NCBI GenBank assembly: GCA_021786575.1
Contig: JAJYMY010000002.1
Span: 186,001-250,000, forward strand
Reading direction: 5' to 3'
Source: an archaeon
GTDB lineage: Archaea; Thermoproteota; Nitrososphaeria; Nitrososphaerales; Gagatemarchaeaceae
Length of the DNA: 64,000 bases
The translations under genes and the position numbers were made by a program. The notes beneath the pieces were generated by a model that was not told the origin of the DNA, did not search any database, and worked only from the letters and a program-made list of their open reading frames with translations. This document shows positions 1 through 64,000 of the stretch, in pieces (positions within the stretch are counted from its first letter, which is position 1; every line of letters begins with the position of its first letter).

Positions 1-498
1 CACAGAAAGGGTTTCGAAGAATACTCTGAGCGAGGCCAGCACCCTGAGCCTGAACCCCCGTCCTTCGCACGCCATCCTCGCTTCCTCCATGTCCATGTCG
101 TCGTTGACTAAAAAGACCACTTTCCCATCTCTTCTCACTGTGCGGAGCGCTTCCGACAAGAACGCCAAGGGGACTTCCATCTGCTTTCCTCCCTCGACGG
201 CTACGTCCCCAGTCTCATCCCCTTCGAGATAAGGGGGATTGAATGCCACCAGGTCGAAGGAGGCGTCGCGCATGCATGAAGCTCCCTCCGCCAGGACGTA
301 GTCGGACTTCCCTTTCCAGTCTGCCATGGATGGTCTCACAACATCCGTCCCTACCACGACCCTGAACCTCTTTGCCAACTCAATGAGGTTCCCTCCATTC
401 CCTGCGCCTATCTCCATGCAGCTCTCTCCCGAGTAGCCGGCCAGAGCCATCCTCAGGAGTGCGGAGTCCCCAGAAGCGAGATACGGTTCACCGGTCAT
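1..498 (-). CDS. HemK-family class I SAM methyltransferase, 3' end beyond window
   Basis: Translation from the ATG at 498 stays open to base 1 (166 codons), so the C-terminus lies outside the window. It reads as a Rossmann methyltransferase. A glycine-rich SAM loop (EIGAGNGGN) lies near residue 32, an acidic TDVV follows, and the NPPY motif typical of HemK/PrmC-type N-methyltransferases of Gln or Asn side chains lies near residue 87. In archaea this family acts on translation release factor aRF1 with Trm112, or on related targets; the exact substrate cannot be read from the sequence. The start overlaps the stop of the upstream gene as ATGA (495-498), which suggests translational coupling to that small hypothetical gene. 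Confidence 0.8.
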   Translation of the reverse strand, partial: MTGEPYLASGDSALLRMALAGYSGESCMEIGAGNGGNLIELAKRFRVVVGTDVVRPSMADWKGKSDYVLAEGASCMRDASFDLVAFNPPYLEGDETGDVAVEGGKQMEVPLAFLSEALRTVRRDGKVVFLVNDDMDMEEARMACEGRGFRLRVLASLRVFFETLSV

Positions 499-758
499 TC
501 GGTCAGGCCGTCGTCCTTGAAGGACTTGTATTCGCCGGGGGTGAGAACCTGGGTTATGTTCTGAGTCGTGTAGAAGTAAGCCGGCGTCCCGTCAGGCGAC
601 GTGGCGAGGCTGTTGTCCGGGTTCTGTAGCCTGTAAACTTTCACGACGGCAGGTTTTATCCCAAGAACCGTCCCGTCGTCCAAGGCGTAATAGCTGAACC
701 TCTCCTGCAGCGGTTTGAACCCAACGAGCTTACCCTTCGGTTGCGGCGATGGTATCAT
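495..758 (-). CDS. small conserved-looking hypothetical protein, 87 aa
   Basis: I do not recognise this protein. It is short and soluble, with no signal peptide or membrane segment, and has a mixed polar composition (N-terminal MIPSPQPKGKLVGF, C-terminal KSFKDDGLTE). It is called real because the ATG at 758 has a TATA-like CTTTTAACG about 25 bp upstream, and its stop overlaps the methyltransferase start (ATGA, 495-498), making a two-gene unit. The TATA-like box overlaps the stop codon of the preceding AsnB-like gene. Function unknown. Confidence 0.6.
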   Translation of the reverse strand: MIPSPQPKGKLVGFKPLQERFSYYALDDGTVLGIKPAVVKVYRLQNPDNSLATSPDGTPAYFYTTQNITQVLTPGEYKSFKDDGLTE

Positions 759-780
759 GAGTTGCCTTCACCTGAGGGCG

Positions 781-1539
781 TTAAAAGTGTGCGTTGGCTA
801 CCAGTTTCTGGATCCCCGAACTGTACTGGGCTGCCTTCTTCGGTGCCTCTGCGATTTCCGCTGGGACTCCTAGCCGCACCGCCGCCCTCCTTAAAATCGC
901 CTTCCTTACGCCCCCCATCAGCTTGTACGAAATCGGGATGGACGCTGCGTAGTCAGCGAGCTCCTCGAAGGGGATTCTGGGTTCGACCCACTTGGAACAC
1001 GCTTTCACGTCTCTCGCTCTCCCCCTGCTTATGTATTCCTTCAGGTCGCCCTCCATCATCAACTTGGCAGCGTCAGGGCCACGTTCCCCTAGTGCATGTG
1101 TGTACTTCGCGTAGCCCCCGAAAAGCTCATCGGCGAGTTGACCTAGAAGGATCACGCGCGCCCCGGCCTCTCTCGCGCTTCTGGAGACGGCCGAATACAG
1201 GCACCAAAGGCTCCTGTCCATCAGCGTGCCGCCGGACGGGAAGTCGACACGTGTGAGCTCAGCTGCCACCAATTCGGGGGTGAGTCGTGTCGTCACAAGG
1301 TCCACGCCCAGGGAGTCAGCCGCTGCCTGGGCTCGGAGCGCGTCCCAGGTCCCCTCCGCGCTCCCAGTGCACGCGATTACCTGAGCTTCTGCCGCCGCGC
1401 ACTTCGCTACGACTGAACTGTCCAGCCCTCCAGAAAACGCGACCGCCAACCTTTCCTCGCTTCCGACAGCTTTCGCCACAGCGGCCTGCACGCGGACCGC
1501 AAGCTCGTCGGCAGCTTGGTCGATGCCGTTCTGAGTCAT
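781..1539 (-). CDS. AsnB-like PP-loop ATP pyrophosphatase (asparagine synthase C-terminal domain)
   Basis: A 252-residue protein containing only the ATP-binding synthetase domain of class B asparagine synthetases; the glutaminase half is absent. The PP-loop reads AFSGGLDSS near residue 33, and LLGQLADELFGGY, the second conserved AsnB block, lies near residue 130. Such stand-alone domains adenylate a carboxylate and may use ammonia directly; the substrate is unknown. The frame extends upstream to 1821, but the ATG at 1539 is chosen because the upstream part overlaps hel308 and is low-complexity Arg/Gly/Glu. This ATG forms an ATGA overlap (1536-1539) with the hel308 stop. It therefore probably belongs to the hel308 transcript. 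Confidence 0.78.
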   Translation of the reverse strand: MTQNGIDQAADELAVRVQAAVAKAVGSEERLAVAFSGGLDSSVVAKCAAAEAQVIACTGSAEGTWDALRAQAAADSLGVDLVTTRLTPELVAAELTRVDFPSGGTLMDRSLWCLYSAVSRSAREAGARVILLGQLADELFGGYAKYTHALGERGPDAAKLMMEGDLKEYISRGRARDVKACSKWVEPRIPFEELADYAASIPISYKLMGGVRKAILRRAAVRLGVPAEIAEAPKKAAQYSSGIQKLVANAHF

Positions 1540-3674
1540 CGTCTCTTCACCTGTTCCTTGATTCTCCGCGCAACCGAAGCACCTACCTTGTCGACCAGGG
1601 CTATCTTCTCCGCCGGCGCGTCCTTCAGGTCCTCGAGGGTCCTGAATCCTGCGGAGTACAGCGAGCGCGCCCTCACCCTCCCTACTCCATTGAGGGATGT
1701 GAGCTCGACCAGCTCTTCTCCGACGCCGCTCGCCACCCTCCTCCTCAGAAGCTCTGCCTGCTTCGCGACTTCTGGCATCCCGAACAGCTTGCACAGCTCC
1801 ACCAGCGCATGCAGGAGCCAATCTGCGTTGTCGACCGCCCTATGCATGTCGCCCGGTTCAACCCCCAGCCTGCTGAGCAGTTGTTCCTCTTTCCACTCGT
1901 CTATCCATCCATGCAGGGCCATGACGCTCCGCATGTCCTGCAGGACCCTGTCATAGTCTGAAAACTCCCTCGGCACATGCCTTTCCAGCATCTCTGACCG
2001 GTGCTCTTCCATGAACGCCATGGCGTCTTCGTAGTCTTTGCTCCTAAGGGGGAACTTCGGCTCGAAGTCTGGCGATGAAGCGACAATGTGCAGGAGACCA
2101 GCGGTGTAGCCTTTCCCAGGTTCGGCGTGCCTCACTGCGTTCCTGAACAGGACAGCCGTGACCGGATCGATGTAGAGGATTGATACTCTGGTTCCGAAGG
2201 CAGTCGCGTAGAAGAGCCCGCCGTGAGACTCGAGCAGCCTTTCGGAGAGGAGGTAACCCATGGCCTTCTCCGTCAGCCTCGAGACTTCTGCCTGGCTGGT
2301 CTGCCTGGCCAACAGGGTCTCTCTGAACAAGGCGTCGAGGTCCGCTTTGGAGAGGCCTCTCCCAGTGGCTATCGTAGCCAGTGTGTGCGACCGCATCGCG
2401 GCCTCATCCGACAGTCGCGACTCGATTGGCTCCGGAGGCTGCTTCGTATAATGCTCCAGTAAGCTTGCGGCGGCTTGCGAGGGCGGCGGGACCATGACGG
2501 TCTCTCCGTGATCATCGTACTGGGGCCTCCCGGCCCTCCCCGCCATCTGCCTGTACTCCAGGATCGAAATCTCAGAGTTCCCCCCTTTCTCGGCGTCGTA
2601 GCGCGTCATATCGGCTATCACGACCCGGCGTGCGGGGAGGTTGACCCCAGCAGCGAGCGTCGGGGTCGCAGCGAGGAGCTTGATTGCCCTGGCCCGGTAG
2701 TAGTCTTCGACAATCCTCCTGTGCTCTGATTCAAGTCCCGCGTGGTGGAATGCGGCGCCCTTGGCCACAACTTCAGCGAGGAGCCGGCTCAAGCTCGTCT
2801 CCTCGCCTGACACCAGGATCCTCCTAGAAGCTTCGGAAGCGGCCTTCTTCTCGTCTAGCGTCAGGCGCCTCAGGGTCAACTCGGCCGACCTCATGGCCAG
2901 GCTCACCGCCCTCCTCCTAGTACTAGCGAAGACCAGCGCCTGGCCGCCCTCCTTCAAGGTGTCCATGGCGACGTCGATGGGCGAGCCGTAGGTCGACCTA
3001 GGAATCCGCACCTCGGCACCATCGGAGAACACCACTCTCCCGTAGTCATAGACTCCCTCCTTGAGGGGGACCGGCCTCCAGTCGAGCTCTACCGGGGCGG
3101 CGTGAAGCCACTCAGCGACCAACTTCGCATTGCTGATTGTGGCGGAGAGGGCTAAGAGTTGCGCTCCCAGCCTGAGGTGGATGACCTTCGTAAGTATCAT
3201 CTCGAGGGTTGGCCCCCGCCTGTCGTTCCCTGCCAAATGCACTTCATCGGCTACGAACAGTCCCACAGAGTTTACCCACGACACCCTGTGTCTCATCACC
3301 GAGTCGAACCTTTCGTTGGTGAGGACTATGATGTCTGCTCTGCCCAGAGACTCTCCACTTGAATCGTAGTCTCCGGTCGAGATGGCGGTCCGTATCCCGA
3401 ACTTGGTCAGCTCGGAGAATTCTGAATACTTCTCCGAGGCCAGCGCCCTCAGGGGAGCGAGGTACACCACCTTCTTCCTCTCCAGCTTCGTCCTGAGGTA
3501 CGCAGACATCAGGGCGAGCAATGTCTTTCCAGATGCGGTGGGGGACGCCACAACCAGGCTCTTCCCCTCGAGCAGCCCTGCGCGTATCGCCTGTTCCTGG
3601 GGCGGATAGAATTCTGTGATGCCCTTGTCCTTAACGAACTGGATTAGCTCTTCTGGCGCCTTTGCTTCATCCAC
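1536..3674 (-). CDS. hel308: Hel308 superfamily 2 DNA helicase
   Basis: A 712-residue Ski2-like helicase, the usual archaeal Hel308 length. In order: Walker A ASPTASGKT near residue 44; motif II DEVH near 142; SAT (LSATIS) near 176; motif VI QMAGRAGRPQYDD near 378; a C-terminal helix-hairpin-helix (LNGVGRVRARSLY and VGASVARRI) in the last 60 residues. Hel308 unwinds lagging strands at stalled or branched replication forks, and its placement after gins and mcm fits that role. The start is a GTG at 3674, about 95 bp downstream of the mcm stop. The stop overlaps the next gene by 4 bp. Confidence 0.93.
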   Translation of the reverse strand: MDEAKAPEELIQFVKDKGITEFYPPQEQAIRAGLLEGKSLVVASPTASGKTLLALMSAYLRTKLERKKVVYLAPLRALASEKYSEFSELTKFGIRTAISTGDYDSSGESLGRADIIVLTNERFDSVMRHRVSWVNSVGLFVADEVHLAGNDRRGPTLEMILTKVIHLRLGAQLLALSATISNAKLVAEWLHAAPVELDWRPVPLKEGVYDYGRVVFSDGAEVRIPRSTYGSPIDVAMDTLKEGGQALVFASTRRRAVSLAMRSAELTLRRLTLDEKKAASEASRRILVSGEETSLSRLLAEVVAKGAAFHHAGLESEHRRIVEDYYRARAIKLLAATPTLAAGVNLPARRVVIADMTRYDAEKGGNSEISILEYRQMAGRAGRPQYDDHGETVMVPPPSQAAASLLEHYTKQPPEPIESRLSDEAAMRSHTLATIATGRGLSKADLDALFRETLLARQTSQAEVSRLTEKAMGYLLSERLLESHGGLFYATAFGTRVSILYIDPVTAVLFRNAVRHAEPGKGYTAGLLHIVASSPDFEPKFPLRSKDYEDAMAFMEEHRSEMLERHVPREFSDYDRVLQDMRSVMALHGWIDEWKEEQLLSRLGVEPGDMHRAVDNADWLLHALVELCKLFGMPEVAKQAELLRRRVASGVGEELVELTSLNGVGRVRARSLYSAGFRTLEDLKDAPAEKIALVDKVGASVARRIKEQVKRR

Positions 3675-3769
3675 CCTCAGGTAAGCCCACCTACCTTTCA
3701 GCTGCCGAAGTCCAGTCCAATGCGCCCATGCACTGCGCCTGGTCTATGCCCGTGTCCTGGTTTAGCAAC

Positions 3770-6700
3770 CTAGGAACCCAGCCTGCGGATGTAACCTGGC
3801 TTCGACTCGTACACCATGCCCTCTCGGAACATTGTCCTGATCATCTTCTCCGCGTCTTCGTCCGTGAACTTTGCTTTCACAAGTTCCTCCTTGAACAGCT
3901 TTCTTTCCACGGGCTTCTTCTCAGGGCCCTCTAGCCTCTTCAACACTTCAAGGGCCGACCTGAGGTTCTTGGTCTCGCCAGCCGGTTTGCCTAGCTGGAT
4001 GCCGAAATCAGTCTTCTTCGTCGCCGCGTCAGTGAGTATGTCCTCCACCATCCTGTTCATCAGGGCTATGGCCGAGAGCGCATCTTCCTCGGTTACCTCG
4101 TCTCTGAGGAGTACCTTCGCCCTGGCGGTTGAAATCCTGATCAACGCTTCGAGCGTCCTCAGCGTGGGGGGGATGGAGTCCTCGGCACCGCTTGATTTCC
4201 TCAGTTCGAGATAGTATTCCTTTATCCTGTCCATGGCAGCCTTCGACAGGGTGGGTGAGATTCTCTTGGCGAAAGTCAGGTACTTTTTCAGGAGGCTGAA
4301 CTCGATGGGAGGAGGCGCGGTGTATGAGCGTCGCGCGTGGACTGACAGTATGTGATTGGCCAGCTTCTCGTCGTCTGATGGCGTCGGCTGGTCCCTGAAG
4401 ACGAATATGACGTCGAACCTCGTCAGTAGCGGGATGGGTAGCGTCCCTATGTTCTCGATGAGGTTCTGGAAAGGGTTGTAGCGCCCTAAAACGGGGTTGC
4501 AGGCGGCCAATATGGCCGTCCTCGCGTTGAGCGTCGCATAGATCCCACCCTTCGCGATGGTGACCGTCTGCTGTTCCATCATCTCGTGGAGGGCGGTCCT
4601 ATCCTCCGGTTTCATCTTCTCGAACTCGTCTATGGCCGCGATGCCGAGGTCTGCCAAGACGACGACCCCCGCTTCGAGCATCAGCACGTTCTTCTCCCTT
4701 ATCACGGCAGCCGAGAGGCCGGCTGCGGTGGTGCCTCTCCCCGACGCGTAGAGCCCTCGCGGCGCCACCTGGGAAGCGAATTTCAGCAACTCAGACTTGC
4801 CCGTGTTATGCGAGACTAGTCCGTTGGCAATGAACCTGTGCCCTGCAGGGACTTCGATGTCGTAGACATCTTCAGGGGGGCTAACGTGAATAGCTACTAC
4901 TCTTTCTGTCATCTGTTTGTGAGCCTTGCCGATTCTCCTTGACGCTGCAGCGAGGGTCTCCAACCTTGTGGTCTTATTCCTAGAGACGAAGCCGATGTGC
5001 TGCCAGTATTTCACAGCGTCTTCGCCTCTGCTGATGACGAGTGCATTTCTACCGACTCTTGAGTAGATGCCCCACCTTAGGAGCAGGACTTGGACGTCGC
5101 GAAGGAGTTCTATGTTATCTCCTTTGAGGTAAATTCCACTACGCCCTTCCCCTTTCTGGCGTATCATTCCGCCCGCCTCGAAGAGCCACTTGAGGAACTG
5201 AGCGACCACCTTGTTGCCTGACAACAATATCAGTCGGGGTACCCTTCTCTCCCTCAGGAACGCTAGGTTAATGGCGATACACTCGCTGTCCACGCAGATG
5301 TCGGTCATGCGGACGCGCCGACCTGTCGTGGTCCTCCTAACTGCCTTCGGGGTCGTCGCAAACAGCCGTGTAATCACTTCCTTCAGCTTCGGGAGGACGT
5401 CGATTTCTGTCTCGGCCACAGAGGCTACTGCGCTGCTTTCATCCACGAAACCATTCCCTAGGAGATAACCAAGGTACCCTGCCAGGTCCTCGTCTACCAC
5501 CGCAGGCAAACGCCCTTCGAACCGCGGACCTTTCTGGTGGTGGGCTAACTTGAAACCAGTCTGAATGTTTCTCGTGATTGTGCAAGGAAGTTCGGTTACA
5601 GCCGCGATTCTATCTCCGACTTTCAGCTCGTCCAAACGCCTCCAACGTCTCACCTGCTTCCCGCCGGAATCGTCCAAAACGAGAAGGGGATGGTTATGCG
5701 TCCCTTTGACGCTCTTTCCGCTCTCTGTCACGATTTCCAGGATGGGCTGATTGCGGTAGATGTGAAATCTGGTAGCGACCGCCCGCTCCCCCTGCCCCTC
5801 CCCTGTGAGTACCTCCAGATTCAGGGGTTGCAGGTGGGTGTCTCCGATCTCTCCTATCTTCGCTATCCCTCCGTCTCCGAGGACGATTCTCTCGTCCGCC
5901 ACGAGACAGCCCGGGTCACCCACGAACAGGGCGTTGATGTCCCCCCTCAACTTCGTCCCGTCTGGGAGGAGGGTCGCGCTCCCTCCCGCGAGCAAGAGCA
6001 GGATTGCCTCCTTCTCCTGCTGGTGACCCAGAATGACCGGCGCGATGGAGTTGACGAGTCTCTCGTAGGCGTCGGGGGTCGCTGCAACCTTCCTGATCAA
6101 CTCCTCATCCTCCTTGGAGACGAGCACCTGTTCCGGCTCCTTCCCTTTCACTTCGACGTGGTTGCAGTCGATTTGCGACCTGAACAACCGCGTCTTCACT
6201 TGGCCCAGGGTGTAGTCGGGGACCGCCCTCACCACCCCGGTGAGCACCACTCTGTCCCCCGGCCGGGCCGTGTTCACAATGTCTCCCTCCACGTTGACGT
6301 CGAAGAATTGCGGGAGCTGACCCGGCGGGAGCTCCTCCGGAAGTTCTTGGACTCTCAGCACCTGGAAATCTATGAATCTGCAACGCTTCCTATCGAGCTC
6401 GAAGCTCTTTGCCTCTCCGCAGAGCTCGCACTTCGGTGGGCGCTTGAGGATCAGGTCATCCTGCCCCTGGTATGTGAGGTGGCCGCTGGGGCAGACCCAC
6501 GCAGCCTCCGTCATCATCGGCCTCAGCTCCGACGTCCTCACCACCATGCCCGAGACCGCGAGCATATGGTCAATGTAGGACGTATCCACCTTCCTGAGTG
6601 GGACCAAGTCCGGAAGGCCGCGCAGCCTGACTGTAAGCTCCCGCTTGACCCTGTCGGCGTAGAGCGCGTTTTCGCTCCTCATCGTCTCAAAAGCGGCTAT

Positions 6701-6922
6701 CTTGAAAGACGCGAGGGAGGAGTCAGGCTCGAGGAGGACCCTGTTTGCCAAGTCGTTGTTGTACCGCAGGAGGTCGCCGAAGTCGACTACCAGTGACTTG
6801 CCCTCCGTCGCTACAAGTTGTGAAATCTTGCTCCTGTAGACCGCGTTCCCCTTTCTGTCCACAACCGATTTCAGGAAGTCCTCGAACTGCTCGGACAGTT
6901 TCCCGCTAGACAGGGTCGCCAA
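3770..6922 (-). CDS. mcm: MCM replicative helicase precursor interrupted by an intein
   Basis: A 1050-codon precursor. Removing the 368-residue intein leaves 682 residues, a normal archaeal MCM. Visible parts are the N-terminal oligomerisation domain with a zinc site (CPSGH near 144 and CELC near 165), the P-loop split as GDPG/TGKSELL (residues 335-338 and 707 on), Walker B LADLGIAAIDEFEKM, arginine finger LLTRFDVIF, and a C-terminal winged helix. The start is a TTG at 6922, directly after the gins TAA, supported by GGAGGG about 10 nt upstream. It unwinds DNA at forks in the CMG-like complex with GINS, the preceding gene. A functional helicase requires splicing because the intein divides the ATP-binding loop. 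Confidence 0.95.
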   Translation of the reverse strand: MATLSSGKLSEQFEDFLKSVVDRKGNAVYRSKISQLVATEGKSLVVDFGDLLRYNNDLANRVLLEPDSSLASFKIAAFETMRSENALYADRVKRELTVRLRGLPDLVPLRKVDTSYIDHMLAVSGMVVRTSELRPMMTEAAWVCPSGHLTYQGQDDLILKRPPKCELCGEAKSFELDRKRCRFIDFQVLRVQELPEELPPGQLPQFFDVNVEGDIVNTARPGDRVVLTGVVRAVPDYTLGQVKTRLFRSQIDCNHVEVKGKEPEQVLVSKEDEELIRKVAATPDAYERLVNSIAPVILGHQQEKEAILLLLAGGSATLLPDGTKLRGDINALFVGDPGCLVADERIVLGDGGIAKIGEIGDTHLQPLNLEVLTGEGQGERAVATRFHIYRNQPILEIVTESGKSVKGTHNHPLLVLDDSGGKQVRRWRRLDELKVGDRIAAVTELPCTITRNIQTGFKLAHHQKGPRFEGRLPAVVDEDLAGYLGYLLGNGFVDESSAVASVAETEIDVLPKLKEVITRLFATTPKAVRRTTTGRRVRMTDICVDSECIAINLAFLRERRVPRLILLSGNKVVAQFLKWLFEAGGMIRQKGEGRSGIYLKGDNIELLRDVQVLLLRWGIYSRVGRNALVISRGEDAVKYWQHIGFVSRNKTTRLETLAAASRRIGKAHKQMTERVVAIHVSPPEDVYDIEVPAGHRFIANGLVSHNTGKSELLKFASQVAPRGLYASGRGTTAAGLSAAVIREKNVLMLEAGVVVLADLGIAAIDEFEKMKPEDRTALHEMMEQQTVTIAKGGIYATLNARTAILAACNPVLGRYNPFQNLIENIGTLPIPLLTRFDVIFVFRDQPTPSDDEKLANHILSVHARRSYTAPPPIEFSLLKKYLTFAKRISPTLSKAAMDRIKEYYLELRKSSGAEDSIPPTLRTLEALIRISTARAKVLLRDEVTEEDALSAIALMNRMVEDILTDAATKKTDFGIQLGKPAGETKNLRSALEVLKRLEGPEKKPVERKLFKEELVKAKFTDEDAEKMIRTMFREGMVYESKPGYIRRLGS
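4805..5908 (-). mobile_element. intein in the MCM P-loop with a degenerate LAGLIDADG endonuclease
   Basis: Codons 339-706 of the mcm frame. Splicing residues look intact: Cys1 (CLVADERIVLGDGG), block B Thr408-His411 (GTHNHP), a C-terminal block with DVYDIEVPAGHRF, penultimate His705, Asn706 and +1 Thr707. The insertion falls between GDPG and TGKS of Walker A. The central domain has two dodecapeptide motifs, LGYLLGNGF (484-492) and FLKWLFEAGG (576-585). The catalytic Asp normally before the final Gly is Asn490 in the first and Gly584 in the second. Prediction: splicing-competent but endonuclease-inactive. Boundaries were checked base by base (Cys codon 5906-5908, Asn codon 4805-4807). Confidence 0.93.
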
Positions 6923-7522
6923 TTAGTTAGGCCCTCCGAGCAGGCCCGACTTCCATTCCTTCGACAGTGATTGTGATATCGCAAAGAACTCCTTCTCCTC
7001 TGGGGTCAACTTGTCAGCCAGCATAGAGGCGGAGGTCGACGAACTGGACAACGACAGGAGCTTGCTCAGTCTAATACCAATTAGGTCGTAGCAGACCACC
7101 CGCAGACGCTCGACGTCTTCCCTCCTGGCCCTCCCTTCAGCTACAGCTGCGCTAAGTGCGCCGAGACGCCTCCTCATCCTGAGGTAGAAATCCTGGGCCA
7201 GCACTGAAAGCTGAAGCGGCCCCATCATCTTCTCCTTGCTGAGCGCGCTGAAGACCTCGTTCTCGAAAGGCACCTCTGATGGTTCGGCCATCCCCTGGGC
7301 GGTCAGCTCGTCCGCTACCCAGCGAGGAAGATCTGCGATGTCCCCCTCAGACAGCTTCTCGATGTGGAAATCGCCTACGTCTAGGCTCTCGATGGAAGAC
7401 CGCATCTTCGCCCTCACCGTGCCGAGGAGGTATTCTCTCTCCCTGCGCTCGAGCATCTGCCTAAGGGTGATTTGCTCGTCGGACAAACCAGGCGCCAAGC
7501 GACCTGTCTCGATAATAAACAT
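6923..7522 (-). CDS. GINS complex subunit (Gins51/Gins23-type)
   Basis: A 199-residue protein with the mainly helical GINS A domain (LRQMLERREREYLLGTV; LSVLAQDFYLRMRRRLGAL) and a small beta-rich segment around IADLPRWVADEL. GINS tethers MCM to GAN/RecJ-like proteins in the archaeal CMG helicase. The gene ends immediately before the mcm TTG (TAA at 6923-6925, mcm start 6922), a gins-mcm pairing common in archaea. The start is the ATG at 7522. Which GINS paralogue it represents cannot be settled by eye. The upstream 257 bp lie between this gene and the divergent rfcS. Confidence 0.82.
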   Translation of the reverse strand: MFIIETGRLAPGLSDEQITLRQMLERREREYLLGTVRAKMRSSIESLDVGDFHIEKLSEGDIADLPRWVADELTAQGMAEPSEVPFENEVFSALSKEKMMGPLQLSVLAQDFYLRMRRRLGALSAAVAEGRARREDVERLRVVCYDLIGIRLSKLLSLSSSSTSASMLADKLTPEEKEFFAISQSLSKEWKSGLLGGPN

Positions 7523-7711
7523 TGGGCGCCCCTATGACGTCCCACCAGACTCTTGGCAAGCGCATTAGATGTTCTCGCTTGCGGCCGCTGCCACGACGTT
7601 CCTCTGTGTGGCTCCTAGTGGTTCGATTAACCTCCCAAGCCCGCTGCAGCGGTCACCCACGGTAGCTCGCGCAGACTCAACAGTCCGGGGACTGGCCGCT
7701 TTTCTTTCAAC

Positions 7712-7722
7712 GGATAAATAAG
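7712..7722 (+). promoter_or_regulatory. TATA-like box for rfcS
   Basis: GGATAAATAAG stands out in GC-rich DNA about 60 bp before the rfcS start, implying a leader of about 30 nt, unlike most genes here. The rest of the 7523-7779 divergent intergenic region shows nothing else I can support. Confidence 0.5.
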
Positions 7723-7779
7723 AACCTGATGCCATCCTTCTAGGAGTCTGGTCTGATGACAGCGATGGGGGTAACCTAG

Positions 7780-8748
7780 ATGCCCCTGGCGGACATGATG
7801 TGGGTAGAGAAGTACAGGCCAACTAGCATGGCCGAGATGGTCGACCAGGACTCGGTGAAGCAGAAGCTGGAGGCTCTCCTCCAGAAGAAGGAACAGCTCC
7901 CGCACCTCCTCTTCGCAGGCCCGCCTGGCTCAGGGAAGACCACCACCGCCATGATAATCGCCAAGAGGGTACTCGGTGAGCCTTGGCGCGACTACACCTT
8001 GTCGCTCAACGCCAGCGATGAACGTGGGATTGACGTGGTCCGGGAGAGGGTGAAGACCTTCGCCAGGTTCGCAGACAGGAGGGAGGGAGTCCCATACAGG
8101 CTCGTCATCCTCGATGAAAGCGACGAGATGACCCCAGACGGACAGACGGCACTTCGCCGCATAATGGAAGAGAACTCGGAGCACACTCGCTTCATACTGA
8201 TATGCAACTACTCTTCTGGCATAATTGAACCCCTGCAGAGTCGGTGCGCCATATTCAGGTTCCAAAGGTACCCAGAGGAGCCGGTGGTCAATCACCTGAA
8301 AGAGATTGCAAGGAAGGAGAAGCTGAAGCACTCGGGCGACTCGGCGTTCGCCGCGATCTACGAAGCCACCCAAGGCGACCTGCGGCAGGCGATCAATATG
8401 CTGCAGGCGGCGTCAGCGTCAGGCGAGGTAACTCTCGACTCTGTCAAGTCGGTGACAGGCGCCACAGTGAAGGGGCGCGTGGCAGACATAATCGAGGCCG
8501 CCCTCGATGGGGACTTCGAGTCCGCGAGGACGAAGATGATCGAGCTTACCAGGGTCTACGGAATTCCTGAGAGGGACTTTCTAAAGTTCGCAAATGAGGC
8601 GCTCGGGAAAATCAAGGTCCCGGACTTGGGCAAGGTCATATCCATCCTGGCCGAGTACGACTTCCGTCTCGTGCAAGGGTCGCAGCCGGAGCTCCAGCTC
8701 ACAGCAATGCTCGCTCAGCTCTCCTCGCTGAAGGAGAAGTCAGCCTAG
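7780..8748 (+). CDS. rfcS: replication factor C small subunit (clamp loader)
   Basis: A 322-residue AAA+ protein. WVEKYRP near the N-terminus is the RFC box I signature. Walker A is GPPGSGKTTTA near residue 47, Walker B is VILDESDEMT (DESD where most archaeal small subunits have DEAD), sensor 1 is ICNYSSGI and the arginine finger is LQSRC. The C-terminal helical collar follows. RFC loads PCNA at primer-template junctions. It is divergent from the gins-mcm-hel308 unit, so replication genes face each other across a short promoter region. The start at 7780 is used; another ATG at 7795 would also precede the conserved WVEKYRP. Confidence 0.95.
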   Translation: MPLADMMWVEKYRPTSMAEMVDQDSVKQKLEALLQKKEQLPHLLFAGPPGSGKTTTAMIIAKRVLGEPWRDYTLSLNASDERGIDVVRERVKTFARFADRREGVPYRLVILDESDEMTPDGQTALRRIMEENSEHTRFILICNYSSGIIEPLQSRCAIFRFQRYPEEPVVNHLKEIARKEKLKHSGDSAFAAIYEATQGDLRQAINMLQAASASGEVTLDSVKSVTGATVKGRVADIIEAALDGDFESARTKMIELTRVYGIPERDFLKFANEALGKIKVPDLGKVISILAEYDFRLVQGSQPELQLTAMLAQLSSLKEKSA

Positions 8749-8749
8749 G

Positions 8750-10020
8750 TTGGACCTCGCTCTCCCTAGGGGTGTGGATGACATTGAGCCCGACAGGTAC
8801 GCGCTCCATTCGAGGGTGAGGGCGGCCTTCGAAGAGGTGTCGAAACTCTACAACTTCCAACTCATGGAACCCGCTTCGCTGGAGCACCTCGGCGTCCTCA
8901 GGGCCAAGAGCGGCGCAGCGGTCGACAAGGAGATCTACTCCTTCAAGGACAAGGGAGGCAGGGATGTCGGGCTCCGTTTCGACATGACGGTGGGGATTGC
9001 CCGCTACGTCTGCTCACGCAAGGGCCTCAGGCTACCGGTGAAGCTCGCCGCAACAGGTGGGATTTGGCGTTATGACGAGCCACAGTACGGCAGGTACAGG
9101 TGGGCCCATCAATGGGACCTGGAGATATTCGGGCCGCCGTCAGTGGAAGCTGACGCCGAGGTGCTGGACGCCTCCTCGGCGATGTTCGACAGGCTTGGGC
9201 TTTCAGACGTCACGATAAAGGTCGGAGACAGGCGCGTGGTGGAGGGCTTCATACGAAGGCGGATAGGCATTACAGACGAAGCCCGCCTGACCGACCTCAT
9301 GCGCGCCCTCGACAAAGTGGAGAAGAAGACCGCCGAGGAGTTGATTGAGGAATACGGGGCGAAGGGTTCGGCGCCGGGGAAGTGCGCGAACTACTCGACT
9401 TCGGCCGCCTGCGCGGCAAGCCCGACGAGGTACTGTCGAAGTTTGCGGAGCAGGAGCAGGCAGCGGCCGAGGACCTCAGGACCTTGGCTGACTTGCTCGA
9501 CTCCAGAGGGGTGCGGAACGTGGAGTACAACATGAGCATAGTCAGGGGGATTGACTACTACACCGGAATAGTCTTCGAAGCCACCGACAACAGAAACCAG
9601 CGCCTCGGATCCCTATTCGGGGGTGGGAGGTACGATGCCCTTCCGCGTATGTTCGGCCGGCCAGACCTCTCGGCCACCGGGGTTGCGGGAGGGATAGAAC
9701 GGATTGCTCTGTCCATCGCCGCGCAGGGCAGGTCACCAGCGGTGCTGGCCTACGTGGCAGTCGCGGGCGGGGGGTTCGAAGCCCAGGCGTCGAGGACCCG
9801 GAGAGCACTGATGAATTGGGGGATTCCATGCGAAATCTCTCTGCAGGGGCGACCGCTCTCCAAGCAACTTGAGGACGCCAGCAGAATGGGGGCTTCGTGG
9901 GTGATTATCATCGGGGAAAGGGAAGCCAGGTCGGGCTCTGTGACCCTGAGAGACATGAAGGGACACAGCGAGGAGACTGTGCCTCTGGACGACGCGGTGA
10001 AACGTATCTCCCGTGCCTGA
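8750..10020 (+). CDS. hisS: histidyl-tRNA synthetase, interrupted by a single-base frameshift
   Basis: The N-terminal part (TTG at 8750, one base after the rfcS stop) carries class II motifs: motif 2 region ATGGIWRYDEPQYGRYR and HQWDLEIFG. The frame then fails after GAKG near 9366, and the protein continues one frame back with FGAGEVRELLDFG, SIVRGIDYYTGIVFEA (histidine-binding motif), FGGGRYDAL, GVAGGIERI (motif 3) and a C-terminal anticodon-binding domain to 10020. Adding one G to the GGG at 9364-9366 restores a continuous HisRS. No other HisRS copy is in the window, so a sequencing or assembly error is likeliest; true mutation or programmed frameshifting remain possible. An RBS-like GGAG lies 13 nt before the TTG. 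Confidence 0.88.
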
Positions 10021-10034
10021 AGGGCGGCGGTAAT

Positions 10035-10043
10035 CTTTAATCC
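10035..10043 (+). promoter_or_regulatory. TATA-like box for the Lrp-domain gene
   Basis: CTTTAATCC, centred about 31 bp before the ATG at 10070, matches the spacing seen before many genes in the window and predicts a leaderless or nearly leaderless transcript. Confidence 0.5.
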
Positions 10044-10069
10044 AAGGGCCTACGCTCGCCCGGTGAGGC

Positions 10070-10300
10070 ATGGAACGAGCGATAGTCCTGGTCAACCTCA
10101 GCCCTGGGTCCGAAGAGCAAAGCATCGCCTCGCTGAGGGGGACTCCGGGGATAAAGTCGGTCTATCAGCTCTATGGGCTCTACGACCTGCTCATAATGGT
10201 GGAGGGGACAGATGATCAGGCTGTGAAGTCGATCATCGCGGAAAACCTCAGGTCGAAGCCGGGGGTCGTCTCCACTATAACGATGAAGGTTCTCCTATAG
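10070..10300 (+). CDS. stand-alone Lrp/AsnC ligand-binding (RAM) domain protein
   Basis: Seventy-six residues forming one alpha-beta RAM domain with no DNA-binding helix-turn-helix. The pattern AIVLVNLSPGSEEQ ... GIKSVYQLYGLYDLLIMVEG ... STITMKVLL matches the effector-binding half of Lrp/AsnC regulators. Stand-alone forms assemble into ring-shaped oligomers and can bind amino acids or modulate full-length Lrp proteins. It lies directly upstream of threonine catabolism genes, so an amino-acid sensing role is an attractive inference, but no direct link is visible. Confidence 0.82.
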   Translation: MERAIVLVNLSPGSEEQSIASLRGTPGIKSVYQLYGLYDLLIMVEGTDDQAVKSIIAENLRSKPGVVSTITMKVLL

Positions 10301-10341
10301 ATCGCTAACCCTTAAACAGGTTGCGCACTCGCCGCCCCGAG

Positions 10342-11310
10342 TTGGCGCCCAGAGTCCTCGTGACTGGCTCGGCCGGTCAGATTGGCGCGGAACTTGTCCC
10401 TCGTCTACGGTCTATCTACGGCAAAGACCGAGTTGTGGCTGCGATCCACAGGTCCCTGGGGGGCCCGTCGCTCAGAGACGGACCGCTGATCACCCTCGAC
10501 ACCGGAGACCAGGCCGCTGTGTCCGCCGCCTTGAAGGATCACCGGATTGATACCGTGTATCACCTCGCAGCACTCTTGTCCGCGACGGGGGAGAAGAACC
10601 CGCAGCTAGCTTGGACAGTGAACATGGACGGGCTGAGGAGCGTCCTCGAAGCCTCCCGGACGAACGGCGTCACAAGGATGTTCTGGCCCAGCTCCATCGG
10701 TGCATTCGGACCCGACGCGCCGCGGAACAACGCCCCTCAGAACGCCCCCATGAACCCCACCACGATGTACGGCGTGACCAAAGTCGCCGGAGAGCTCCTC
10801 TGCAACTACTACCACGTGAAATACGGCCTAGACGTCAGGTGCCTACGCTACCCGGGCCTGATCAGCAACGTGACCCCGCCCGGCGGGGGGACAACAGACT
10901 ACGCTGTGGAGATATTCTATGAAGCCATCAGGAGAGGGTCGTACACCTGTTTCCTTCGCGAGGACACGATACTCCCAATGATGTACATGCCAGACGCTCT
11001 GAAGGCCACCATCCAGCTGATGGAGGCGCCGGAGTCCAATGTGCCTCGTCACCTCGGCTACAACCTGGCTGCCTTCAGCTTTTCCGCAGGGGAGCTAGCT
11101 GCAGCCATCTCGAAGCAGATTCGCGGGTTCAGAGTGACTTACTCGCCTGATTCGCGCCAGAAGATAGCCGACTCTTGGCCTCAATCCATAGACGACACTG
11201 AGGCAAGACGCGACTGGGGCTGGAAGCCCGATTACGACCTTCAGGGGATGGTGACAGACATGCTCGCCAACCTTCAGTCGAGACTAAGGGCTGAGGGGAA
11301 AGGCGTTTAA
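10342..11310 (+). CDS. tdh: SDR-type NAD-dependent L-threonine 3-dehydrogenase
   Basis: An extended short-chain dehydrogenase with an N-terminal NAD-binding loop (LVTGSAGQIGAELV) and a catalytic YGVTK (Tyr-x-x-x-Lys) after the conserved WPSSIGAFG. The pattern matches SDR-type threonine dehydrogenases of Thermoplasma and bacteria, which oxidise L-threonine to 2-amino-3-ketobutyrate. The following gene encodes the ligase that consumes this unstable product, which strengthens the call. The frame is open from a TTG at 10321, but CTTAAACAG at 10311-10319 fits transcription starting near 10342, so the in-frame TTG at 10342 (LAPRVLVTG) is preferred. Length is 322 residues. Confidence 0.88.
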   Translation: MAPRVLVTGSAGQIGAELVPRLRSIYGKDRVVAAIHRSLGGPSLRDGPLITLDTGDQAAVSAALKDHRIDTVYHLAALLSATGEKNPQLAWTVNMDGLRSVLEASRTNGVTRMFWPSSIGAFGPDAPRNNAPQNAPMNPTTMYGVTKVAGELLCNYYHVKYGLDVRCLRYPGLISNVTPPGGGTTDYAVEIFYEAIRRGSYTCFLREDTILPMMYMPDALKATIQLMEAPESNVPRHLGYNLAAFSFSAGELAAAISKQIRGFRVTYSPDSRQKIADSWPQSIDDTEARRDWGWKPDYDLQGMVTDMLANLQSRLRAEGKGV

Positions 11311-11312
11311 CC
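11304..11312 (+). promoter_or_regulatory. TATA-like box for kbl
   Basis: CGTTTAACC overlaps the end of tdh and is centred about 29 bp before the kbl ATG at 11337, so kbl may have its own leaderless promoter in addition to read-through from tdh. Confidence 0.45.
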
Positions 11313-11336
11313 AGACTGACGGCCACGCCGGACAGC

Positions 11337-12548
11337 ATGAGGGACCCTACAAACTTCCTCAGACAGGAGTATGACGACCTAGTCCGCCAGGAGCTAGACT
11401 GGAGGCTCCGTGTCCTCGGCGGCCCGAGCACCCCATGGTGCGTGGTCGACGGGAAGAAGGTACTGATGTTCTGTTCCAACAACTACCTGGGCCTCAGCAA
11501 CCACCCGAAGCTGAAGGAAGCTGCAATCGAGGCAATTAGGACGCATGGCGCGGGCTCGGGCTCTGTCAGGCCAATCGCCGGGAACATGGACATTCACGTG
11601 GAGCTCGAGAGGCGCCTGGCAAGGTTCAAGGGAGCCGAGTCGTCGCTGGTGTACCAAACCGGATTCGCCGCAAACTCCGGGCTCATCCCACAGCTGGCGG
11701 GGAAGGGGGACCTGATCATAAGCGACGAGCTGAACCACGGGAGCATCATCGACGGCGTCAGGCTCTCTGCAGCCGAGCGCAAGGTGTACAAGCACGCAGA
11801 CACAGAGGACCTCGCCCGCGTGCTGGCCGCGGTTGAGAAGTCGACCCCTCCCTACAGACGCATACTCATAATCACCGACGGAGTCTTCTCGATGGACGGG
11901 GACGTTGCCCCTCTCGACAAGATCGCGACCCTCGGCGCCGAGCACGGAGCTATGGTGTACGTGGACGACGCCCACGGCGAAGGCGTCCTGGGGAAGGGGG
12001 GGAGGGGGATAGTGTCCCACTTCGGTCTTTCGAGAGAGAAAGTGCATGTCGAGATGGGGACCTTCTCCAAGGCGTTCGGGGTCGTGGGAGGTCACGTCTC
12101 AGGGTCAAAGGACCTGATAAATTTCGCCTACAACAAGTCCCGCACTTGGCTCCTCAGCGGGTCTCACCCTCCGGCGGTGGCTGCCGCATGCCTGGCGGCG
12201 GTTGACGTCCTGGAGAATGAGCCCCAGCACGTCCAGAGGCTCTGGGACAACACCCGGTATTTCAAGAAGGCCATGAAAGACCTGGGGTTCGACATAGGCA
12301 ACAGCGAGACCCCAATAACCCCCGTCTTGGTGGGGGAAAGTGGCAAAGCCAAGAAGCTCAGCGCCAGGCTCTTCGAAATCGGAGTCTTCGCCCTCCCGAT
12401 AGTGTATCCGATGGTCGCCCAGGGGAAGGCGAGGATCAGGACCATTATGAACGCGGCCCTGACCAAAGAAGACCTCGATTTCGCCATAGGTGCCTTCGAG
12501 ACCTCGGGGAAGGAGCTCGGCGTGGTGGGGGCCCGGGCCGCAGCCTAG
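11337..12548 (+). CDS. kbl: 2-amino-3-ketobutyrate CoA ligase (glycine C-acetyltransferase)
   Basis: A 403-residue PLP enzyme of the alpha-oxoamine synthase family. Visible motifs are FCSNNYLGL near residue 43, GAGSGSVRPIAGN near 70, DDAHGEGVLG (PLP ring Asp) near 206, and GTFSKAFGVVGGH with the PLP Lys near 242. It cleaves 2-amino-3-ketobutyrate with CoA to glycine and acetyl-CoA. Together with tdh it makes a complete threonine-to-glycine pathway. Closely related enzymes make 5-aminolevulinate or 8-amino-7-oxononanoate, but the tdh neighbour makes the threonine role much more likely. Confidence 0.92.
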   Translation: MRDPTNFLRQEYDDLVRQELDWRLRVLGGPSTPWCVVDGKKVLMFCSNNYLGLSNHPKLKEAAIEAIRTHGAGSGSVRPIAGNMDIHVELERRLARFKGAESSLVYQTGFAANSGLIPQLAGKGDLIISDELNHGSIIDGVRLSAAERKVYKHADTEDLARVLAAVEKSTPPYRRILIITDGVFSMDGDVAPLDKIATLGAEHGAMVYVDDAHGEGVLGKGGRGIVSHFGLSREKVHVEMGTFSKAFGVVGGHVSGSKDLINFAYNKSRTWLLSGSHPPAVAAACLAAVDVLENEPQHVQRLWDNTRYFKKAMKDLGFDIGNSETPITPVLVGESGKAKKLSARLFEIGVFALPIVYPMVAQGKARIRTIMNAALTKEDLDFAIGAFETSGKELGVVGARAAA

Positions 12549-12593
12549 TCTGCGCACAAGTTAAGAGGCCGGAGGGGGCGGCTGGGCACACGA

Positions 12594-13016
12594 TTGACCT
12601 TCAGGTATCTCCCTGACGTCGCCCTTGCCGACATCGCCTTCGAGGCCGAAGGAGCCTCCCTCGACGAGCTCTTCGAGGCCTGTGCCGTCGCTGTCACAGA
12701 CATCATGGTCGACCCGACTACCCTTCGTCCGACGCTGGGGCGGGAAATAACCCTGACTTCAGACGACGCCGACCGGCTCCTGTACGACTTCCTCACCGAG
12801 CTCATCATAGCCAAGGACGTCGACTCGCTCCTCTTCAGGGACTACAGCGTCAAGGTCTCTTCAGATGGCCGGTCGCTCAGGGCGACAGCTCGGGGTGAGC
12901 CGATAGACAGAGAACGCCACACCCTTAGGAATGACGTGAAGGCCGTGACTATGCACATGTTCGGCGTACGTCATGAACAGGGAAGGTGGAAGGCGACCGT
13001 GGTCCTGGACATCTGA
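12594..13016 (+). CDS. archease, RtcB activating protein
   Basis: A 140-residue protein with the archease pattern: an acidic first half (ADIAFEAEGASLDELFEA), LLYDFLTELI near residue 66, the conserved HTLRNDVKAVTMHMF near 107, and a C-terminal VVLDI. Archease speeds guanylylation of the RNA ligase RtcB and broadens its cofactor use. It starts at a TTG (12594), about 30 bp after a GTTAAG box, and sits 57 bp upstream of rtcB, the typical pairing. This supports joint action in tRNA exon ligation, relevant to the intron-bearing tRNA-Lys at 58.9 kb. Confidence 0.92.
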   Translation: MTFRYLPDVALADIAFEAEGASLDELFEACAVAVTDIMVDPTTLRPTLGREITLTSDDADRLLYDFLTELIIAKDVDSLLFRDYSVKVSSDGRSLRATARGEPIDRERHTLRNDVKAVTMHMFGVRHEQGRWKATVVLDI

Positions 13017-13073
13017 GCCTTACAAACCCTTAAAGGCTCAACTCGCGACCAAAAGAAAAGGTAGGGGCACTGG

Positions 13074-14531
13074 GTGGCACAGACAGGCTCGTTTCGAAAG
13101 CTCTCCGACTATTCATGGGAGGTTCCGCAATCCTACAAGCGGGGGATGACGGTCCCGGCCAGAATCTATGCGACCCGGAAGCTCCTCGACGCGATGGATG
13201 CGGGCGTAATAGAGCAAGTGACCAACGTCGCGTGCCTCCCAGGGATTGTGCGGCAGGCCTACGCAATGGCCGACGCCCACTGGGGGTATGGGTTCCCGAT
13301 AGGGGGTGTCGCGGCATTCGACGTCGAAAAGGGCGTGATCTCGCCTGGCGGGATTGGGTTCGACATCAATTGCGGGATGCGCCTGATACGCACGAACCTC
13401 TCGCTCTCAGAGGTCAAACCGAAGATAAAGGAGCTTGTGGATCTCATCTTCAAGCTTGTTCCAGCCGGAGTAGGCGTGAAGGGGTTCCTGAAAGTCAGCG
13501 AGCCACAGTTCGACGAGATCATGAAGTACGGAGTGAAGTGGTGCGCCGAGAACGGGCAGGCGTGGGAGGACGATCCCGCTCATGTCGAAGAGGGTGGGTA
13601 CATCAAGGGGGCCGACCCATCAAAGGTGAGCCGCCAGGCCCGGAGCAGAGGGATAGACCAGCTCGGGACGCTCGGGTCAGGGAACCACTACCTTGAGGTC
13701 CAAGTGGTCGATCCTGCTAGGCACTTCGACCCCGACCTCGCCAGGCACTTCGGTGTGGTCCAGGACGACCAGGTGCTCGTGATGGTCCACTGCGGGAGCC
13801 GCGGGTTCGGCCACCAGATAGGGAGCGATTACCTCCGCGTCTTCGACGGGGCGATGAAGAAATATGGCATCCAAGTCAAGGACAGGGAGCTAGCCTGCGC
13901 CCCCTTCGCATCGAAGGAGGGGAAAGACTACTACGGAGCCATGGTCTGCGCAGCCAACATGGCCTTTACCAACAGGCAGATCATAGTCCAGCGCGTCAGG
14001 GAGGCCTTCTCCAAGGTCTTCCACAGAGACGCCGAGACAATGGACATGCACCTCATCTATGACGTGTGCCATAACGTGGCGAAGGTGGAGAAGCACACTT
14101 ACGAAGGTACGACTGCTGACGTCCTGGTGCACAGGAAAGGTGCTACGCGCAGCTTCGGCCCGGGGCACCCAGACATCCCTACTCCTTACCGGGCGATCGG
14201 GCAGCCGGTAATAATAGGCGGGTCCATGGAGACCGGGTCGTACCTGCTCCTAGGGACGCAGAAGGCAATGGACGAGACTTTCGGTTCCACCGCCCACGGG
14301 TCTGGGAGGACGATGTCCCGGACGGCGGCGAAGCGCGAAGTGCGGGGCGCCGAGCTGCAGCAGAAAATGATGGACCGAGGGATCTATGTGAAAGCCGCCA
14401 CTATGGATGGGCTCGCCGAGGAAGCCGGGATGGCCTACAAGGACATCTCTGAGGTGGTCGAGACCATGGACAGAGCCGGGATTTCAAAGAAGGTCGTCGC
14501 TCTCCGCCCTCTGGGCAACATCAAAGGGTGA
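13074..14531 (+). CDS. rtcB: RtcB RNA-splicing ligase
   Basis: A 485-residue protein matching RtcB throughout: PGIVRQAYAMADAHWGYGFPIGG, GFDINCGMRL (metal-binding Cys), GSGNHYLEVQ, HCGSRGFGHQIG, DVCHNVAKVEKH, and a C-terminal HGSGRTMSRTAAKRE with the guanylylated His. It joins 2',3'-cyclic phosphate and 5'-OH RNA ends using GTP, as needed after archaeal tRNA intron excision. The start is a GTG at 13074, preceded by GGTAGGGG. A box CTTAAAGG lies about 40 bp upstream. Archease is immediately upstream. Confidence 0.95.
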   Translation: MAQTGSFRKLSDYSWEVPQSYKRGMTVPARIYATRKLLDAMDAGVIEQVTNVACLPGIVRQAYAMADAHWGYGFPIGGVAAFDVEKGVISPGGIGFDINCGMRLIRTNLSLSEVKPKIKELVDLIFKLVPAGVGVKGFLKVSEPQFDEIMKYGVKWCAENGQAWEDDPAHVEEGGYIKGADPSKVSRQARSRGIDQLGTLGSGNHYLEVQVVDPARHFDPDLARHFGVVQDDQVLVMVHCGSRGFGHQIGSDYLRVFDGAMKKYGIQVKDRELACAPFASKEGKDYYGAMVCAANMAFTNRQIIVQRVREAFSKVFHRDAETMDMHLIYDVCHNVAKVEKHTYEGTTADVLVHRKGATRSFGPGHPDIPTPYRAIGQPVIIGGSMETGSYLLLGTQKAMDETFGSTAHGSGRTMSRTAAKREVRGAELQQKMMDRGIYVKAATMDGLAEEAGMAYKDISEVVETMDRAGISKKVVALRPLGNIKG

Positions 14532-14538
14532 GGTGGGA

Positions 14539-14952
14539 TTGTTCCAGCTGCATCCTCCCAGCGGCGTCCTCGGGCTTATGATCTTCATTGTTGGCTTGGT
14601 GGTTCTCTGGGTAGCGGTCTCGTTCCCGGTGTACTTCGCAGGAAAGCTGGTTAAGGGCGGACGAGCCACTTTCGGCAACGCAATGGGTGCCACGCTGGGC
14701 GGGGTGGTCGTATACTACATCGTCTACTTCGTCGTAGCCTTCGCGCTGGGCGCGGTTCTGGGCCCCCCTGCGGGGGCGATAGCCTTGGTCTTGGGCTTCC
14801 TGGGATGGCTGGCGGTCTTCAGGAGCGCCTTCCGCACATCTTGGCTTGGAGCGGTTGGAATCGTCGTCTTGGCTTGGGTCATCTTGCTCATCCTAGACTT
14901 GATTATGGTGGCAGCATTTGGGGTCAGGTTCCCTGACTTCCTCCCATTCTGA
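14539..14952 (+). CDS. small integral membrane protein, about four helices
   Basis: I do not recognise a family. The 137-residue product has four hydrophobic stretches (starting near residues 10, 47, 75 and 101) separated by short Lys/Arg/Gly loops, so it is probably a four-helix membrane protein. The TTG at 14539 is chosen because GAGGTGG ends 5 nt upstream and it begins just after the rtcB stop; the frame is open further upstream but overlaps rtcB. It may be co-transcribed with rtcB. No catalytic motif is visible. Confidence 0.65.
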   Translation: MFQLHPPSGVLGLMIFIVGLVVLWVAVSFPVYFAGKLVKGGRATFGNAMGATLGGVVVYYIVYFVVAFALGAVLGPPAGAIALVLGFLGWLAVFRSAFRTSWLGAVGIVVLAWVILLILDLIMVAAFGVRFPDFLPF

Positions 14953-14955
14953 CCC

Positions 14956-15729
14956 CTATCCAATGTAACCTGGCCTCTGTTCCCGCGAGGACTGAGGGGC
15001 AGCTTCTCGCGACTGCTCAGCCATTGTCTGGAGCTGGCTTATCACCTTCTGTGTCTCGTCCGCCCTCTCTTTCAGCTTGGAGGTGTCCACCTGGAGACCG
15101 AGTATCCCCGCCAGCAGTTCTAGGATCGCTTTGGACGCCGAGGCGTCGACTACATATCCGGATGTCTCCCCGAGGAGGCACGCCCCCTCCAGCCCTCTGA
15201 GTGCCCCCATTCCAATCAGCAGCCCGTTCATTCCGCTAATCCCTCCGTCTTTCATCAGAGTGACACCGTTGGCAGATAGGTCGTCAGCCATCTTTCTGGA
15301 CGTACCGGCTCCGTACACTTTCGGGGACTTCGAGAACGAGCCTGTGATGTACGCCGCGAGCGTGTAGATCTTCTTCACCCCGCACTTCTTGGCGAACTTC
15401 ACGACCGCGTCGGACAGCTCATATTCGCCCTCAGACGTGGTCGGTTGAGCGTCTGCCGTAAATACCATCAGGCTTTTCCCCCCTCGCATAGACGCGAAGT
15501 ACAGCTCCCCCTTGGGCGCGTCAGCCGTGCCGTCCGCCCTTACGTTCACTTGAGGAGGGAAGGCGGCGCTGGCGTACTCGGCCACCCTCTTTAACTTGAG
15601 TGATGTCACCAAATGATCTGCCGCGAGCTTCCCAACGTATCCGCTCCCGGGGAGCCCGCAGACGAGGACAGGCTCGCGACCTCCAGGAACCGCGAAGACC
15701 TTCTCCTTTACCGCGATGCCCTTCTTCAC
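14956..15729 (-). CDS. PAC2-family protein (proteasome assembly chaperone-like)
   Basis: A 257-residue protein with the PAC2 fold signature: LVCGLPGSGYVGKLAADHLV near residue 22, then FPPQVNV and an inner repeat of GMNGLLIGMGA. Archaeal homologues (PbaB and relatives) act as ATP-independent chaperones of proteasome assembly. The C-terminal 50 residues are charged and may form a coiled helix. It starts at a GTG (15729) that overlaps the stop of the PDCD5-like gene as GTGA. It converges on the membrane-protein gene with only 3 bp between them. The proteasome role is inferred from family knowledge. Confidence 0.85.
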   Translation of the reverse strand: MKKGIAVKEKVFAVPGGREPVLVCGLPGSGYVGKLAADHLVTSLKLKRVAEYASAAFPPQVNVRADGTADAPKGELYFASMRGGKSLMVFTADAQPTTSEGEYELSDAVVKFAKKCGVKKIYTLAAYITGSFSKSPKVYGAGTSRKMADDLSANGVTLMKDGGISGMNGLLIGMGALRGLEGACLLGETSGYVVDASASKAILELLAGILGLQVDTSKLKERADETQKVISQLQTMAEQSREAAPQSSREQRPGYIG

Positions 15730-16100
15730 TCGTCATTCCTCCTTAGCTTCTCGCTCAAGTCGACAAGCTTCCCCTGATCCATCACCTTGATGGACGTCTT
15801 CATCCTGAATCTCAGTCCCATCTGTCTGAATATCGAAAGTAGCTCCCCGCCTGCGATCCTGTCCCGCAGCCGACCAGTGCGTATCATCCCGGCCAGCTCC
15901 CGGACCAGCCTGTCCGTCTCCGCGGGGTAGAACGAGTATGCGGCATCAAGGACCTCGGTCCCCCTGTCATAGAGCATCCCTTCGACGGTCTCTCTGTCCG
16001 TCTCCTCCTTCCTGACAGAAGGCTCCGCTGCCTTCAGCCTCTTCCTCAACTCCTCCATCTTCCGCTGCTCAAGCAGCTTCAGGTCAGCGTCTTCTTCCAT
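15726..16100 (-). CDS. PDCD5/TFAR19-related DNA-binding protein
   Basis: A 124-residue, highly charged helical protein. The N-terminus is Glu/Asp/Lys/Arg rich (LKLLEQRKMEELRKRL); the core has YDRGTEVLDAAYSFYPAETDRLVRELAGMI and the end is MDQGKLVDLSEKLRRNDE. This matches archaeal PDCD5-family proteins, small three-helix DNA-binding proteins of uncertain role. The start ATG at 16100 has a TATA-like GCGTTTTATTGC about 30 bp upstream (16126-16137), so the transcript is probably leaderless. It overlaps the PAC2 gene by 4 bp. Confidence 0.8.
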   Translation of the reverse strand: MEEDADLKLLEQRKMEELRKRLKAAEPSVRKEETDRETVEGMLYDRGTEVLDAAYSFYPAETDRLVRELAGMIRTGRLRDRIAGGELLSIFRQMGLRFRMKTSIKVMDQGKLVDLSEKLRRNDE

Positions 16101-16138
16101 TGTATTCAGCCCGCTGTCCTACATTGCAATAAAACGCT

Positions 16139-16300
16139 TGCTGACCGGGAGCGGTCAGCGTCTATGCCCCGTACATGAGACAGGGCTCGAGGCGAAGCTG
16201 ATGCGCTTGTCCCATCGGGCGCATCGTCCATAGGTGGTTGCCTATTTCGCCTTGCCCGAGGGGCTCGGGACCGCTTTAGGGCGTTTCAAGGTTGAAACAG
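16139..16300. ncRNA. candidate structured RNA: run of perfect hairpins
   Basis: No gene is visible from 16101 to 16625, but the first part is dense in exact inverted repeats: GCTGACC/GGTCAGC (16140-16159), GGCGAA (16191-16196) with TTCGCC (16246-16251) enclosing GATGCGC/GCGCATC and ATAGG/CCTAT as a three-way junction, CCCGAG/CTCGGG (16255-16269), and GTTTCAA/TTGAAAC (16283-16298). Strand is undecided. It does not show RNase P or SRP consensus blocks. The remaining 16301-16625 shows nothing I can support. Confidence 0.4.
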
Positions 16301-16625
16301 TACCACACTGCAGACCAAGAAACCAGGCATATGAGGCGATGGTGCATGTGGAGTAGGACTAGATGAGGAACCTGTTGGGTTTCTCCGAAGCACGATATGC
16401 ACGCACGCCTACGCCATAGCGGCGCGCCTCGGGAAAAGACGCCATGGCGGACCACGTCGCCCCGTTCACCCGGCAGCACCGAAGATGAACGACTTCATCC
16501 ACCAATCTGGAGAGCGACCTGCCCTGTCGCGCGTGCCGCCGAGACGGCCCCTCTTTCCTTCGACAGGACACCTCGAACCGAAGCTACCCCGCCACTGGGT
16601 CCACCGTCGCCGGGACCTGCCCCGA

Positions 16626-17063
16626 CTACGGTTGCGTAATCTTGATGCTCTGGGTAGGGCAGCTGGTCTCGCACGCCATACAGAAGATGCAGTCCATTTC
16701 CCTCACGGGGTCGCACTTGTCACTCCTGTACTGGTTCCATTCGGGCGTCCCCTGCTCCACTACTTTGTCCTTGCCGGTCCCTGCCTGGCCAGGGTTGAGC
16801 AACCACTCGAAGACGAAAACGGGGCAGACGTCCATGCAGACGCCGTCGGCGACGCAAGACTCCCAGTCGATTGCCACCTGCGTCCCATGGATTCCGTTGG
16901 TGGTCGGATAGGGCTTGCCATCGGAGTCATTCCTCACCGCACCTGCTCCCCTTACCTTGTGCCCATTGTGTTCACCTGTCACAGGGAACTGGTCGGGCTT
17001 TGAGAGGAAGTTCGGGTCAATCGGCGCAGACTTGTAGCCTACATCGCGGGTCATGTCAGTCAT
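16626..17063 (-). CDS. zinc-containing dicluster ferredoxin
   Basis: A 145-residue protein matching the Sulfolobus/Thermoplasma zinc ferredoxin. An N-terminal extension carries likely zinc ligands His32 and His35 (EHNGHKV) and His59 (GIHGT), with Asp118 (CDPV) as the fourth. Cluster I binding is CVADGVCMDVC (Cys70, 76, 80), where Asp replaces the second Cys, the usual sign of a [3Fe-4S] cluster. Cluster II is CIFCMACETSC (Cys125, 128, 131, 135) for [4Fe-4S]. It probably carries electrons from 2-oxoacid oxidoreductases. A plausible redox partner, the flavoprotein at 48.7 kb, is in the same window. Confidence 0.93.
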   Translation of the reverse strand: MTDMTRDVGYKSAPIDPNFLSKPDQFPVTGEHNGHKVRGAGAVRNDSDGKPYPTTNGIHGTQVAIDWESCVADGVCMDVCPVFVFEWLLNPGQAGTGKDKVVEQGTPEWNQYRSDKCDPVREMDCIFCMACETSCPTQSIKITQP

Positions 17064-17186
17064 GCGGTCGCCGTCGTCAGGTAGTTATAAGTGATGCGGA
17101 GGCTGAGACAAACGATCGCTCGCTCTCAAGCCCCCGCCTCGCTCATTCAGGAAGCTCTATCGAGGAAGGGCCGGACCCGGCCCGGA

Positions 17187-17879
17187 CTAGTCCCCTGCAG
17201 TAATCGTGTCGAAGCCGCCGTCTGCCTTCAGCTTGTAGGCGGTTATCGGTTTTACAGTGAATATTCCCACCTCGAATACTCCAGGCGTCGACTTCACCTT
17301 CACCTCAAGTTCTCTCGGTTCTTCGATGGGCTCGAAGAGGGTGTCCAGGATCATGTTCCCGTTCTCCGTAAAGTACGGATATCCCTTGGGCATCAACCTC
17401 TCCTCGGGGACCCCCCCCAGCATCGAAAGCTTCAGCTTGGCGCTTTCTCTGGCCATCGGGAAGACCTCGACGGGGACCCTGACGCCGTTCTCGCAGAGCC
17501 TCTTCGCGAACTTGCCCTCCCCTGCGACTATGGCGACGGACTTCGCGCTCCCCATGATTATTTTCTCCCTTAACAACGCCCCGCCCCCTCCCTTGATCAG
17601 GTTGAGCCCTCCGTCTACCTGGTCTGCTCCATCAATCGCCAGATCTACCGAACCTTTGAAGGGGACAAGTTCGATGCCGCACCTCGTCGCCACCATCTCA
17701 ATCTGAGTCGAAGTCGGGACCCCCATGATCGCCTTCGACCTCGCCATGACGAGGGCCGACAGTTCTTCGAGGAGCGCAGCAACCGTAGAGCCGCTCCCGA
17801 GGCCGAGGGTCGCGCCAGGTACGACGCTCTTGGCGAGCTCCCTAGCTACGCCTTTCAGGGCGTCCCTTGTCCTGTCCAT
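17187..17879 (-). CDS. rpiA: ribose-5-phosphate isomerase A
   Basis: A 230-residue protein with the RpiA hallmarks: GLGSGSTVAALLEEL near residue 26, a DLAIDGADQVD block near 78 with the catalytic Asp residues, KGGGGALLREKI near 95 (catalytic Glu and Lys), and IVAGEGKFAKRL. It interconverts ribose-5-phosphate and ribulose-5-phosphate in nucleotide sugar supply. The ATG at 17879 shares one base with the upstream gene's stop (TGATG), so the two are coupled. The 123 bp between this gene and the ferredoxin gene show no feature. Confidence 0.95.
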   Translation of the reverse strand: MDRTRDALKGVARELAKSVVPGATLGLGSGSTVAALLEELSALVMARSKAIMGVPTSTQIEMVATRCGIELVPFKGSVDLAIDGADQVDGGLNLIKGGGGALLREKIIMGSAKSVAIVAGEGKFAKRLCENGVRVPVEVFPMARESAKLKLSMLGGVPEERLMPKGYPYFTENGNMILDTLFEPIEEPRELEVKVKSTPGVFEVGIFTVKPITAYKLKADGGFDTITAGD

Positions 17880-18538
17880 CAGCTTTCCTGCTTCTTCTCG
17901 ATGTCTATCTGTTCTAACTTTGTGAGGGCATCCATAACCTCATCCCTGATTTCCTTGACCCTCTTCTCAGACTCGCTCATCTCCGGCTTAGCTCTCCTCT
18001 CGACGACGCGCTCGAGGTCGGTGGCCTTCTCGATCTTAGGTGCGACCTCTTTCTTCATCGGTTGTGGGGCCGCAGGTCCCAGCCTCTGCTTAGCCACTTC
18101 CAGCCTTGACTCTATGTTGCGTATCTTGCTCTCGAAGAGGGTCACCAGTTCGCTCCGGAGCCCTTCGAGCTCTCCCACCTCCACGACGAGCTCGACGTCC
18201 TTTAGCTTCGCCTGGAGTTCTTTAATCTGGTCGCTGTAGCGCTTGGAAATCATCTCCCTCTCTTCACGGGTAATCCTCCCCTCGTTCTCCGCTTCGTACA
18301 GTTTCATCATCGCAGACGAAAGGAGGTCCCTCTCGACCATTACGGTCCTCATCTCTCTCCGGGAGCGCTCCAAGTCGGTGGAGGTCATGGTCAACTCCAC
18401 AGACCTCCCCCCCATGTCGGCGCGCCTCACTACCTCTTTCTCCTGCTTGGGCCGCGTGTAAAACACGACGTAGGAAGCCAGCGCGCCAAGGCCAAGCCCG
18501 ACAGCACCAGCGACGACGACCGTCAGAACATCGACCAT
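17879..18538 (-). CDS. membrane-anchored coiled-coil protein
   Basis: A 219-residue protein of unknown function. Residues 4-28 form one hydrophobic segment ending in Lys/Arg (YTRPKQEK), suggesting an N-terminal membrane anchor with the rest in the cytoplasm. Most of the remainder is a long charged coiled coil (roughly 50-150 and 170-215), broken by a Pro-rich linker (GPAAPQP). The ATG at 18538 is the first available. It precedes rpiA with a one-base overlap, but no functional link to sugar metabolism is evident; such anchors may organise envelope or division proteins. Confidence 0.7.
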   Translation of the reverse strand: MVDVLTVVVAGAVGLGLGALASYVVFYTRPKQEKEVVRRADMGGRSVELTMTSTDLERSRREMRTVMVERDLLSSAMMKLYEAENEGRITREEREMISKRYSDQIKELQAKLKDVELVVEVGELEGLRSELVTLFESKIRNIESRLEVAKQRLGPAAPQPMKKEVAPKIEKATDLERVVERRAKPEMSESEKRVKEIRDEVMDALTKLEQIDIEKKQES

Positions 18539-18632
18539 GCGTGCCCTTCCTTCCCCTGCTTCGATGACTTCGGTATAAAAGCAGATTCGCTCGTGAAGTC
18601 TGTCTGGACGAGACCTACCGGAGGGTTTCGCG

Positions 18633-18863
18633 TCAGCTAGGCGGCGGGGATATCATGATTATGTTGTCCCCCCTCACGATAAGCGTCCCTAGAGAGGTCG
18701 ACTGACCGTCCTCAGCCACCTCTTCTGCCTTCTCAAGCGCCAGATTCATGTGCTGGTCGAATCCCTGGAGGTTGCCTCGGATTACCTTCCCTCCCCTCAG
18801 TTTAATCAGGACTATTTTCCCGACGCTCTCGTCGAGGACTTTGACTGCCATGTCGACGGACAA
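18633..18863 (-). CDS. archaeal Sm-like (LSm) RNA-binding protein
   Basis: Seventy-six residues, the usual LSm length. The Sm1 motif is seen as GKVIRGNLQGFDQHMNLALE and the Sm2 motif as LIVRGDNIIMISP. Archaeal LSm proteins form heptameric rings that bind U-rich RNA and join RNase P and tRNA-processing assemblies. The start ATG at 18863 lies about 35 bp from an AT-rich box shared with the divergent PUA gene (18891-18907). Confidence 0.93.
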   Translation of the reverse strand: MSVDMAVKVLDESVGKIVLIKLRGGKVIRGNLQGFDQHMNLALEKAEEVAEDGQSTSLGTLIVRGDNIIMISPPPS

Positions 18864-18890
18864 AATATCCCCTTGAGCCTGCCGTCTGGA

Positions 18891-18907
18891 TTCATTTATT
18901 TAAGTAG
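18891..18907. promoter_or_regulatory. shared divergent TATA-like region for LSm and PUA genes
   Basis: A 17-bp AT-rich stretch (TTCATTTATTTAAGTAG) is the only such element between the two divergent starts (18863 minus, 18926 plus). TATTTAAG is about 27 bp from the plus-strand TTG, and the reverse complement TTAAATAAAT is about 35 bp from the minus-strand ATG. Confidence 0.5.
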
Positions 18908-18925
18908 TCATGAACGCATCCGCAG

Positions 18926-19405
18926 TTGAAGAAGTGGGTCCTGTCCCGTCGGGACTCGGCAGAGATGATCGCTAAGGTGGAGGCTGCTTTGAGCCTCGCT
19001 CTCGATCTGTCGAGGTCTGCTCAGGCAGAGTGCGCCGAACCAGAGGACGGGGTCGTCTTCGTGAAGCTCAACGAGTACGAGTTCGTCCAGTCGGGGGGGA
19101 CGTACTTCCCCTACCTAGGGTCGCAGCCTTCTCTTGCCCTCTTTCCGACCGTCGTGGTGGATGAGGGGGCCACCAGATTCCTCGTCAATGGGGCCGACGT
19201 GATGCGTCCCGGTATAAGGACGATGGACGATTGGGGGGTGGCAGGAAAGATGGTTGTCGTCAAGGAAGAGAAGAAGGGTCGAGCAATCGTGGTCGGACCC
19301 ACGACCGTCTCTGGCGCGGAAGCCGCAGCCATGTCAAAAGGCGGGTGCGTGAAGAACCTCCACCATGTGGGAGACCGCTACTGGAACGCGCACAAGTCTA
19401 TCTGA
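18926..19405 (+). CDS. PUA-domain RNA-binding protein (MCT-1-like)
   Basis: A 159-residue protein with an N-terminal alpha-beta region (MKKWVLSRRDSAEMIAKVEAAL) and a C-terminal PUA domain whose core reads VVVDEGATRFLVNGADVMRPGIRTMD, then GRAIVVGPTTVSGAEA. This order matches the archaeal homologues of MCT-1/DENR-type proteins and related pre-PUA/PUA proteins that bind tRNA or rRNA. The TTG at 18926 starts about 27 bp from the shared AT-rich box. Probable cytoplasmic translation or RNA-modification role; the specific target is unknown. Confidence 0.85.
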   Translation: MKKWVLSRRDSAEMIAKVEAALSLALDLSRSAQAECAEPEDGVVFVKLNEYEFVQSGGTYFPYLGSQPSLALFPTVVVDEGATRFLVNGADVMRPGIRTMDDWGVAGKMVVVKEEKKGRAIVVGPTTVSGAEAAAMSKGGCVKNLHHVGDRYWNAHKSI

Positions 19406-19420
19406 TCCTGGAATACTTTC

Positions 19421-19438
19421 GCCCCTCCCTCTCCTTTT
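19421..19438 (+). terminator. pyrimidine tract after the PUA gene
   Basis: An uninterrupted C/T run ending in four T residues begins 16 bp after the PUA stop. Archaeal termination often occurs at T-rich tracts, helped by FttA, whose gene lies nearby at 20.1 kb. Confidence 0.3.
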
Positions 19439-19532
19439 AAGCTGAGAACGAAATCTCCTATCTGAGAACTATTCTCTACAACAGTGTCTAACTAATTCAC
19501 GGTTGCGATAAAATTGTTGTTCCCACCCTACC

Positions 19533-19541
19533 CTTAATAAT
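19533..19541 (+). promoter_or_regulatory. TATA-like box for sepF
   Basis: CTTAATAAT is centred about 32 bp before the ATG at 19569. The upstream stretch from 19441 is the most AT-rich DNA in this part of the window and holds no gene. Confidence 0.5.
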
Positions 19542-19568
19542 GGCCATGGGTCACGGAGAAACACATCA

Positions 19569-19865
19569 ATGTCCGGAGTGATGCAGGAGAGGAAGCTCGA
19601 AGGTAAGAGCAAAGAGATTCTCCTGAAGGCGCTGGCGCTCAAGAGCGTAGAGGATCTTCCTAAGATTCAGGATGACGTCTCCAACAAGACGATTGTGATA
19701 CTCAAGGTGACTCCATTGGCCCAGAAGAGCCTCGAGGAGCTGAAGTCATCGGTCGAGCAACTCTACGAGTTCGCCACGTCTGTGGGTGGGGATATCGCAA
19801 GGCTTGGGGACGAGAGGGTCGTCATAACACCGCCGGGTGTGCGTATCTGGCGGGGCCTCCAATAG
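19569..19865 (+). CDS. sepF: SepF-like cell division protein
   Basis: A 98-residue protein with the SepF core: VILKVTPLAQKSLEELKSSV, VGGDIARLGDERVVITPPGVRIWRG. Archaeal SepF anchors FtsZ filaments to the membrane through an N-terminal amphipathic helix, and the first 20 residues (MQERKLEGKSKEILLKAL) could play that role. Length fits archaeal SepF. The ATG at 19569 is preferred because of the TATA-like spacing; a second Met four residues on is possible. Its presence implies an FtsZ-based division system in this organism, though ftsZ is not in the window. Confidence 0.85.
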   Translation: MSGVMQERKLEGKSKEILLKALALKSVEDLPKIQDDVSNKTIVILKVTPLAQKSLEELKSSVEQLYEFATSVGGDIARLGDERVVITPPGVRIWRGLQ

Positions 19866-19903
19866 CACCTTCGTCTCCATCCCTCTCTATCCTGTGTTCA
19901 CCA

Positions 19904-20132
19904 GTGACCGGCTCCTGGCCGGGAAGGAGCAAGGATCGCCCCGGAAGCTATAGATTGACGCGTCAGCACGTACCAGTCAGTAACTTGTCTGACGCACGTC
20001 AATGACGACTTCACCTAGGCGACCTATAGTCGCATGACCTGTGGCCCGCGCGCTTCAAGCCTGGGAGGAGCGGTGAGGTTAGACGTCAAGCTCTGAGGAA
20101 ACCTATCCAGCCTAGCGCCCCTGCCGGGGCGC
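19904..20132. ncRNA. candidate structured RNA or 3' region between sepF and fttA
   Basis: The 275-bp interval between converging sepF and fttA holds no gene but has notable pairing: ATTGACGCGTCAG (19954-19966) with CTGACG-CA-CGTCAAT (19989-20003), a 13-bp stem with one 2-nt bulge; GCGAC/GTCGC (20019-20033); and GCGCCCC/GGGGCGC with a TGCC loop (20115-20132). It could be an independent RNA or structured 3' ends of the two flanking transcripts. No known RNA consensus was recognised. Confidence 0.35.
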
Positions 20133-20140
20133 GGACTAGA

Positions 20141-22054
20141 TCAGTAGACCCTGATGGCTTCCTGCACCGCAGGATGAATGGCCGGGACCCGATATATCCT
20201 CTGAATGGCGTAAGCAAGGTTCTCTGTCTTCCGCTTTTCGCCGTGGTTCACAAGGACCAGCTGGAGCTTAGGCCGCACCTTTCCCACGAAGCGGATAATC
20301 TGGTTGTAGTCGCTATGGCCGCTGAACCCGTCGGCCTTTTCTACCTTGGCCCTGACGTCCACGATCTTGATCTTCCCGTCCTGACCCATCAGGCTGGCTT
20401 GGCTCCCGCCGTCGAGCACCCGCCTCCCCATGGATCCCTGGACCTGGTATGAAACGAACAGGATCTTGTTCTTCTCCACCGGGGCGAGGTGCTCGAAATA
20501 GTCTAGGACTGGACCTCCCTCGAGCATCCCAGACGTCGCCATGATGACGGCGGGGCCCTCACGGTATGCCTCCTCCCTGTCAGTAGGGTGTTCCACTTCG
20601 GTGAAGTACTCTGACTTGAATGGGTTCACGCCCTCTTCAAGTATCTTGGTCCTGAGCTCCCGCGAGAGGTAATCGGCATATGAGACGTGGATGGCCGTTG
20701 CCTCGGAAATCATCCCCTCCATGAACACAGGTGCCTCCACAAGGATCCTGTTCTTCATGTATTGGTCCAACACGATGAGAATCTCTTGGGCCCTCCCGAC
20801 CGCGGGGATTGGTATGAGCACTTTCCCCCCTTGCGTAAGGGTTTCGTTGATGGCGTTGACGAACTTCATCTCGACCTCCTCCCTGACAGGCATGATGTCC
20901 TCCTTCGCTCCGTAGGTGCTTTCTGTGATGAGCGTCTCGACCCTCGGATAGTTCCAAGTGGCGGAGTCGAACAGTGCAGTCCTCCCGTACTTGTAGTCCC
21001 CCGTGTACACGATGTTGTGGGCGCCCTCCCCTACGTGAAGGTGAACGGTAGCCGACCCCAGGATGTGCCCGGCGTTGTTGAACACCAGCTTGATGTCCGG
21101 TGATATATCGGTCACCATACCGTAGGGGAGGGTGATTGTGTGCTGGATCTCATCTCTGATATCCTTCTGGTCGTATATCAGCCTCCCACCTTCTATCTGG
21201 GCTATCTTCACGAAGTCGTTCTGCAGCATTGACATAAGCGGGAGGGTCGGCTCGGTGCAGTACACGGGCCCGTCGTAGCCGTACTTGTACATGGCAGGAA
21301 CAAAACCCTGATGGTCCAGGTGCGCGTGGCTGACTACGATGGCGTCTATCTCGTTGGGAGAAATATCGGCCCAGTCGAGGCGGGGGTATGCGTCCCAAGG
21401 GTTCCTTGACCCAGGATGAATACCGCAGTCAAGCAGCACCTTGCTCTCTGCAGTCTCGACGAGCACACAGGACCTCCCCACTTGCTGGAACGCGCCGAGG
21501 GTCTTGATGGTGACATGCTCTTCGGCTGCGATTCTAGGCCTGAATATCGCCTCCCCCAGCTCCCTGTAGAACTTTTCTCTGACCTCGGTCCCTGCCTTCA
21601 GGGCGTAGTAGACGTTCTGGATCGCCGTGGACTTTATGTGGGGCGCCTTGCGAACCCGAATCTTCCACCCGGTCTGCTCCATAGCGTTGCCGAGGTCGAA
21701 GCCAGCCTCCTGGGAGAGCAGCTTGGGGTTCTCCGCCTCTACTGTTATCTCGCCCAGGGCGTCATCGAAGAAGTAGTTGGACGCACCAGCCTCGGGGGGA
21801 ATGCTCCTCTCGAGGACCTGTCTTGCGTCGCTCTCCTGCTTCCTTATTGACTTCTCCGTCCTCGTGACTACCCTCTTCTTCAGGGAGTTGACGACCTCCG
21901 ATATGACGTAGCTGTTCTTGTGGAGGTAGGCGGGGTTCTTGGTGTAGAGGGCAATCCTCGGGCCCTCGTACTCTATCCTGGTGATCTGTGCTTCCGCTGG
22001 GATGTTGTTCAGTATGGCGCTCATCAGGCTTACGCCGTTGGCTTTCTGTTCCAA
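20141..22054 (-). CDS. fttA: FttA/aCPSF1 transcription termination ribonuclease (KH-MBL-beta-CASP)
   Basis: A 637-residue protein of the standard aCPSF1 length. Two N-terminal KH-like domains (about residues 1-150) precede a metallo-beta-lactamase core with SHAHLDHQG near residue 245 and YTGDYKYG near 355, then the beta-CASP domain (STYGAKED, GRAQEIL, ATSGMLEGGPV, GFSGHSDY). It cleaves nascent RNA at U-rich sites to end transcription, acting with RNA polymerase and Spt4/5. It starts at a TTG (22054) 2 bp after the stop of the proteasome beta gene, a gene pair conserved in many archaea. Catalytic motifs look complete. Confidence 0.95.
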   Translation of the reverse strand: MEQKANGVSLMSAILNNIPAEAQITRIEYEGPRIALYTKNPAYLHKNSYVISEVVNSLKKRVVTRTEKSIRKQESDARQVLERSIPPEAGASNYFFDDALGEITVEAENPKLLSQEAGFDLGNAMEQTGWKIRVRKAPHIKSTAIQNVYYALKAGTEVREKFYRELGEAIFRPRIAAEEHVTIKTLGAFQQVGRSCVLVETAESKVLLDCGIHPGSRNPWDAYPRLDWADISPNEIDAIVVSHAHLDHQGFVPAMYKYGYDGPVYCTEPTLPLMSMLQNDFVKIAQIEGGRLIYDQKDIRDEIQHTITLPYGMVTDISPDIKLVFNNAGHILGSATVHLHVGEGAHNIVYTGDYKYGRTALFDSATWNYPRVETLITESTYGAKEDIMPVREEVEMKFVNAINETLTQGGKVLIPIPAVGRAQEILIVLDQYMKNRILVEAPVFMEGMISEATAIHVSYADYLSRELRTKILEEGVNPFKSEYFTEVEHPTDREEAYREGPAVIMATSGMLEGGPVLDYFEHLAPVEKNKILFVSYQVQGSMGRRVLDGGSQASLMGQDGKIKIVDVRAKVEKADGFSGHSDYNQIIRFVGKVRPKLQLVLVNHGEKRKTENLAYAIQRIYRVPAIHPAVQEAIRVY

Positions 22055-22056
22055 GT

Positions 22057-22737
22057 CTAACTGCTAGATGTAAACTGGGATAGGAGCTTGTCTTTCTCCC
22101 CTTCAGTCAGTTCGCGGAACCCTTCCTTGTCGATGATGGCCACGTCGAAGTGGTCTCCCGTAGCGACGTTCCTCCTTGTCGCTGCTATGATTGCCTTTGC
22201 GGCAAGCGGGTAAGCCTTCGCTACCGCTGTCCCTTCTTCGAACTCAGCTTCGAGCACCCCGTAGGCGACCGGGGACCCGCTCCCTGTGGCTATCATCTTC
22301 TCTTGGTTGAGAGACCCGAATATGTCTACGTTGAACAAGGAGCCGCCGGTCGAGTCGACCCCTCCAACCAGGACGTCCGCTATCAGAGGATACAGCCGCG
22401 AAGAGAAGAGCATGTTCGAAACCACTTGAGCCGCTGCCCTCACGGGCATGGGCCTCCCCTTCTCCATCCTGTACATGGTCGAGTAGTATTTCGCCGTGTC
22501 TGTCACGTTCTGTGCGTCAGCCACCCCCCCTGAGATGGTCATGGCTATGTTGTCGTCAATCTTAATGAGCTTCTTGCCTCTTCTGTGGGCGATAAAGCCC
22601 CCTGCCGTGACGCGCGTATCGGTCGCCAAGACGACACCGTCGGAACAGACAAGACCCACGGTGGTGGTGCCGTGGTACATGGCCGAACTCAACGTCTTTC
22701 CTCCAATCTGGTTAAATTCTCTCGACATTCTGTCCAC
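22057..22737 (-). CDS. psmB: proteasome beta subunit, catalytically competent
   Basis: A 226-residue precursor. A 23-residue propeptide ends at MYHG, and autocleavage would expose Thr24 (TTTVGLV). The Asp/Lys partners are present (VLATDTRVTAGG with Asp40, and KKLIKID). The fold matches 20S beta subunits. It degrades proteins inside the 20S chamber. Two starts are possible: GTG at 22737 (used here) or ATG at 22728. An AT-rich GATTAAATAAG at 22781-22792 suggests a short leader. Contrast with the second beta subunit at 27546, which lacks the catalytic Thr. Confidence 0.94.
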   Translation of the reverse strand: MDRMSREFNQIGGKTLSSAMYHGTTTVGLVCSDGVVLATDTRVTAGGFIAHRRGKKLIKIDDNIAMTISGGVADAQNVTDTAKYYSTMYRMEKGRPMPVRAAAQVVSNMLFSSRLYPLIADVLVGGVDSTGGSLFNVDIFGSLNQEKMIATGSGSPVAYGVLEAEFEEGTAVAKAYPLAAKAIIAATRRNVATGDHFDVAIIDKEGFRELTEGEKDKLLSQFTSSS

Positions 22738-22833
22738 AAACCTCTCAGGATGGACGAGAGTCGCGCCTTCGCGTTACTTATTTAATCTTTCCAGACAATC
22801 CGCCATGGGTTACACCCTCGACCGAGCGCAGTG

Positions 22834-22843
22834 GGCTTAAATC
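22834..22843 (+). promoter_or_regulatory. TATA-like box for egsA
   Basis: GGCTTAAATC is centred about 27 bp before the ATG at 22865, predicting a leaderless transcript for the membrane-lipid gene. Confidence 0.5.
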
Positions 22844-22864
22844 ACCACGCAGGGCGTCACCAAC

Positions 22865-23902
22865 ATGGACCCAGGCTACCATCTGATGGAGCTGCCCACC
22901 AAGGTCCTCATAGGAGAGGGGGTCATCGAGAAGCTGGGAGAGTTCGTCGAGGACAAGGGCCCAAGGAAGACCGTTATTTCATCAGGTTCGCAGGTCACTT
23001 CCAAGGTGCGCGCTACTGTTGACAGGTCATTGGGCGGAGAACCCACCTGGGTCGAAGTTAGTGCGGCCGACACCCAGAACGTCGAGAAGGTGAAGCGCGC
23101 CGCCAAGGGTGCAGGGAGGATTGTGGGGGTGGGAGGCGGCAAGAGCGTGGACGTGGGGAAGCTAGCCGCCTTCACGCTGGGACTCCCGTTCTACTCGGTC
23201 CCCACTAGCGCCTCCCATGACGGCATCTCGAGTCCTTTCGCTTCTCTCAAGGGGCTCGACAGACCATACTCGATCATGGCTAAGCCACCGGTTGGCATCC
23301 TGGCGGACATAACAGTGATCAGCTCGGCTCCGAAGCGGCTGCTGGCGTCTGGGTGCGGTGATTTGGTGTCGAAGCTGACCGCGGTCAAGGACTGGCAGCT
23401 AGCCCACAGGGTGACCGGTGAGTACTACGGAGGGTACTCCGCGAGCCTGGCTCTGATGAGCGCCGATGTCGTCCTGGCAGAGCCCAGACACCTCGGGGGG
23501 TTTGGGAAGGACAGCGTCCGCGACCTGGTCGAGGCCCTCATCAGCACCGGCGTCGCCGCGGGGATTGCGGGCAGCTCCCGCCCCTGCTCCGGGTCGGAGC
23601 ATCTGTTCAGCCATTACCTTGACGTATTGGCGCCCGGTCGCGGGCTCCATGGAGAAAAGTGCGGGATTGGGACCATAATGATGGCGAAGCTCCATCGGCT
23701 CGACTGGCGAAAGGTGAGGACAGCTCTCGCGGACGTCGGGGCTCCGGTGGAGGCGTCGGCCATCGGCATCGGAGACTCGCAGGTCGTCCAGTCCCTGGTG
23801 AGGGCGAGCAGCATCAGGCCTGACAGATACACCATACTTTCAAAGAGGAAGTTGGACTCCAAGAGTGCTGCTGCCCTGGCGAAGTCCACCGGCGTAGTTT
23901 AA
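22865..23902 (+). CDS. egsA: sn-glycerol-1-phosphate dehydrogenase
   Basis: A 345-residue protein of the iron/zinc alcohol-dehydrogenase fold. Visible blocks are VGVGGGKSVDVGKLAA (NAD-binding), PTSASHDGISSPFAS near residue 118, a metal-binding GCGDLVSKLTAVKDWQLA with the first Asp ligand, and SGSEHLFSHYLD with two His ligands. It makes the G1P backbone that defines archaeal membrane lipids. It starts 27 bp from a TATA-like box. Its stop shares TTAA (23899-23902) with the converging FKBP gene. The geranylgeranyl reductase at 51.4 kb acts later in the same pathway. Confidence 0.95.
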   Translation: MDPGYHLMELPTKVLIGEGVIEKLGEFVEDKGPRKTVISSGSQVTSKVRATVDRSLGGEPTWVEVSAADTQNVEKVKRAAKGAGRIVGVGGGKSVDVGKLAAFTLGLPFYSVPTSASHDGISSPFASLKGLDRPYSIMAKPPVGILADITVISSAPKRLLASGCGDLVSKLTAVKDWQLAHRVTGEYYGGYSASLALMSADVVLAEPRHLGGFGKDSVRDLVEALISTGVAAGIAGSSRPCSGSEHLFSHYLDVLAPGRGLHGEKCGIGTIMMAKLHRLDWRKVRTALADVGAPVEASAIGIGDSQVVQSLVRASSIRPDRYTILSKRKLDSKSAAALAKSTGVV

Positions 23903-24702
23903 GCGGTCTTCGCCGGGGGCCCTGCCTTCTTCACGCGTGGCTTTGGTTCGGGGGCGGGGGAGGCTGCCTCTTCCACCTTCGGCTCCTCATTCTTCTTCTC
24001 CTCAGGCTTCAGCTGGGCCTTCTCGTTCTTGAAGTTCTCCACGAACGCGAGGGAGGCGACCGAGGGGATGAACTTGAAGACGTCGTTTGCAATCCCTCTC
24101 TTGATTATTTGGAGGCCTTCCACGAGGAAAAGCTCCTCTGGAATCGTCACCGTCAGGTTTCCACCTTCGTTCACGAAGGTCGCCTTGCTCCCCTCTCCGG
24201 CCAGCCTCCTGTCAACCAGCGCCCTGATCTTGTCGTCGTCGGTTTCGACCTTCCTGAGGACCTCGAAGTCGTAGATTATCGACTTCCCCGCCAACCTGTG
24301 GTTGAAGTCTACCTGTGCCCTCCCTGACCCGATGAACCTCACTATGCCGATCCTGTTGTCCACTTCTACGCTGTCGCCCACTTTCAGTTCGTGCTCCCTC
24401 TCTCCGAACTTCCGGAGTGGGATCATCCGAAGCTGAGTCGGGTCCCTATTCCCAAACGCCTTCTCTGGAGTAAGCTCAATCTCCTTCTTATCGCCTTCCG
24501 AAAGCTTCGCCACCTCTGCGTCCAGGCCTGAAATGAGCCATCCTTCGCCTACTGCCACGAGCCTGGGCTCGTACTTCCTCGACTCCTCGTATATATTGAG
24601 CCGCTTAGCCTCGGACTCGACCGTTGACTCGATGCCTTCCCCTGTGTCCTTCACCCGCGCGGTATAGTTGGCGAATATCAGGGTCCCCTTCTCAAACGCC
24701 AT
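23899..24702 (-). CDS. FKBP-type peptidyl-prolyl isomerase (SlyD-like) with C-terminal extension
   Basis: A 267-residue protein. FKBP features are KGTLIFANYTARVKDTGEG at the N-terminus, an insert-in-flap domain with GEGWLISGLDAEVAKLSEGDKKEIEL and PEKAFGNRD, and DFNHRLAGKSIIYDFEV closing the fold near residue 145. The extra domain (about 150-225) resembles the C-terminal domain of long archaeal FKBPs, and the last 40 residues are a low-complexity Pro/Ala/Lys/Glu tail. It speeds prolyl isomerisation and acts as a chaperone. The ATG at 24702 is chosen over the TTG at 24720 because the TTTAAA box at 24728-24735 fits leaderless initiation there. Confidence 0.9.
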   Translation of the reverse strand: MAFEKGTLIFANYTARVKDTGEGIESTVESEAKRLNIYEESRKYEPRLVAVGEGWLISGLDAEVAKLSEGDKKEIELTPEKAFGNRDPTQLRMIPLRKFGEREHELKVGDSVEVDNRIGIVRFIGSGRAQVDFNHRLAGKSIIYDFEVLRKVETDDDKIRALVDRRLAGEGSKATFVNEGGNLTVTIPEELFLVEGLQIIKRGIANDVFKFIPSVASLAFVENFKNEKAQLKPEEKKNEEPKVEEAASPAPEPKPRVKKAGPPAKTA

Positions 24703-24725
24703 GGAGTTCCACCGGCCCAAGGGTT

Positions 24726-24737
24726 GGGTTTAAAGCG
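24726..24737 (-). promoter_or_regulatory. TATA-like box for the FKBP gene
   Basis: The minus-strand sequence CGCTTTAAACCC is centred about 29 bp before the ATG at 24702 and lies between that start and the aminotransferase stop at 24740. Confidence 0.5.
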
Positions 24738-24739
24738 TT

Positions 24740-25834
24740 TCAGTTCCCGAATGCGGGGAGGGTCTCCCCTATCGCCCGTAGTGTTGCGTCCACATAGACC
24801 TCGTTGACCTGGCCCATGCATCCGACCCTGAAGACCCTGCCAGCGAACGGGCCGAACCCTCCGGCGATTACAACCCCCTTGTCATGAGACAGCGCCTTCC
24901 TGAACCTGGAGTCGTCTACCCCCTGCGGATAATATGAAGCGACGACGGTCCTGGACCTCACCGACTTCTCAGCTACCGGCTGGAGGCCCAACCTCGCCAA
25001 GCCGTCATAGATCCTAGCTGACATCCTCTCGTGCCTCTCGACCCTCTTCTCCAGGCCCTCTTCTAGGAGTTCTTTCAGCGCCTCGTCTAGGGCATAGAAG
25101 AGCGGGAGCGCCGGGGTGAACGGCGTCTCTCCTCTGGTGCCATACTCCAGATACCTGGGCAGTTCGAAGTATCTCGTCTTGGGAGGGGAGCCTTTCAGGT
25201 ACTCCACGACCCGATCGCTCACCGAGAGCAAGGCCAGACCTGGCGGGGCGGCTATGCACTTCTGGCTCCCTGTGATGCACATGTCGACCCCCCAGCGGTC
25301 CACGGGGATGGCATATCCTCCCAGGCTGGAAATAGCGTCGATCACTGCGAAGGCGCCATGGTCCCTGGCGAGTTTGGTTGCTTCTTCGGCGTAGGGGGCA
25401 GCAACGCCAGTGCTCGTCTCGTTGTGAACCAGGAACAAAGCCTTGAACCTCCCCTGCTGGTCCATCGCGGACTTCAACTGGTCCAGAGTCGGAACCTTGC
25501 CGAAGTCAGAGGTGACCCGGACCGGCTTCCCGCCGGCCAGCTCAACCGTCTCCGCGAGCCTCATGCTGAACTCGCCGAAGACAGGGACGACGGCGACGTC
25601 CCCTGGCCTAATCAGATTCCAGACAGCTGCTTCGACGCCTCCCGTGCCGGACGACGACAGGACCACCACCTCGCCCTGTGTCTGGAAGAGTTTTCGCGTG
25701 TTCCCTAGGACGCTCTTATACAGCTCCCTGAATGCATCCCCTCTGTGGTTGATTATAGGGTTCAGCATCGCACGCATGACCCTCTCTGAAACGTTGGTGG
25801 GTCCGGGGAGCATTATCAGCTTCTGCTTATCCAT
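24740..25834 (-). CDS. class V aminotransferase (alanine-glyoxylate / serine-pyruvate type)
   Basis: A 364-residue PLP enzyme. LMLPGPTNVSERV opens the protein, SSSGTGGVEAAVWN binds the cofactor phosphate, DAISSLGGYAIPVD holds the PLP ring Asp, and GSQKCIAAPPG contains the Schiff-base Lys near residue 193. Family members transaminate glyoxylate, pyruvate or phosphohydroxypyruvate with Ala or Ser; the precise substrate is uncertain. With the SerA-like dehydrogenase at 47.2 kb it could serve serine/glycine metabolism. The ATG at 25834 is preferred (GGTGGT upstream); it overlaps the NMN adenylyltransferase gene by 8 bp. Confidence 0.85.
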   Translation of the reverse strand: MDKQKLIMLPGPTNVSERVMRAMLNPIINHRGDAFRELYKSVLGNTRKLFQTQGEVVVLSSSGTGGVEAAVWNLIRPGDVAVVPVFGEFSMRLAETVELAGGKPVRVTSDFGKVPTLDQLKSAMDQQGRFKALFLVHNETSTGVAAPYAEEATKLARDHGAFAVIDAISSLGGYAIPVDRWGVDMCITGSQKCIAAPPGLALLSVSDRVVEYLKGSPPKTRYFELPRYLEYGTRGETPFTPALPLFYALDEALKELLEEGLEKRVERHERMSARIYDGLARLGLQPVAEKSVRSRTVVASYYPQGVDDSRFRKALSHDKGVVIAGGFGPFAGRVFRVGCMGQVNEVYVDATLRAIGETLPAFGN

Positions 25835-26363
25835 CCCTACCACCCGTAAGGTCCTTACGGATAAGGGCTCTCACCCGCTCCACACCATCGAATTTCTTCA
25901 CCAACTTCGCGACCTGGACCGGCACCAGGACCTTCCAGTCCTTCCGTTCAAGAATCCTATCCCTAACGTTCGTGGCCGAATACTTCACCCTGTCGATGTA
26001 GGGGACGGCCCTCACCTGGATGCCTTCTTCTTTGAAGAGCAGAAAGGTGAGCGCGTCGTTGGTGAATACCACGTCGAACTTGGGGACCATGGATCCGACC
26101 GCGGACACCCATAGCGAGTGAGAGTCGGCGTCAGCTATGGGTATCGCCATCCATCTCGCTGGGTCGATCCCGTTCCCGTCCAAGGCTGCCTTGATCATAG
26201 CAATCCTCTCCCCCGCGGTGAACGGATTGTTCCTTTCATGGCTACGCTGCGCGGAACCCACCACCACGTATAGGTAATCGACCTCGCGGAGTGCATACTT
26301 CACAGCTTCTAGGTGGCCGAGATGGAACGGCTGGAACCGGCCGACGAGCAGACCGACCCGCAT
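25827..26363 (-). CDS. nicotinamide-nucleotide adenylyltransferase
   Basis: A 178-residue protein with the archaeal NMNAT pattern: GRFQPFHLGHLEAV near residue 8 (HxGH nucleotidyl-transfer motif), GSAQRSHERNNPFTAGER near 36, and SATNVRDRI near 130 in place of the ISSTxIR block. It joins ATP and NMN to make NAD. The ATG at 26363 lies about 34 bp from a TATATA element at 26393-26402. The 3' end contains a perfect 17-bp palindrome (25844-25860) just before the next gene's start. Confidence 0.92.
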   Translation of the reverse strand: MRVGLLVGRFQPFHLGHLEAVKYALREVDYLYVVVGSAQRSHERNNPFTAGERIAMIKAALDGNGIDPARWMAIPIADADSHSLWVSAVGSMVPKFDVVFTNDALTFLLFKEEGIQVRAVPYIDRVKYSATNVRDRILERKDWKVLVPVQVAKLVKKFDGVERVRALIRKDLTGGRDG

Positions 26364-26390
26364 CAGCGTTCGGTTTGAGCGCCCCGACGG

Positions 26391-26443
26391 GCTGTATATA
26401 AGAAGACCAGCGCCACAGCTAAACCCGTCTTGGATTGAGACGG
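26391..26443. promoter_or_regulatory. divergent NMNAT/rtcA promoter with a 5' hairpin before rtcA
   Basis: TGTATATAAG (26391-26402 region) can serve both directions. On the plus strand it predicts transcription starting near 26424, which would put CCGTCT-TGGATTG-AGACGG (26425-26443, six base pairs, seven-base loop) at the very 5' end of the rtcA mRNA, 4 bp before its GTG. GCTAAACC at 26419-26426 is an alternative box for a leaderless rtcA transcript. Confidence 0.4.
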
Positions 26444-26447
26444 CGCC

Positions 26448-27485
26448 GTGGAATATCTCGAGGTGGACGGCTCGCAGGGAGAGGGAGGAGGGCAGATCCT
26501 CCGCACTGCGGTGGCGTTTTCAGCGATCAAGCGGACTCCGGTCCGCGTGGTCAAGATTAGGGCCGGGAGGGAGGTTCCGGGGCTGAAGAGGCAACACCTC
26601 TCAACGCTCAGGGTGCTCGCGGAGGTCTTCGGAGGAGAACTGAGGGGGGCGGCCGAAGGCTCTCAAGAGGTGACTTTCGTCCCCGGGGCTCCCCGCGTCG
26701 ATGTCACGTCTGCAGACATGGGCACCGCCGCCAGTATAACATTGGTCCTTCAAGCAGTAATCCCTGCGGTCGCCTTGAGCGGGTCGCGGCTGAGGCTGCG
26801 GCTTATCGGCGGGACCGACGTCCCTTGGAGCCCCACACTCGACTACTTGAGCCGGGTGGCTGCTGTGGGATACAGGGCCATCGGGATAGCGCTCGAGGTC
26901 GAGGCATCGAGGCGCGGCTACTATCCGCGGGGCGGGGGGGTCGTCACAGCCTCCATCGCTCCCTGCGACGGGGTTACGCCCCTCAACCTCGCTGCTAGGC
27001 AGCAGGTGAAGTCCGTCAAGGTGGTAAGCCGCTGCGGGGGCCTCTCAAAGTCAGTTGCGCAGCGTCAGGCCGAATCGGCGGGAGCGGTACTTCGGACCGC
27101 GGGCCTTCGGGTGGAGTCCGAGGTGAGCGCGGGTGAGTCTGACTCTCCTGGCACGTCGGTCCTTGTCTTCCACGTTGGCGCCGACGCAATCCTTGGCTCA
27201 GACGCCATTGGAGCGAGGGGGAAGCCAGCTGAGGCTGTAGGGAGGGGGGCGGCGGACGCGTTCCTCGCAACCGAACGCACAGGCGGGTGCATCGATGCGA
27301 ACCTGGCTGACATGCTGCTCCCGTTGCTCTCCATGGCGAGGGGGGAGTCAAGGGTGAAGATTCCTACCATGACCTCACACCTCGAATCGGGCCTCAAGCT
27401 CGCCGAGCTGTTCACTGGGTGCGGTTGGAAGGCGGAGCCTTCAGGGAGCGGGGTACTCGCTACTGTAACCCCAGGAGACCCCTAA
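26448..27485 (+). CDS. rtcA: RNA 3'-terminal phosphate cyclase RtcA
   Basis: A 345-residue protein. The N-terminus GSQGEGGGQILRTAVAFSA is the RtcA signature; PGLKRQHLSTLRVLAEV, YYPRGGGVV and TMTSHLESGLKLAE (with the adenylylated His) follow in order. It converts RNA 3'-phosphate ends to 2',3'-cyclic phosphates using ATP. Since RtcB and archease are also encoded here (12.6-14.5 kb), this genome carries both halves of an RNA end-healing and ligation route. The start is a GTG at 26448 just after a small hairpin. Confidence 0.94.
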   Translation: MEYLEVDGSQGEGGGQILRTAVAFSAIKRTPVRVVKIRAGREVPGLKRQHLSTLRVLAEVFGGELRGAAEGSQEVTFVPGAPRVDVTSADMGTAASITLVLQAVIPAVALSGSRLRLRLIGGTDVPWSPTLDYLSRVAAVGYRAIGIALEVEASRRGYYPRGGGVVTASIAPCDGVTPLNLAARQQVKSVKVVSRCGGLSKSVAQRQAESAGAVLRTAGLRVESEVSAGESDSPGTSVLVFHVGADAILGSDAIGARGKPAEAVGRGAADAFLATERTGGCIDANLADMLLPLLSMARGESRVKIPTMTSHLESGLKLAELFTGCGWKAEPSGSGVLATVTPGDP

Positions 27486-27545
27486 TGTTATGCCTGAGGG
27501 CACAATGTCTAAAAGGACGGGCGCAAGCGCCCCGCCAGAATCTCT

Positions 27546-28145
27546 ATGTCTTACGAGCAGTTCATGCCAGGGGCGACGGCGGTCGGCATCGCCTACAAGG
27601 ACGGAGTCGTCTTGGGCGCGGAGCGGCGGATAACTCTCGGGAACTTCGTAAGAAGCAAGTCCGGGAAGAAGGTATTCAAGGTGACGGATAGCGTTGGCGC
27701 GGTGTGCGCAGGGATGGTTGCCGACATGCAGAACCTCGTGAAGGAGGTGTCCGTCTACTCCAAGCTGAAGGAGCTCGAGTCGAAGAGGTCCATCAAGCCC
27801 AATTCGGTCGCTAAGCTCATGTCGACTCTGATGTTCCAGAACAGGTACGCTCCCCTGCTGACGCAGGTGATTCTGGGGGGGCTCGGCGACAAGCCCCTGA
27901 TTTACGTCCTCGACCCCCTAGGGAGCGTGATTTCTGACCAGTACGCGACGGTGGGGACCGGTGAGGAAACTGCAATCGGAGTCGTCGAAGCGGGTTACGA
28001 CCCCAACATGACGCAGAAGCAGGCCAGAGACCTGGCGATATCGGCCATCAAGGCGGCAGTTGCCAGGGACGCGATGAGCGGCAACGGGATTGACATCCTG
28101 ACTATCGACAAGTCTGGGATTAAAGAAGAGGGCCTGGACCTCTAA
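27546..28145 (+). CDS. proteasome beta subunit paralogue lacking the catalytic Thr
   Basis: A 199-residue 20S beta-type protein: GIAYKDGVVLGAERRITLG, SGKKVFKVTDSVGAVCAGMVADMQ, and GTGEETAIGVVEAGYDPNMT. Where the active subunit reads HG-TTTVGL, this one reads PG-ATAVGI, so the residue aligned with Thr1 is Ala and no propeptide cleavage is expected. The conserved Asp is Glu in GAERR. In TACK archaea two beta subunits share one ring and one is often inactive alone; here the sequence itself explains inactivity. The start ATG at 27546 has TCTAAAAGG about 33 bp upstream. Confidence 0.9.
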   Translation: MSYEQFMPGATAVGIAYKDGVVLGAERRITLGNFVRSKSGKKVFKVTDSVGAVCAGMVADMQNLVKEVSVYSKLKELESKRSIKPNSVAKLMSTLMFQNRYAPLLTQVILGGLGDKPLIYVLDPLGSVISDQYATVGTGEETAIGVVEAGYDPNMTQKQARDLAISAIKAAVARDAMSGNGIDILTIDKSGIKEEGLDL

Positions 28146-28160
28146 AGACGGCGGTTCGCG

Positions 28161-28814
28161 TTGTGGACATACAAAGGTGTCGGAGTTCACTGGCTCGGTC
28201 ACGACGGCTTCGTCCTTACAGGTTCGAAGACGGTAATCCTCGACCCATTCAAGGCAAAGGGACCGTACAAGGCTGACGTCCTCCTTATCTCGCACGAGCA
28301 CTTTGACCATCTGAGCGAAGACGACATCAAAAGGTTCGCCTCCCCCGCAACGACCATCGTAGCCCCAAAGATATGCGAGGAATCTCTGAAGGCCCACGGG
28401 CAAGAGAAGGTCTTCGTGAAGCCTGGAGCGAAGGTCGAAGTGAAGGGGGTCAAGATAGAAGCCATTCCGGCGTACAACCTCAACAAGTTCAGAGAGCCGG
28501 GCAAGGTGTTCCACCCAAAGGATGACGGCCGGGTAGGGTACATCGTCACCCTCGATGGGGTAAGGTTCTACCAGGCGGGCGACAGCGACGCCACACCCGA
28601 GTTGAAGTCAGTCGACGTAGACGTCGCCTTCCTTCCGGTCTCTGGCACCTATGTCATGACCGCGGAGGAGGCGGCTGAGGCGGCTAGGGGAATGAAGGCG
28701 GAAGTCGTGGTCCCTATGCACTACCAGTCTATCGTGGGGACAAAGGCAGACGCCGAGAGGTTCAAGCAACTCCTCGGCGGCTCTAAGACAGTGCAGATAC
28801 TCGAGCAGGAATAA
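28161..28814 (+). CDS. MBL-fold metal-dependent hydrolase (UPF0173-like)
   Basis: A 217-residue metallo-beta-lactamase-fold protein. GVGVHWLGHDGFVL opens the domain; SHEHFDHLSEDD near residue 50 gives the HxHxDH metal site; YQAGDSDATPEL provides the next Asp; VVPMHYQSIVGTKADAERF the final His. This fits UPF0173-type hydrolases, whose substrate is unknown. The TTG at 28161 follows the proteasome stop by 15 bp, so co-transcription is likely. Confidence 0.82.
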   Translation: MWTYKGVGVHWLGHDGFVLTGSKTVILDPFKAKGPYKADVLLISHEHFDHLSEDDIKRFASPATTIVAPKICEESLKAHGQEKVFVKPGAKVEVKGVKIEAIPAYNLNKFREPGKVFHPKDDGRVGYIVTLDGVRFYQAGDSDATPELKSVDVDVAFLPVSGTYVMTAEEAAEAARGMKAEVVVPMHYQSIVGTKADAERFKQLLGGSKTVQILEQE

Positions 28815-28815
28815 G

Positions 28816-28962
28816 CTACTCAGGTATGCTATCGGAGCGGATCTTCCCGCCCTCGAGCTTTACGAAGAGATACCGGTTGTCCGCAAAGACGAGGGTCAGC
28901 TCATTCTCTTTCTCCTCCACGGTGAGCAGAGCCTTGCCCACTATGCCGTCGAACTTTGCCAT
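28816..28962 (-). CDS. very small hypothetical protein, 48 aa
   Basis: Found by direct reading. ATG at 28962 to TAG at 28816-28818 gives MAKFDGIVGKALLTVEEKEN and ends KIRSDSIPE. The alternating hydrophobic pattern (LTLVFADNRYLFVKLEGG) suggests a small beta sheet. I recognise no family. It lies 48 bp downstream of the ribbon-helix-helix gene on the same strand and converges on the MBL hydrolase with 1 bp between stops. Confidence 0.5.
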   Translation of the reverse strand: MAKFDGIVGKALLTVEEKENELTLVFADNRYLFVKLEGGKIRSDSIPE

Positions 28963-29010
28963 TGTTGCGCCTCAGGCCCGGTCGATTCGTATTTCTGTGT
29001 TGCCACATTC

Positions 29011-29187
29011 TCACTCTGAGTACTTCGCTAGGTCTTCCGCCCCCTGGGAGGGCGCACCCACGGGAGAGCCGGTCGACTCTCTAATCAGCTCTCTTATCAC
29101 CTGGTCGATACTCGCGCTCCTCTTCTTGGCCTTCAGCCGCTTCAGCGCTAGGTGAGTGTCGTCGTGGACTTTGACACTTCTGCCCAT
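29011..29187 (-). CDS. ribbon-helix-helix DNA-binding protein, 58 aa
   Basis: Found by direct reading. The product begins MGRSVKVHDDTHLALKRLKA and continues SASIDQVIRELIRES, the strand-helix-helix pattern of MetJ/Arc/CopG regulators and VapB-type antitoxins in archaea. The first strand SVKVHDD would contact DNA as a dimer. The ATG at 29187 has a TATA-like ACGTAAATAG (29211-29220) about 28 bp upstream. The next gene is a 48-residue protein, so a small two-gene operon is likely; no toxin domain is recognisable. Confidence 0.65.
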   Translation of the reverse strand: MGRSVKVHDDTHLALKRLKAKKRSASIDQVIRELIRESTGSPVGAPSQGAEDLAKYSE

Positions 29188-29330
29188 CTGCGCCGCCGTT
29201 TTCCTTGGCGCTATTTACGTCGACTGGAACCCTTCCTTTCACGGCGACAAGAAAGTGCCATGACGTGTAATGCCGAAGGAGCACCCATACCGCGCATCCA
29301 CGCGGCTCCTCGCATGTAGCGGCGGCGGTG

Positions 29331-29413
29331 TCAGCCGTCGCTGATTCCAGGGAGCCAGAGCCCTCTGGCTGCATGCCACTGCTCCCAAACCCGGAAAGAG
29401 TGGAATGGCTCCC
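29331..29413. other. inverted-repeat cluster in a gene-poor stretch
   Basis: From 29188 to 29750 no gene is supported. Within it are TCAGC/GCTGA (29331-29344), the perfect palindrome AGCCAGAG-CC-CTCTGGCT (29353-29370), and GGGAGCCA (29350-29357) with TGGCTCCC (29406-29413), which could enclose the first or compete with it. This may be a folded RNA or protein-binding DNA. Confidence 0.3.
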
Positions 29414-29718
29414 CTCCTCGTCCTCGGTCGCCTTCGACCTTGCTCTTTTTATCTTGCGCTCCCAGCAAACTCCTGCCCCAACACTCTGAGCTCAGTAGAC
29501 CTCCCGTCTCTTTTCGCCACACAATTGAACTGATGTCTCGCCCAGGTCGGCCGACGCGGTGCCTCAGGGAACCGTCCGAAGGACTTTGCCACGCTCACTC
29601 GAATGGTTTTGACTCAGTATCGTCGCGAGTTCATCATCTGCCCGGGAGCTTACTCCGGACTATGACTGGGACGGCGTTCACCTCATCGTCAGGCAATCGA
29701 TTCGGGGCCGGAATTTAG

Positions 29719-29730
29719 CCTTTATTTGAG
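29719..29730 (+). promoter_or_regulatory. TATA-like box for the racemase gene
   Basis: CCTTTATTTGAG is centred about 27 bp before the TTG at 29751, fitting leaderless transcription. Confidence 0.5.
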
Positions 29731-29750
29731 CGGCGCGGGTCGGGATAACG

Positions 29751-30893
29751 TTGGGTTTCCTGGACGGCTTAAAGGTGGTAGACGCCACGCGGCTCCTCCC
29801 CGGAGGGTTCTGCACCATGGTCCTCTCCGACATGGGGGCCGATGTGATCAAGGTCGAGCAGCCTGGCCTGGGCGACTACATGCGCGCCACCCCGCCCATG
29901 AAAGACGGGAGGAGCCCCTTGCACGCGACTGTCAACAGGAACAAAAAAAGCATCGGGATCGACCTGAAGTCCGCTGAGGGGAAGGCAGTGATGCGTCGGC
30001 TCCTCCGCACGGCAGACGTCTTTGTGGAGGGCTTCCGGCCCGGCGCCATGGCTCGGCTAGGGTTTTCGTTCTCCCATGTGAAGAGGGTGAACCCCAAAAT
30101 CATCTACTGCTCGATATCGGCGTACGGTCAGGAAAGCAGGCTGAGCTCTATGCCAGGGCACGACATAAACTTCCAGGCGATGGCAGGGACGCTCGCGTAC
30201 TCCACCAGAGCTGAGGTCCCTCTTCTCCAGCTCGGGGACTTGGCCTCAGGGATGTACGCGGCACTGGGGATTCTCGGGGCCCTCGCCGGAAGGAGGAGGC
30301 CCGCCTTCGTGGACGTGCCTATCGTGGCCTCGCTTATTTCTTGGATGGTGTTGCCAGCGTCTGTCTACCTGGCGACGGGCCGAACGCCCGGCGAGGGGAA
30401 CAGCCTCATCTTCGGCTCGACGCCCTACTACAATGTCTATCAGACCTCTGACGGCAAGTACATGGCCGTAGCCGCCATAGAACCGGCCTTCTGGCGGAAT
30501 TTGGTGGAGTCGCTTGGACTCCCGGAGCTCGAACCGATGAGGTTCGGCGCAGCCGAGGAGAGGGACTACGTCGTCTCTGAGCTGCGGCGGGTCTTCGCCA
30601 CGAAAACGAGAGACGAATGGGCGAGGCTCCTCATGCATAGGGACACGTGTGTGACGCCTGTCCTGACCGTCGAAGAGGCTCTCGCCAGCGACTGGGCCAA
30701 GTCCCTCGGGATGCTCGCGGGGATCGGCGGAGAAGACGTCCTAAACGGTCCGGTCAGGACCGTCCCCGCTATGAGGAGCAAACCCTTCACAGCGGCCCCC
30801 GACCTGGGGGAAGACACTTACTCCATCATGAAGTCCCTTGGCTACTCTCAGGCGGTCACGCGGCGACTGAAGTCGAAGGGAGCAGTCCAGTAG
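29751..30893 (+). CDS. alpha-methylacyl-CoA racemase (CaiB/BaiF fold)
   Basis: A 380-residue member of the family III CoA-transferase fold. The catalytic residues of alpha-methylacyl-CoA racemases are all in place: His137 in GHDIN, Asp163 in LGDLASG and Glu244 in AIEPAFW, with STPYYNVYQTSDGKYMAVAA around the last. This triad favours racemase over true CoA-transferase. Racemases interconvert (2R)- and (2S)-2-methylacyl-CoA so that methyl-branched chains can enter beta-oxidation. It starts at a TTG 27 bp after a TATA-like box and converges on a thiolase gene 3 bp away. Neighbours supply the other beta-oxidation steps. Confidence 0.86.
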   Translation: MGFLDGLKVVDATRLLPGGFCTMVLSDMGADVIKVEQPGLGDYMRATPPMKDGRSPLHATVNRNKKSIGIDLKSAEGKAVMRRLLRTADVFVEGFRPGAMARLGFSFSHVKRVNPKIIYCSISAYGQESRLSSMPGHDINFQAMAGTLAYSTRAEVPLLQLGDLASGMYAALGILGALAGRRRPAFVDVPIVASLISWMVLPASVYLATGRTPGEGNSLIFGSTPYYNVYQTSDGKYMAVAAIEPAFWRNLVESLGLPELEPMRFGAAEERDYVVSELRRVFATKTRDEWARLLMHRDTCVTPVLTVEEALASDWAKSLGMLAGIGGEDVLNGPVRTVPAMRSKPFTAAPDLGEDTYSIMKSLGYSQAVTRRLKSKGAVQ

Positions 30894-30896
30894 GGC

Positions 30897-32090
30897 TCAA
30901 GCCCTCTGCAGCAGGACGGCGAATCCCTGCCCGCCCCCCACGCATAGAGTCGCCATCCCATACTCCTTTCCGCTCTGGACGAGCTCTCTCGCCAGCGTCC
31001 CAACGAGCCTGGCACCTGAAGCTCCGAGGGGATGTCCTATGGCTATGGCCCCACCGTGGACATTGATCCTGCCCGGGTCAAGCTTCAGCTCCCGGATTGC
31101 GTACAGCACGACAGCGGCAAAAGCTTCGTTGATCTCCCATAGGTCTACCTCCTCCGCCTTGACCTTCGCCTTCGCCAGCGCCTTCTGTGAAGCAGGCACT
31201 GGCCCCTTACCCATGACGCTGGGGTCGACTCCAGCCCACCCCATTGACACTATCCTGGCCAGCGGCTTGAGCCCATGCTCCTTCAGCTTCGCCTCAGAGG
31301 CGAGCGCGACCATGGACGCGCCCGCGTTGAGGGGGGACGAGTTCCCGGCGGTGACCAGTCCGCCAGGCTTGAACGAAGGCTGGAGGGCAGCCAGCTGCTC
31401 CAGCGTCGTGTCCCTCCTTATGCTCTGGTCCACGTCGATCACCCGCTCCTCCCCTCCCACCTCCACCTTCATGTCTAGCAGCTCGCCTCTGAACCAGCCT
31501 TCGTCCAATGCGGTCGTCGCCTTCGCGTGCGACCCTACCGAGAACCTGTCCATCTCCTCCCTGGTGAATCCTTCCTCCTCCGCTAGCTTTTCCGCCGTGA
31601 GCCCCATTGAGTACCCCGTGCTCATCTGGTACTTCATGTATTCCGGTCTCGTGAGTAGCCGGGTGTTCGGCGCTAGGGCGGGGTTGTTGGACATCGGGAC
31701 ATGGGTGAGGTGCTCCATCCCGCCAGCGAGGACGGTGTCTGAGTTCCCTGTCATGATCTCCATCGCTCCTTCTGCCACAGCGTTCATGGACGATGCGCAG
31801 GCCCTGTCCATCGCCATGGCCGGTACCGTGACCGGGAGTCCCGCCAGTAGGACAGGGTGCCTTCCCCCATAGAGCCAGTTCTCGCCGGTCTGGAATGCGC
31901 ACCCAGTCACAACGTCCCCGACCTCTTCAGGTCTGAATGAGGTCCTCTCCATCACCCTTCGTATGAGGAGGCTCAGTGCCTGGTCCATCCTGATGGAGTT
32001 GTAGACATCTCTCTCAGGTTGAGACGGTCTCGACCTGGAGAATGGGATTCTCAGGTAGTCCGCCACATACGCGTCTTTGAGCTCGGCCAT
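30897..32090 (-). CDS. thiolase (acetyl-CoA C-acyltransferase)
   Basis: A 397-residue thiolase of the degradative type. The acyl-carrying Cys98 lies in MDRACASSMNAV; GGMEHLTHVPM, NEAFAAVVL, GGAIAIGHPLGASGAR (His) and CVGGGQGF (second Cys) follow in order. It cleaves 3-ketoacyl-CoA with CoA, the last step of beta-oxidation, or runs in reverse to make acetoacetyl-CoA. The frame is open to 32132, but the ATG at 32090 is chosen because GAGGAG lies 5 nt upstream. It is 7 bp downstream of the HAD/ECH fusion gene and surely co-transcribed. Confidence 0.92.
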   Translation of the reverse strand: MAELKDAYVADYLRIPFSRSRPSQPERDVYNSIRMDQALSLLIRRVMERTSFRPEEVGDVVTGCAFQTGENWLYGGRHPVLLAGLPVTVPAMAMDRACASSMNAVAEGAMEIMTGNSDTVLAGGMEHLTHVPMSNNPALAPNTRLLTRPEYMKYQMSTGYSMGLTAEKLAEEEGFTREEMDRFSVGSHAKATTALDEGWFRGELLDMKVEVGGEERVIDVDQSIRRDTTLEQLAALQPSFKPGGLVTAGNSSPLNAGASMVALASEAKLKEHGLKPLARIVSMGWAGVDPSVMGKGPVPASQKALAKAKVKAEEVDLWEINEAFAAVVLYAIRELKLDPGRINVHGGAIAIGHPLGASGARLVGTLARELVQSGKEYGMATLCVGGGQGFAVLLQRA

Positions 32091-32097
32091 TCGCTCC

Positions 32098-34092
32098 TCA
32101 CTTCCCCTTGAACTCCGGCTTCCTCTTTCCAAGGAACGCCGATATCCCCTCCTTCAAGTCCTCTGTCCCGAAGAGAACCCCCGCCGCCATCTCCTCCATC
32201 TCCAGCCCCACGTCCGAAGGCACCTCAGCCCCCTTGTTGAGCAGCTTCTTTGCCAGCATGACCGCGATTGGAGCCTCGGATGACGCGAGCCCTCTCGCGT
32301 ACTCCACCGCCTTCCCATCGATGTCTCCGCTCTGGACGACCTGGTTCACTAGGCCCATCTCATACGCTCGCCTCCCGTTGACGCTCTCGCATGCGAGTAT
32401 CATCGACGAAGCGCGCGACAGTCCAACCAACCGCGAGAGCCTCTGCGTCCCGGACCACGCCGGCACCAGGCCGCGGGTCAGTTCGGGGAAGCGCAGCTCG
32501 ACGTCTTCCGTGGCCAGCCTGATGTCGCAAGACAGGGCAAGCTCTAGCCCTCCACCGAGGACGTACCCCTTCAGGACCGCTATCGTAAGCTTGGGAACCT
32601 CGCTCAGGCGCCTCATGGTCCGCTCTCCCTTCCTCGCGAACTCCATCATTCCCGCTGCGTTCGAGACGAACTTCGTCATCTCGAACCCCGCCGAGAAGAC
32701 AGGTCCCTCGCCGGTCACCACCACAGCCCTCACCCCAGGGTCGTTCCACAGTTCCGTCACTATACCGTCCAGCCCTTCTAAGACCTCGCCGTTGATCAGG
32801 TTCAGCCTGGGCCTTGCGATGACGACCCTGGCGACTCCACCCTCTAGCCTCTCCAGGCGAATAGCCTTCTCAGTTCCAGCCGAGGTCCCGCCACTTGCCG
32901 GCGCCGCCGAGGTCCTTTGCCCAGGTGCGGCGGTCAGCCTCCCCTCGATGGCGTCGCGGAGCTTCCCCTCGGCTATCGAGCGCGCGGGGGCGAATATTGA
33001 GCATCCGTACTTCGTCGACAGCTCTATGAGTTTCGCCTTGACCTCTGCGTTGCTAAGGTCCTTCGCGACTGAAATCGGCCCGAAGGGCCTGTTCATTCCC
33101 AGGACGACCCCCTTCTCTATGTCTTCGGGTCTCGCCACCCCCTCCTCTAGGAGCTTCACTGACTCGTTGATCTCGAGGGCGAAGATGTCCATGATCGAAA
33201 CCTTGTCGGTCCCCGCGACCTTCGGAATCTCTGCCTTCCCACTCGACCAGTCGTAGAACCCCCTACCGGTCTTCTTCCCAAGACGCCCCTCCTTCGCCAT
33301 CTTCGAGAAGGTCTCTCCCTTGCCATATTCTGGTGAGAGGGCGGAGGCGAAGTAAGCGAGCGAGTCTGCCCCTACGTCCACTCCTACGAAGTCGAGCAGC
33401 TCGTAGGGCCCCATGGGGAGACCCTGCCCCCTCGCGAACGTGTCAACCTCAGCGGGGCTGGCGACCCCCTTGTCGAGGAGGAGGCAGAAGAAGAGCGTGT
33501 CGGCTGCGTTTATCCTGTTGACTATGAACCCGGGAGAGTCCTTCAGGACCCTGACCGGGGTTCTGCCCAGCTTCGAGCAGGCGTCTATGACCTCCTGGAC
33601 GGCGGCCGGGTCGGTCTTCGCCCCAGGGATCACCTCGACCAGCTTCATCAACATGGGCGGGTTGAAGAAGTGCATTCCTACGGTCTTCTCCGGCCTGTCG
33701 GTCGCCTCAGCCAGGTCAGAGATCATTATGTTCGACGTGTTCGATGCGAAGATGGCTCCCGGAGGGGCGGACGCCGAGGCCTCACCGAGGACCCCCTTCT
33801 TCAGCTCTATAGACTCGGGGACCGCCTCCACTACAAGATCGGCCGCCGAGACTGCCTTCCCCAAGTCGCTGGAGTATGCTATCCTGGATTTCGCCTCCGC
33901 GGCCTGCCCTTCTGTTATCCTCCCTTTCTCGACCAGCTTCTCCAGGCTCGCGGCGATTCTTTCCTGTGCCCTCTCCAATGCTTGCGGGAACTTGTCCATC
34001 AGCGTCACGCTGTAGCCATTGACCGCGAAGAGCTCTGCGATTCCGTGGCCCATGTCTCCAGCCCCGATCACCGTCACTTTTTCGATGGCCAT
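32098..34092 (-). CDS. bifunctional 3-hydroxyacyl-CoA dehydrogenase / enoyl-CoA hydratase
   Basis: A 664-residue fusion. Residues 1-290 are the NAD-dependent dehydrogenase (VIGAGDMGHGIAELFA; HFFNPPMLMKLVEVI); about 300-385 the dimerisation domain (GVVLGMNRPFGP); about 410-664 a crotonase-fold hydratase with VVVTGEGPVFSAGFE and both catalytic Glu residues (GGGLELALSCD, RFPELTRGL). The order matches the archaeal crotonyl-CoA hydratase/3-hydroxybutyryl-CoA dehydrogenase known from Sulfolobales, which serves either beta-oxidation or the 3-hydroxypropionate/4-hydroxybutyrate cycle. Neighbouring racemase and SCP2 genes favour oxidation here. The ATG at 34092 has a GCCTTAAGCC box about 31 bp upstream. 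Confidence 0.92.
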   Translation of the reverse strand: MAIEKVTVIGAGDMGHGIAELFAVNGYSVTLMDKFPQALERAQERIAASLEKLVEKGRITEGQAAEAKSRIAYSSDLGKAVSAADLVVEAVPESIELKKGVLGEASASAPPGAIFASNTSNIMISDLAEATDRPEKTVGMHFFNPPMLMKLVEVIPGAKTDPAAVQEVIDACSKLGRTPVRVLKDSPGFIVNRINAADTLFFCLLLDKGVASPAEVDTFARGQGLPMGPYELLDFVGVDVGADSLAYFASALSPEYGKGETFSKMAKEGRLGKKTGRGFYDWSSGKAEIPKVAGTDKVSIMDIFALEINESVKLLEEGVARPEDIEKGVVLGMNRPFGPISVAKDLSNAEVKAKLIELSTKYGCSIFAPARSIAEGKLRDAIEGRLTAAPGQRTSAAPASGGTSAGTEKAIRLERLEGGVARVVIARPRLNLINGEVLEGLDGIVTELWNDPGVRAVVVTGEGPVFSAGFEMTKFVSNAAGMMEFARKGERTMRRLSEVPKLTIAVLKGYVLGGGLELALSCDIRLATEDVELRFPELTRGLVPAWSGTQRLSRLVGLSRASSMILACESVNGRRAYEMGLVNQVVQSGDIDGKAVEYARGLASSEAPIAVMLAKKLLNKGAEVPSDVGLEMEEMAAGVLFGTEDLKEGISAFLGKRKPEFKGK

Positions 34093-34118
34093 GCTCAGGT
34101 ACTTTGTTTGCGACTACT

Positions 34119-34128
34119 GGCTTAAGGC
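34119..34128 (-). promoter_or_regulatory. TATA-like box for the HAD/ECH-thiolase operon
   Basis: GCCTTAAGCC on the minus strand, itself nearly palindromic, is centred about 31 bp before the ATG at 34092. Confidence 0.45.
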
Positions 34129-34149
34129 TCTTTCCACTGGAAAGCAAGG

Positions 34150-34162
34150 TTACTAAAAGTAA
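34150..34162. promoter_or_regulatory. palindromic operator candidate between divergent acyl-CoA genes
   Basis: TTACT-AAA-AGTAA is a perfect 5+5 inverted repeat lying 2 bp upstream of the TATA-like element of the acyl-CoA dehydrogenase gene and 22 bp upstream of the box for the HAD/ECH operon, so a bound dimeric regulator could control both directions. Confidence 0.45.
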
Positions 34163-34164
34163 TC

Positions 34165-34175
34165 GCGTATATATG
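34165..34175 (+). promoter_or_regulatory. TATA-like box for the acyl-CoA dehydrogenase gene
   Basis: GCGTATATATG is centred about 28 bp before the ATG at 34198. Confidence 0.55.
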
Positions 34176-34197
34176 ACCGGGGCCGTACTCCTATCTA

Positions 34198-35391
34198 ATG
34201 AGCACCCTATCGCCCAGCCCGTCCGATTACGCGATTACGATTTCAGAGGAACAGGAGGCCTTCCGCCAGGCCGTCAGGGGGTTCGCCGAGAAGGAACTCG
34301 CGCCTGCCACCCAGCGGATTGACAGAGAGAACCAGATGGACATGGGGCTCGTCAAGAAGGCCGCCGCGCTCGGTCTCTTCGGTATCCCCTTCCCCGAGGA
34401 GTACGGGGGCGGGGGCGGGGACGACCTCTCACTGGTCTTGGCCACCGAGGAGATCGCCAGGTTCTCCGCGGCCTTCTCAGCTGTCGTCGGCGCCACCTAC
34501 CTTGTCTCTACCCCAATCTTCCTGTTCGGGACCGAGGAGCAAAAGAAGAGGTACCTCGTCCCCATTGCGAAGGGCGAGAAGATAGCCGCCCACGCGATGA
34601 CGGAGCCAGGCACAGGCTCTGACGTGGCCGCCATCTCGACCAGTGCCAGGAAGGAGGCGGACAAATACGTGATCAACGGGAAGAAGATGTTCATCACTAA
34701 CGGAGACAAAGCAGAGACTTTCCTGATCTTTGCCAGGACTAGCCCCATGGAGAGCGGCAAGAGGCACCACGGCATCACCGCGTTCATCGCAGAGAAGGGT
34801 ATGAAGGGGCTCAACGTCGGCCAGCGCACCGACGTCATCGGTTTAAGGGGGGACCAGCCGGTCGAGCTTGTTTTCGAAGACCTGGAGGTCCCCGAGGCTA
34901 ATGTGGTCGGCGAAGTCGGAAGGGGGGTGAGGATTGCTTTGACCTGCTACGACCACGGGCGGGTCGGGGTCGCGGCCCAGGGGACGGGCCTGGCCCAGGC
35001 GGCCCTCGAGGCGGCGCTGAACTACTCGACCCAAAGGCAGACCTTCGACAACTACCTCCTGAGCTACCAGCAGGTCCAGTTCAAGATAGCCGAGATGACG
35101 GCTGCAGTTCACACCGCCCGGCTCCTCACCTATTGGGCGGCCACGCTGACGAAGAAGGGGAAGGACTTCATCAAGGCGTCGTCCATAGCAAAGATCACGG
35201 CCACGGAGGCCGCCGAGAGGAACGCCCACATGGCGATGCTTATCATGGGGGCGTACGGGGTCTCGACCGACAGCCAGGTGGAGAGGATGCTCAGGGACTC
35301 TCAGATAATCAAGACCTATGAGGGGACGAACGACATCCAGAGACTCACCATAATGAAAGAAGTGGCAAAAGAGATGGGCGTGCTGGGTTGA
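34198..35391 (+). CDS. acyl-CoA dehydrogenase
   Basis: A 397-residue flavoprotein with the full ACAD layout: helical N-domain (FPEEYGGGGGDDLSLVLATEEIAR), the FAD-contacting AMTEPGTGSDVAAI near residue 132 and KMFITNGDKA near 162, and a C-terminal helical domain. The catalytic Glu lies in KTYEGTNDIQR near residue 375. It makes trans-2-enoyl-CoA, the first step of beta-oxidation, with electrons passing to ETF (not seen here). It is divergent from the HAD/ECH-thiolase operon and 52 bp upstream of the SCPx-like thiolase. Confidence 0.93.
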   Translation: MSTLSPSPSDYAITISEEQEAFRQAVRGFAEKELAPATQRIDRENQMDMGLVKKAAALGLFGIPFPEEYGGGGGDDLSLVLATEEIARFSAAFSAVVGATYLVSTPIFLFGTEEQKKRYLVPIAKGEKIAAHAMTEPGTGSDVAAISTSARKEADKYVINGKKMFITNGDKAETFLIFARTSPMESGKRHHGITAFIAEKGMKGLNVGQRTDVIGLRGDQPVELVFEDLEVPEANVVGEVGRGVRIALTCYDHGRVGVAAQGTGLAQAALEAALNYSTQRQTFDNYLLSYQQVQFKIAEMTAAVHTARLLTYWAATLTKKGKDFIKASSIAKITATEAAERNAHMAMLIMGAYGVSTDSQVERMLRDSQIIKTYEGTNDIQRLTIMKEVAKEMGVLG

Positions 35392-35443
35392 GGGCCGGCA
35401 AAGGGGAGAAAGTCCTCCCGGCCGACGCCAGGGCGCACCGGCG

Positions 35444-36604
35444 ATGACCAGGGTCGCGGTTGTGGGCGTCGGCCACAGCCGCTTCGGGAGGCGGACCGAC
35501 GTCAACATAGGCGAGCTCGCATTCGAGTCCATCAAGCAGGCCGTCGAAGACGCGGGGGTCGACCGGAAGGACATCGGCAACGTCGTGGTAGGGAGCGCCG
35601 GGGGTTGGTATGAGGAATCTCTCCCAGCGGTCGTGGTTGGCGAGTACGCGGGCCTGACGGGGGCGGGGACAATGAGGGTTGAGGCTGCCTGCGCCAGCGG
35701 GAGCGCGGCCGTGAAGGCAGCCTATAACAGCATAGTCAGCGGCGAGACGGACGTCGCCATGGCCGTCGGGGTGGAGAAGATGACGGAAGTCGATACGCCG
35801 ACGTCCATCGAGCTCATCGGGAGGGCCGGCTCCTACACCTGGGAGTTCGAGAACTATGGGATGACATTCCCTGCCTATTACGCGCTCTACGCCGTAGCTC
35901 ACATGAACAAGTTCGGGACCACTCAGGAGGACCTGTCGAGGGTATCCGTGAAGGCGCACCGCTACGGTGCCATGAACCCCCTGGCGCAGTTCCAGAAGGA
36001 AATCACGCTCGAAAAGGCGCTGGGCTCCCAGATGGTGGCCTGGCCACTGAAGCTCTACGACGCCTGTCCTCTGTCTGACGGGTCGGCTGCTGTGGTCCTC
36101 GCCTCCGAGGAGGTGGCCAGGAAGCTGACGGACACCCCGGTCTGGATAAAGGGCGTGGGCTACTCGTCCGACACCGCGAACTTAAGCAGGAGGGATGGAT
36201 ACGTAGGGCTCCGCGCGGCCGTCAACGCATCGACGATGGCATACGCGATGGCGAAGGTCTCGCCAGAGGAAATGGACGTCGCCACCGCCCACGACTGTTT
36301 CACAATAGCTGAGCTGATGGCTTACGAAGACCTGGGTTTCTGCAAGAAGGGGGAGGGGGCGAAGATGATCAGAGAAGGTCAGACCGAGCTCGGCGGCAAG
36401 ATTCCGGTCAACTTGGACGGGGGCCTGAAGGCAAAGGGGCACCCAATCGGAGCGACGGGCGTATCCATGGCGGTCGAGATAACAAAGCAGCTAAGGGGGG
36501 AGGCGGGGAGGCGCCAGGCCCCCATCCGGAGAGGGCTGGGGCTTACCCATAACATAGGCGGGACCGGACACTACGCCTACGTGACAGTCTATTCGAGGGA
36601 CTGA
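35444..36604 (+). CDS. SCPx/archaeal ACAT-type thiolase
   Basis: A 386-residue thiolase-superfamily protein. Nucleophile Cys83 sits in EAACASGSAAV; AHDCFTIAELMAYEDLGFC, KGHPIGATGVSM (His) and THNIGGTGHYAYV follow. The last motif lacks the second Cys of classical thiolases, as in SCPx-type and archaeal acetyl-CoA acetyltransferases that work with a DUF35 partner. Here the DUF35 gene follows 3 bp later. Two roles are possible: acetoacetyl-CoA formation for the mevalonate pathway, or cleavage of branched 3-ketoacyl-CoA. No HMG-CoA synthase gene is adjacent, and beta-oxidation genes flank it, so the second is favoured but not proven. Confidence 0.85.
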   Translation: MTRVAVVGVGHSRFGRRTDVNIGELAFESIKQAVEDAGVDRKDIGNVVVGSAGGWYEESLPAVVVGEYAGLTGAGTMRVEAACASGSAAVKAAYNSIVSGETDVAMAVGVEKMTEVDTPTSIELIGRAGSYTWEFENYGMTFPAYYALYAVAHMNKFGTTQEDLSRVSVKAHRYGAMNPLAQFQKEITLEKALGSQMVAWPLKLYDACPLSDGSAAVVLASEEVARKLTDTPVWIKGVGYSSDTANLSRRDGYVGLRAAVNASTMAYAMAKVSPEEMDVATAHDCFTIAELMAYEDLGFCKKGEGAKMIREGQTELGGKIPVNLDGGLKAKGHPIGATGVSMAVEITKQLRGEAGRRQAPIRRGLGLTHNIGGTGHYAYVTVYSRD

Positions 36605-36607
36605 GAG

Positions 36608-37039
36608 ATGTCAGAGGCCCCGGCGCTACACTCGAGGAGGCCCCTCACCTTGAGGTTCAACATCCCCATCTCCAGGACACGCGAGTTCTGGGATTCGCTC
36701 AGGGGAGGGAAGTTCGTCACGACGAAGTGCACGAGCTGTGGGAAGGTGACCTTCCCGCCGCAGTCAGACTGTCCCGAGTGCATGGGGAGCGGGTTCGACT
36801 GGGTCGACCTCGGTCGGGACGCCACCCTGGTGACCTTCACCCAGGCCATGGTTACCCCTGCGAGCTTCTCGGCGGAGGGCTCATACACGATAGCCATAGC
36901 GGAGCTCGGAGGGGGGATCAGAGTGCTCGCCTGGTTGGAGGGGGTCAGGGCAGAAGATGCCTCTCCCGGGATGAAACTGAGGGTGGAGGCGAGGGTCAGC
37001 GCGGACGGGAGCCCATACTACGTCTTCGTCAAAGCCTAG
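36608..37039 (+). CDS. DUF35 Zn-ribbon OB-fold acyl-CoA-binding protein
   Basis: A 143-residue protein with an N-terminal zinc ribbon (CTSCG near residue 41 and CPEC near 54) and a C-terminal OB fold (DATLVTFTQAMVTPASF; YTIAIAELGGGIRVLAWLEG). Proteins of this family bridge thiolase and HMG-CoA synthase and bind CoA so that acetoacetyl-CoA is passed on directly. It directly follows the SCPx-like thiolase and is probably its partner. Its stop shares CTAG (37036-37039) with the converging SCP2 gene. Confidence 0.9.
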   Translation: MSEAPALHSRRPLTLRFNIPISRTREFWDSLRGGKFVTTKCTSCGKVTFPPQSDCPECMGSGFDWVDLGRDATLVTFTQAMVTPASFSAEGSYTIAIAELGGGIRVLAWLEGVRAEDASPGMKLRVEARVSADGSPYYVFVKA

Positions 37040-37413
37040 AACTCTTTCGGGACGTCCTTCATGACGTCCGCCACCCTGGCGAGCCTGTCCCTGTACATGA
37101 TTATCTTTGGGAGCGATCCTTTGAACCTCAGCTGGCCCTTCAGGACGGCCGACTGGATGTCTGTCTCTCCTTTCGCCACCTTGCACCAGGCATCGTACGT
37201 GCCGTCAAAAGAGAACTCGGCGGAAGCGCCCTGTTCAGCTTTCTGGAACGAAGTCACGCCGTTCTCGACGGTCATCAGGAAGTTCTGGCCTGTGTCTGTA
37301 ACGTTGAAGGCCACACTCGTCTTGAATCCCTTCGTCGTCTCCGCCCACCTTGGGTCGGCAGCAAGCGAAGACTGCACTTGAGAGACATATTCATCGCTCA
37401 TGAACTTGGCCAT
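37036..37413 (-). CDS. SCP2 sterol/lipid carrier-domain protein
   Basis: A 125-residue single SCP2 domain. Seen are a basic N-terminal helix, FKTSVAFNVTDTGQNFLMTVENG, a middle strand AEFSFDGTYDAWCKVAKGE, and the C-terminal VLKGQLRFKGSLPKI typical of the family, which binds fatty acyl-CoA or other long-chain lipids in a hydrophobic tunnel. The ATG at 37413 is preferred over the first start at 37428; it overlaps the pop5 gene by 23 bp. Its place beside thiolase and DUF35 suggests delivery of acyl chains to the oxidation enzymes. Confidence 0.86.
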   Translation of the reverse strand: MAKFMSDEYVSQVQSSLAADPRWAETTKGFKTSVAFNVTDTGQNFLMTVENGVTSFQKAEQGASAEFSFDGTYDAWCKVAKGETDIQSAVLKGQLRFKGSLPKIIMYRDRLARVADVMKDVPKEF

Positions 37414-37720
37414 CGGTGACCGCCTCACGGGCTCGCCTTTTGAGGTTACCTACGGCGCCTGATGTGAGGACCGGGACGAGCCTCCTCCCCCCGGGCACGC
37501 TTACCCCACCCGCCTCCCTCATGCGCCGCGCGACCTCGAACGTAGTCTTGACTATTACCGCCCGCGGGTTCCCGTCTACCAATATGACCTTCAGGTCGCC
37601 GAACTCGCCCCACAGGGATTTCGCTCCAAGCTCTGCCTCCGAGAGGGCTCCATCGGCCATCAGCAGCAGATACCTCTTGGGCGTATCAGCTCCGCCCCAG
37701 TTCCATGGCGTAGAGCTCAA
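37391..37720 (-). CDS. RNase P protein component Pop5 (Rpp14/Pop5 family)
   Basis: A 109-residue protein. KRYLLLMADG near residue 15 and VILVDGNPRAVIVKTTFEVARRMREAGG match Pop5, followed by VPVLTSGAVGNLKRRA near the end. Pop5 with Rpp30 activates the catalytic RNA of archaeal RNase P for tRNA 5' maturation. It starts at a TTG (37720) inside the 3' end of the upstream RNA-binding protein gene (35-bp overlap). No alternative start lies before the conserved KRYLLL. The gene pair fits a conserved archaeal RNA-processing cluster. Confidence 0.8.
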   Translation of the reverse strand: MSSTPWNWGGADTPKRYLLLMADGALSEAELGAKSLWGEFGDLKVILVDGNPRAVIVKTTFEVARRMREAGGVSVPGGRRLVPVLTSGAVGNLKRRAREAVTDGQVHER

Positions 37721-38117
37721 ACGCCCCTCCTTTCAGCCCGTAGAGCCTCGGCTTAACCTTCACCCTGACGGCGTCCTTCGTCCCCAACTCGGGGGAACCG
37801 GAGATAAGACTCTGTTTATCCAGACGGAGATATAGCGCCGAGTGCTCGTCGATGTGCGCCCGAAGATCCATGACCGCCCCCCTCCGGACATCGAGGGGGA
37901 GCGAAGCAATGACATGCCTGAACGCCGACGCGGCCGCTTCCCCGGTCATGTGCGCTCTGGCCTTTATGATCTGGTTCCCAAAATGCCCCTCAAGGACATC
38001 CCGCTCGAAACTAGGGGTCATGCCCAGGAGACTCTTTACCGCTTCCTCAACCTTACGCTCGTCCTCCGTCGCATGTATCAGGTATGTGACTTCGACGGAA
38101 GTTATGGGGGGCTTCAA
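37686..38117 (-). CDS. archaeal RNA-binding protein linked to exosome/RNase P genes
   Basis: A 143-residue protein beginning MKPPITSVEVTYLIHATEDE from a TTG at 38117. It matches the small RNA-binding family found beside exosome and RNase P genes in archaea (EGHFGNQIIKARAHMTGEAA near residue 45, then LDKQSLISGSPELG). The longer frame to 38252 is rejected: its N-terminal 45 residues are Pro/Gly/Arg-rich, while GAGGAAG directly precedes the TTG at 38117 and CTTATACG lies about 28 bp upstream (38141-38149). Confidence 0.72.
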   Translation of the reverse strand: MKPPITSVEVTYLIHATEDERKVEEAVKSLLGMTPSFERDVLEGHFGNQIIKARAHMTGEAAASAFRHVIASLPLDVRRGAVMDLRAHIDEHSALYLRLDKQSLISGSPELGTKDAVRVKVKPRLYGLKGGAFELYAMELGRS

Positions 38118-38435
38118 CTTCCTCCCCGGAGCGGCCGGCTCGTATAAGTTCGAAGGGCCCCGCGGGGGGTTTCCGGTCCCTCCAAGCGGGCGTCCGTGCG
38201 CGCTTAAGCTACGAATGGCGTGCCTGTCCATCCTTGCCACGCCTCGCGTCATGGGTATGGTGCGCTCTCGTTCGTTCCAGCGGCCTTCTCCCTCTTCCGC
38301 TGCGATGCCGCGCAGAGCCGGCTGCCGCGTGGCCGCGTTAAGCAGGCGTCTAGGCCCAGGCTGTCTAAGCCTCCGGCAGTAGGGCGCGTCGCACGCGGGA
38401 GACTCCTCCGACCCGCCCGGCCCCCTTTCTGAGGG

Positions 38436-38999
38436 GTGGGAGTCAATGTTAACTACGCCCAGCCCAGCGCTCTAGGCGTGCCGAGCAAGCTGACCGTGGA
38501 GGACGTCCTGTCAGACGAACTGAAGAGAGAGATGAACCTAGACACCAACACCTTCGCGGTCTTGGACGACTGGGACTCCGTCATGAACAGCGTCTATCAG
38601 ATACCCATAGAGTACGCGGGCTACACTAAGAAAGTGAGTGACATGAAGCTGCTCAGAGAGATGATAGACACCCTGGCCTCGGCCGAGTTCGACCATGTAA
38701 AGAGGAGCGAAAGCAGGAAGAAGCAGCTGGCGCAGTTCACCAAGACCCTGAGCATGTACTACAACGTGGTGTTCACGAAGGGTGGGAAGAAGACGGGCTA
38801 CGGGGCCCTGATCCACTTCCCAAAGCTGAAGTCGAATCCGGACCGCAGCGGGGGGATCGTCCTCGCAGCCAAAATCGTGTTCGAAGGAGGGAGACACGTG
38901 ACCACGTTCGAGAGAGGGAAGTTCGAGGACTTCTTGGTCGAGGTAAAGCCATACGTCAACCTGCTGGGCGACCTCTACCGCCAGACCCGCAAGATGTAG
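38436..38999 (+). CDS. hypothetical protein, 187 aa
   Basis: I do not recognise this protein. It is soluble and mixed alpha/beta, with acidic first half (EDVLSDELKREMNLDTNTF) and a basic middle (KRSESRKKQLAQFTKTLSMYYNVVFTKGGKKTG). It ends LGDLYRQTRKM, 6 bp before kae1, so it probably shares a transcript with the KEOPS genes. The GTG at 38436 is the first start; GTG codons further in are possible. The 318 bp before it (38118-38435) hold no other supported feature beyond the promoter of the divergent gene. Confidence 0.65.
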   Translation: MGVNVNYAQPSALGVPSKLTVEDVLSDELKREMNLDTNTFAVLDDWDSVMNSVYQIPIEYAGYTKKVSDMKLLREMIDTLASAEFDHVKRSESRKKQLAQFTKTLSMYYNVVFTKGGKKTGYGALIHFPKLKSNPDRSGGIVLAAKIVFEGGRHVTTFERGKFEDFLVEVKPYVNLLGDLYRQTRKM

Positions 39000-39005
39000 T
39001 CAGAA

Positions 39006-39998
39006 ATGAATCGACTAATCCTTGGCGTGGAGAGCACCGCCCACACTTTCTCTGCGTCTGTGGTCTCCACCGACGGTAAGATACTCTCCAACGTGAAGTC
39101 GGTCTACAAAGCCCCCGAAGGGAGCGGGATTCATCCCTTCGAGGCTTCACAGAGCCATCTGACCGCCGCGCCGTCTGTGCTGGAGGGTGCCATCCGCTCC
39201 TCGGGCGCGGAAGTGAGCGAAATCTCCGCAGTAGCCTACGCAATGGGCCCAGGCCTGGGTCCGTGCCTCCGCGTGGGCGCCGTGACCGCCAGGACCCTGG
39301 CCGTCTCACTGGGTGTCCCCCTCGTCCCGGTCAACCACGCGGTGGGTCATATAGAGCTTGGGTGCCTCCTGACGGGCGCCAGGGACCCAGTGGTCCTCTT
39401 GGTCTCGGGGGGGCACACCATGATCATCGCGTTCTCAGGAGGGAGGTGGCGGATCCTAGGCGAGTCCCTCGATCTCACCCTCGGGCAGCTCTTGGACCAG
39501 TTCGGCCGCCACCACGGCCTTGCCTCTCCATGCGGCCGCGCAATCGAAGACGCGGCGTCGAGGTCATCCACTTACCTCAGGCTCCCCTATTCGGTGAAGG
39601 GGAATGATGTCTCCTTCTCGGGGCTCCTGACGGCGTCGAAGACGTTGTTGGACCGCGGAGCATCTTTCGAGGAAGTCTCCTATTCCCTGCAAGAGACCTC
39701 GTTTTCGATGGTTGCAGAGGTCACGGAGAGGGCGTTGGCCTTCACGGGGAAGGAGGAGGTAATGATAGTAGGGGGAGTGGCTGCGAACAGGCGCCTTTCG
39801 CAGATGATGTCGGCCATGGCCGATCGGCACTCGGCCAGGGTCCTGGCGGTCCCGCTCGAATACAGCGGCGACTGTGGGGCGCAGATCGCTTGGACGGGGG
39901 CCCTGGCCCACGGGTGCGGCTTGGAAGTCCCAGTCCCCGAATCGTCGGTCAGGCAGTCATGGAGGCTCGATACGGTTGACATCCCCTGGCGAAACTGA
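39006..39998 (+). CDS. kae1: KEOPS subunit Kae1 (tRNA t6A synthesis)
   Basis: A 330-residue ASKHA-fold protein. GVESTAHTFSASVV binds phosphate; VNHAVGHIELG (HxxxH) near residue 107 binds metal; SGGHTMIIAF near 134 and GGVAANRRLSQMM near 257 are the other Kae1/TsaD blocks. It transfers the threonylcarbamoyl group to A37 of ANN-decoding tRNAs. It overlaps bud32 by 23 bp, a very common archaeal pair (fused in some species). The ATG at 39006 lies 6 bp after the upstream gene. Confidence 0.95.
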   Translation: MNRLILGVESTAHTFSASVVSTDGKILSNVKSVYKAPEGSGIHPFEASQSHLTAAPSVLEGAIRSSGAEVSEISAVAYAMGPGLGPCLRVGAVTARTLAVSLGVPLVPVNHAVGHIELGCLLTGARDPVVLLVSGGHTMIIAFSGGRWRILGESLDLTLGQLLDQFGRHHGLASPCGRAIEDAASRSSTYLRLPYSVKGNDVSFSGLLTASKTLLDRGASFEEVSYSLQETSFSMVAEVTERALAFTGKEEVMIVGGVAANRRLSQMMSAMADRHSARVLAVPLEYSGDCGAQIAWTGALAHGCGLEVPVPESSVRQSWRLDTVDIPWRN

Positions 39999-40641
39999 TT
40001 CCTCCTCAGGCCGTCTGCTCTATAGGGGGGCCGAGGCGGACGTCGTGCTGGGCGACTGGCAGGGTCTCCCCGCCGTGTTCAAGGTCAGGAAGCCGCTCGC
40101 CTACAGGCTGGCAGTGCTCGACGAGGAGATAAGGCGACAGAGGACTCTGCACGAGGCGGGGATGATGCGTTATGTGAAGCGGGCTGGGGTCGCCGCTCCC
40201 TTCCTCTACCATCTTGACCTCGCTGCCTCCACCCTTGTCATGGAGTATGTCGAAGGTGAAAGGCTCAGGGACCTGGTAGGCTCGACTGATGAGAAGGGGG
40301 CGAAGGAACTGTTCTTCGCATTCGGTGAGGGGGTCGCTCGCCTGCACGAGGCGGGGATGATGCATGGGGATCTCACAACCGCCAACGTCGTGTCCAGAGG
40401 GGGAAAACTTGTCTTCTTGGACTTCGGACTGGCCCTCCGCACAGAGAGGGTGGAGGACCACGCCGTCGACCTCCGCCTGATCAAAGAGACGCTCGTAGGT
40501 GCCCATCCTGGCATATCTGACGTCGCCCTTGGCGCGTTATTCCGTGGATATGAGGCGAGTGCAGGGGGCCCCAGGTTCAGGAAGGTCCACCGACAGCTGC
40601 GGAACATTGAACGTCGGGGGAGGTATGCCAGGGTCGCATAA
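39976..40641 (+). CDS. bud32: KEOPS subunit Bud32 kinase/ATPase
   Basis: A 221-residue small atypical protein kinase. Seen are LLYRGAEADVV (nucleotide loop), VFKVRKPLAYR (catalytic Lys), MMHGDLTTANVVSRGG (catalytic loop) and VFLDFGLA (DFG). It acts as the ATPase regulating Kae1. The frame is open further upstream, but the TTG at 39976 is chosen: GGAGG (39961-39965) lies 10 nt before it and the product starts just ahead of the conserved glycine loop. It overlaps kae1 by 23 bp. Confidence 0.93.
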   Translation: MTSPGETDSSSGRLLYRGAEADVVLGDWQGLPAVFKVRKPLAYRLAVLDEEIRRQRTLHEAGMMRYVKRAGVAAPFLYHLDLAASTLVMEYVEGERLRDLVGSTDEKGAKELFFAFGEGVARLHEAGMMHGDLTTANVVSRGGKLVFLDFGLALRTERVEDHAVDLRLIKETLVGAHPGISDVALGALFRGYEASAGGPRFRKVHRQLRNIERRGRYARVA

Positions 40642-40705
40642 GACGGGGAACCGCCGGGCAACCTTTATCAGCCCAACCCAGAGGACTCGCCTCGACCCCT
40701 GAATC

Positions 40706-41155
40706 ATGGCCCGGATCCACTCTCACAGGCACGGCAAGTCCCATCAGACCAGGCCCCCGAGCAAGAGCAATCCGAACTGGGTGACGACCACCTCTGACGA
40801 GGCCAAGGTAGCAGCCCTCAAGCTGGCGAAGGAAGGGACGACCCCCAGCAAGATAGGACAGGCGCTCAGAGACGACTATGGGGTCCCGCTGATAAAATCC
40901 CTGACGGGCAAGTCACTGGGGAAGGTCCTCGCTGAAGGTAAGGCCGCTCCTAAGACCCCGCAGGACCTGCAGGACCTGATCGAGAGGGCCCATCGGGTTC
41001 AGAAGCACCTAAAGGAGCACAGCAGCGACAGGAAGAACGTGCACTCGCTCGAACTCGTTGAAGCCAAGATCTATCGTCTCTCGAAGTACTACAAGGCGAA
41101 GGGAATCCTCCCGAGCGACTTCAAGTACACCGCCGTAGTCGCACAGCTGGCCTAG
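40706..41155 (+). CDS. rps15: ribosomal protein uS15
   Basis: A 149-residue protein with the archaeal/eukaryotic N-terminal extension (MARIHSHRHGKSHQTRPP) and the uS15 core: YGVPLIKSLTGKSLGKVL, HLKEHSSDRKNVHSLELVEAKI and RLSKYYKAKGILP. It binds 16S rRNA in the platform. It heads a run uS15, DHH protein, Pcc1, SerS, a neighbourhood seen in many archaea. CCTTTATCAG near 40660-40669 is a possible TATA-like element. Confidence 0.96.
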   Translation: MARIHSHRHGKSHQTRPPSKSNPNWVTTTSDEAKVAALKLAKEGTTPSKIGQALRDDYGVPLIKSLTGKSLGKVLAEGKAAPKTPQDLQDLIERAHRVQKHLKEHSSDRKNVHSLELVEAKIYRLSKYYKAKGILPSDFKYTAVVAQLA

Positions 41156-41171
41156 TCCGGAGGAGGGGCCC

Positions 41172-42578
41172 ATGGCCGATTTCGAAGGCCTCTTCGCGCG
41201 CTACAGGGCAATCGCCCCGAGCCTCCTGAAGATGTCCACCGAGGGGAAGAGGATCCTCGTGGTCAGCCATATCGACGCCGACGGCCTCTGCAGCGGGACG
41301 GCCGTTTTCGCAGCGCTCGAACGGAAAGGCGCCAACGTCACCCTTCGCACTGTGCCGGACCTGGACGCAAAAACGATTGGGACCCTGAAGGAGCAGGGTT
41401 ACGAGTTCATCATCTTCACTGACTTGGGGTCTGCCCTGGTCAAGGAGCTCGAGGCGGCCTTCGGTGACAGGTTCCTCGTCGTCGACCACCACCAGATTTC
41501 AGAGGATGACATCATCAGCCCCCGCGTGGTCAACGCCTGGGCCTACGGGTTCGACGGGGGGAAAGAGGCGTGCTCTTCGGCGATGGCCTACTTTCTAGCC
41601 TCAGCAATCGACCCGGCCAACGCCGACATCTCGCCCCTCGCCGTGGTAGGGGCGGTCGCAGACCGCCAGGACTCAGGCCCAGGGAGGTCGCTCACCGGCC
41701 TCAACAGGGCGGCCCTCGGTGACGCTCAGGGGCGCGGCCTGATATCCACGGCCACTGACCTCTTGTTCACGGGGCGCGAGACCAGGCCGATCCACGAGGC
41801 CATAGCGCTCACCTCCACGCCGTTTCTGAAAGGGCTGACAGGAGCGAGAGACGTTGTCCTCGCTGTGCTGCACCAGTCGGGGCTCTCTCTGAAGGACGGC
41901 GGGACCTGGCGCACTATATCTTCACTCTCCCAGGACGAGAAGAAGAGGCTCGTCGAGACCCTCGCTGGGGTCGTGGGCTCGCAGGAAGGGGCAAGCGAAG
42001 CGTTGTCCGAGATATTCGGAGAAGTGTACACCCTGCGGTTCGAGGACGCCTTCACGCCGTTGAGGGACGCGAGGGAGTTCGGCACACTGCTCAACTCGTG
42101 CGGCCGGATGGGCGCCTCAGGGACAGGGATTTCCATCTGCCTAGGGGACAGGTCCCAAGCCCTGAAGGACGCCATGAAGATCCTCTCCGAGTACAGGGGC
42201 GGGATTAACAGGGCCCTAACCGGGCTCACCTCCGAGGCGTCCAGGGTGGAACGACACGGAAGCCTCGTCTTCGTGAACGGGGAGGGGCTTGTAGACGAGA
42301 AGCTGCTGGGGCCGGTGATTTCGATACTCACTTCCGCACCAGAGTACAAGGACAAGGTGGTAGTGGGACGGACGACAGCCGGAGACTCGGACATCAAGAT
42401 CTCCTCGAGGGTGGGGGACGCGTTCGCTGGGCCGGTGAATCTGGGCAGCATAATGAAGGAGGCCGCGGAGGCCGTGGGCGGGGTAGGGGGAGGACACGAA
42501 ATGGCCGCGGGGGCCAAAATACCTTCATCCAGGGCCGACTCATTCTCGAGGGCCGTCCTGGCGAGCGTGATCAGTTGA
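41172..42578 (+). CDS. DHH/DHHA1 RecJ-like phosphoesterase (GAN-type)
   Basis: A 468-residue protein. SHIDADGLCSGTAVF near residue 32 and VVDHHQI near 105 are the DHH motifs for Mn binding; GAVADRQD near 160 is motif IV; GGGHEMAAGAKIPSS at the C-terminus is the DHHA1 GGGH motif. Archaeal members include the GINS-associated nuclease (RecJ/Cdc45-like). All metal ligands appear intact, so a nuclease is expected rather than a structural Cdc45. It follows uS15 by 16 bp and overlaps pcc1 as TTGA. An RBS-like GGAGG lies before the ATG at 41172. Confidence 0.88.
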   Translation: MADFEGLFARYRAIAPSLLKMSTEGKRILVVSHIDADGLCSGTAVFAALERKGANVTLRTVPDLDAKTIGTLKEQGYEFIIFTDLGSALVKELEAAFGDRFLVVDHHQISEDDIISPRVVNAWAYGFDGGKEACSSAMAYFLASAIDPANADISPLAVVGAVADRQDSGPGRSLTGLNRAALGDAQGRGLISTATDLLFTGRETRPIHEAIALTSTPFLKGLTGARDVVLAVLHQSGLSLKDGGTWRTISSLSQDEKKRLVETLAGVVGSQEGASEALSEIFGEVYTLRFEDAFTPLRDAREFGTLLNSCGRMGASGTGISICLGDRSQALKDAMKILSEYRGGINRALTGLTSEASRVERHGSLVFVNGEGLVDEKLLGPVISILTSAPEYKDKVVVGRTTAGDSDIKISSRVGDAFAGPVNLGSIMKEAAEAVGGVGGGHEMAAGAKIPSSRADSFSRAVLASVIS

Positions 42579-42853
42579 AGGCAAGGGTAGAGATGTTGGC
42601 CGGCTGCACGGACGGGCATACCTTGGAGAGCCTGGCGTCTGTTCTCGCCCCTGACAACGAGGGCGCCCCCAGGGGGATGAGGCTCACCTCGGCCTCGAGG
42701 GGGAGGACTCTGAGCATCATCATCGAGTCCGACTCCGCCTCCAGTTCAATCTCGACCGCTCTGGCAATCCTGAAGGACATGAGGCTGTTCGACGAGGTAT
42801 GGCTTTTATCGCGCCAGCGAGGTCCTCCGGTCGGAGCAGAAACCGCCAGATGA
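42575..42853 (+). CDS. KEOPS subunit Pcc1
   Basis: Ninety-two residues. The pattern SIIIESDSASSSISTALAILKDMRLFDEVWLL and the length match archaeal Pcc1, the dimerising subunit that holds two Kae1-Bud32 units together. The start is a TTG whose last two bases join the DHH stop (TTGA, 42575-42578). Its own stop overlaps the serS start (ATGA, 42850-42853). With kae1 and bud32 at 39-40.6 kb, three KEOPS subunits lie within 4 kb; Cgi121 is not seen. Confidence 0.78.
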   Translation: MKARVEMLAGCTDGHTLESLASVLAPDNEGAPRGMRLTSASRGRTLSIIIESDSASSSISTALAILKDMRLFDEVWLLSRQRGPPVGAETAR

Positions 42854-44130
42854 TTGACATCAAGTTAGTGAGGGACTCTCCTGACGCCATCGTCGACAGC
42901 CTGAGGCGCAGAGGGGCGGAAGGCGTGATACCCCTCGTCAGGGAGGCGGCCGAGGCCGATGCCGAATGGAGGAGGCTAAAGACAGAGGTGGACAGGCTCA
43001 GGCACAGGCAGAACGAGCTGACAGGGGAAGTGGCGGCCCTCAAGAAGAAGGGGGCCGCGATTGACGACAAGCTCGCTGAAGTCAAAGGTATCCCGCAGGC
43101 CATCAAAGACCTCGATGCAAAGGCCGACGAACGAAGCGCCAGAGTGACCAAGATACTCATGAGCCTCCCGAATATCCTCCACTCCACCGTCCCCTTTGGG
43201 ACGGACGAGACCCAGAGCGTCACCGTGCGGACCTGGGGTGACCAGCCTGACCTCGGGTTCAGGCCCAGGGACCATATCGACATCTTGTCCGGCCTCGGCA
43301 TGGTCGACATGGAAAGGGGGGCCAAAGTCGCCGGGGCCCGATTCTTCTTTCTGAAGGGGGACGCTGTCAAACTCGAACAGTCCCTCATGCAGTATGCCCT
43401 GGACTTCCTCCGCGGCAGGGGGTTCACGGCGGTCGAACCTCCGTTAATGATGAACCGCGCTTCATACGAAGGGGTGGTCAATCTCGAGGACTTCGGCCCA
43501 GTGATCTACAAGATTGAGGGGGAAGACCTGCACATGATAGCCACGTCCGAGCACCCATTGGTGTCTATGCACAGCGACGAGATCCTCGACGCGTCTGAGC
43601 TTCCACTCAAATACTCAGGATTCAGCCCCTGCTTCAGGGTCGAAGCAGGCGCCCATGGGAAGGACACGAAAGGCATATTCAGGGTCCACCAGTTCTACAA
43701 GGTCGAGCAGGTGGTCTTCTCAAAACCTCAGGAGAGCTGGAGGATTCACGAAGAGCTGATAGCGAACGCGGAGGAGATCTACAGGCGCCTCGGGATCCCG
43801 CATCGCGTGGTCGCGCTCTGCAGCGGCGACACGGGGTTCATGTCTGCGAAGACCTACGACCTCGAAGCCTGGCTCCCGGGCCAGGGAAAATACAGGGAGA
43901 TGGCCTCTGCCAGTAACATCACCGACTTCCAGTCCAGGCGGCTTGGAATCCGCTACCGGGGTAAACAGAGCGACCCTACTGCCCTGGTCCACACCCTGAA
44001 CTCGAGCGCCGTGGTCACGAGGACTCTGGTGGCTATAGTCGAGAACTTCCAGCAGAAGGACGGCACCGTGAAGATACCAGAGACGCTTGCCCCCTACATG
44101 GGGGGGATAGATCGCCTTCAGAGACGCTGA
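42850..44130 (+). CDS. serS: seryl-tRNA synthetase
   Basis: A 426-residue class II synthetase of the common (bacterial-type) form. The N-terminal coiled coil (residues about 30-100, RLKTEVDRLRHRQNELTGEVAALKKK) is the tRNA-Ser binding arm. Motif 1 lies around YALDFLRGRGFTAVEPP, motif 2 at FSPCFRVEAGAHGKDTKGIFRVHQF and motif 3 at YMGGIDRLQRR near the end. The ATG at 42850 is chosen because it overlaps the pcc1 stop and begins MIDIKLVRDSPD, the usual SerRS N-terminus. Confidence 0.95.
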   Translation: MIDIKLVRDSPDAIVDSLRRRGAEGVIPLVREAAEADAEWRRLKTEVDRLRHRQNELTGEVAALKKKGAAIDDKLAEVKGIPQAIKDLDAKADERSARVTKILMSLPNILHSTVPFGTDETQSVTVRTWGDQPDLGFRPRDHIDILSGLGMVDMERGAKVAGARFFFLKGDAVKLEQSLMQYALDFLRGRGFTAVEPPLMMNRASYEGVVNLEDFGPVIYKIEGEDLHMIATSEHPLVSMHSDEILDASELPLKYSGFSPCFRVEAGAHGKDTKGIFRVHQFYKVEQVVFSKPQESWRIHEELIANAEEIYRRLGIPHRVVALCSGDTGFMSAKTYDLEAWLPGQGKYREMASASNITDFQSRRLGIRYRGKQSDPTALVHTLNSSAVVTRTLVAIVENFQQKDGTVKIPETLAPYMGGIDRLQRR

Positions 44131-44141
44131 GATTATAAGCG
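44131..44141 (+). promoter_or_regulatory. TATA-like box for eS1
   Basis: GATTATAAGCG directly follows the serS stop and is centred about 29 bp before the eS1 TTG at 44165. Confidence 0.5.
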
Positions 44142-44164
44142 AGATACGAAAGGGGCGCCTCTGT

Positions 44165-44788
44165 TTGCCAAAGAAAGCGGTGAAGGTCCGGGACAAATGG
44201 AAGTTGAAATCCTGGGTCACGGTGACCGCCTCTCCATCCTTCGGGAACGCCCCCATAGCTCGGGTCCCGCTCACCGACGTGGAGAAGCCGGCCGGCAGGG
44301 TCATAGAGACCACTCTCTATGACATATTGAAGCAGGATCCCCAGCACTACGCCTTCAAGCTCTTCTTCCAGATTGACAGGGTGGAGGGGCAGACCGCCTT
44401 CACGGTGTTCAAGGGCCATGAGTACTCAAGGGAGTTCCTCAGGAGCCTGATACGCAGAGGCTCTTCAATGTCTGATTTGATCAGGGACTACACCACCAAG
44501 GACGGCTATCTGGTCAGGGTCTACTGCACTGCCCTCTCACAGGGGAAGATGAACAGCTCGAAGAAGCACGACCTCAGGCTAGTCATGGATAGGGTGATAG
44601 GCGAGAAGGCCGCGAGCATGAGCTACGAAGGCTTCGTCCAGGAGTTGGTCCTTCAGAAGGTCGCCTCTGACGTCTACAACGAGGCAAAGAAGGTGACCCA
44701 CCTGAGACACGTTGGTGTGCGGAAGAGCAAGCTGATCTCCAAGCCCGAACCCCGGAGAGCTGAGCCATTAGCCCCGCTTGCCGCTTGA
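44165..44788 (+). CDS. ribosomal protein eS1 (S3Ae)
   Basis: A 207-residue protein matching archaeal eS1: DKWKLKSWVTVTASPSFGNA near the N-terminus, GRVIETTLYDILKQD, FKLFFQIDRVEGQTAFT, FLRSLIRRGSSMSDLI and YTTKDGYLVRVYC. It belongs to the small-subunit platform near the mRNA exit. It starts at a TTG. The 3' end overlaps the converging YchF-like gene by 21 bp. Confidence 0.95.
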   Translation: MPKKAVKVRDKWKLKSWVTVTASPSFGNAPIARVPLTDVEKPAGRVIETTLYDILKQDPQHYAFKLFFQIDRVEGQTAFTVFKGHEYSREFLRSLIRRGSSMSDLIRDYTTKDGYLVRVYCTALSQGKMNSSKKHDLRLVMDRVIGEKAASMSYEGFVQELVLQKVASDVYNEAKKVTHLRHVGVRKSKLISKPEPRRAEPLAPLAA

Positions 44789-45973
44789 GACAATCTTAAG
44801 CACGTCCCTGTTCTTCAGGACGTAGTCAGCTGACAGTCTCTTCCCTGTCCTGGCGTCCACCGCATAGAGGAACCCCTCGGCGAGGTCGCTGTGCACGGTT
44901 CTGGCCAGGTCTATGGCCGTGGACCCTCCTCTCATCACGAAGGCGTCCGGAAGCACCCTTCCGGCCTTGTCGGTCAGCTTGGTCTCGTCCTCCACGGGGA
45001 ACACCACGATGGCGTTCAGCAGCCCGAAGAACGCCTTGTTGACAGCCTCCTGGACCCCCGTCCCCCCGTAGACTCTCATTACCCTCTCTTCCACCATCCT
45101 GAGGGCGGCCGCCTGAGCCCCAGTGAGCCTTCCCGGGTCCGATATTGCGAATGTTCTGTCCCCCGGGGTGTAGGTGACGAGGTTCCGTTCGGCTGCCCTG
45201 CGGAGGAGGAGCTCCGCTTCCGAGGCGCACGGGACGACCACCCTCCCAGTCTCCCTCAGCTTCTCGATGTTCCTGGGAGAAGTTGGTAGGTCAGCCTTGT
45301 TGGCAGCGACCAGGGACGGCTTCGTCAACTTCCTGATCTCTACGACGAGTTGCATGATCTGGTCGTCTGACCACGTACTAGGTTTCTCTGTGCGAAGATG
45401 GAGCCTGAGGACGGCGTCCTCGACATCCGTAAGCGTGACCGACAGCCCTGAGAGCCTTTCGGCCAGGTGGTCGACCACCTTCCCCCCGGTCTGCTCAAGG
45501 GACCTGGCAGCCTTCTCCCAGTCCCTCTTCAGTATATCGAACATCCAGAGGTCGAATTCGTGTTCGACCATCCCGATGTCCTCGACGGGGTCGTGCGTCC
45601 CGGGGGGGATCTTCCTTCCCTCGAGATCTGTCGAGCCGGAGGCGTCGACTACATGGATCAGCGCGTCAGCCTGCCTCAGGTCGTCGAGGAACTGGTTCCC
45701 GAGCCCCTTCCCCTTGGACGCGCCCTCCACTAGGCCGGCGACGTCGACCACCTTCACAGGGACCAGCCTGCTCCCGTGCACGCAGCTCGAGTTCCTCGGA
45801 CTGTCGACCACCCCCATCTCATGGCACACGCATTGGGTGACCAGGTGCGCAACGCCCACGTTGGGCTTGACGGTGGTGAAGGGGTAGTCTGCTATCTGGA
45901 CGTCTTTCAGGGTGGCTGCCGCGAAAAAGGTCGACTTTCCAACATTAGGTTTGCCGACGACTCCCACTAGCAT
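44768..45973 (-). CDS. Obg-like GTPase/ATPase of the YchF/OLA1 group
   Basis: A 401-residue P-loop protein. GKPNVGKSTFFAAAT is the Walker A (G1), YPFTTVKPNVG the G2 region, VVDVAGLVEGASKGKGLGNQFLDDLRQADALIHVVDASG the G3 block, and NKADLP the G4 motif near residue 245. The C-terminal 80 residues form a TGS-like domain (FVMRGGSTAIDLARTVHSDLAEGF). Archaeal members associate with ribosomes. The ATG at 45973 lies exactly 27 bp from a palindromic TATA box shared with the divergent FAD gene. Confidence 0.9.
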   Translation of the reverse strand: MLVGVVGKPNVGKSTFFAAATLKDVQIADYPFTTVKPNVGVAHLVTQCVCHEMGVVDSPRNSSCVHGSRLVPVKVVDVAGLVEGASKGKGLGNQFLDDLRQADALIHVVDASGSTDLEGRKIPPGTHDPVEDIGMVEHEFDLWMFDILKRDWEKAARSLEQTGGKVVDHLAERLSGLSVTLTDVEDAVLRLHLRTEKPSTWSDDQIMQLVVEIRKLTKPSLVAANKADLPTSPRNIEKLRETGRVVVPCASEAELLLRRAAERNLVTYTPGDRTFAISDPGRLTGAQAAALRMVEERVMRVYGGTGVQEAVNKAFFGLLNAIVVFPVEDETKLTDKAGRVLPDAFVMRGGSTAIDLARTVHSDLAEGFLYAVDARTGKRLSADYVLKNRDVLKIVSSGKRG

Positions 45974-45995
45974 GCCCCCCGCCGCGAGTTCCGAC

Positions 45996-46005
45996 CGTTA
46001 TAACG
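45996..46005. promoter_or_regulatory. perfectly symmetrical divergent TATA box
   Basis: CGTTATAACG is a perfect 10-bp palindrome whose centre (46000.5) is exactly midway between the divergent start codons at 45973 (minus) and 46028 (plus), 27-28 bp from each. Confidence 0.65.
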
Positions 46006-46027
46006 TCTAAGGGCCGGGTCCGTCCTT

Positions 46028-47263
46028 GTGGCCAGGGTCCTGGTCGTGGGGGGTGGCTCCTCCGGGACGGCGGCCGCCCATGAGTGCTCAACGCGAGGAA
46101 TGGGCGTGACAGTCGTAGACCGCCTCCCCGTCCCTGACCCTCCATGGAGGGCGTGGCCGGACCTCTTGGCTCCACCGGGGGCCCGAGGCTCCACATCTCC
46201 CATCACACTCCAACCTCGAATGCAGTTTGATTCCATCTTCGAAACCGAGGTGGTCGCTGTGCGGGGTGGAGAGGCGGTCACCGCAGGTCGGGCGCCCCTC
46301 CGCGCCGACTCGATCGTCCTCGCGACAGGCTCCCGCTTTGAACCTTCAGATGTCCAGGGCGTCCGGCGGCCGGGCTCCTTTGTGCTCGACTCTGCCGGGT
46401 CGTATGAGGAGCTCGGGGCCGCCGCCTGCTCCGCCGACAGGGTGCTAGTTTGCGGCGAGGGCGCCAGAGGGCTGCAGGTCGCAGAGCGGATTGCAGCCCG
46501 GGGGACTAGGGCCTCTTTGCTTGTGTCGTGCTGGCAGCCAGGCGAACCAAGCCCGCCTGTCCTTGAGGTCATCTCATGCGCCGCCTTCGAGAGAGGGATT
46601 AATGTGGCTCCGGGCAGGGCCGAAAGGGTGACCGGCATCGCCCGCGTAGAGGCCGTCCTCGCGGGTGGGGAGGTCGTCCCATGTGACGCCTTCGCCTTCA
46701 TCCCCCGCCGAGTCCCGAGGGCCCTCCCGATCGCCGCACGCTCAGGCCGGAGCGGCGGCACCCTGGTGGACACTCTCCTGAGGACCAGCATGCCGGGTGT
46801 CTTCGCGGCGGGGGGGTGTGCGGAGTTGGAGGGGAGCCTCCCTTCCGGGTCCACTTTAGGGACTGAACCCGGCATGTCGGGGAGGGTGGCGGGAGCCAAC
46901 GCGGCTGGCGCGAGCATCAGGATTGGTCCGACCCGCTCTTGGTCTTCCTGTGTCTTAGGGCTAAGATGGTCCAATGCAGGTCCCGGGGCGTCTGCCTGCC
47001 GCGCGGTAGGCATGGATGTACGGGAGGTGGGAAGGCGATGGGACGCCCGCTCAGCGTGCACCTTGGTATACGAGAGAAAGACCGGGAGGGTGGTGGGGAC
47101 GGAGGTGGTCGAGCCAATCGACTCGCCCTCGGCCGGGCTCGCCATATCGGCCGCCGCTTCAGCAAACCTGAGGTCTCTTGCCTATGGTGGCTTAGGTTCA
47201 AGCGATATATCACTCGTCTCAGAGACCGCTAGGCTGGGGCTGATGTCATGGTCAGGGTGCTAG
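46028..47263 (+). CDS. FAD-dependent pyridine nucleotide-disulfide oxidoreductase-like protein
   Basis: A 411-residue flavoprotein. VLVVGGGSSGTAAAHEC binds the FAD ADP moiety; SIVLATGSRFEPS and DRVLVCGEGARGLQVAERIAARG form the NAD-binding second Rossmann domain; GVFAAGGCAELEG near residue 260 is the FAD ribityl-binding motif. No CxxC redox pair is visible, so it is more like NADH oxidases/CoA-disulfide reductases than thioredoxin reductase. The segment between the first Rossmann motif and the NAD domain is unusually short. The GTG at 46028 is fixed by the palindromic TATA box. Electron acceptor unknown. Confidence 0.72.
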   Translation: MARVLVVGGGSSGTAAAHECSTRGMGVTVVDRLPVPDPPWRAWPDLLAPPGARGSTSPITLQPRMQFDSIFETEVVAVRGGEAVTAGRAPLRADSIVLATGSRFEPSDVQGVRRPGSFVLDSAGSYEELGAAACSADRVLVCGEGARGLQVAERIAARGTRASLLVSCWQPGEPSPPVLEVISCAAFERGINVAPGRAERVTGIARVEAVLAGGEVVPCDAFAFIPRRVPRALPIAARSGRSGGTLVDTLLRTSMPGVFAAGGCAELEGSLPSGSTLGTEPGMSGRVAGANAAGASIRIGPTRSWSSCVLGLRWSNAGPGASACRAVGMDVREVGRRWDARSACTLVYERKTGRVVGTEVVEPIDSPSAGLAISAAASANLRSLAYGGLGSSDISLVSETARLGLMSWSGC

Positions 47264-48159
47264 TCTGTGACCACGTTGAAATCGAACGGCTCTCTCTAGG
47301 GTCCACCTTCGAGGTGGACTACAAGCCCACCCTGAGCAAGGAGGACCTACTCTCCGTCGTCGCAGACTACGAGGTACTCATCGTCAGGAGCAGGACCAAG
47401 GTTGACCGGGAGGTCCTCGAAAAGGCGAAACACCTCAAGCTCGTCGCCCGCCCCGGGACAGGCCTGGACAACATCGACGTGGGATACGCCAAGGAAAAGG
47501 GCGTCGCCGTGGTGAACAGTCCGGAGTCCTTGGTGGAGGCCGTCGCCGAGCAGGTGATCATGGTCATGCTCGCACTCAGCAGGAAACTGGTCCAGGCGGA
47601 CGTCGGCACCAGGTCCGGCAAGTGGGAGAAGAATGCGCTGATCGGGAGGGAACTGAAGGGGAAATCTCTCGGTGTGGTCGGGTTCGGAAGGATAGGGAGG
47701 CGCATAGCTGAGCTCGGGAAGACTTTGGGGATGACCATACTCGCTTACGACGTCATCACCATTCCTCAGGAGGTCCTGGGGGGACTGGGTGCTAAGGTGG
47801 TGTCTCTGGACGAACTCTTCTCCTCGGCTGACTACATAACGCTGCACGTTCCAATGACCCCTGACACGGCTCACATGGTGGATGGGGTGCGCATCGCAAA
47901 GATGAAACAAGGGTCGGTGCTAGTCAACACCTCGAGGGGCGGCGTGGTCGACGAAGACGCGCTCGCCTCGGCGCTCAGGGATGGGCGGATAGGTGGGGCG
48001 GCCCTGGACGTCTTCGAGAGGGAGCCACCCACTGGAGCCATACTCTCCGCGCCGAACGCCATCCTTACGCCCCATATAGGTGGACAGACGGAGGAAGCTC
48101 AGATTAACGCCATCGAAGTAATCGGTGAGAAGGTCAGGGCTTTCTTCACGCCGCACTGA
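47248..48159 (+). CDS. D-3-phosphoglycerate dehydrogenase-like 2-hydroxyacid dehydrogenase
   Basis: A 303-residue short-form enzyme lacking the ACT domain. Residues near 145 (VVGFGRIGRRIAELGKTLGM) bind NAD; catalytic residues are Arg in VNTSRGGVVDEDAL, Glu in DVFEREPP and His in TPHIGGQTEEAQ. GTGLDNIDV near 74 is the substrate loop. Likely reaction: oxidation of 3-phosphoglycerate in serine synthesis, though other 2-hydroxyacids are possible. It overlaps the FAD oxidoreductase gene by 16 bp. Confidence 0.88.
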   Translation: MVRVLVCDHVEIERLSLGSTFEVDYKPTLSKEDLLSVVADYEVLIVRSRTKVDREVLEKAKHLKLVARPGTGLDNIDVGYAKEKGVAVVNSPESLVEAVAEQVIMVMLALSRKLVQADVGTRSGKWEKNALIGRELKGKSLGVVGFGRIGRRIAELGKTLGMTILAYDVITIPQEVLGGLGAKVVSLDELFSSADYITLHVPMTPDTAHMVDGVRIAKMKQGSVLVNTSRGGVVDEDALASALRDGRIGGAALDVFEREPPTGAILSAPNAILTPHIGGQTEEAQINAIEVIGEKVRAFFTPH

Positions 48160-48173
48160 CTCCCCTCCGGGAA

Positions 48174-48183
48174 CGTTTATTTG
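48174..48183 (+). promoter_or_regulatory. TATA-like box for eL15
   Basis: CGTTTATTTG is centred about 28 bp before the ATG at 48207, which supports that start over the ATG at 48189. Confidence 0.5.
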
Positions 48184-48206
48184 CCGACATGGAACGAGGC
48201 GCCCAA

Positions 48207-48668
48207 ATGCCGATGTACCGCCAGATTTCTAGGACCTGGCAGCAGATCTTCCATGAGAGAGGAGGGGACATGAAGGCCAGGGCCGTCGAGCTCAGGAGGC
48301 AGCCCGCGACGGTCCGGGTCGACCGCCCTTGGAGGCTTGACAGAGCCCGGGCCCTGGGATACAAAGCGAAGGAAGGGGTCATAGTTGTGAGGATGCGTGT
48401 CTCGCGAGGCGGCATGCGGAAGCAACGCCCGACCTCAGGGAGAAGGCCCAAGCACATGGGTGTCCTTAAGATAAAGTCGGCCGTGTCTTCTCAGCAGGTT
48501 GCTGAGAGGAGGGTTCAGGAGAGGCACCCTAACATGAAGGTCCTCGGCTCCTACCCGGTATGGGAGGACGGGATGCACGCCTGGTACGAATGCATACTGA
48601 TAGACCCGCTCCACCCTGCCATCAGACGGGATTACGATTACAGGCGGGCGCTTGGGATAGTACGCTAG
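48207..48668 (+). CDS. ribosomal protein eL15
   Basis: A 153-residue protein matching archaeal eL15: MPMYRQISRTWQQ at the start, then PATVRVDRPWRLDRARALGYKAK, VRMRVSRGGMRKQRP and a middle SGRRPKHMGV, ending RDYDYRRALGIVR. It lies deep in the large subunit. An upstream in-frame ATG at 48189 exists, but TATA spacing and the conserved N-terminus favour 48207. It converges on the flavoprotein gene with 2 bp between stops. Confidence 0.95.
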   Translation: MPMYRQISRTWQQIFHERGGDMKARAVELRRQPATVRVDRPWRLDRARALGYKAKEGVIVVRMRVSRGGMRKQRPTSGRRPKHMGVLKIKSAVSSQQVAERRVQERHPNMKVLGSYPVWEDGMHAWYECILIDPLHPAIRRDYDYRRALGIVR

Positions 48669-48670
48669 GC

Positions 48671-49666
48671 TTACCTCTTCATCTCGCTGCTGTGGCCGGG
48701 GAATATCTTGGAGTTGGGGTCGATGTAGGCCTTGGCTACGTTGACGGCTAGTGCCGCCTGGGCGTAGCCTGTCGCGATCAGGTTCAGCTTCACTCCGTCG
48801 TGGGGACCTGCGATGTCGCCCGCGACATACACCCCTGGTATGTTGGTCTCCATCTTCCCGTTCGCCCTGATCTCCCTGCCGTCGATTTGCAGCCCCCAGT
48901 CCTTTATCGGGCCAAGGTCTGCCCTGAACCCTATGTTGACAAGTATCGCATCGACGTCCAAGACAGTTTCTGCCTTCGACCTGTTGTCGAAGATTACAGC
49001 CTGGGTCACCTTAGACCCGTCTCCCTTCACCCCGCCGACCTCGTAGAACAGCCTGATGTCCACGTTGGACTTCATCAGCTCGGAGACGCTCCCCTCGTGA
49101 GCCCTGAACACGTCCCTCCGGTGGACCAAGGTAATCTTCTTGGCTGTATCCTTCATGTTTAGGGCCCAATCCACTGCAGAGTCTCCACCACCGACTATCA
49201 ACAAGTTCTTGTCCTTGAACGCGTTCTTGTCCTTCACGAAGTAGAACACCCCCTTCCCTTCGTACTCCGCCGCCCCCGGCGCCTCAAGCCTGTTGGGTGA
49301 GAACGCTCCAACCCCCGCGGCGATCAGGATCGCTTTCGAATAATGCTTGGTCCCCTTGTCCGTGCCGAGCTCGAAGACGCCGTCGTTCCTGCGGAGCGAC
49401 GTGACCCTCTCCCCCAAGACGACCGTCGCCTGATACTGGAACGCCTGTTCGACGAGGCACTTGACCAGGTCTTTCGCCAGTATCTTGGTGTACCCCGGGA
49501 CGTCGAAGATGTACTTCTCCGGGTAGAGTACGGCGACCTGGCCTCCAGGCTCCTCCAGGGCATCGACCACCTTCGTCTTCATCTGCCTGAGTCCGGCGTA
49601 GAACGTCGCGAACAAGCCGCTAGGCCCGGCGCCTACAATCGTTATGTCGTAGACGTCGGCAGACAT
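48671..49666 (-). CDS. ferredoxin-NADP reductase-like flavoprotein (thioredoxin reductase family)
   Basis: A 331-residue two-dinucleotide-domain flavoprotein. ITIVGAGPSGLFATFYAGLR binds FAD; LLIVGGGDSAVDWALN with LVHRRDVFRAH binds NADP; GVYVAGDIAGPHDGVKLNLIATGYAQAA closes the FAD domain. The CxxC of thioredoxin reductases is absent, which matches type 2 ferredoxin-NADP reductases. A likely partner is a ferredoxin such as the one at 16.6 kb. The ATG at 49666 is chosen over an upstream TTG at 49684; CTTATACATAG lies about 33 bp away. Confidence 0.87.
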   Translation of the reverse strand: MSADVYDITIVGAGPSGLFATFYAGLRQMKTKVVDALEEPGGQVAVLYPEKYIFDVPGYTKILAKDLVKCLVEQAFQYQATVVLGERVTSLRRNDGVFELGTDKGTKHYSKAILIAAGVGAFSPNRLEAPGAAEYEGKGVFYFVKDKNAFKDKNLLIVGGGDSAVDWALNMKDTAKKITLVHRRDVFRAHEGSVSELMKSNVDIRLFYEVGGVKGDGSKVTQAVIFDNRSKAETVLDVDAILVNIGFRADLGPIKDWGLQIDGREIRANGKMETNIPGVYVAGDIAGPHDGVKLNLIATGYAQAALAVNVAKAYIDPNSKIFPGHSSEMKR

Positions 49667-49712
49667 GGCGTTCAGGCTGGGCACCCTGGGCTCTATGTAT
49701 AAGCGTTAGCGG

Positions 49713-50960
49713 CTATGCCAGCCCCGAGGCGCCCGGGTCGACCGGTTTGAGGATCTCGCGGAGGAGGACGGTGGCGTACTGACCCCTGGCGAGGGTGAAC
49801 CTCAGAGACGCTACGTCTCCATCCACTTCGAACGACGTTTCTCTAACCGCCAGTCGGGGGGGCCTGAACCCGCCCTCGGACGAGACCTCCTGCATTTCCT
49901 TCACGTAGAAGGAGTCAGGTTTGACCTCCTCTGACGAGAGTACATCCTTCACACATCCGTCGAACCTGGAGCCGTAGTCTCTGTATGCGTAGCCCACGAG
50001 CTGGACCAACGGGACCGCGTTACCTGTCGGCGCTTCTTTTACACCCCTGATGCCGTAGACTACCAGCCCGTCGGGACCCCGCTCGCCCCAGTTGTCTCCC
50101 TCGACATACCTCGAGATGTCGTCCCCCCTCTTCAGCGCCGCGCTTAACGTCATGTTGAAAATGAACGACTGATACGCTTGGACATACAACCGCCTGAGCC
50201 GTATCGGGACGGCCCTCAGCGCCCTGACCCACTCGCCGGGGTGCGCGACGAGCGACCTCGCGACCCTCTTCTCGACGTCCTTCCCAGGATGCAAGAGGCC
50301 CAGCAGCTCTCTATACCTCCCTGCCGTTGCCGCCTCGCTGGCCTCAATGCTTCCCCCCGCCAGCAGCAGCCCGACCGCACGCTCGAACTCGCCCTTGACA
50401 ATAGCTCTCCCGATTTCATGGGTCCCTCTCCCCGACGTGCCGAATCTCTGAAGCCCGAAGAAGTTCGGGACCTTCCCCGCCCCCGCCAGGCCGAAAGCCT
50501 CCGATGTCCGAGAACCCACCTCAGGACAGCACCCCCTCAGCACGATGTCGAACCTATTCGCCAGGACTGAGGCGCGTGAAAGGGGCTTATCGATGTACCC
50601 TGCCAGTGTCGCTGTGAACCTCTGGCCATCAACCCTCTCCGGACGCATCGACCTCAGGCTAGTCGGGGTTGCGTACTGGACCGCCACCGCTTTGTTGTCC
50701 TTCATCCCGGCGTAGCTCACCCTGCTCCTTAGAGCGGCTCCGAGCTCACTCGCCATGTGCATGGTATCGACGGACGCCTTCTCCACCCTGTAGAGCGGGT
50801 ACCGCCCGGCCGACCAGCCGTCTGTCATCCCTGAGGTGTCGATCACCTCTTCGACCCGGAAGTCTTCCGGAGTGCTCTTGGCCCTCCCCGAGCACCTCGG
50901 GCCTTCGGTCGCGTAGCAGAGGATTCCCGCTCTCTTCTCCGCCTCGGCAGCGTCGATCAA
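49713..50960 (-). CDS. truD: tRNA pseudouridine synthase D
   Basis: A 415-residue TruD/Pus7-type protein. [11 protein letters not shown] near residue 35, [10 protein letters not shown] near 84 with catalytic Asp88, [23 protein letters not shown] near 185, and the TRUD insertion domain between about 200 and 330. It makes pseudouridine at tRNA position 13 or 35 in archaea. It starts at a TTG overlapping the Pth2 stop as TTGA (50957-50960). Confidence 0.93.
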
Positions 50961-51304
50961 AGGAGCTTGAGCTTCCCCGTGATTGCATCGACGTCGCCCT
51001 CGGGGGCTGGGCCCACGGCCATGCAGGTGACCGTCCCAGGCTCGACCTGGGTTAGTCCCCGGTCCTCTACCAGGGCCGCAGGGAGCCCTGCGCTCTTCGC
51101 CCTCCGAAAGAGCTCCCGCAGGTCCCCTTCCGACTCTGCCTTCAGGACTATCTTCGCCTGCCCTTCATCCTTCCACCCGGAGTACCACCCTGGCTTCTTC
51201 TGCTGGGCCGCCTCGGCGGCGGAGAGTGAAGCATGCGCGACCTGGGCTGCGATCTTCCCCTTGCCCATCCCGAGGTCCGACCGGACGACGATGGCCTGTT
51301 TCAT
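50957..51304 (-). CDS. pth2: peptidyl-tRNA hydrolase Pth2
   Basis: A 115-residue protein of normal Pth2 length. [25 protein letters not shown] is the N-terminal signature with the catalytic Lys/His region; [23 protein letters not shown] follows. It releases peptides from peptidyl-tRNA. ATG at 51304, with the divergent geranylgeranyl reductase starting 60 bp away. Overlaps truD by 4 bp. Confidence 0.95.
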
Positions 51305-51336
51305 GCAGGTGGCTTGTCAACGGTTATTACGAGTCC

Positions 51337-51345
51337 GATTAAGCC
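51337..51345. promoter_or_regulatory. TATA-like box between pth2 and geranylgeranyl reductase
   Basis: GATTAAGCC is centred about 23 bp before the plus-strand ATG at 51364 and about 37 bp before the minus-strand ATG at 51304; the second AT-rich element, GGTTATTAC at 51322-51330, may serve pth2. Confidence 0.4.
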
Positions 51346-51363
51346 TTTGCAAAGTCCTGGTCG

Positions 51364-52512
51364 ATGTCCCGAACCTGCGACGTGGTTGTGGCCGGAGGGA
51401 GCATTGCCGGCCTGACGTTCGCCTCTGAGGCCGCGAAGAGGGGCCTGAGCGTCATCGTGGCCGAGGAGCACCCAGAGATAGGAGAGCCAGAGAAGTGTGA
51501 TGGGCTGGTGAGCCTGCGCGGGCTCAGGAAGTACGGCTACCTTCCTGAGGGAGGGGTAGTACAGGACCAGATCAGCGCTGCCATCCTGCACTCCCCATCG
51601 GGGAAGCGCCTCACGGTCAACGCAGCCGCTCTAGATGTGGTGGTGCTCGACAGGAGCGCCTACGACATTCAGGTGGGAGCGGCTGCGTTGGCCGCGGGGG
51701 CGGAGGTCATGACTGGGTCTAGGGTGGGCGATGTGCGGGAGTTAGGGGACGCAGTCAGAGTGAGCGTGGGGAATGAAGACGTCCAGGCGAAGCTCCTGGT
51801 GGACGCCACCGGACCCGCGTCGAGCCCCAGGCGTGGGATACTCCCGGCAGCCAAGTACGAGGTAGAGGGTGACTGGATAAGACAGCACGTAGTCGAGGTA
51901 TTCCTCGACGCCAAGAAGTACCCCGGGTACTTCGCCTGGGTCATTCCATTCGGCAAGCGCAGGGCCAAGGTCGGCGCTGCAGGATATGGTGTCAGTCCCT
52001 TCAGGGCGCTCGACAGTTTCCTTGAGGGGAGGAGCAGCACGGTGCTCAGAAAAGTCTCGGCGCCCATCTATGTAGGGGGCCCGGCTCAGAGCTTCGTCCG
52101 CGGGAGGCGCGTCTACGTCGGGGAGTCAGCTGGACAGGTCAAACCGACGACCGCGGGGGGGATAATGACGTCCATCGCAGGGGCGGTGGCCGCTGCAAAG
52201 TGGGTCTCATCGAGCATACTCGAGGGCAGGCCCTCGCTGGTCGAACACTACCAGAAGGAGTGGGAGAGTGATTTCTTGAATGAGATGAGGGTGATGCTGA
52301 GATTGAGGGGGGTCTTCGAGAAGTTGTCCAACCACGACTTGGAGGCCGTCCTCTCTGTGCTCGCATCCCCCCGCCTTGTCAAGAAGCTATCCCAGACGGA
52401 CTTCGACTTCCACGCCTCGGCCCTCATAGGCTCCCTGGGGATGCCCGGACTCCTCAAGATTGCGAGCGTTGGCGTGTCGGCTGAGGTGCGGTCTCTGCTG
52501 TTGGAGCGATGA
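51364..52512 (+). CDS. geranylgeranyl reductase-family flavoprotein
   Basis: A 382-residue FAD enzyme. VVVAGGSIAGLTFASEAAKRG binds the FAD adenosine part; EKCDGLVSLRGL near residue 43 carries the conserved Cys of archaeal GGRs; VDATGP and GESAGQVKPTTAGGI (FAD phosphate loop) follow. GGRs saturate the isoprenoid chains of archaeal lipids or reduce geranylgeranyl groups of quinones. Its function complements G1P dehydrogenase at 22.9 kb. TATA-like GATTAAG upstream. Confidence 0.88.
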   Translation: MSRTCDVVVAGGSIAGLTFASEAAKRGLSVIVAEEHPEIGEPEKCDGLVSLRGLRKYGYLPEGGVVQDQISAAILHSPSGKRLTVNAAALDVVVLDRSAYDIQVGAAALAAGAEVMTGSRVGDVRELGDAVRVSVGNEDVQAKLLVDATGPASSPRRGILPAAKYEVEGDWIRQHVVEVFLDAKKYPGYFAWVIPFGKRRAKVGAAGYGVSPFRALDSFLEGRSSTVLRKVSAPIYVGGPAQSFVRGRRVYVGESAGQVKPTTAGGIMTSIAGAVAAAKWVSSSILEGRPSLVEHYQKEWESDFLNEMRVMLRLRGVFEKLSNHDLEAVLSVLASPRLVKKLSQTDFDFHASALIGSLGMPGLLKIASVGVSAEVRSLLLER

Positions 52513-52533
52513 AACGGATTCCTCGCTCAGCAA

Positions 52534-52541
52534 CGTATATC
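52534..52541 (+). promoter_or_regulatory. TATA-like box for the Zn-ribbon/EF-1beta unit
   Basis: CGTATATC is centred about 31 bp before the ATG at 52569. Confidence 0.45.
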
Positions 52542-52568
52542 TGTCGGGCCGGAAGGGGTCGTTAGGAA

Positions 52569-52751
52569 ATGTCGCAGGGCACGGTGACGCTCCCGTTATG
52601 CAATTCGTGCAACAGGCCCATCAAACCCGCCGAAAGGGCGGTTCACTTCAGCTGTCCAAACTGCCACGAGGCGGTGATATGGAGGTCCGAAAAGTGCAGG
52701 AAGTTCTCAAGGCGGTACAAGTGCCTGAACTGCGGCTTCGAAGGGCCATAG
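52569..52751 (+). CDS. small zinc-ribbon RNA-binding protein, 60 aa
   Basis: Four CxxC knuckle-like elements are visible in 60 residues (CNSC near 11, CPNC near 29, Cys near 43, CLNC near 52). This matches the archaeal small double zinc-ribbon proteins usually encoded just before elongation factor 1-beta, thought to bind RNA. Here the EF-1beta gene starts 10 bp after the stop. Exact role unknown. Confidence 0.85.
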   Translation: MSQGTVTLPLCNSCNRPIKPAERAVHFSCPNCHEAVIWRSEKCRKFSRRYKCLNCGFEGP

Positions 52752-52760
52752 GGAAACACG

Positions 52761-53048
52761 TTGGGTTCTTACGTCATCAGGCTAAAGCTCCTCCCGTTAG
52801 ACACCACGACCGAGCACAAGAAAATCGTCGACTCTGTGACAGGCTTGCTCCCAAAGACGGCCCAGATTAGGTCGCAAAGGATAGAGCCAATAGCGTTCGG
52901 CCTGTCGGCGGTCCTCCTTGACGTTGTCGTCCCAGAGGAGGAAGGCGCAGTCGACAGGATTGAAGAAGCGGTTTCCAAGTCCCCGCTCGTCAGCCAGTGC
53001 GAAGTGACTGGGGTGAGCCGTATGTCCAGCAGGCTCCCTCCCCAGTAG
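52761..53048 (+). CDS. translation elongation factor aEF-1 beta
   Basis: A 95-residue single-domain nucleotide exchange factor. SYVIRLKLLPLD at the N-terminus, RIEPIAFGLSAVLLDVVVPEEEG near 42 and VSQCEVTGVSRM near the end match archaeal EF-1beta, which recharges EF-1alpha with GTP. It starts at a TTG 10 bp after the zinc-ribbon gene, so the two form an operon. Confidence 0.93.
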   Translation: MGSYVIRLKLLPLDTTTEHKKIVDSVTGLLPKTAQIRSQRIEPIAFGLSAVLLDVVVPEEEGAVDRIEEAVSKSPLVSQCEVTGVSRMSSRLPPQ

Positions 53049-53139
53049 GCGGCTGCGTCCCATGGACCGGTCCGGCTGATACCTTTTATACCTCGAGGGT
53101 GCCCCTAAAGGTGCCGTTTTCCTGCATGATGTGAGCCCT

Positions 53140-53388
53140 ATGAGATTCCCTCTTAGATATACAGCCTATGAATGGATAAAGGCGAAGAAGAGCGCGACAG
53201 ATGACGACCTGCTGGAGGCCATGAACAAGAACGGGAACAGGTGTTCTCCAGACGAGCTGGACAAGGCACTGATGCAGCTCGAAATCCTGGGCCTGATAAC
53301 CATAAGATGGGTCTCCAAGGACAAGCGACGCGTGGAGTTCCAGGAGAAGCCGACCGAAGACCTGCGGTTGCCTCGCATCAGAGAGTGA
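53140..53388 (+). CDS. small winged-helix-like protein, 82 aa
   Basis: The product (MRFPLRYTAYEWIKAKKSAT ...) has a helix-rich pattern ending in a beta-hairpin-like ITIRWVSKDKRRVEFQE, consistent with a winged helix; similar small proteins occur next to archaeal fen1. Starts possible are GTG at 53131 or ATG at 53140; the latter is chosen as GTGAG could act as its RBS. CTTTTATACC at 53084-53092 is a TATA-like box. No specific function assigned. Confidence 0.65.
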   Translation: MRFPLRYTAYEWIKAKKSATDDDLLEAMNKNGNRCSPDELDKALMQLEILGLITIRWVSKDKRRVEFQEKPTEDLRLPRIRE

Positions 53389-53394
53389 CCGAAC

Positions 53395-53404
53395 CGATAA
53401 ATCG
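53395..53404 (+). promoter_or_regulatory. TATA-like box for fen1
   Basis: CGATAAATCG is centred about 29 bp before the ATG at 53429. Confidence 0.5.
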
Positions 53405-53428
53405 CACCGGTAGGGGGTTCCAACGCCC

Positions 53429-54457
53429 ATGGGCGTAGACTTCGGAGACTCTATCCCGAGGGAGAAGATTCAACTCGAAGATATAGCAGGCTGGAGGCTC
53501 GCCGTCGACGGGTACAACACCCTGTATCAGTTCCTCGCGATCATCCGAGGAGCTGACGGAGGGCACCTGAAGGACGCTCAGGGGAGGGTCACATCTCACA
53601 TATCCGGACTCTTCTACAGGAACGTCAACCTGATCGAGCTCGGCATGAAGCTGGTCTACGTGTTCGATGGGCGGCCCCCCGAACTCAAGATGGAGGAGAT
53701 CAGGCGGCGTGCAGAGCAGCGCCGTGAAGCGAAAGATCAGTACCTCAGGGCCCTTCAGGCAGGGGAGATGGCGCAGGCAAGGAAGTACGCCGGGGCTTCC
53801 ACCGTGCTGAAGCGGGAGATGGTCTCAGATGCGAAGGAGCTTCTTGATGCCATGGGAATCCCCTGGGTTGACGCCCCGTCCGAAGGCGAAGCTCAGGCCT
53901 CTGTAATGGCGATGGAGGGGACGGTGAACGCCGTTGCGTCTCAGGATCATGACTCACTCGTCTTCGGCGCGCCCGTGTTGGTCAGGAACGTAACCATATC
54001 GGGCAAGAGGCGGCTCCCCAGCAAAGGCATCGTGGTCAATGTGGTGCCCGAAAGAATCAACTTGGCGGCGGTGCTCGCGGCGACCGGCCTCTCAAGAGAG
54101 CAACTCGTCGACTACGCCATCCTCCTCGGGACTGACTTCAACCCTGACGGATTTGAGGGAGTTGGCCCGGCCACCGCCCTGAAGTACCTGAAGAAGTACG
54201 GCAGGCTCGAAGAGATCAAGGAGCTCGAGGCCCCCCTCCAGGGCGTCAACTTCACTGAGATCAGGGCGCTCTACCTCGACGCCCCCGCTGTCAAGGGCGT
54301 GCGTCCCGAGTGGGGTCCCTTGGACAAGAATAGGCTGGTCTCTTTCCTAGTAAGGGAGCATTCTTTCTCGCGGGACAGGGTCGAGGCCGCCATAGCCCGG
54401 ATGCAGTCCAAGCCAGCCTCAGCTGAGACGGAGACCCTTGAGAAATGGTTCGGGTGA
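53429..54457 (+). CDS. fen: flap endonuclease FEN1
   Basis: A 342-residue nuclease. N-domain: LAVDGYNTLYQFL near residue 24 and YVFDGRPPELK near 76. I-domain: APSEGEAQASVMAMEG near 150 and ASQDHDSLVFGAP near 170 with clustered metal-binding acids; then LLGTDFNPDGFEGVGPATALK near 230 (helix-hairpin-helix). The last residues ETLEKWFG resemble a PCNA-interacting PIP box. It removes 5' flaps in Okazaki fragment maturation and repair. Confidence 0.96.
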   Translation: MGVDFGDSIPREKIQLEDIAGWRLAVDGYNTLYQFLAIIRGADGGHLKDAQGRVTSHISGLFYRNVNLIELGMKLVYVFDGRPPELKMEEIRRRAEQRREAKDQYLRALQAGEMAQARKYAGASTVLKREMVSDAKELLDAMGIPWVDAPSEGEAQASVMAMEGTVNAVASQDHDSLVFGAPVLVRNVTISGKRRLPSKGIVVNVVPERINLAAVLAATGLSREQLVDYAILLGTDFNPDGFEGVGPATALKYLKKYGRLEEIKELEAPLQGVNFTEIRALYLDAPAVKGVRPEWGPLDKNRLVSFLVREHSFSRDRVEAAIARMQSKPASAETETLEKWFG

Positions 54458-54654
54458 GCACCCGTGTCACGCGCAGTAGTCTCTTCAGGCTGCAGACGTC
54501 CCTGGCCGGCCGCGACACCTCAAGTCACGCCTCTCAGCGGCGAGATGGCTGAGCGTCTTCGCCCGGCGGGGGCCCCAGTGCAACGGTCATCATCCGCCGC
54601 GAAGTTAGCCGCTACTCTATGTTTATCAACGTCGGGCGAAGACTCTAACCCTTC

Positions 54655-55143
54655 TTGGCCAAGCTGAAGGGGAGGAGCCCGGCGGAGTCGGAGATGACAA
54701 CAGCCAGGCTCATGATGCCGACCGACGCCAACGTGCTCGGGAACGTCTTCGGCGGGGCCATAATGAAGTACATGGACGAGATAGCTGCCATCGTCGCCTG
54801 GCGCCACGCTGGGAAGAACGTTGTCACAGCCTCTATCGACCGGATGAACTTCTACGCCCCGGTCTACGTAGGTGATCTCCTGATACTCAAGGCTGCCGTT
54901 AACTTCGTAGGCACCACGTCTATGGAGATTGGGGTCAGGATAGAGGCCGTGGACCCATCTACCCGCAAGGGGTCGCACACAGGGTCATGCTACCTGACTT
55001 ATGTCGCGCTGGACGAGAAGGGGAAGCCTGTCCCCATCCCTCCGATAGTCCCGACATCTCCGGTGGAGAAGAGGCGGTTCAAGGAAGCGCTCGCGAGACG
55101 GAAGCTCCGCGAAGCAGCCCAGGCCGTCATGCAAGGCGACTGA
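54655..55143 (+). CDS. hotdog-fold acyl-CoA thioesterase
   Basis: A 162-residue protein. MMPTDANVLGNVFGGAIMKYMDE near residue 20 is the hallmark of YciA/ACOT-type thioesterases (Asp and Asn-x-x-Gly loop), followed by VVTASIDRMNFYAPVYVGD. It hydrolyses acyl-CoA esters. The TTG at 54655 lies about 30 bp from TGTTTATCAAC (54620-54630). The 197 bp before it hold no other supported feature. A functional link to the acyl-CoA genes at 30-37 kb is possible. Confidence 0.88.
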   Translation: MAKLKGRSPAESEMTTARLMMPTDANVLGNVFGGAIMKYMDEIAAIVAWRHAGKNVVTASIDRMNFYAPVYVGDLLILKAAVNFVGTTSMEIGVRIEAVDPSTRKGSHTGSCYLTYVALDEKGKPVPIPPIVPTSPVEKRRFKEALARRKLREAAQAVMQGD

Positions 55144-55202
55144 GCGGAGGGGCGTCTTTTGATTCCAGGCTCAACAAAACTAGAGCACCCTGCACTTAGG
55201 GG

Positions 55203-55583
55203 ATGAACGGCGAACGCCCCGTGTTGCGAGAGTTCTCCGACGTTTTCGGCTTCGGTAAGATGCGGAGCGGAAACGCCGCTGTTTACCTGCTCAGGGAGCA
55301 GTTCGAGAAGTTCCACACCGACCAGCACAAAATCGAGGCATGCGAATCTATCGCCTCCTGCTTCCTTCAGCTCGAGCAGTACAAGGACGCAGCCGGCTGG
55401 TATGAGGCCGCTGGTCGGCTGATCCTCTCTGAACCAGGCGTTGCGTCCGCGATAAGGGCCATAAGCGCACTGAGCGACTACGAAAGGGCCCTTGACTGCT
55501 ACCGGAGGAGCGACGACGAAGAGCGCCTGAGAGAGTGCTCTGAGACGATTCACGAGCTGAAGCGCGTCTGTGCTTCAGCCTGA
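55203..55583 (+). CDS. helical TPR-like hypothetical protein, 126 aa
   Basis: No clear family. The sequence forms paired helices of about 34-residue periodicity (IEACESIASCFLQLEQYKDAA, GWYEAAGRLIL, YERALDCYRRSDDEERLRE), suggestive of TPR-like repeats for protein contacts. ATG at 55203. The 3' end overlaps the minus-strand zinc-ribbon gene by 9 bp. Confidence 0.55.
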   Translation: MNGERPVLREFSDVFGFGKMRSGNAAVYLLREQFEKFHTDQHKIEACESIASCFLQLEQYKDAAGWYEAAGRLILSEPGVASAIRAISALSDYERALDCYRRSDDEERLRECSETIHELKRVCASA

Positions 55584-55736
55584 GCCCTTATGCGCTTCAT
55601 CCTCTGCCTTCGCCTTCAGCCTGTTGACAGTCTTCACGTAGCACTCTTCACAGACTGGCTCCTCCTTCGGCCCCACCTTGAATGTGTGGAGGACCACTTC
55701 GAGTTCCGTGTCGCAGAAGAAGCATTTCGGTTTCAG
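55575..55736 (-). CDS. small treble-clef/zinc-ribbon protein with an apparent CTG start
   Basis: Found by direct reading. Fifty-three codons with CFFC near residue 5 and CEEC near 29, spaced as one zinc site, and a basic C-terminal helix (VNRLKAKAEDEAHK). No ATG, GTG or TTG is available before the first Cys pair. The CTG at 55736 overlaps the stop of the nuclease gene as CTGA, and GGAGGGG lies 7 nt upstream, so translational coupling with a CTG start is proposed. Function unknown; possibly a partner of the nuclease. Confidence 0.6.
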   Translation of the reverse strand: MKPKCFFCDTELEVVLHTFKVGPKEEPVCEECYVKTVNRLKAKAEDEAHKGSG

Positions 55737-56038
55737 GATCCGCCCCTCCTGGCCGCATAGACCCTCCTCCTGACCAGTTCCCCTCGCCCCTTATAGTGCC
55801 ACACTTCGGCGTCCCCGTTCGCGCTTTTCCCCCATTCAGCCAGCTCCTCGAGCTCCTCCTTGGTGGCCCTTGCCCTTCCGCTCTTGACCTGCACCAGCAG
55901 GACCCTACCGTCCTTAGCGGCGAAGACGTCGACAGCTCCATGCGAAGCGGCGCTCCTAGAGACCATCCAGCCTTCTTTCTTCAGCGCAGACATAGCCCGA
56001 TACTCGCGGGACCTGCCCTTCACATAGTTGCTATTCAA
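55733..56038 (-). CDS. Hjc-like / PD-(D/E)XK nuclease
   Basis: A 101-residue protein. KGRSREYRAMSALKKEGW near residue 8 supplies the first Glu, HGAVDVFAAKDG near 33 the Asp, and VLLVQVKSG near 46 the (Glu/Gln)xLys part of the active site; here Gln stands where Holliday junction resolvases usually have Glu. The layout suggests an archaeal Hjc or a related small structure-specific endonuclease. ATG at 56038. Overlaps the zinc-ribbon gene as CTGA. Confidence 0.72.
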   Translation of the reverse strand: MNSNYVKGRSREYRAMSALKKEGWMVSRSAASHGAVDVFAAKDGRVLLVQVKSGRARATKEELEELAEWGKSANGDAEVWHYKGRGELVRRRVYAARRGGS

Positions 56039-56470
56039 TCGGATTCAGCTCCGAGGGTTGCATTTGGACTGCTTTCGAACCATCGGCTGGAGTTGACTGG
56101 TATTTGGAGAAATCGGGCTGGATGGGGATGACGAAGGAGCGCTGTCTGGACCGCCTCCGGCCATTGGCGCGTCCCGCCTTCCAACTCTCGCGCCCTCCCT
56201 CCCAAATTGATTGGAACCCGCTGGCTGACCCTTTCAGGGGCATTGTCGAAAGCAAAAGCCGCCTCCGGGGCGAGGGAGGCCTTGATTCGCGGGCCGATCC
56301 TCCGGGCCGTAGCGCATGGTAAAACAAGCCAAGGCACACTGGAGGTGATGGATAAAGGGCGACGAAGTCCGCGATGCGCAGGTGGGGGGGTTTGACGAAA
56401 CAGTGCACCATAGGAATGAGCTGGCACTGTTGCAGATTTAAGACACGAATGTTTCCACCCTTCACCCAGA
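56039..56470. other. gene-poor interval upstream of the translin gene
   Basis: No gene supported in this 430-bp stretch. A GCCTCC/GGAGGC hairpin lies near 56264-56283. GATTTAAGAC at 56434-56443 is the TATA-like box of the translin gene (about 31 bp before its start). I see nothing else. Confidence 0.4.
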
Positions 56471-57097
56471 TTGGAGGAGGTCAAGCGGTCCCTTAAGGCG
56501 ATGGAGGCCCGGTTCTCGGAGCAACTCGAGCGTCGCGACCAGATTATAAAAGGGAGCAGAGACGTCATCTCTGCGTCTTCGAGGGCGATCATAGCCGTCC
56601 ACCTGGGAAAGTTGAAGGACGGCGAGAAGGAGCTCTCCAAAGCAAAATCCCTCTTGCACGGGCTGAAGCAAAGCTCGGACAGCTCCGTTTCGAGATACCT
56701 CACATCTCCGGAGACCGAGGTAGTGGAGGCCTCGGTCGTCGTATCGCTTGCGAGAGGTGAGCCGCTCCCCTCCATGGAGGACCTCGGTTCCTCCCCTGAG
56801 GCTTACCTCCTCGGCCTCCTCGATGCGGTCGGGGAGCTCAAGAGGATGGTGCTCGACGCCATACTTCAGAGAGACCTCAGTAGCGCCAAGAAGTACTTCG
56901 GGGTGATGGAGGACCTATATGCCGCCTGCTCTCCCCTCGCCGTCTACGACCACGTAGCGAACGGGGCGCGGAGAAAGATCGACGTCGCGCGGATGCTCGT
57001 CGAGGACACAAGGGGCTTGCTCGCCGAAGAGATAGGACGAGGTGCGGTCAGCCGGTCCATGGCGAGGCTGGAGAAGAAGCTCGGCGGCTCAGGCTAG
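56471..57097 (+). CDS. translin-family protein
   Basis: A 208-residue all-helical protein. RRDQIIKGSRDVISASSRAIIAVHLGK near residue 20, then SPEAYLLGLLDAVGELKRMVLDAILQRD and NGARRKIDVARMLVEDTRGLLAEE match archaeal translin homologues, octameric nucleic-acid binding proteins related to the C3PO RNase (translin/TRAX). TTG at 56471 placed 31 bp from a TATA-like box. Stop shares CTAG (57094-57097) with the converging RibL gene. The catalytic Glu/Asp set of TRAX cannot be judged by eye. Confidence 0.82.
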   Translation: MEEVKRSLKAMEARFSEQLERRDQIIKGSRDVISASSRAIIAVHLGKLKDGEKELSKAKSLLHGLKQSSDSSVSRYLTSPETEVVEASVVVSLARGEPLPSMEDLGSSPEAYLLGLLDAVGELKRMVLDAILQRDLSSAKKYFGVMEDLYAACSPLAVYDHVANGARRKIDVARMLVEDTRGLLAEEIGRGAVSRSMARLEKKLGGSG

Positions 57098-57693
57098 AAG
57101 TCCGTCAGCAGCCTGCTCGTCTTGATGTCTGGATAAGGAGAGTCTAAGCGCACCACCTTCAGCTTCATCCCTCTCCTGGCAGCCTCCATCCTGATTTCGT
57201 CTTCCATGTGGTACTGGTCGTAGCCCAGTGCAACCACATCCGGGCTCACCTTCTCGAGGGTGACATAGATGTCCCCTTCGACCCCAAGGATAGCCGCATC
57301 CACGTGCCTCAGCGCTAAGAGGAGCTTCGCGCGGTCCCTCTCCCCAATCAGCGGTTCCCGGTTTTTTCTCTTCCTGATGGTGCTGTCCCGGGCGACTGAG
57401 ACCACGAGCACATCCCCAAGCCGCCGCGCCTTCTCTATGGTGTAGAGGTGGCCATAGTGAATCACTTCGAAGCCGCCTCCGATGAATACGACCTTGATAG
57501 ACTTCCTCCCGCGGGGGGTCAACTCTGCCCCCCTAGGGCCAAACTTCACCATCCCCCGCGCCTCCAGCTTCTCGAGTTCCTCTCCCGCCTCCTCCGGGCT
57601 GAGACCGAGCCTTTCGGCGAGCTCGTCGGCCCCGACCTTCCTCCCGCTGATTCCCATCGAATATACCGCAGCGAGGACCTTGGTTCTGTTCAT
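57094..57693 (-). CDS. RibL-like nucleotidyltransferase fused to an N-terminal winged helix
   Basis: A 199-residue protein. Residues 1-65 look like a winged helix-turn-helix (SGRKVGADELAERLGLSPEEAGEELEKLEARGMVKFG). From 66 on it is a cytidylyltransferase-fold domain: GGGFEVIHYGHLYTIEKAR with HYGH at 79-82, and IKTSRLL at the end. Stand-alone archaeal homologues are FAD synthase RibL or glycerol-phosphate cytidylyltransferases. The wing may regulate riboflavin genes, as in some archaeal CTP-dependent riboflavin kinases. It lies 3 bp downstream of the Dph5-DUF357 gene, so the two are co-transcribed. Confidence 0.78.
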   Translation of the reverse strand: MNRTKVLAAVYSMGISGRKVGADELAERLGLSPEEAGEELEKLEARGMVKFGPRGAELTPRGRKSIKVVFIGGGFEVIHYGHLYTIEKARRLGDVLVVSVARDSTIRKRKNREPLIGERDRAKLLLALRHVDAAILGVEGDIYVTLEKVSPDVVALGYDQYHMEDEIRMEAARRGMKLKVVRLDSPYPDIKTSRLLTDF

Positions 57694-57696
57694 CAG

Positions 57697-58737
57697 TCAC
57701 CAGTCTATCTTTGCAACACCGGCGAACGAAAGGGAGTCCAAAAGCCCTTCGGCGTACCCGATGCTGAGCATCGCCATCTCGTCCTCCCCGTTCGCCAGGA
57801 AGGTCTCCGCGTCCTTCATGTACAGCTCGGCGTTCTCCACCACAGGCTCGTACTGCGCCGCGAGCCTCGGCTTCAGGCTCTCGAGCGCCTTCCTCGTCTT
57901 CGCCGCGTATCTGGGAACAAGTGTCTGCGCCGTCCTGAGCACGCCGTCCGAGTTACTTCTTACTTCATGGTCCGCCAGGCGGAATATGGCCGCGACTGCC
58001 TCGACCTCGGAGAAGTGCAGCTTCCCAGGGACTATGACGCTATGGGGTGGCTCACCGTACGCCTTCTTTGAAAGCTCGCGAAGGCTCCCAGCAGTGGTGT
58101 CGCAGCCCTCACGGCCCAGCCTCGAGAGGACCATGGCGAACGTGTCCTCGTTCACCGCACCGCGCTTGAAGTTCCCCTCTGCAAGCAGGAGGCCCGCTAT
58201 CGCGTCCCCAGGAGCAACCCCCTCTCCGCTCTGGACGTCGTACTCGAGGAGGATCAGGGTGTGGGCACCTTCAAGCAGGTTGGAGTGGAGGATGTGGTAC
58301 GCCTGCGTCAGCTTCCTCACTGACTCTCTGGTCACAGTGACCGTCCTTGAGAATTTGTAGGAGTGGAGTCCCGACGCACTGGCAGCCGCGGATGAGATGG
58401 TAGCCGAGTGTACTATGCGCGTCTCTATCCCCCTCCTGATCGCCCTCGCCCTCAGCTCGTTGTGGGTGGTAGCGATCATGGGGTCCCCGAGGACAGCCAG
58501 AACCACTCTCTTGCCCTCGGCCTCGGTGAGAATCGCGTTGCCGTCTTCTACGAAGCCTCGGTCCACCACGGACAGGGGCCTCCCCGTGGCCCGCTCGAGT
58601 TCCTTAATCAGCCGCGGCTCATGTGGGGTTGTGTAATACTCCAAATACACGGTGTCGGCCGACTTCATCTCAGCCGCCCCTTCTAGGGTTACTCCCATTG
58701 AGTTGAGGCCTAGTCCGACGAAGCTGAGACGGCCCAT
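57697..58737 (-). CDS. dph5: diphthine synthase Dph5 fused to a C-terminal DUF357 domain
   Basis: A 346-residue protein. The first about 260 residues are a SAM-dependent diphthine synthase: SFVGLGLNSMGVTLEGAAEMKSAD at the start, VLAVLGDPMIATTHNELRARAI near 80, and GLHSYKFSRTVTV near 128; it methylates the modified His of EF-2. The last about 85 residues (ALESLKPRLAAQYEPVVENAELYMKDA...AMLSIGYAEGLLDSL) match DUF357, a small helical domain usually encoded separately. ATG at 58737 is chosen (TATA-like TTGATATAG about 30 bp upstream) over an open frame to 58812. Confidence 0.88.
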   Translation of the reverse strand: MGRLSFVGLGLNSMGVTLEGAAEMKSADTVYLEYYTTPHEPRLIKELERATGRPLSVVDRGFVEDGNAILTEAEGKRVVLAVLGDPMIATTHNELRARAIRRGIETRIVHSATISSAAASASGLHSYKFSRTVTVTRESVRKLTQAYHILHSNLLEGAHTLILLEYDVQSGEGVAPGDAIAGLLLAEGNFKRGAVNEDTFAMVLSRLGREGCDTTAGSLRELSKKAYGEPPHSVIVPGKLHFSEVEAVAAIFRLADHEVRSNSDGVLRTAQTLVPRYAAKTRKALESLKPRLAAQYEPVVENAELYMKDAETFLANGEDEMAMLSIGYAEGLLDSLSFAGVAKIDW

Positions 58738-58872
58738 GACTGGTGTTCTGCTTTGCGGGGCTATATCAACTGAAGTCAAGCCCCAGACGAGCTCTCCGCT
58801 CGGTGGTCTCAATCTTACCTCCAGGATAAGCCATGTTCAACGCGTTTCAGTGTTGGTCGACCCTGAGAATGC

Positions 58873-58880
58873 TTTTAATT
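58873..58880 (+). promoter_or_regulatory. TATA-like box for tRNA-Lys
   Basis: TTTTAATT is centred about 30 bp upstream of the tRNA 5' end at 58906. Confidence 0.6.
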
Positions 58881-58905
58881 GCTCACGGATTGGCAGGCGC
58901 CCGGT

Positions 58906-59022
58906 GGGCCTGTGGCTCAGCCAGGTTAGAGCGGCTGGCTCTTAGCTAGCTCATGGGAGTCACCAGCATGCCGTGGGAGACGCTCTAAGCGTCCACGAAT
59001 TCGAATCCCACCAGGCCCGCCA
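58906..59022 (+). tRNA. tRNA-Lys(CUU) with two introns and encoded CCA
   Basis: Acceptor GGGCCTG (58906-58912) pairs with CAGGCCC (59012-59018); D stem GCTC/GAGC; anticodon stem GCTGG/CCAGC (58934-58938, 58963-58967); loop C-T-CTT-A with anticodon CTT at 58941-58943; variable ATGCC; T stem GTGGG (58973-58977) with CCCAC (59007-59011) around TTCGAAT. Intron 1 is 17 nt (58945-58961) at the canonical 37/38 site, with CTCT/GGAG as central helix. Intron 2 is 22 nt (58978-58999) between positions 53 and 54, with central helix CGTG/CACG, bulges GG|A and AA|T, and inner stem GACGC/GCGTC. Discriminator G59019, then CCA 59020-59022. Confidence 0.92.
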
Positions 59023-59798
59023 CCTCGGCGTGAGTGAATAGTAGATTCCACGCCAGTTTGGGTCTCATGTGCTCGAACAGCCTCTACCGCGCTCCTGAGA
59101 CTAAGATGCGCATCCGGGGTGGGAGGCCATTCGAATCACCCAGAGGCACGCACTGAGCTACGTCTTGAGAGAGGGCCTGAACCCGCGGAACGACCCTACA
59201 AACCAACTATCGGATTGCACTCCAGGACTCGACTTCTCACGCTGAATCGAACCGTTCCATGATGGCGGGCTGGGATTGTCCGTTGCGATCCTTCGGCTCC
59301 TCTCTTCGCTCAGCGGCGACCCATCTCAACCGTGTCCAAGGCTAGGTCTAGACGCGAATTGCCTCGCCTGTCTACCCCTCGGAACTCATCGCTCCTTTCT
59401 TCTCCCACTTCCGTCCCGGTAACTCTTTCCTAATGTTGGCGCTACGACGGGCTCGTAAAATCCGGATGGTTCAAGCTCCTTCTGGATGATGGCTCTCGGC
59501 CCCCTCTGTGACCTGACCGAAGAACCAAACCCTTGTCGAAACTGGCTTCTCCGAATCATTTCGGCTTGAACTGACTTCACACGAACCATTCACCATTCGG
59601 CCCTATCGGCTAGGGCATTTGGTTAAGCGTATCCTGCGAGTCTATAGGGATGGAGCGAACCGCAGGTCGAAGATCTAGGCTAGATTTTGGTCGCAGCCAG
59701 CTGGTTGACCTTCATCGGCCCGACAGCAAGCACGCACATATTTCAAATATGAGAATCGTCTTGTCTTCTTATTAGTCAAAGCCCGCGCGCCTGAAATC
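59023..59798. other. gene-poor interval downstream of tRNA-Lys
   Basis: No gene is supported. Noted inside: a tRNA-like arm (GGGTG 59117-59121, TTCGAAT 59130-59136, CACCC 59137-59141) that does not complete a tRNA; the hairpin GCCCTA/TAGGGC (59600-59616); the palindrome CATATTT-C-AAATATG (59737-59751); and CTTATTAGTC (59768-59777), the TATA-like box of the next gene. Composition is less GC-rich than flanking genes, which could mark a decayed gene or element. Confidence 0.5.
59737..59751. promoter_or_regulatory. palindromic operator candidate upstream of the GltD-like gene
   Basis: CATATTT-C-AAATATG is a perfect 7+7 inverted repeat ending 16 bp before the TATA-like box and 47 bp before the start codon at 59799, a suitable place for an activator or repressor dimer. 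Confidence 0.45.
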
Positions 59799-61298
59799 GT
59801 GATTGGGCTGTCGCTCAAGACAGAGAGGATTGCAAAATTCCCGTTCCCCAAGTTGGACGCGGAGGCGCGGAAAGGGACCTTCGAAGAGGTCCAGCTCCCT
59901 TACACGATGGAGCAGGCGATGGAAGAGGCCAGCAGGTGCGTCACCTGCGGGAACCCTGTGTGCATCGACGCATGCCCGCTTCAGACGGACATCAGGGGGA
60001 TGTGCGAAGCCGTCTCCAGGGGGGACCTGGCGACCGCCTACCACAGGATACGCGAGACCAACCCGCTACTTGGGACCACGGCCCGGTGCTGCCCTCAACT
60101 TGACAGCCTCTGCGAGGCGGCCTGTGTCATAGGCACGAGGGGCGAGCCTGTTGCCTCGGGGATGATTCAGCGCTTCGTGGCAGACTGGGAGAGAACCGTA
60201 GCAAGGCAGCCGGATCCGATGAAGAGGGAGCCGACTGGCAAAAGGGTCGCTGTCGTCGGAGGGGGACCAGCGGGACTCGCCGCTGCCGAGCTCCTCCTAC
60301 GTTACGGCCATGAAGTCACGATCTATGACGAGCTCCCCATCCTAGGCGGGACGGCAAGGTACGGAATTCCTGACTACCACCTCCCCAAAGACGTCCTGAA
60401 GTACGAAGCGGAGAGGATTCTGGCCATGGGGGTCCAAGCGAAGATCGGGTTGAAGGTGGGGGCTGACATCAGCTTGGACGACCTCAGGTCTGAGTATGAC
60501 GCTGTCCTCATAGCGACGGGGGCCAAGGATGTCTCGAAGTCCGAGACGCCAGGTTCTGACCTGTTGGGGGTGTACGACGGATACGGGTTCTTGGAAGACG
60601 TCTTCGTCGGAGGGGTGCGCAGGTACATCGCGAATCCCACATGCCAACTCGGCAAGAAAATCCTAGTGATTGGTGGAGGGAACACCGCTCTGGACTGCGC
60701 AAGGACCGCGTTGAGGCTCTCCGGTGGAGAGGTGACCATGGTATACAGGAGGACGGAAGCGGAGATGCCCGTGGACAAGATATTGGCTGAGGAGGGGAAG
60801 GAGGAGGGAGTCCGTATGATGTTCCTGATGGCGCCGAAGGCATATGTGGGGACGGGAGGAAAGCTGACGAAGGTCTCTATGACCGTGATGAAACTGGGGG
60901 ATGTCGACTCCTCGGGGAGACGTTCCCCGGTCCTGACGGGAGAGTCGGTGGACATCGAGTGCGACTCGGTAATCGTTGCCATAGGACGCGGCCCCAACAG
61001 CTACCTGCAGAGGATGGCTGGAATCAAGTCGGGACCAAAGGGGGGGATTATCACCGACGACCGTTCCATGACGTCTATCCCGGGCGTTTTCGCCGCGGGG
61101 GACGTGGTTACGGGAGAGAGCCTAGTAGTCAAGGCGATGGGGAAGGGGAGGGAGGCAGCTCAGAGGCTCCATGAGTACCTGATGGGGACCGAGTCGAAAC
61201 ACACATCCCTCTACGATTATTACTTCACTAGAAGGACGACCGGGATCTACTACAGGGACATGTTAGACGGCAAGGAGGAAAGGCTTCCCCCCGTCTAG
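59799..61298 (+). CDS. GltD-like NADPH-dependent oxidoreductase (glutamate synthase small-subunit type)
   Basis: A 499-residue flavoprotein. N-terminal Fe-S domain: CVTCGNPVCIDACPL near 49 and CPQLDSLCEAACV near 99. VAVVGGGPAGLAAAELLLRYGHEV near residue 151 binds FAD; VIGGGNTALDCARTALRLS near 290 binds NADPH; GVFAAGDVVTGESLVVKAMGKGREAA near 430 closes the FAD domain. Relatives include the GltD subunit, archaeal homologues of NfnB and sulfide dehydrogenase. No glutamate synthase large subunit is nearby, so the substrate is uncertain. GTG at 59799. Confidence 0.88.
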   Translation: MIGLSLKTERIAKFPFPKLDAEARKGTFEEVQLPYTMEQAMEEASRCVTCGNPVCIDACPLQTDIRGMCEAVSRGDLATAYHRIRETNPLLGTTARCCPQLDSLCEAACVIGTRGEPVASGMIQRFVADWERTVARQPDPMKREPTGKRVAVVGGGPAGLAAAELLLRYGHEVTIYDELPILGGTARYGIPDYHLPKDVLKYEAERILAMGVQAKIGLKVGADISLDDLRSEYDAVLIATGAKDVSKSETPGSDLLGVYDGYGFLEDVFVGGVRRYIANPTCQLGKKILVIGGGNTALDCARTALRLSGGEVTMVYRRTEAEMPVDKILAEEGKEEGVRMMFLMAPKAYVGTGGKLTKVSMTVMKLGDVDSSGRRSPVLTGESVDIECDSVIVAIGRGPNSYLQRMAGIKSGPKGGIITDDRSMTSIPGVFAAGDVVTGESLVVKAMGKGREAAQRLHEYLMGTESKHTSLYDYYFTRRTTGIYYRDMLDGKEERLPPV

Positions 61299-61459
61299 GC
61301 GCGTCAGGTCGTCGCGATGTGGCTCATTGGGTCCCCCGGCAAACCCCTCTCGCACTAAGGCGCACGTAGCCACAAGTTTCGTCAAATGCCGAATTGGCCC
61401 CAAAATTCGCGCATTTACTATAGGTCTTATATTCTAATCCTAGAAAATCTCTGACGCGC

Positions 61460-61654
61460 GTGAAGTCTAAAGACGCGGTCGCTGGTGTCCTCATCGCAAT
61501 CCCTTTCATCGTCTACTTCGCCATTCCTACGTACAACGTGGTGAACCCCGCGTGGGCGGGCGTCCCCTTCTTCTGGTGGTACCAGACCGTGTGGCTCGGT
61601 CTGAGCGCAGTCTTCTTCTTCATTGCGGCGCTCCTTCTGGGGAGGAAGAGCTAG
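61460..61654 (+). CDS. small two-helix membrane protein (DUF3311-type)
   Basis: Sixty-four residues with two hydrophobic helices (AGVLIAIPFIVYFAIPTYN and VWLGLSAVFFFIAALLLG) joined by a short loop with WAGVPFFWWYQ. Such proteins are commonly encoded directly before sodium:solute symporters and are probably small accessory subunits. Start GTG at 61460, stop 1 bp before the symporter ATG. TATA-like GTCTTATATTC lies about 30 bp upstream. Confidence 0.8.
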   Translation: MKSKDAVAGVLIAIPFIVYFAIPTYNVVNPAWAGVPFFWWYQTVWLGLSAVFFFIAALLLGRKS

Positions 61655-61655
61655 C

Positions 61656-63143
61656 ATGATGGCAATAGATGGGGTAATCGCATTCCTTGCGCTTTTCGTG
61701 GTGTTCGTCGCGCTCGGGTTCTTCGGATCACGTTGGAGGAAGGGTGACCTCAACAATCTCACTGAATGGGCCCTGGGCGGAAAACGGCTTGGGACCTACC
61801 TGGTATGGTTCTTGGTCGGCGCCGACCTTTACACAGCCTATACTTTCATCGCGATCCCATCTGGTGTCTACGCCAAGGGGGCGATTTACAACTTCGCTGT
61901 TCCGTATGTGGCGCTCACTTTCGGCTTAGCCATACTGTTCATGCCCAGGCTGTGGCGCATAGCTCACGAGAAGGGGTACGTCACCGGCGCTGACTTCGCG
62001 AAGGGGACGTTCAACAGCACCACATTGGCGATGCTGATAGCCATAGTGGGGATAACCGCGGAGCTACCGTACATCGCCCTCCAGATAGTGGGGATGCAGG
62101 CTGTCTTGTCCACCATGCTGGCGGGGGTGTCTGACGTAGCAACTGTGTCCGAAGTCTCCCTCATAATCGCCTTCATAGTCCTGGCGGCGTTCACTTACAC
62201 AAGCGGGCTGAGGGGAGCAACACTGACGGCAGTGATGAAGGACATAATCATCTTTGGTGGCATAATAGCCGTGATAATTGTGGTCGCCGTGGCAGGAGGT
62301 TTCTCGTCAGGCTTCACTGCCAAGCCGGTATACTCGACCCTGGCTCCTACACTCGAGAACGCATACTGGAGCATATTCATCGTGAGCGCCCTGGGGCTCT
62401 ACCTGTACCCGCACGCCATCAACGGGGTCCTCAGCGGGCAGGACGCAGAGAAAGTGAGGAAGAGCACGGCACTGCTACCAATCTATGGCATCGGACTGGG
62501 ACTGCTGGCGATGTACGGCGTGCTAATCTACGGCAACTCACCGGCCCTGGACTTCGTGAAGTCTCACGGTGGGAGCGGTCTGCTTGTAGTCCCCTCTTTG
62601 ATTCAGAGTGTGCTACCGGCGTGGGCGGCTGGCATCGCGTTCCTGGGGATATTCATCGGGGGGCTGGTCCCTGCCGCTATAATGGCCATATCGCAGGCGA
62701 ACCTGCTCACTAGGAACATCGTTAAGGAGTTCAGGCCGAACTTGTCAGCAGAGGCTGAGACGCAGATAGCAAAATGGGCCTCTGTCGCCTTCAAGTTCAT
62801 CGCATTGGCGTTCGTCTTCGTCGTCAACTCCACCTACGCGGTGCAACTCCAGCTGTTCGGGACCATCCTGATCGTGCAGACACTTCCAGCGATGTTCGGG
62901 GGGCTGATTACCAGCAGGCTGAACAAGAACGGCCTAATCGTGGGTCTTGTAGCTGGTGAAGCGGCTGGCATCTACCTGATGGCCGATGCCAACAAATTCG
63001 GTACCTGGTCGACTTCGTTCTTCAGCACACCGCCGTTCGGTGCCTTCTACGTAGGCGCCACCGCGCTGGCGTTGAACATGGTCATCGTGCTATTGTGGAC
63101 CATGGTATCTAGGCCAAAAGCCAGGGTAACCCAGAGCGCATAG
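61656..63143 (+). CDS. sodium:solute symporter family transporter
   Basis: A 495-residue protein with about 13 hydrophobic segments. RLGTYLVWFLVGADLYTAYTFIAIPSG near residue 36 and ITAELPYIALQIVGMQAV near 130 match SSS-family transporters; GLVPAAIMAISQANLLTRN near 330 is the TM8-like Na-site region. Substrates range over carboxylates, amino acids and others. The ATG at 61656 is chosen because GGGGAGGAAG lies 8 nt upstream and it follows the small membrane protein gene by 1 bp. Confidence 0.9.
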   Translation: MMAIDGVIAFLALFVVFVALGFFGSRWRKGDLNNLTEWALGGKRLGTYLVWFLVGADLYTAYTFIAIPSGVYAKGAIYNFAVPYVALTFGLAILFMPRLWRIAHEKGYVTGADFAKGTFNSTTLAMLIAIVGITAELPYIALQIVGMQAVLSTMLAGVSDVATVSEVSLIIAFIVLAAFTYTSGLRGATLTAVMKDIIIFGGIIAVIIVVAVAGGFSSGFTAKPVYSTLAPTLENAYWSIFIVSALGLYLYPHAINGVLSGQDAEKVRKSTALLPIYGIGLGLLAMYGVLIYGNSPALDFVKSHGGSGLLVVPSLIQSVLPAWAAGIAFLGIFIGGLVPAAIMAISQANLLTRNIVKEFRPNLSAEAETQIAKWASVAFKFIALAFVFVVNSTYAVQLQLFGTILIVQTLPAMFGGLITSRLNKNGLIVGLVAGEAAGIYLMADANKFGTWSTSFFSTPPFGAFYVGATALALNMVIVLLWTMVSRPKARVTQSA

Positions 63144-63171
63144 CCTAAATCCTGGCCTCCATGCGTCACCT

Positions 63172-64000
63172 ATGATGAAAGCCGCCCGCTATCACTCGCC
63201 AGGCGGTCCCGATGTCCTCACCTACGAGAGCGTTGAAACCCCTAAGCTCGACCGGGGGGAAGTCCTGCTGAAGGTCGCGGGATGCTCGGTGAACCGGCTC
63301 GACGTCTGGGCGAGGAGCGGCAGATATCAGACGCGACTCCCACACGCGCCTGGAACAGACATCGCTGGCGAGGTGGTTTCCTGCGGTCCGGGGACGAAGG
63401 TGGCGCCTGGACTGAAAGCCGTCGTCTACCCGGTGATTTCCGACGGCACGTGCGCTTATTGTAGGAGGGGGGACCGGAACCTCTGCGTAGCGAGGGGGTT
63501 CGTAGGAATAGCCACCGAGGGAGGCTACGCTGAGCAAGTGGTGGTCCCGGAGGCGAACCTGATCCCAGCCGACGGAATCGACCCCGAAGCCGCTGCCGCC
63601 ATCCCAGTAGACTTTGGGACCGCGTGGAGGGGGCTTAGTTCGTTGGCGAGGGCCGGCAAGGATGACACAGTTCTGGTCTGGGGCGCCGCAGGTGGACTTG
63701 GCCACGCGGCCGTCCAAATCGCGAAGTTAGTCGGAGCCAAGGTCATAGCCGTGGTCGGGAACGACGAAAAGGCGGACTTCGTGAGGTCTTTGGGCGCCGA
63801 CCTAGTCATAAACCACAGGTCCCAGAACGTCGTCGAGGAGACGCGCTCCTTCACCGACGGGATAGGCGCGTCCGTTGTCTTCGACCACGTCGGCGGCGAC
63901 ACTTGGGGTGTGAGCTTAGCCTCCCTGGCCAGGGGCGGGAGGATGCTCACTTTGGGGCTCACCTCCGGGGCGAAGTTCGAAGTGGAAGTGCGCCACATCT
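63172..64000 (+). CDS. MDR-family zinc-type alcohol dehydrogenase/quinone oxidoreductase, truncated at window end
   Basis: Open from ATG at 63172 (ATGATG; the second ATG at 63175 is equally likely) to the window edge: 276 codons. MKAARYHSPGGPDVL and LLKVAGCSVNRLDVWARSG form the GroES-like domain; HAPGTDIAGEV, a structural-zinc pattern (CAYCRRGDRNLC) near residue 85, and VWGAAGGLGHAAVQIAKLVGAKVIAV for NADP. Probable NADPH-dependent oxidoreductase. GCCTAAATCC at 63142-63150 is a TATA-like box about 27 bp upstream. Confidence 0.87.
   Translation, partial: MMKAARYHSPGGPDVLTYESVETPKLDRGEVLLKVAGCSVNRLDVWARSGRYQTRLPHAPGTDIAGEVVSCGPGTKVAPGLKAVVYPVISDGTCAYCRRGDRNLCVARGFVGIATEGGYAEQVVVPEANLIPADGIDPEAAAAIPVDFGTAWRGLSSLARAGKDDTVLVWGAAGGLGHAAVQIAKLVGAKVIAVVGNDEKADFVRSLGADLVINHRSQNVVEETRSFTDGIGASVVFDHVGGDTWGVSLASLARGGRMLTLGLTSGAKFEVEVRHI

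Follow-up and report, generated by a model that had tools for sequence, protein, structure and literature searches.

A conserved beta-oxidation gene cluster of Gagatemarchaeaceae carries a putative 2-methylacyl-CoA racemase

Branched-chain beta-oxidation in animal peroxisomes relies on the proteins AMACR, MFP-2, SCPx and SCP2, among which MFP-2 unites short-chain dehydrogenase, MaoC-type hydratase 2 and SCP2 domains in one polypeptide. In MCR of M. tuberculosis, catalytic roles are assigned to His126, Asp156 and Glu241, and straight-chain acyl-CoAs are poor substrates (PMC12246613). Beta-oxidation and fadD have already been reported for the archaeal family Gagatemarchaeaceae (PMC10640624, citing Lin et al. 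2015), and the parts of that report available to us describe neither a racemase nor a cluster architecture nor a branched-chain role. A literature search for phytanic-acid degradation in archaea, or for an archaeal 2-methylacyl-CoA racemase, returned no report of such a system.

The window, meaning the whole 64,000-nucleotide stretch of DNA analysed here, comes from a genome (G000, 49% complete) of the Gagatemarchaeaceae, which belong to the non-ammonia-oxidising Thaumarchaeota Group I.1c. Seven genes between positions 29751 and 37428 encode a racemase, a FadA-type thiolase, a dehydrogenase/hydratase fusion, an acyl-CoA dehydrogenase (ACAD), an SCP2-type thiolase, a DUF35 protein and SCP2; domains and coordinates confirm every gene that an earlier, sequence-only reading had placed at this site. 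The cluster is flanked by FKBP-AGXT-NMNAT-RtcA-PsmB on one side and by Kae1-Bud32 on the other, and because these housekeeping neighbours recur in about 30 related genomes, the grouping is not a product of chance. Nearly all close relatives of this soil archaeon have the cluster at this one position. A comparison with plasmids gave no match. Gene content, catalytic residues, a conserved operon and accessory genes, all read directly from the DNA, underlie our proposal that the cluster gives Gagatemarchaeaceae a module for heterotrophic beta-oxidation with a capacity for 2-methyl-branched acyl-CoAs, and to this reading we assign a probability of about 0.66.

The racemase gene (29751..30893, plus strand, TTG start) encodes a protein of the AMACR/MCR type with the family III CoA-transferase fold (PF02515, 311 bits) and is the sole PF02515 protein found in the window's genome. 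Its top matches in the PDB are FAR and MCR of M. tuberculosis. The His137/Asp163/Glu244 triad noted earlier is present together with D138, so that H137, D138, D163 and E244 correspond to the MCR-type set His126, Asp127, Asp156 and Glu241, and all four are invariant in 15 relatives. Among PF02515 homologues this HD..E signature divides racemase-type from transferase-type proteins. Nearly every other Thermoproteota homologue examined has different residues in place of H137 and E244, and most homologues examined outside Gagatemarchaeaceae have transferase residues. The thaumarchaeal racemases form a clade of their own in a tree built by a quick method (26 rows, support 100). In one genome outside the family (G167), the neighbours of the racemase gene are sucCD, two ACADs, ETF and a glyoxalase resembling methylmalonyl-CoA epimerase. 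Judged by residues and phylogeny, the protein looks like a genuine 2-methylacyl-CoA racemase, and true 2-methylacyl-CoA racemases look rare in the phylum. A genuine-looking racemase within a conserved fat-burning cluster makes the breakdown of methyl-branched fatty acids probable.

Gene order in related genomes ties the racemase to its neighbours. In the window (architecture A), strands alternate and the racemase gene lies outside the operon of thiolase and dehydrogenase genes. In sister genera (G025, G033, G034, G003, G007, G012, G032 and FK2.bin78), the genes instead follow a single direction in the order racemase, fusion, ACAD, SCP2-type thiolase and DUF35 (architecture B), with the racemase first and with intergenic gaps, where measured, of 5–67 bases. 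This tight, racemase-headed operon indicates that the functional link between racemase and beta-oxidation is real. Two further genera of the family (G036 and G031) have a locus reduced to ACAD, thiolase, DUF35 and SCP2, with no racemase gene there, and thus the core evidently works without it.

The remaining genes encode the other activities of a beta-oxidation cycle. The FadA-type 3-ketoacyl-CoA thiolase (30897–32132, minus strand; NF005033, 626 bits against a cut-off of 511) carries the motifs CASS, NEAF, GHP and CVGGG, and its close orthologues (80% or more) are confined to this locus in genomes of architecture A. The SCP2-type, SCPx-like thiolase (35444–36604, plus strand; PF22691 and PF00108; NF009228, 593 bits, above cut-off) retains Cys83, HDCF at 283–286 and GHP at 332–334, which are invariant across nine sequences including some from other families. 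The gene for its presumed partner, a DUF35 protein of the ChsH2 type with a zinc ribbon (CX2CX10CX2C) and an OB fold (36608–37039, plus strand; PF12172 and PF01796), adjoins the thiolase gene in every complete cluster examined. Steroid aldolases have a YDHF or YDCY motif in place of HDCF (PMC12329534); HDCF and the cysteine exclude an Ltp2/Sal identity for this pair. A stand-alone SCP2 lipid-binding protein (37036–37428, minus strand; PF02036, 35.2 bits against a cut-off of 21.3) is encoded convergently with the operon and kept wherever the family's cluster is complete. Its sequence found nothing useful in the PDB, but its AlphaFold model (pLDDT 87.7) matched sterol carrier protein 2 best in Foldseek (2cx7, E 2.7e-8).

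The fusion protein (32098–34092, minus strand) joins 3-hydroxyacyl-CoA dehydrogenase and enoyl-CoA hydratase domains (PF02737, 3HCDH_N; PF00725, 3HCDH; PF00378, ECH_1). The sequence-only reading had likened it to MFP-2, an equivalence that its 3HCDH and crotonase domains rule out: Pfam found no short-chain-dehydrogenase or MaoC domain, and its PDB relatives are FadB, the peroxisomal bifunctional enzyme (MFP-1) and L-3-hydroxyacyl-CoA dehydrogenases. The protein is thus of the MFP-1/FadB type by domains, but with their order reversed, dehydrogenase first and hydratase second.

We infer the substrate, its chain length, the stereochemistry and the division of labour between the thiolases as follows. 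A synthetase encoded elsewhere would produce the acyl-CoA, and SCP2 may serve to hold long acyl chains or to present them. The racemase would take the alpha proton off and put it back, with His137 together with Glu244, and Asp163, as bases, converting the (2R)-2-methylacyl-CoA to the (2S) form. Electrons from the ACAD would pass to ETF, the fusion would perform the hydration and oxidation steps, and the SCP2-type thiolase with DUF35 would cleave 3-oxo-2-methylacyl-CoA to propionyl-CoA and a shortened acyl-CoA. In architecture A only, straight-chain rounds that yield acetyl-CoA would fall to the FadA-type thiolase. Propionyl-CoA would then be carboxylated and passed to methylmalonyl-CoA mutase. 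Substrates in soil would be chains whose branch reaches C2 after some rounds, candidates being 10-methyl fatty acids, anteiso or even-iso acids and pristanic-type acids.

Genes for several of these accessory steps lie elsewhere in the genomes. The earlier reading had suggested looking for acyl-CoA synthetase, ETF and methylmalonyl-CoA mutase. The window's genome contains the first two, as two AMP-binding synthetases and an ACAD-EtfB-EtfA set, along with MmgE/PrpD. The mutase was not found in this genome, which is about half complete, but is present in 26 of the 31 genomes of the genus (in two as fragments). Propionyl-CoA handling, missing from the window, is represented in the same genome by a PCC-type acyl-CoA carboxylase with adjacent biotin carboxylase and carboxyltransferase genes. 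Across the genus genomes searched, all but one have at most one full-length carboxyltransferase gene, and several have none. The complete genome G005 has racemase and mutase without a carboxyltransferase, and therefore propionyl-CoA must be handled otherwise there.

The ACAD (34198–35391, plus strand; PF02771/02770/00441), whose catalytic Glu lies in YEGT (E375, invariant), belongs to a short-chain-like clade, and the named PDB proteins closest to it are short-chain and butyryl-CoA dehydrogenases, a resemblance that fits short branched acyl-CoAs equally with long ones. The cluster might degrade short branched acids such as 2-methylbutyryl-CoA from isoleucine to acetyl- and propionyl-CoA, with the racemase rescuing the (R) epimer. 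The isoleucine route relies on these same enzymes (ACAD, hydratase, dehydrogenase and thiolase), and genes for transporting and degrading branched-chain amino acids are reported for the family (PMC10640624). We nevertheless consider this reading unlikely: L-isoleucine gives the (S) epimer, so the racemase would be unneeded, the conserved SCP2 lipid-binding protein points to longer acyl chains, and no branched-chain oxoacid dehydrogenase gene is seen within the cluster.

Soil offers both phytol and the lipid of dead archaea. The sequence-only reading had suggested that the cluster oxidises phytanyl-type isoprenoid chains, possibly from archaeal lipids, and pristanic-type chains, being 2-methyl, would need exactly such a racemase and a 2-methyl-tolerant thiolase. 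Phytanic chains, however, are 3-methyl and require either alpha-oxidation of the PhyH type or a route like that of geranyl-CoA carboxylase. Among 37 genomes of the family, PhyH, the usual entry enzyme, was found in only 1, and not in the half-complete genome of the window, carboxyltransferases are scarce as described above, and the cluster contains no ether-cleaving or isoprenoid-specific gene. This origin of the substrate is accordingly improbable, and just as improbable is the wider idea that the whole uncultured family recycles phytol or dead archaeal lipid skeletons through the racemase by a PhyH-independent entry. What stands of the earlier branched-chain reading is the racemase, tied to a beta-oxidation operon and backed by accessory genes; its MFP-2 and isoprenoid elements are not supported.

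It is highly unlikely that the PF02515 protein is a CoA-transferase in a cluster for ordinary straight-chain beta-oxidation. The fold family is common to both activities, YfdE is almost as near in sequence as FAR, and the AlphaFold model of the racemase (pLDDT 70.8) gives a Foldseek ranking too poor to discriminate. Yet YfdE has Tyr and Asn at the H137 and E244 positions, and one branch of the tree (SH-aLRT 99) separates 80 HD..E rows, including MCR and FAR, from 45 rows that include YfdE and almost all other thaumarchaeal homologues. On these residues and this split we rejected a CoA-transferase identity, and with it the suggestion that the protein might act only on unrelated acids appears disfavoured.

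Equally remote is a role in the mevalonate pathway, as acetoacetyl-CoA thiolase, or in HP/HB carbon fixation: a DUF35 thiolase also serves the archaeal HMG-CoA synthase complex (PMC12329534) and the hydratase part of the fusion is closest to 3-hydroxypropionyl-CoA dehydratase (5zai), but HMG-CoA synthase in relatives adjoins its own thiolase, a 32–35% paralogue, which led us to reject the mevalonate assignment, and PMC10640624 reports the HP/HB markers, and the 3HP/4HB cycle that the earlier reading had named as an alternative, as missing from Gagatemarchaeaceae. HpaB-family matches at first resembled 4-hydroxybutyryl-CoA dehydratase; the one classified is a 4-hydroxyphenylacetate 3-monooxygenase, encoded beside HpaD and a flavin reductase and belonging to 4-hydroxyphenylacetate degradation.

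If the cluster does serve methyl-branched beta-oxidation, abundant uncultured archaea of acid soils would gain a defined carbon source in methyl-branched fatty acids derived from bacteria, plants or archaea, and the racemase would become a marker gene with testable residues. Use of branched acids also bears on which organisms degrade membrane-lipid biomarkers in soils.

Among archaeal systems, the FadR regulon of Sulfolobus acidocaldarius (Saci_1103-1126) likewise clusters ACAD, hydratase, dehydrogenase and thiolases, but is much larger and includes esterases and a TetR regulator, both lacking here; the report describing it mentions no racemase or DUF35 (PMC6449355). The archaeal acetoacetyl-CoA thiolase/DUF35/HMG-CoA synthase complex (6ESQ) shares the SCP2-type thiolase and DUF35, whereas the present cluster lacks HMG-CoA synthase, whose gene has a different thiolase beside it elsewhere. 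With M. tuberculosis MCR and FAR the racemase shares the catalytic His/Asp/Asp/Glu set and the side of the tree, at only about 28% identity, and the thaumarchaeal clade is separate and sits in a beta-oxidation operon. Compared with the animal peroxisomal pathway, an acyl-CoA dehydrogenase with ETF takes the place of an oxidase and an MFP-1/FadB-like fusion that of MFP-2, DUF35 is a separate subunit, SCP2 is a free protein and PhyH is missing from 36 of 37 family genomes. Common to both are the racemase family, the SCP2-type thiolase and the SCP2 carrier and, as proposed here from the genes, the logic by which (2R) would become (2S) and propionyl-CoA would be released.

The seven genes described by the sequence-only reading at window positions 29751–37428 are all present: a racemase (+), a FadA-type thiolase and a hydratase-dehydrogenase fusion (HCDH-ECH; both −), an acyl-CoA dehydrogenase (ACAD), an SCP2-type thiolase and a DUF35 protein (all +), and SCP2 (−). 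Judged from sequence, this cluster is a conserved archaeal beta-oxidation module whose racemase is genuine by residues and phylogeny, and a role in branched-chain degradation is likely. The source genome is archaeal, 755 kb and 49% complete. In PMC10640624, beta-oxidation genes and fadD are already reported for Gagatemarchaeaceae (Group I.1c), and autotrophy markers are reported missing; SubAcS15-57 and SubAcS15-15, the matches of one same-genus and one same-family genome, respectively, are both placed there under Ca. Subgagatemarchaeum. No description of this module was found in the open-licence literature searched.

The strongest rival explanation is isoleucine degradation, which involves the same reactions as the cluster enzymes. 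As to the proposal that isoprenoid chains are degraded, the racemase suits pristanic-type acids, but it suits 10-methyl, anteiso and other branched acids too. Phytanyl chains are 3-methyl, and beta-oxidation cannot begin on them. A search of 37 family genomes found PhyH in one, and full-length carboxyltransferases number at most one in each genus genome except G009, with none in several genus genomes searched, the complete G005 among these, so that a geranyl-CoA-carboxylase-type route is not visible. Together, these points leave isoprenoid-chain degradation possible but unsupported.

The racemase (29751–30893, +), a PF02515 protein, carries His137, Asp163 and Glu244 exactly as previously numbered, along with Asp138, the counterpart of Asp127 in the Mycobacterium tuberculosis racemase MCR, and this His-Asp/Asp/Glu set is unchanged in 15 of 15 family members aligned. 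Its nearest PDB relatives are the M. tuberculosis racemases FAR and MCR, but the transferase-like YfdE follows so closely that match score alone is not decisive. YfdE has Tyr and Asn at the positions of His137 and Glu244. In a PF02515 tree built by a quick method after removal of near-copies, all homologues with His and Glu (80 rows, including MCR and FAR) fall on one side of a single branch with a support of 99 (single-branch support, no bootstrap). The opposite side holds 45 rows lacking this pair: YfdE is among them, as are nearly all of the remaining Thermoproteota homologues analysed, second PF02515 copies in the window's genus included. Residues and tree split disfavour a CoA-transferase and mark the protein as a genuine racemase. 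Archaeal racemase-type proteins also occur beyond the family in a few cases (genomes G167, G129 and G228, and Actinarchaeum halophilum). In MCR, deprotonation of the S epimer is carried out by His126 and that of the R epimer by Asp156, and exchange on straight chains is very low (PMC12246613); by homology, 2-methylacyl-CoA should be the substrate of the window racemase.

The alternating strands in the window leave the link between racemase and pathway open to doubt, which gene order in relatives settles: the racemase is part of the pathway. Two architectures occupy the same genomic address. Architecture A, the window-like arrangement, occurs in about 20 genomes, and close orthologues of the FadA thiolase are limited to it. 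Architecture B, carried by other family genera as well as by several same-genus genomes, runs racemase, HCDH-ECH, ACAD, SCP2-type thiolase and DUF35 on a single strand, with gaps of 5–67 bases where measured, a convergent SCP2 and no FadA thiolase. Its HCDH-ECH is 36–38% identical to the window fusion, and its ACAD is mostly of another type (41–44% identity), whereas G032 and FK2.bin78 have the window type (81%); the catalytic Glu (E375) is present in both types. In G005 and G026 the racemase lies immediately upstream of the ACAD, and genera G036 and G031 have ACAD, thiolase, DUF35 and SCP2 alone at this address. This comparison indicates that these four genes form the core, to which racemase and hydratase/dehydrogenase are joined, and that dehydrogenase modules were exchanged. 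At loci L032, L036, L063 and L064, compared with window 30897–35391, close relatives have ACAD and fusion swapped for distant homologues at the same address, while racemase, SCP2-type thiolase, DUF35 and SCP2 are retained. In G031, which has no racemase there, the SCP2-type thiolase (L201, 9047–10095) is split between two neighbouring reading pieces, possibly by a frameshift.

Acyl-CoA synthetase and ETF were both found in the window's own genome (G000), where a second acyl-CoA locus (L172, G000:C1:365.5–381.2 kb) encodes two AMP-binding synthetases, MmgE/PrpD, ACAD-EtfB-EtfA and two thiolases, one of FadA type and the other of SCP2 type with a DUF35 protein. On contig G000:C2, biotin carboxylase and a PCC-type carboxyltransferase are adjacent, beside a small ORF, a candidate for the biotin carrier, and a putative biotin ligase. 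Methylmalonyl-CoA mutase was not found in this half genome but is present in 26 of 31 genus genomes, two as fragments; that of G005 adjoins a B12-binding subunit, MeaB and another ACAD. The racemase locus of G167, from another Thermoproteota family (L178, G167:C1:63.5–83.4 kb), includes a methylmalonyl-CoA-epimerase-like glyoxalase, sucCD, BioY, biotin ligase, two ACADs and ETF.

Elsewhere in the window, Rfam places one tRNA of 114 bases at 58906–59019 (+), for which ARAGORN gave no call; extra sequence in the anticodon arm (about 17 bases) and in the T arm (22) suggests two introns.

The thiolase-DUF35 pair is ruled out as the mevalonate thiolase, as HMG-CoA synthase has its own adjoining thiolase, and HpaB-family proteins, candidates for 4-hydroxybutyryl-CoA dehydratase, were classified in G005 as 4-hydroxyphenylacetate 3-monooxygenase (606 bits against a cut-off of 480) with HpaD alongside. 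Clusters for 4-hydroxyphenylacetate degradation (HpaB monooxygenase, HpaD dioxygenase and HpaC-like flavin reductase) lie at G005:C1:58–70 kb (L215) and G015:C1:430–445 kb (L216).

Cys83, HDCF and GHP of the SCP2-type thiolase are kept in 9 of 9 aligned sequences. HDCF marks SCP-2 thiolases, and YDHF or YDCY steroid aldolases (PMC12329534), so the window enzyme would be expected to catalyse thiolysis. The AlphaFold model of SCP2 (pLDDT 87.7) has sterol carrier protein 2 (2cx7) as its top Foldseek match, and the Archaeoglobus AF1534 protein was also matched. The likeness to peroxisomal MFP-2 proposed for the fusion gives way to another: with its dehydrogenase first, the protein resembles FadB and MFP-1.
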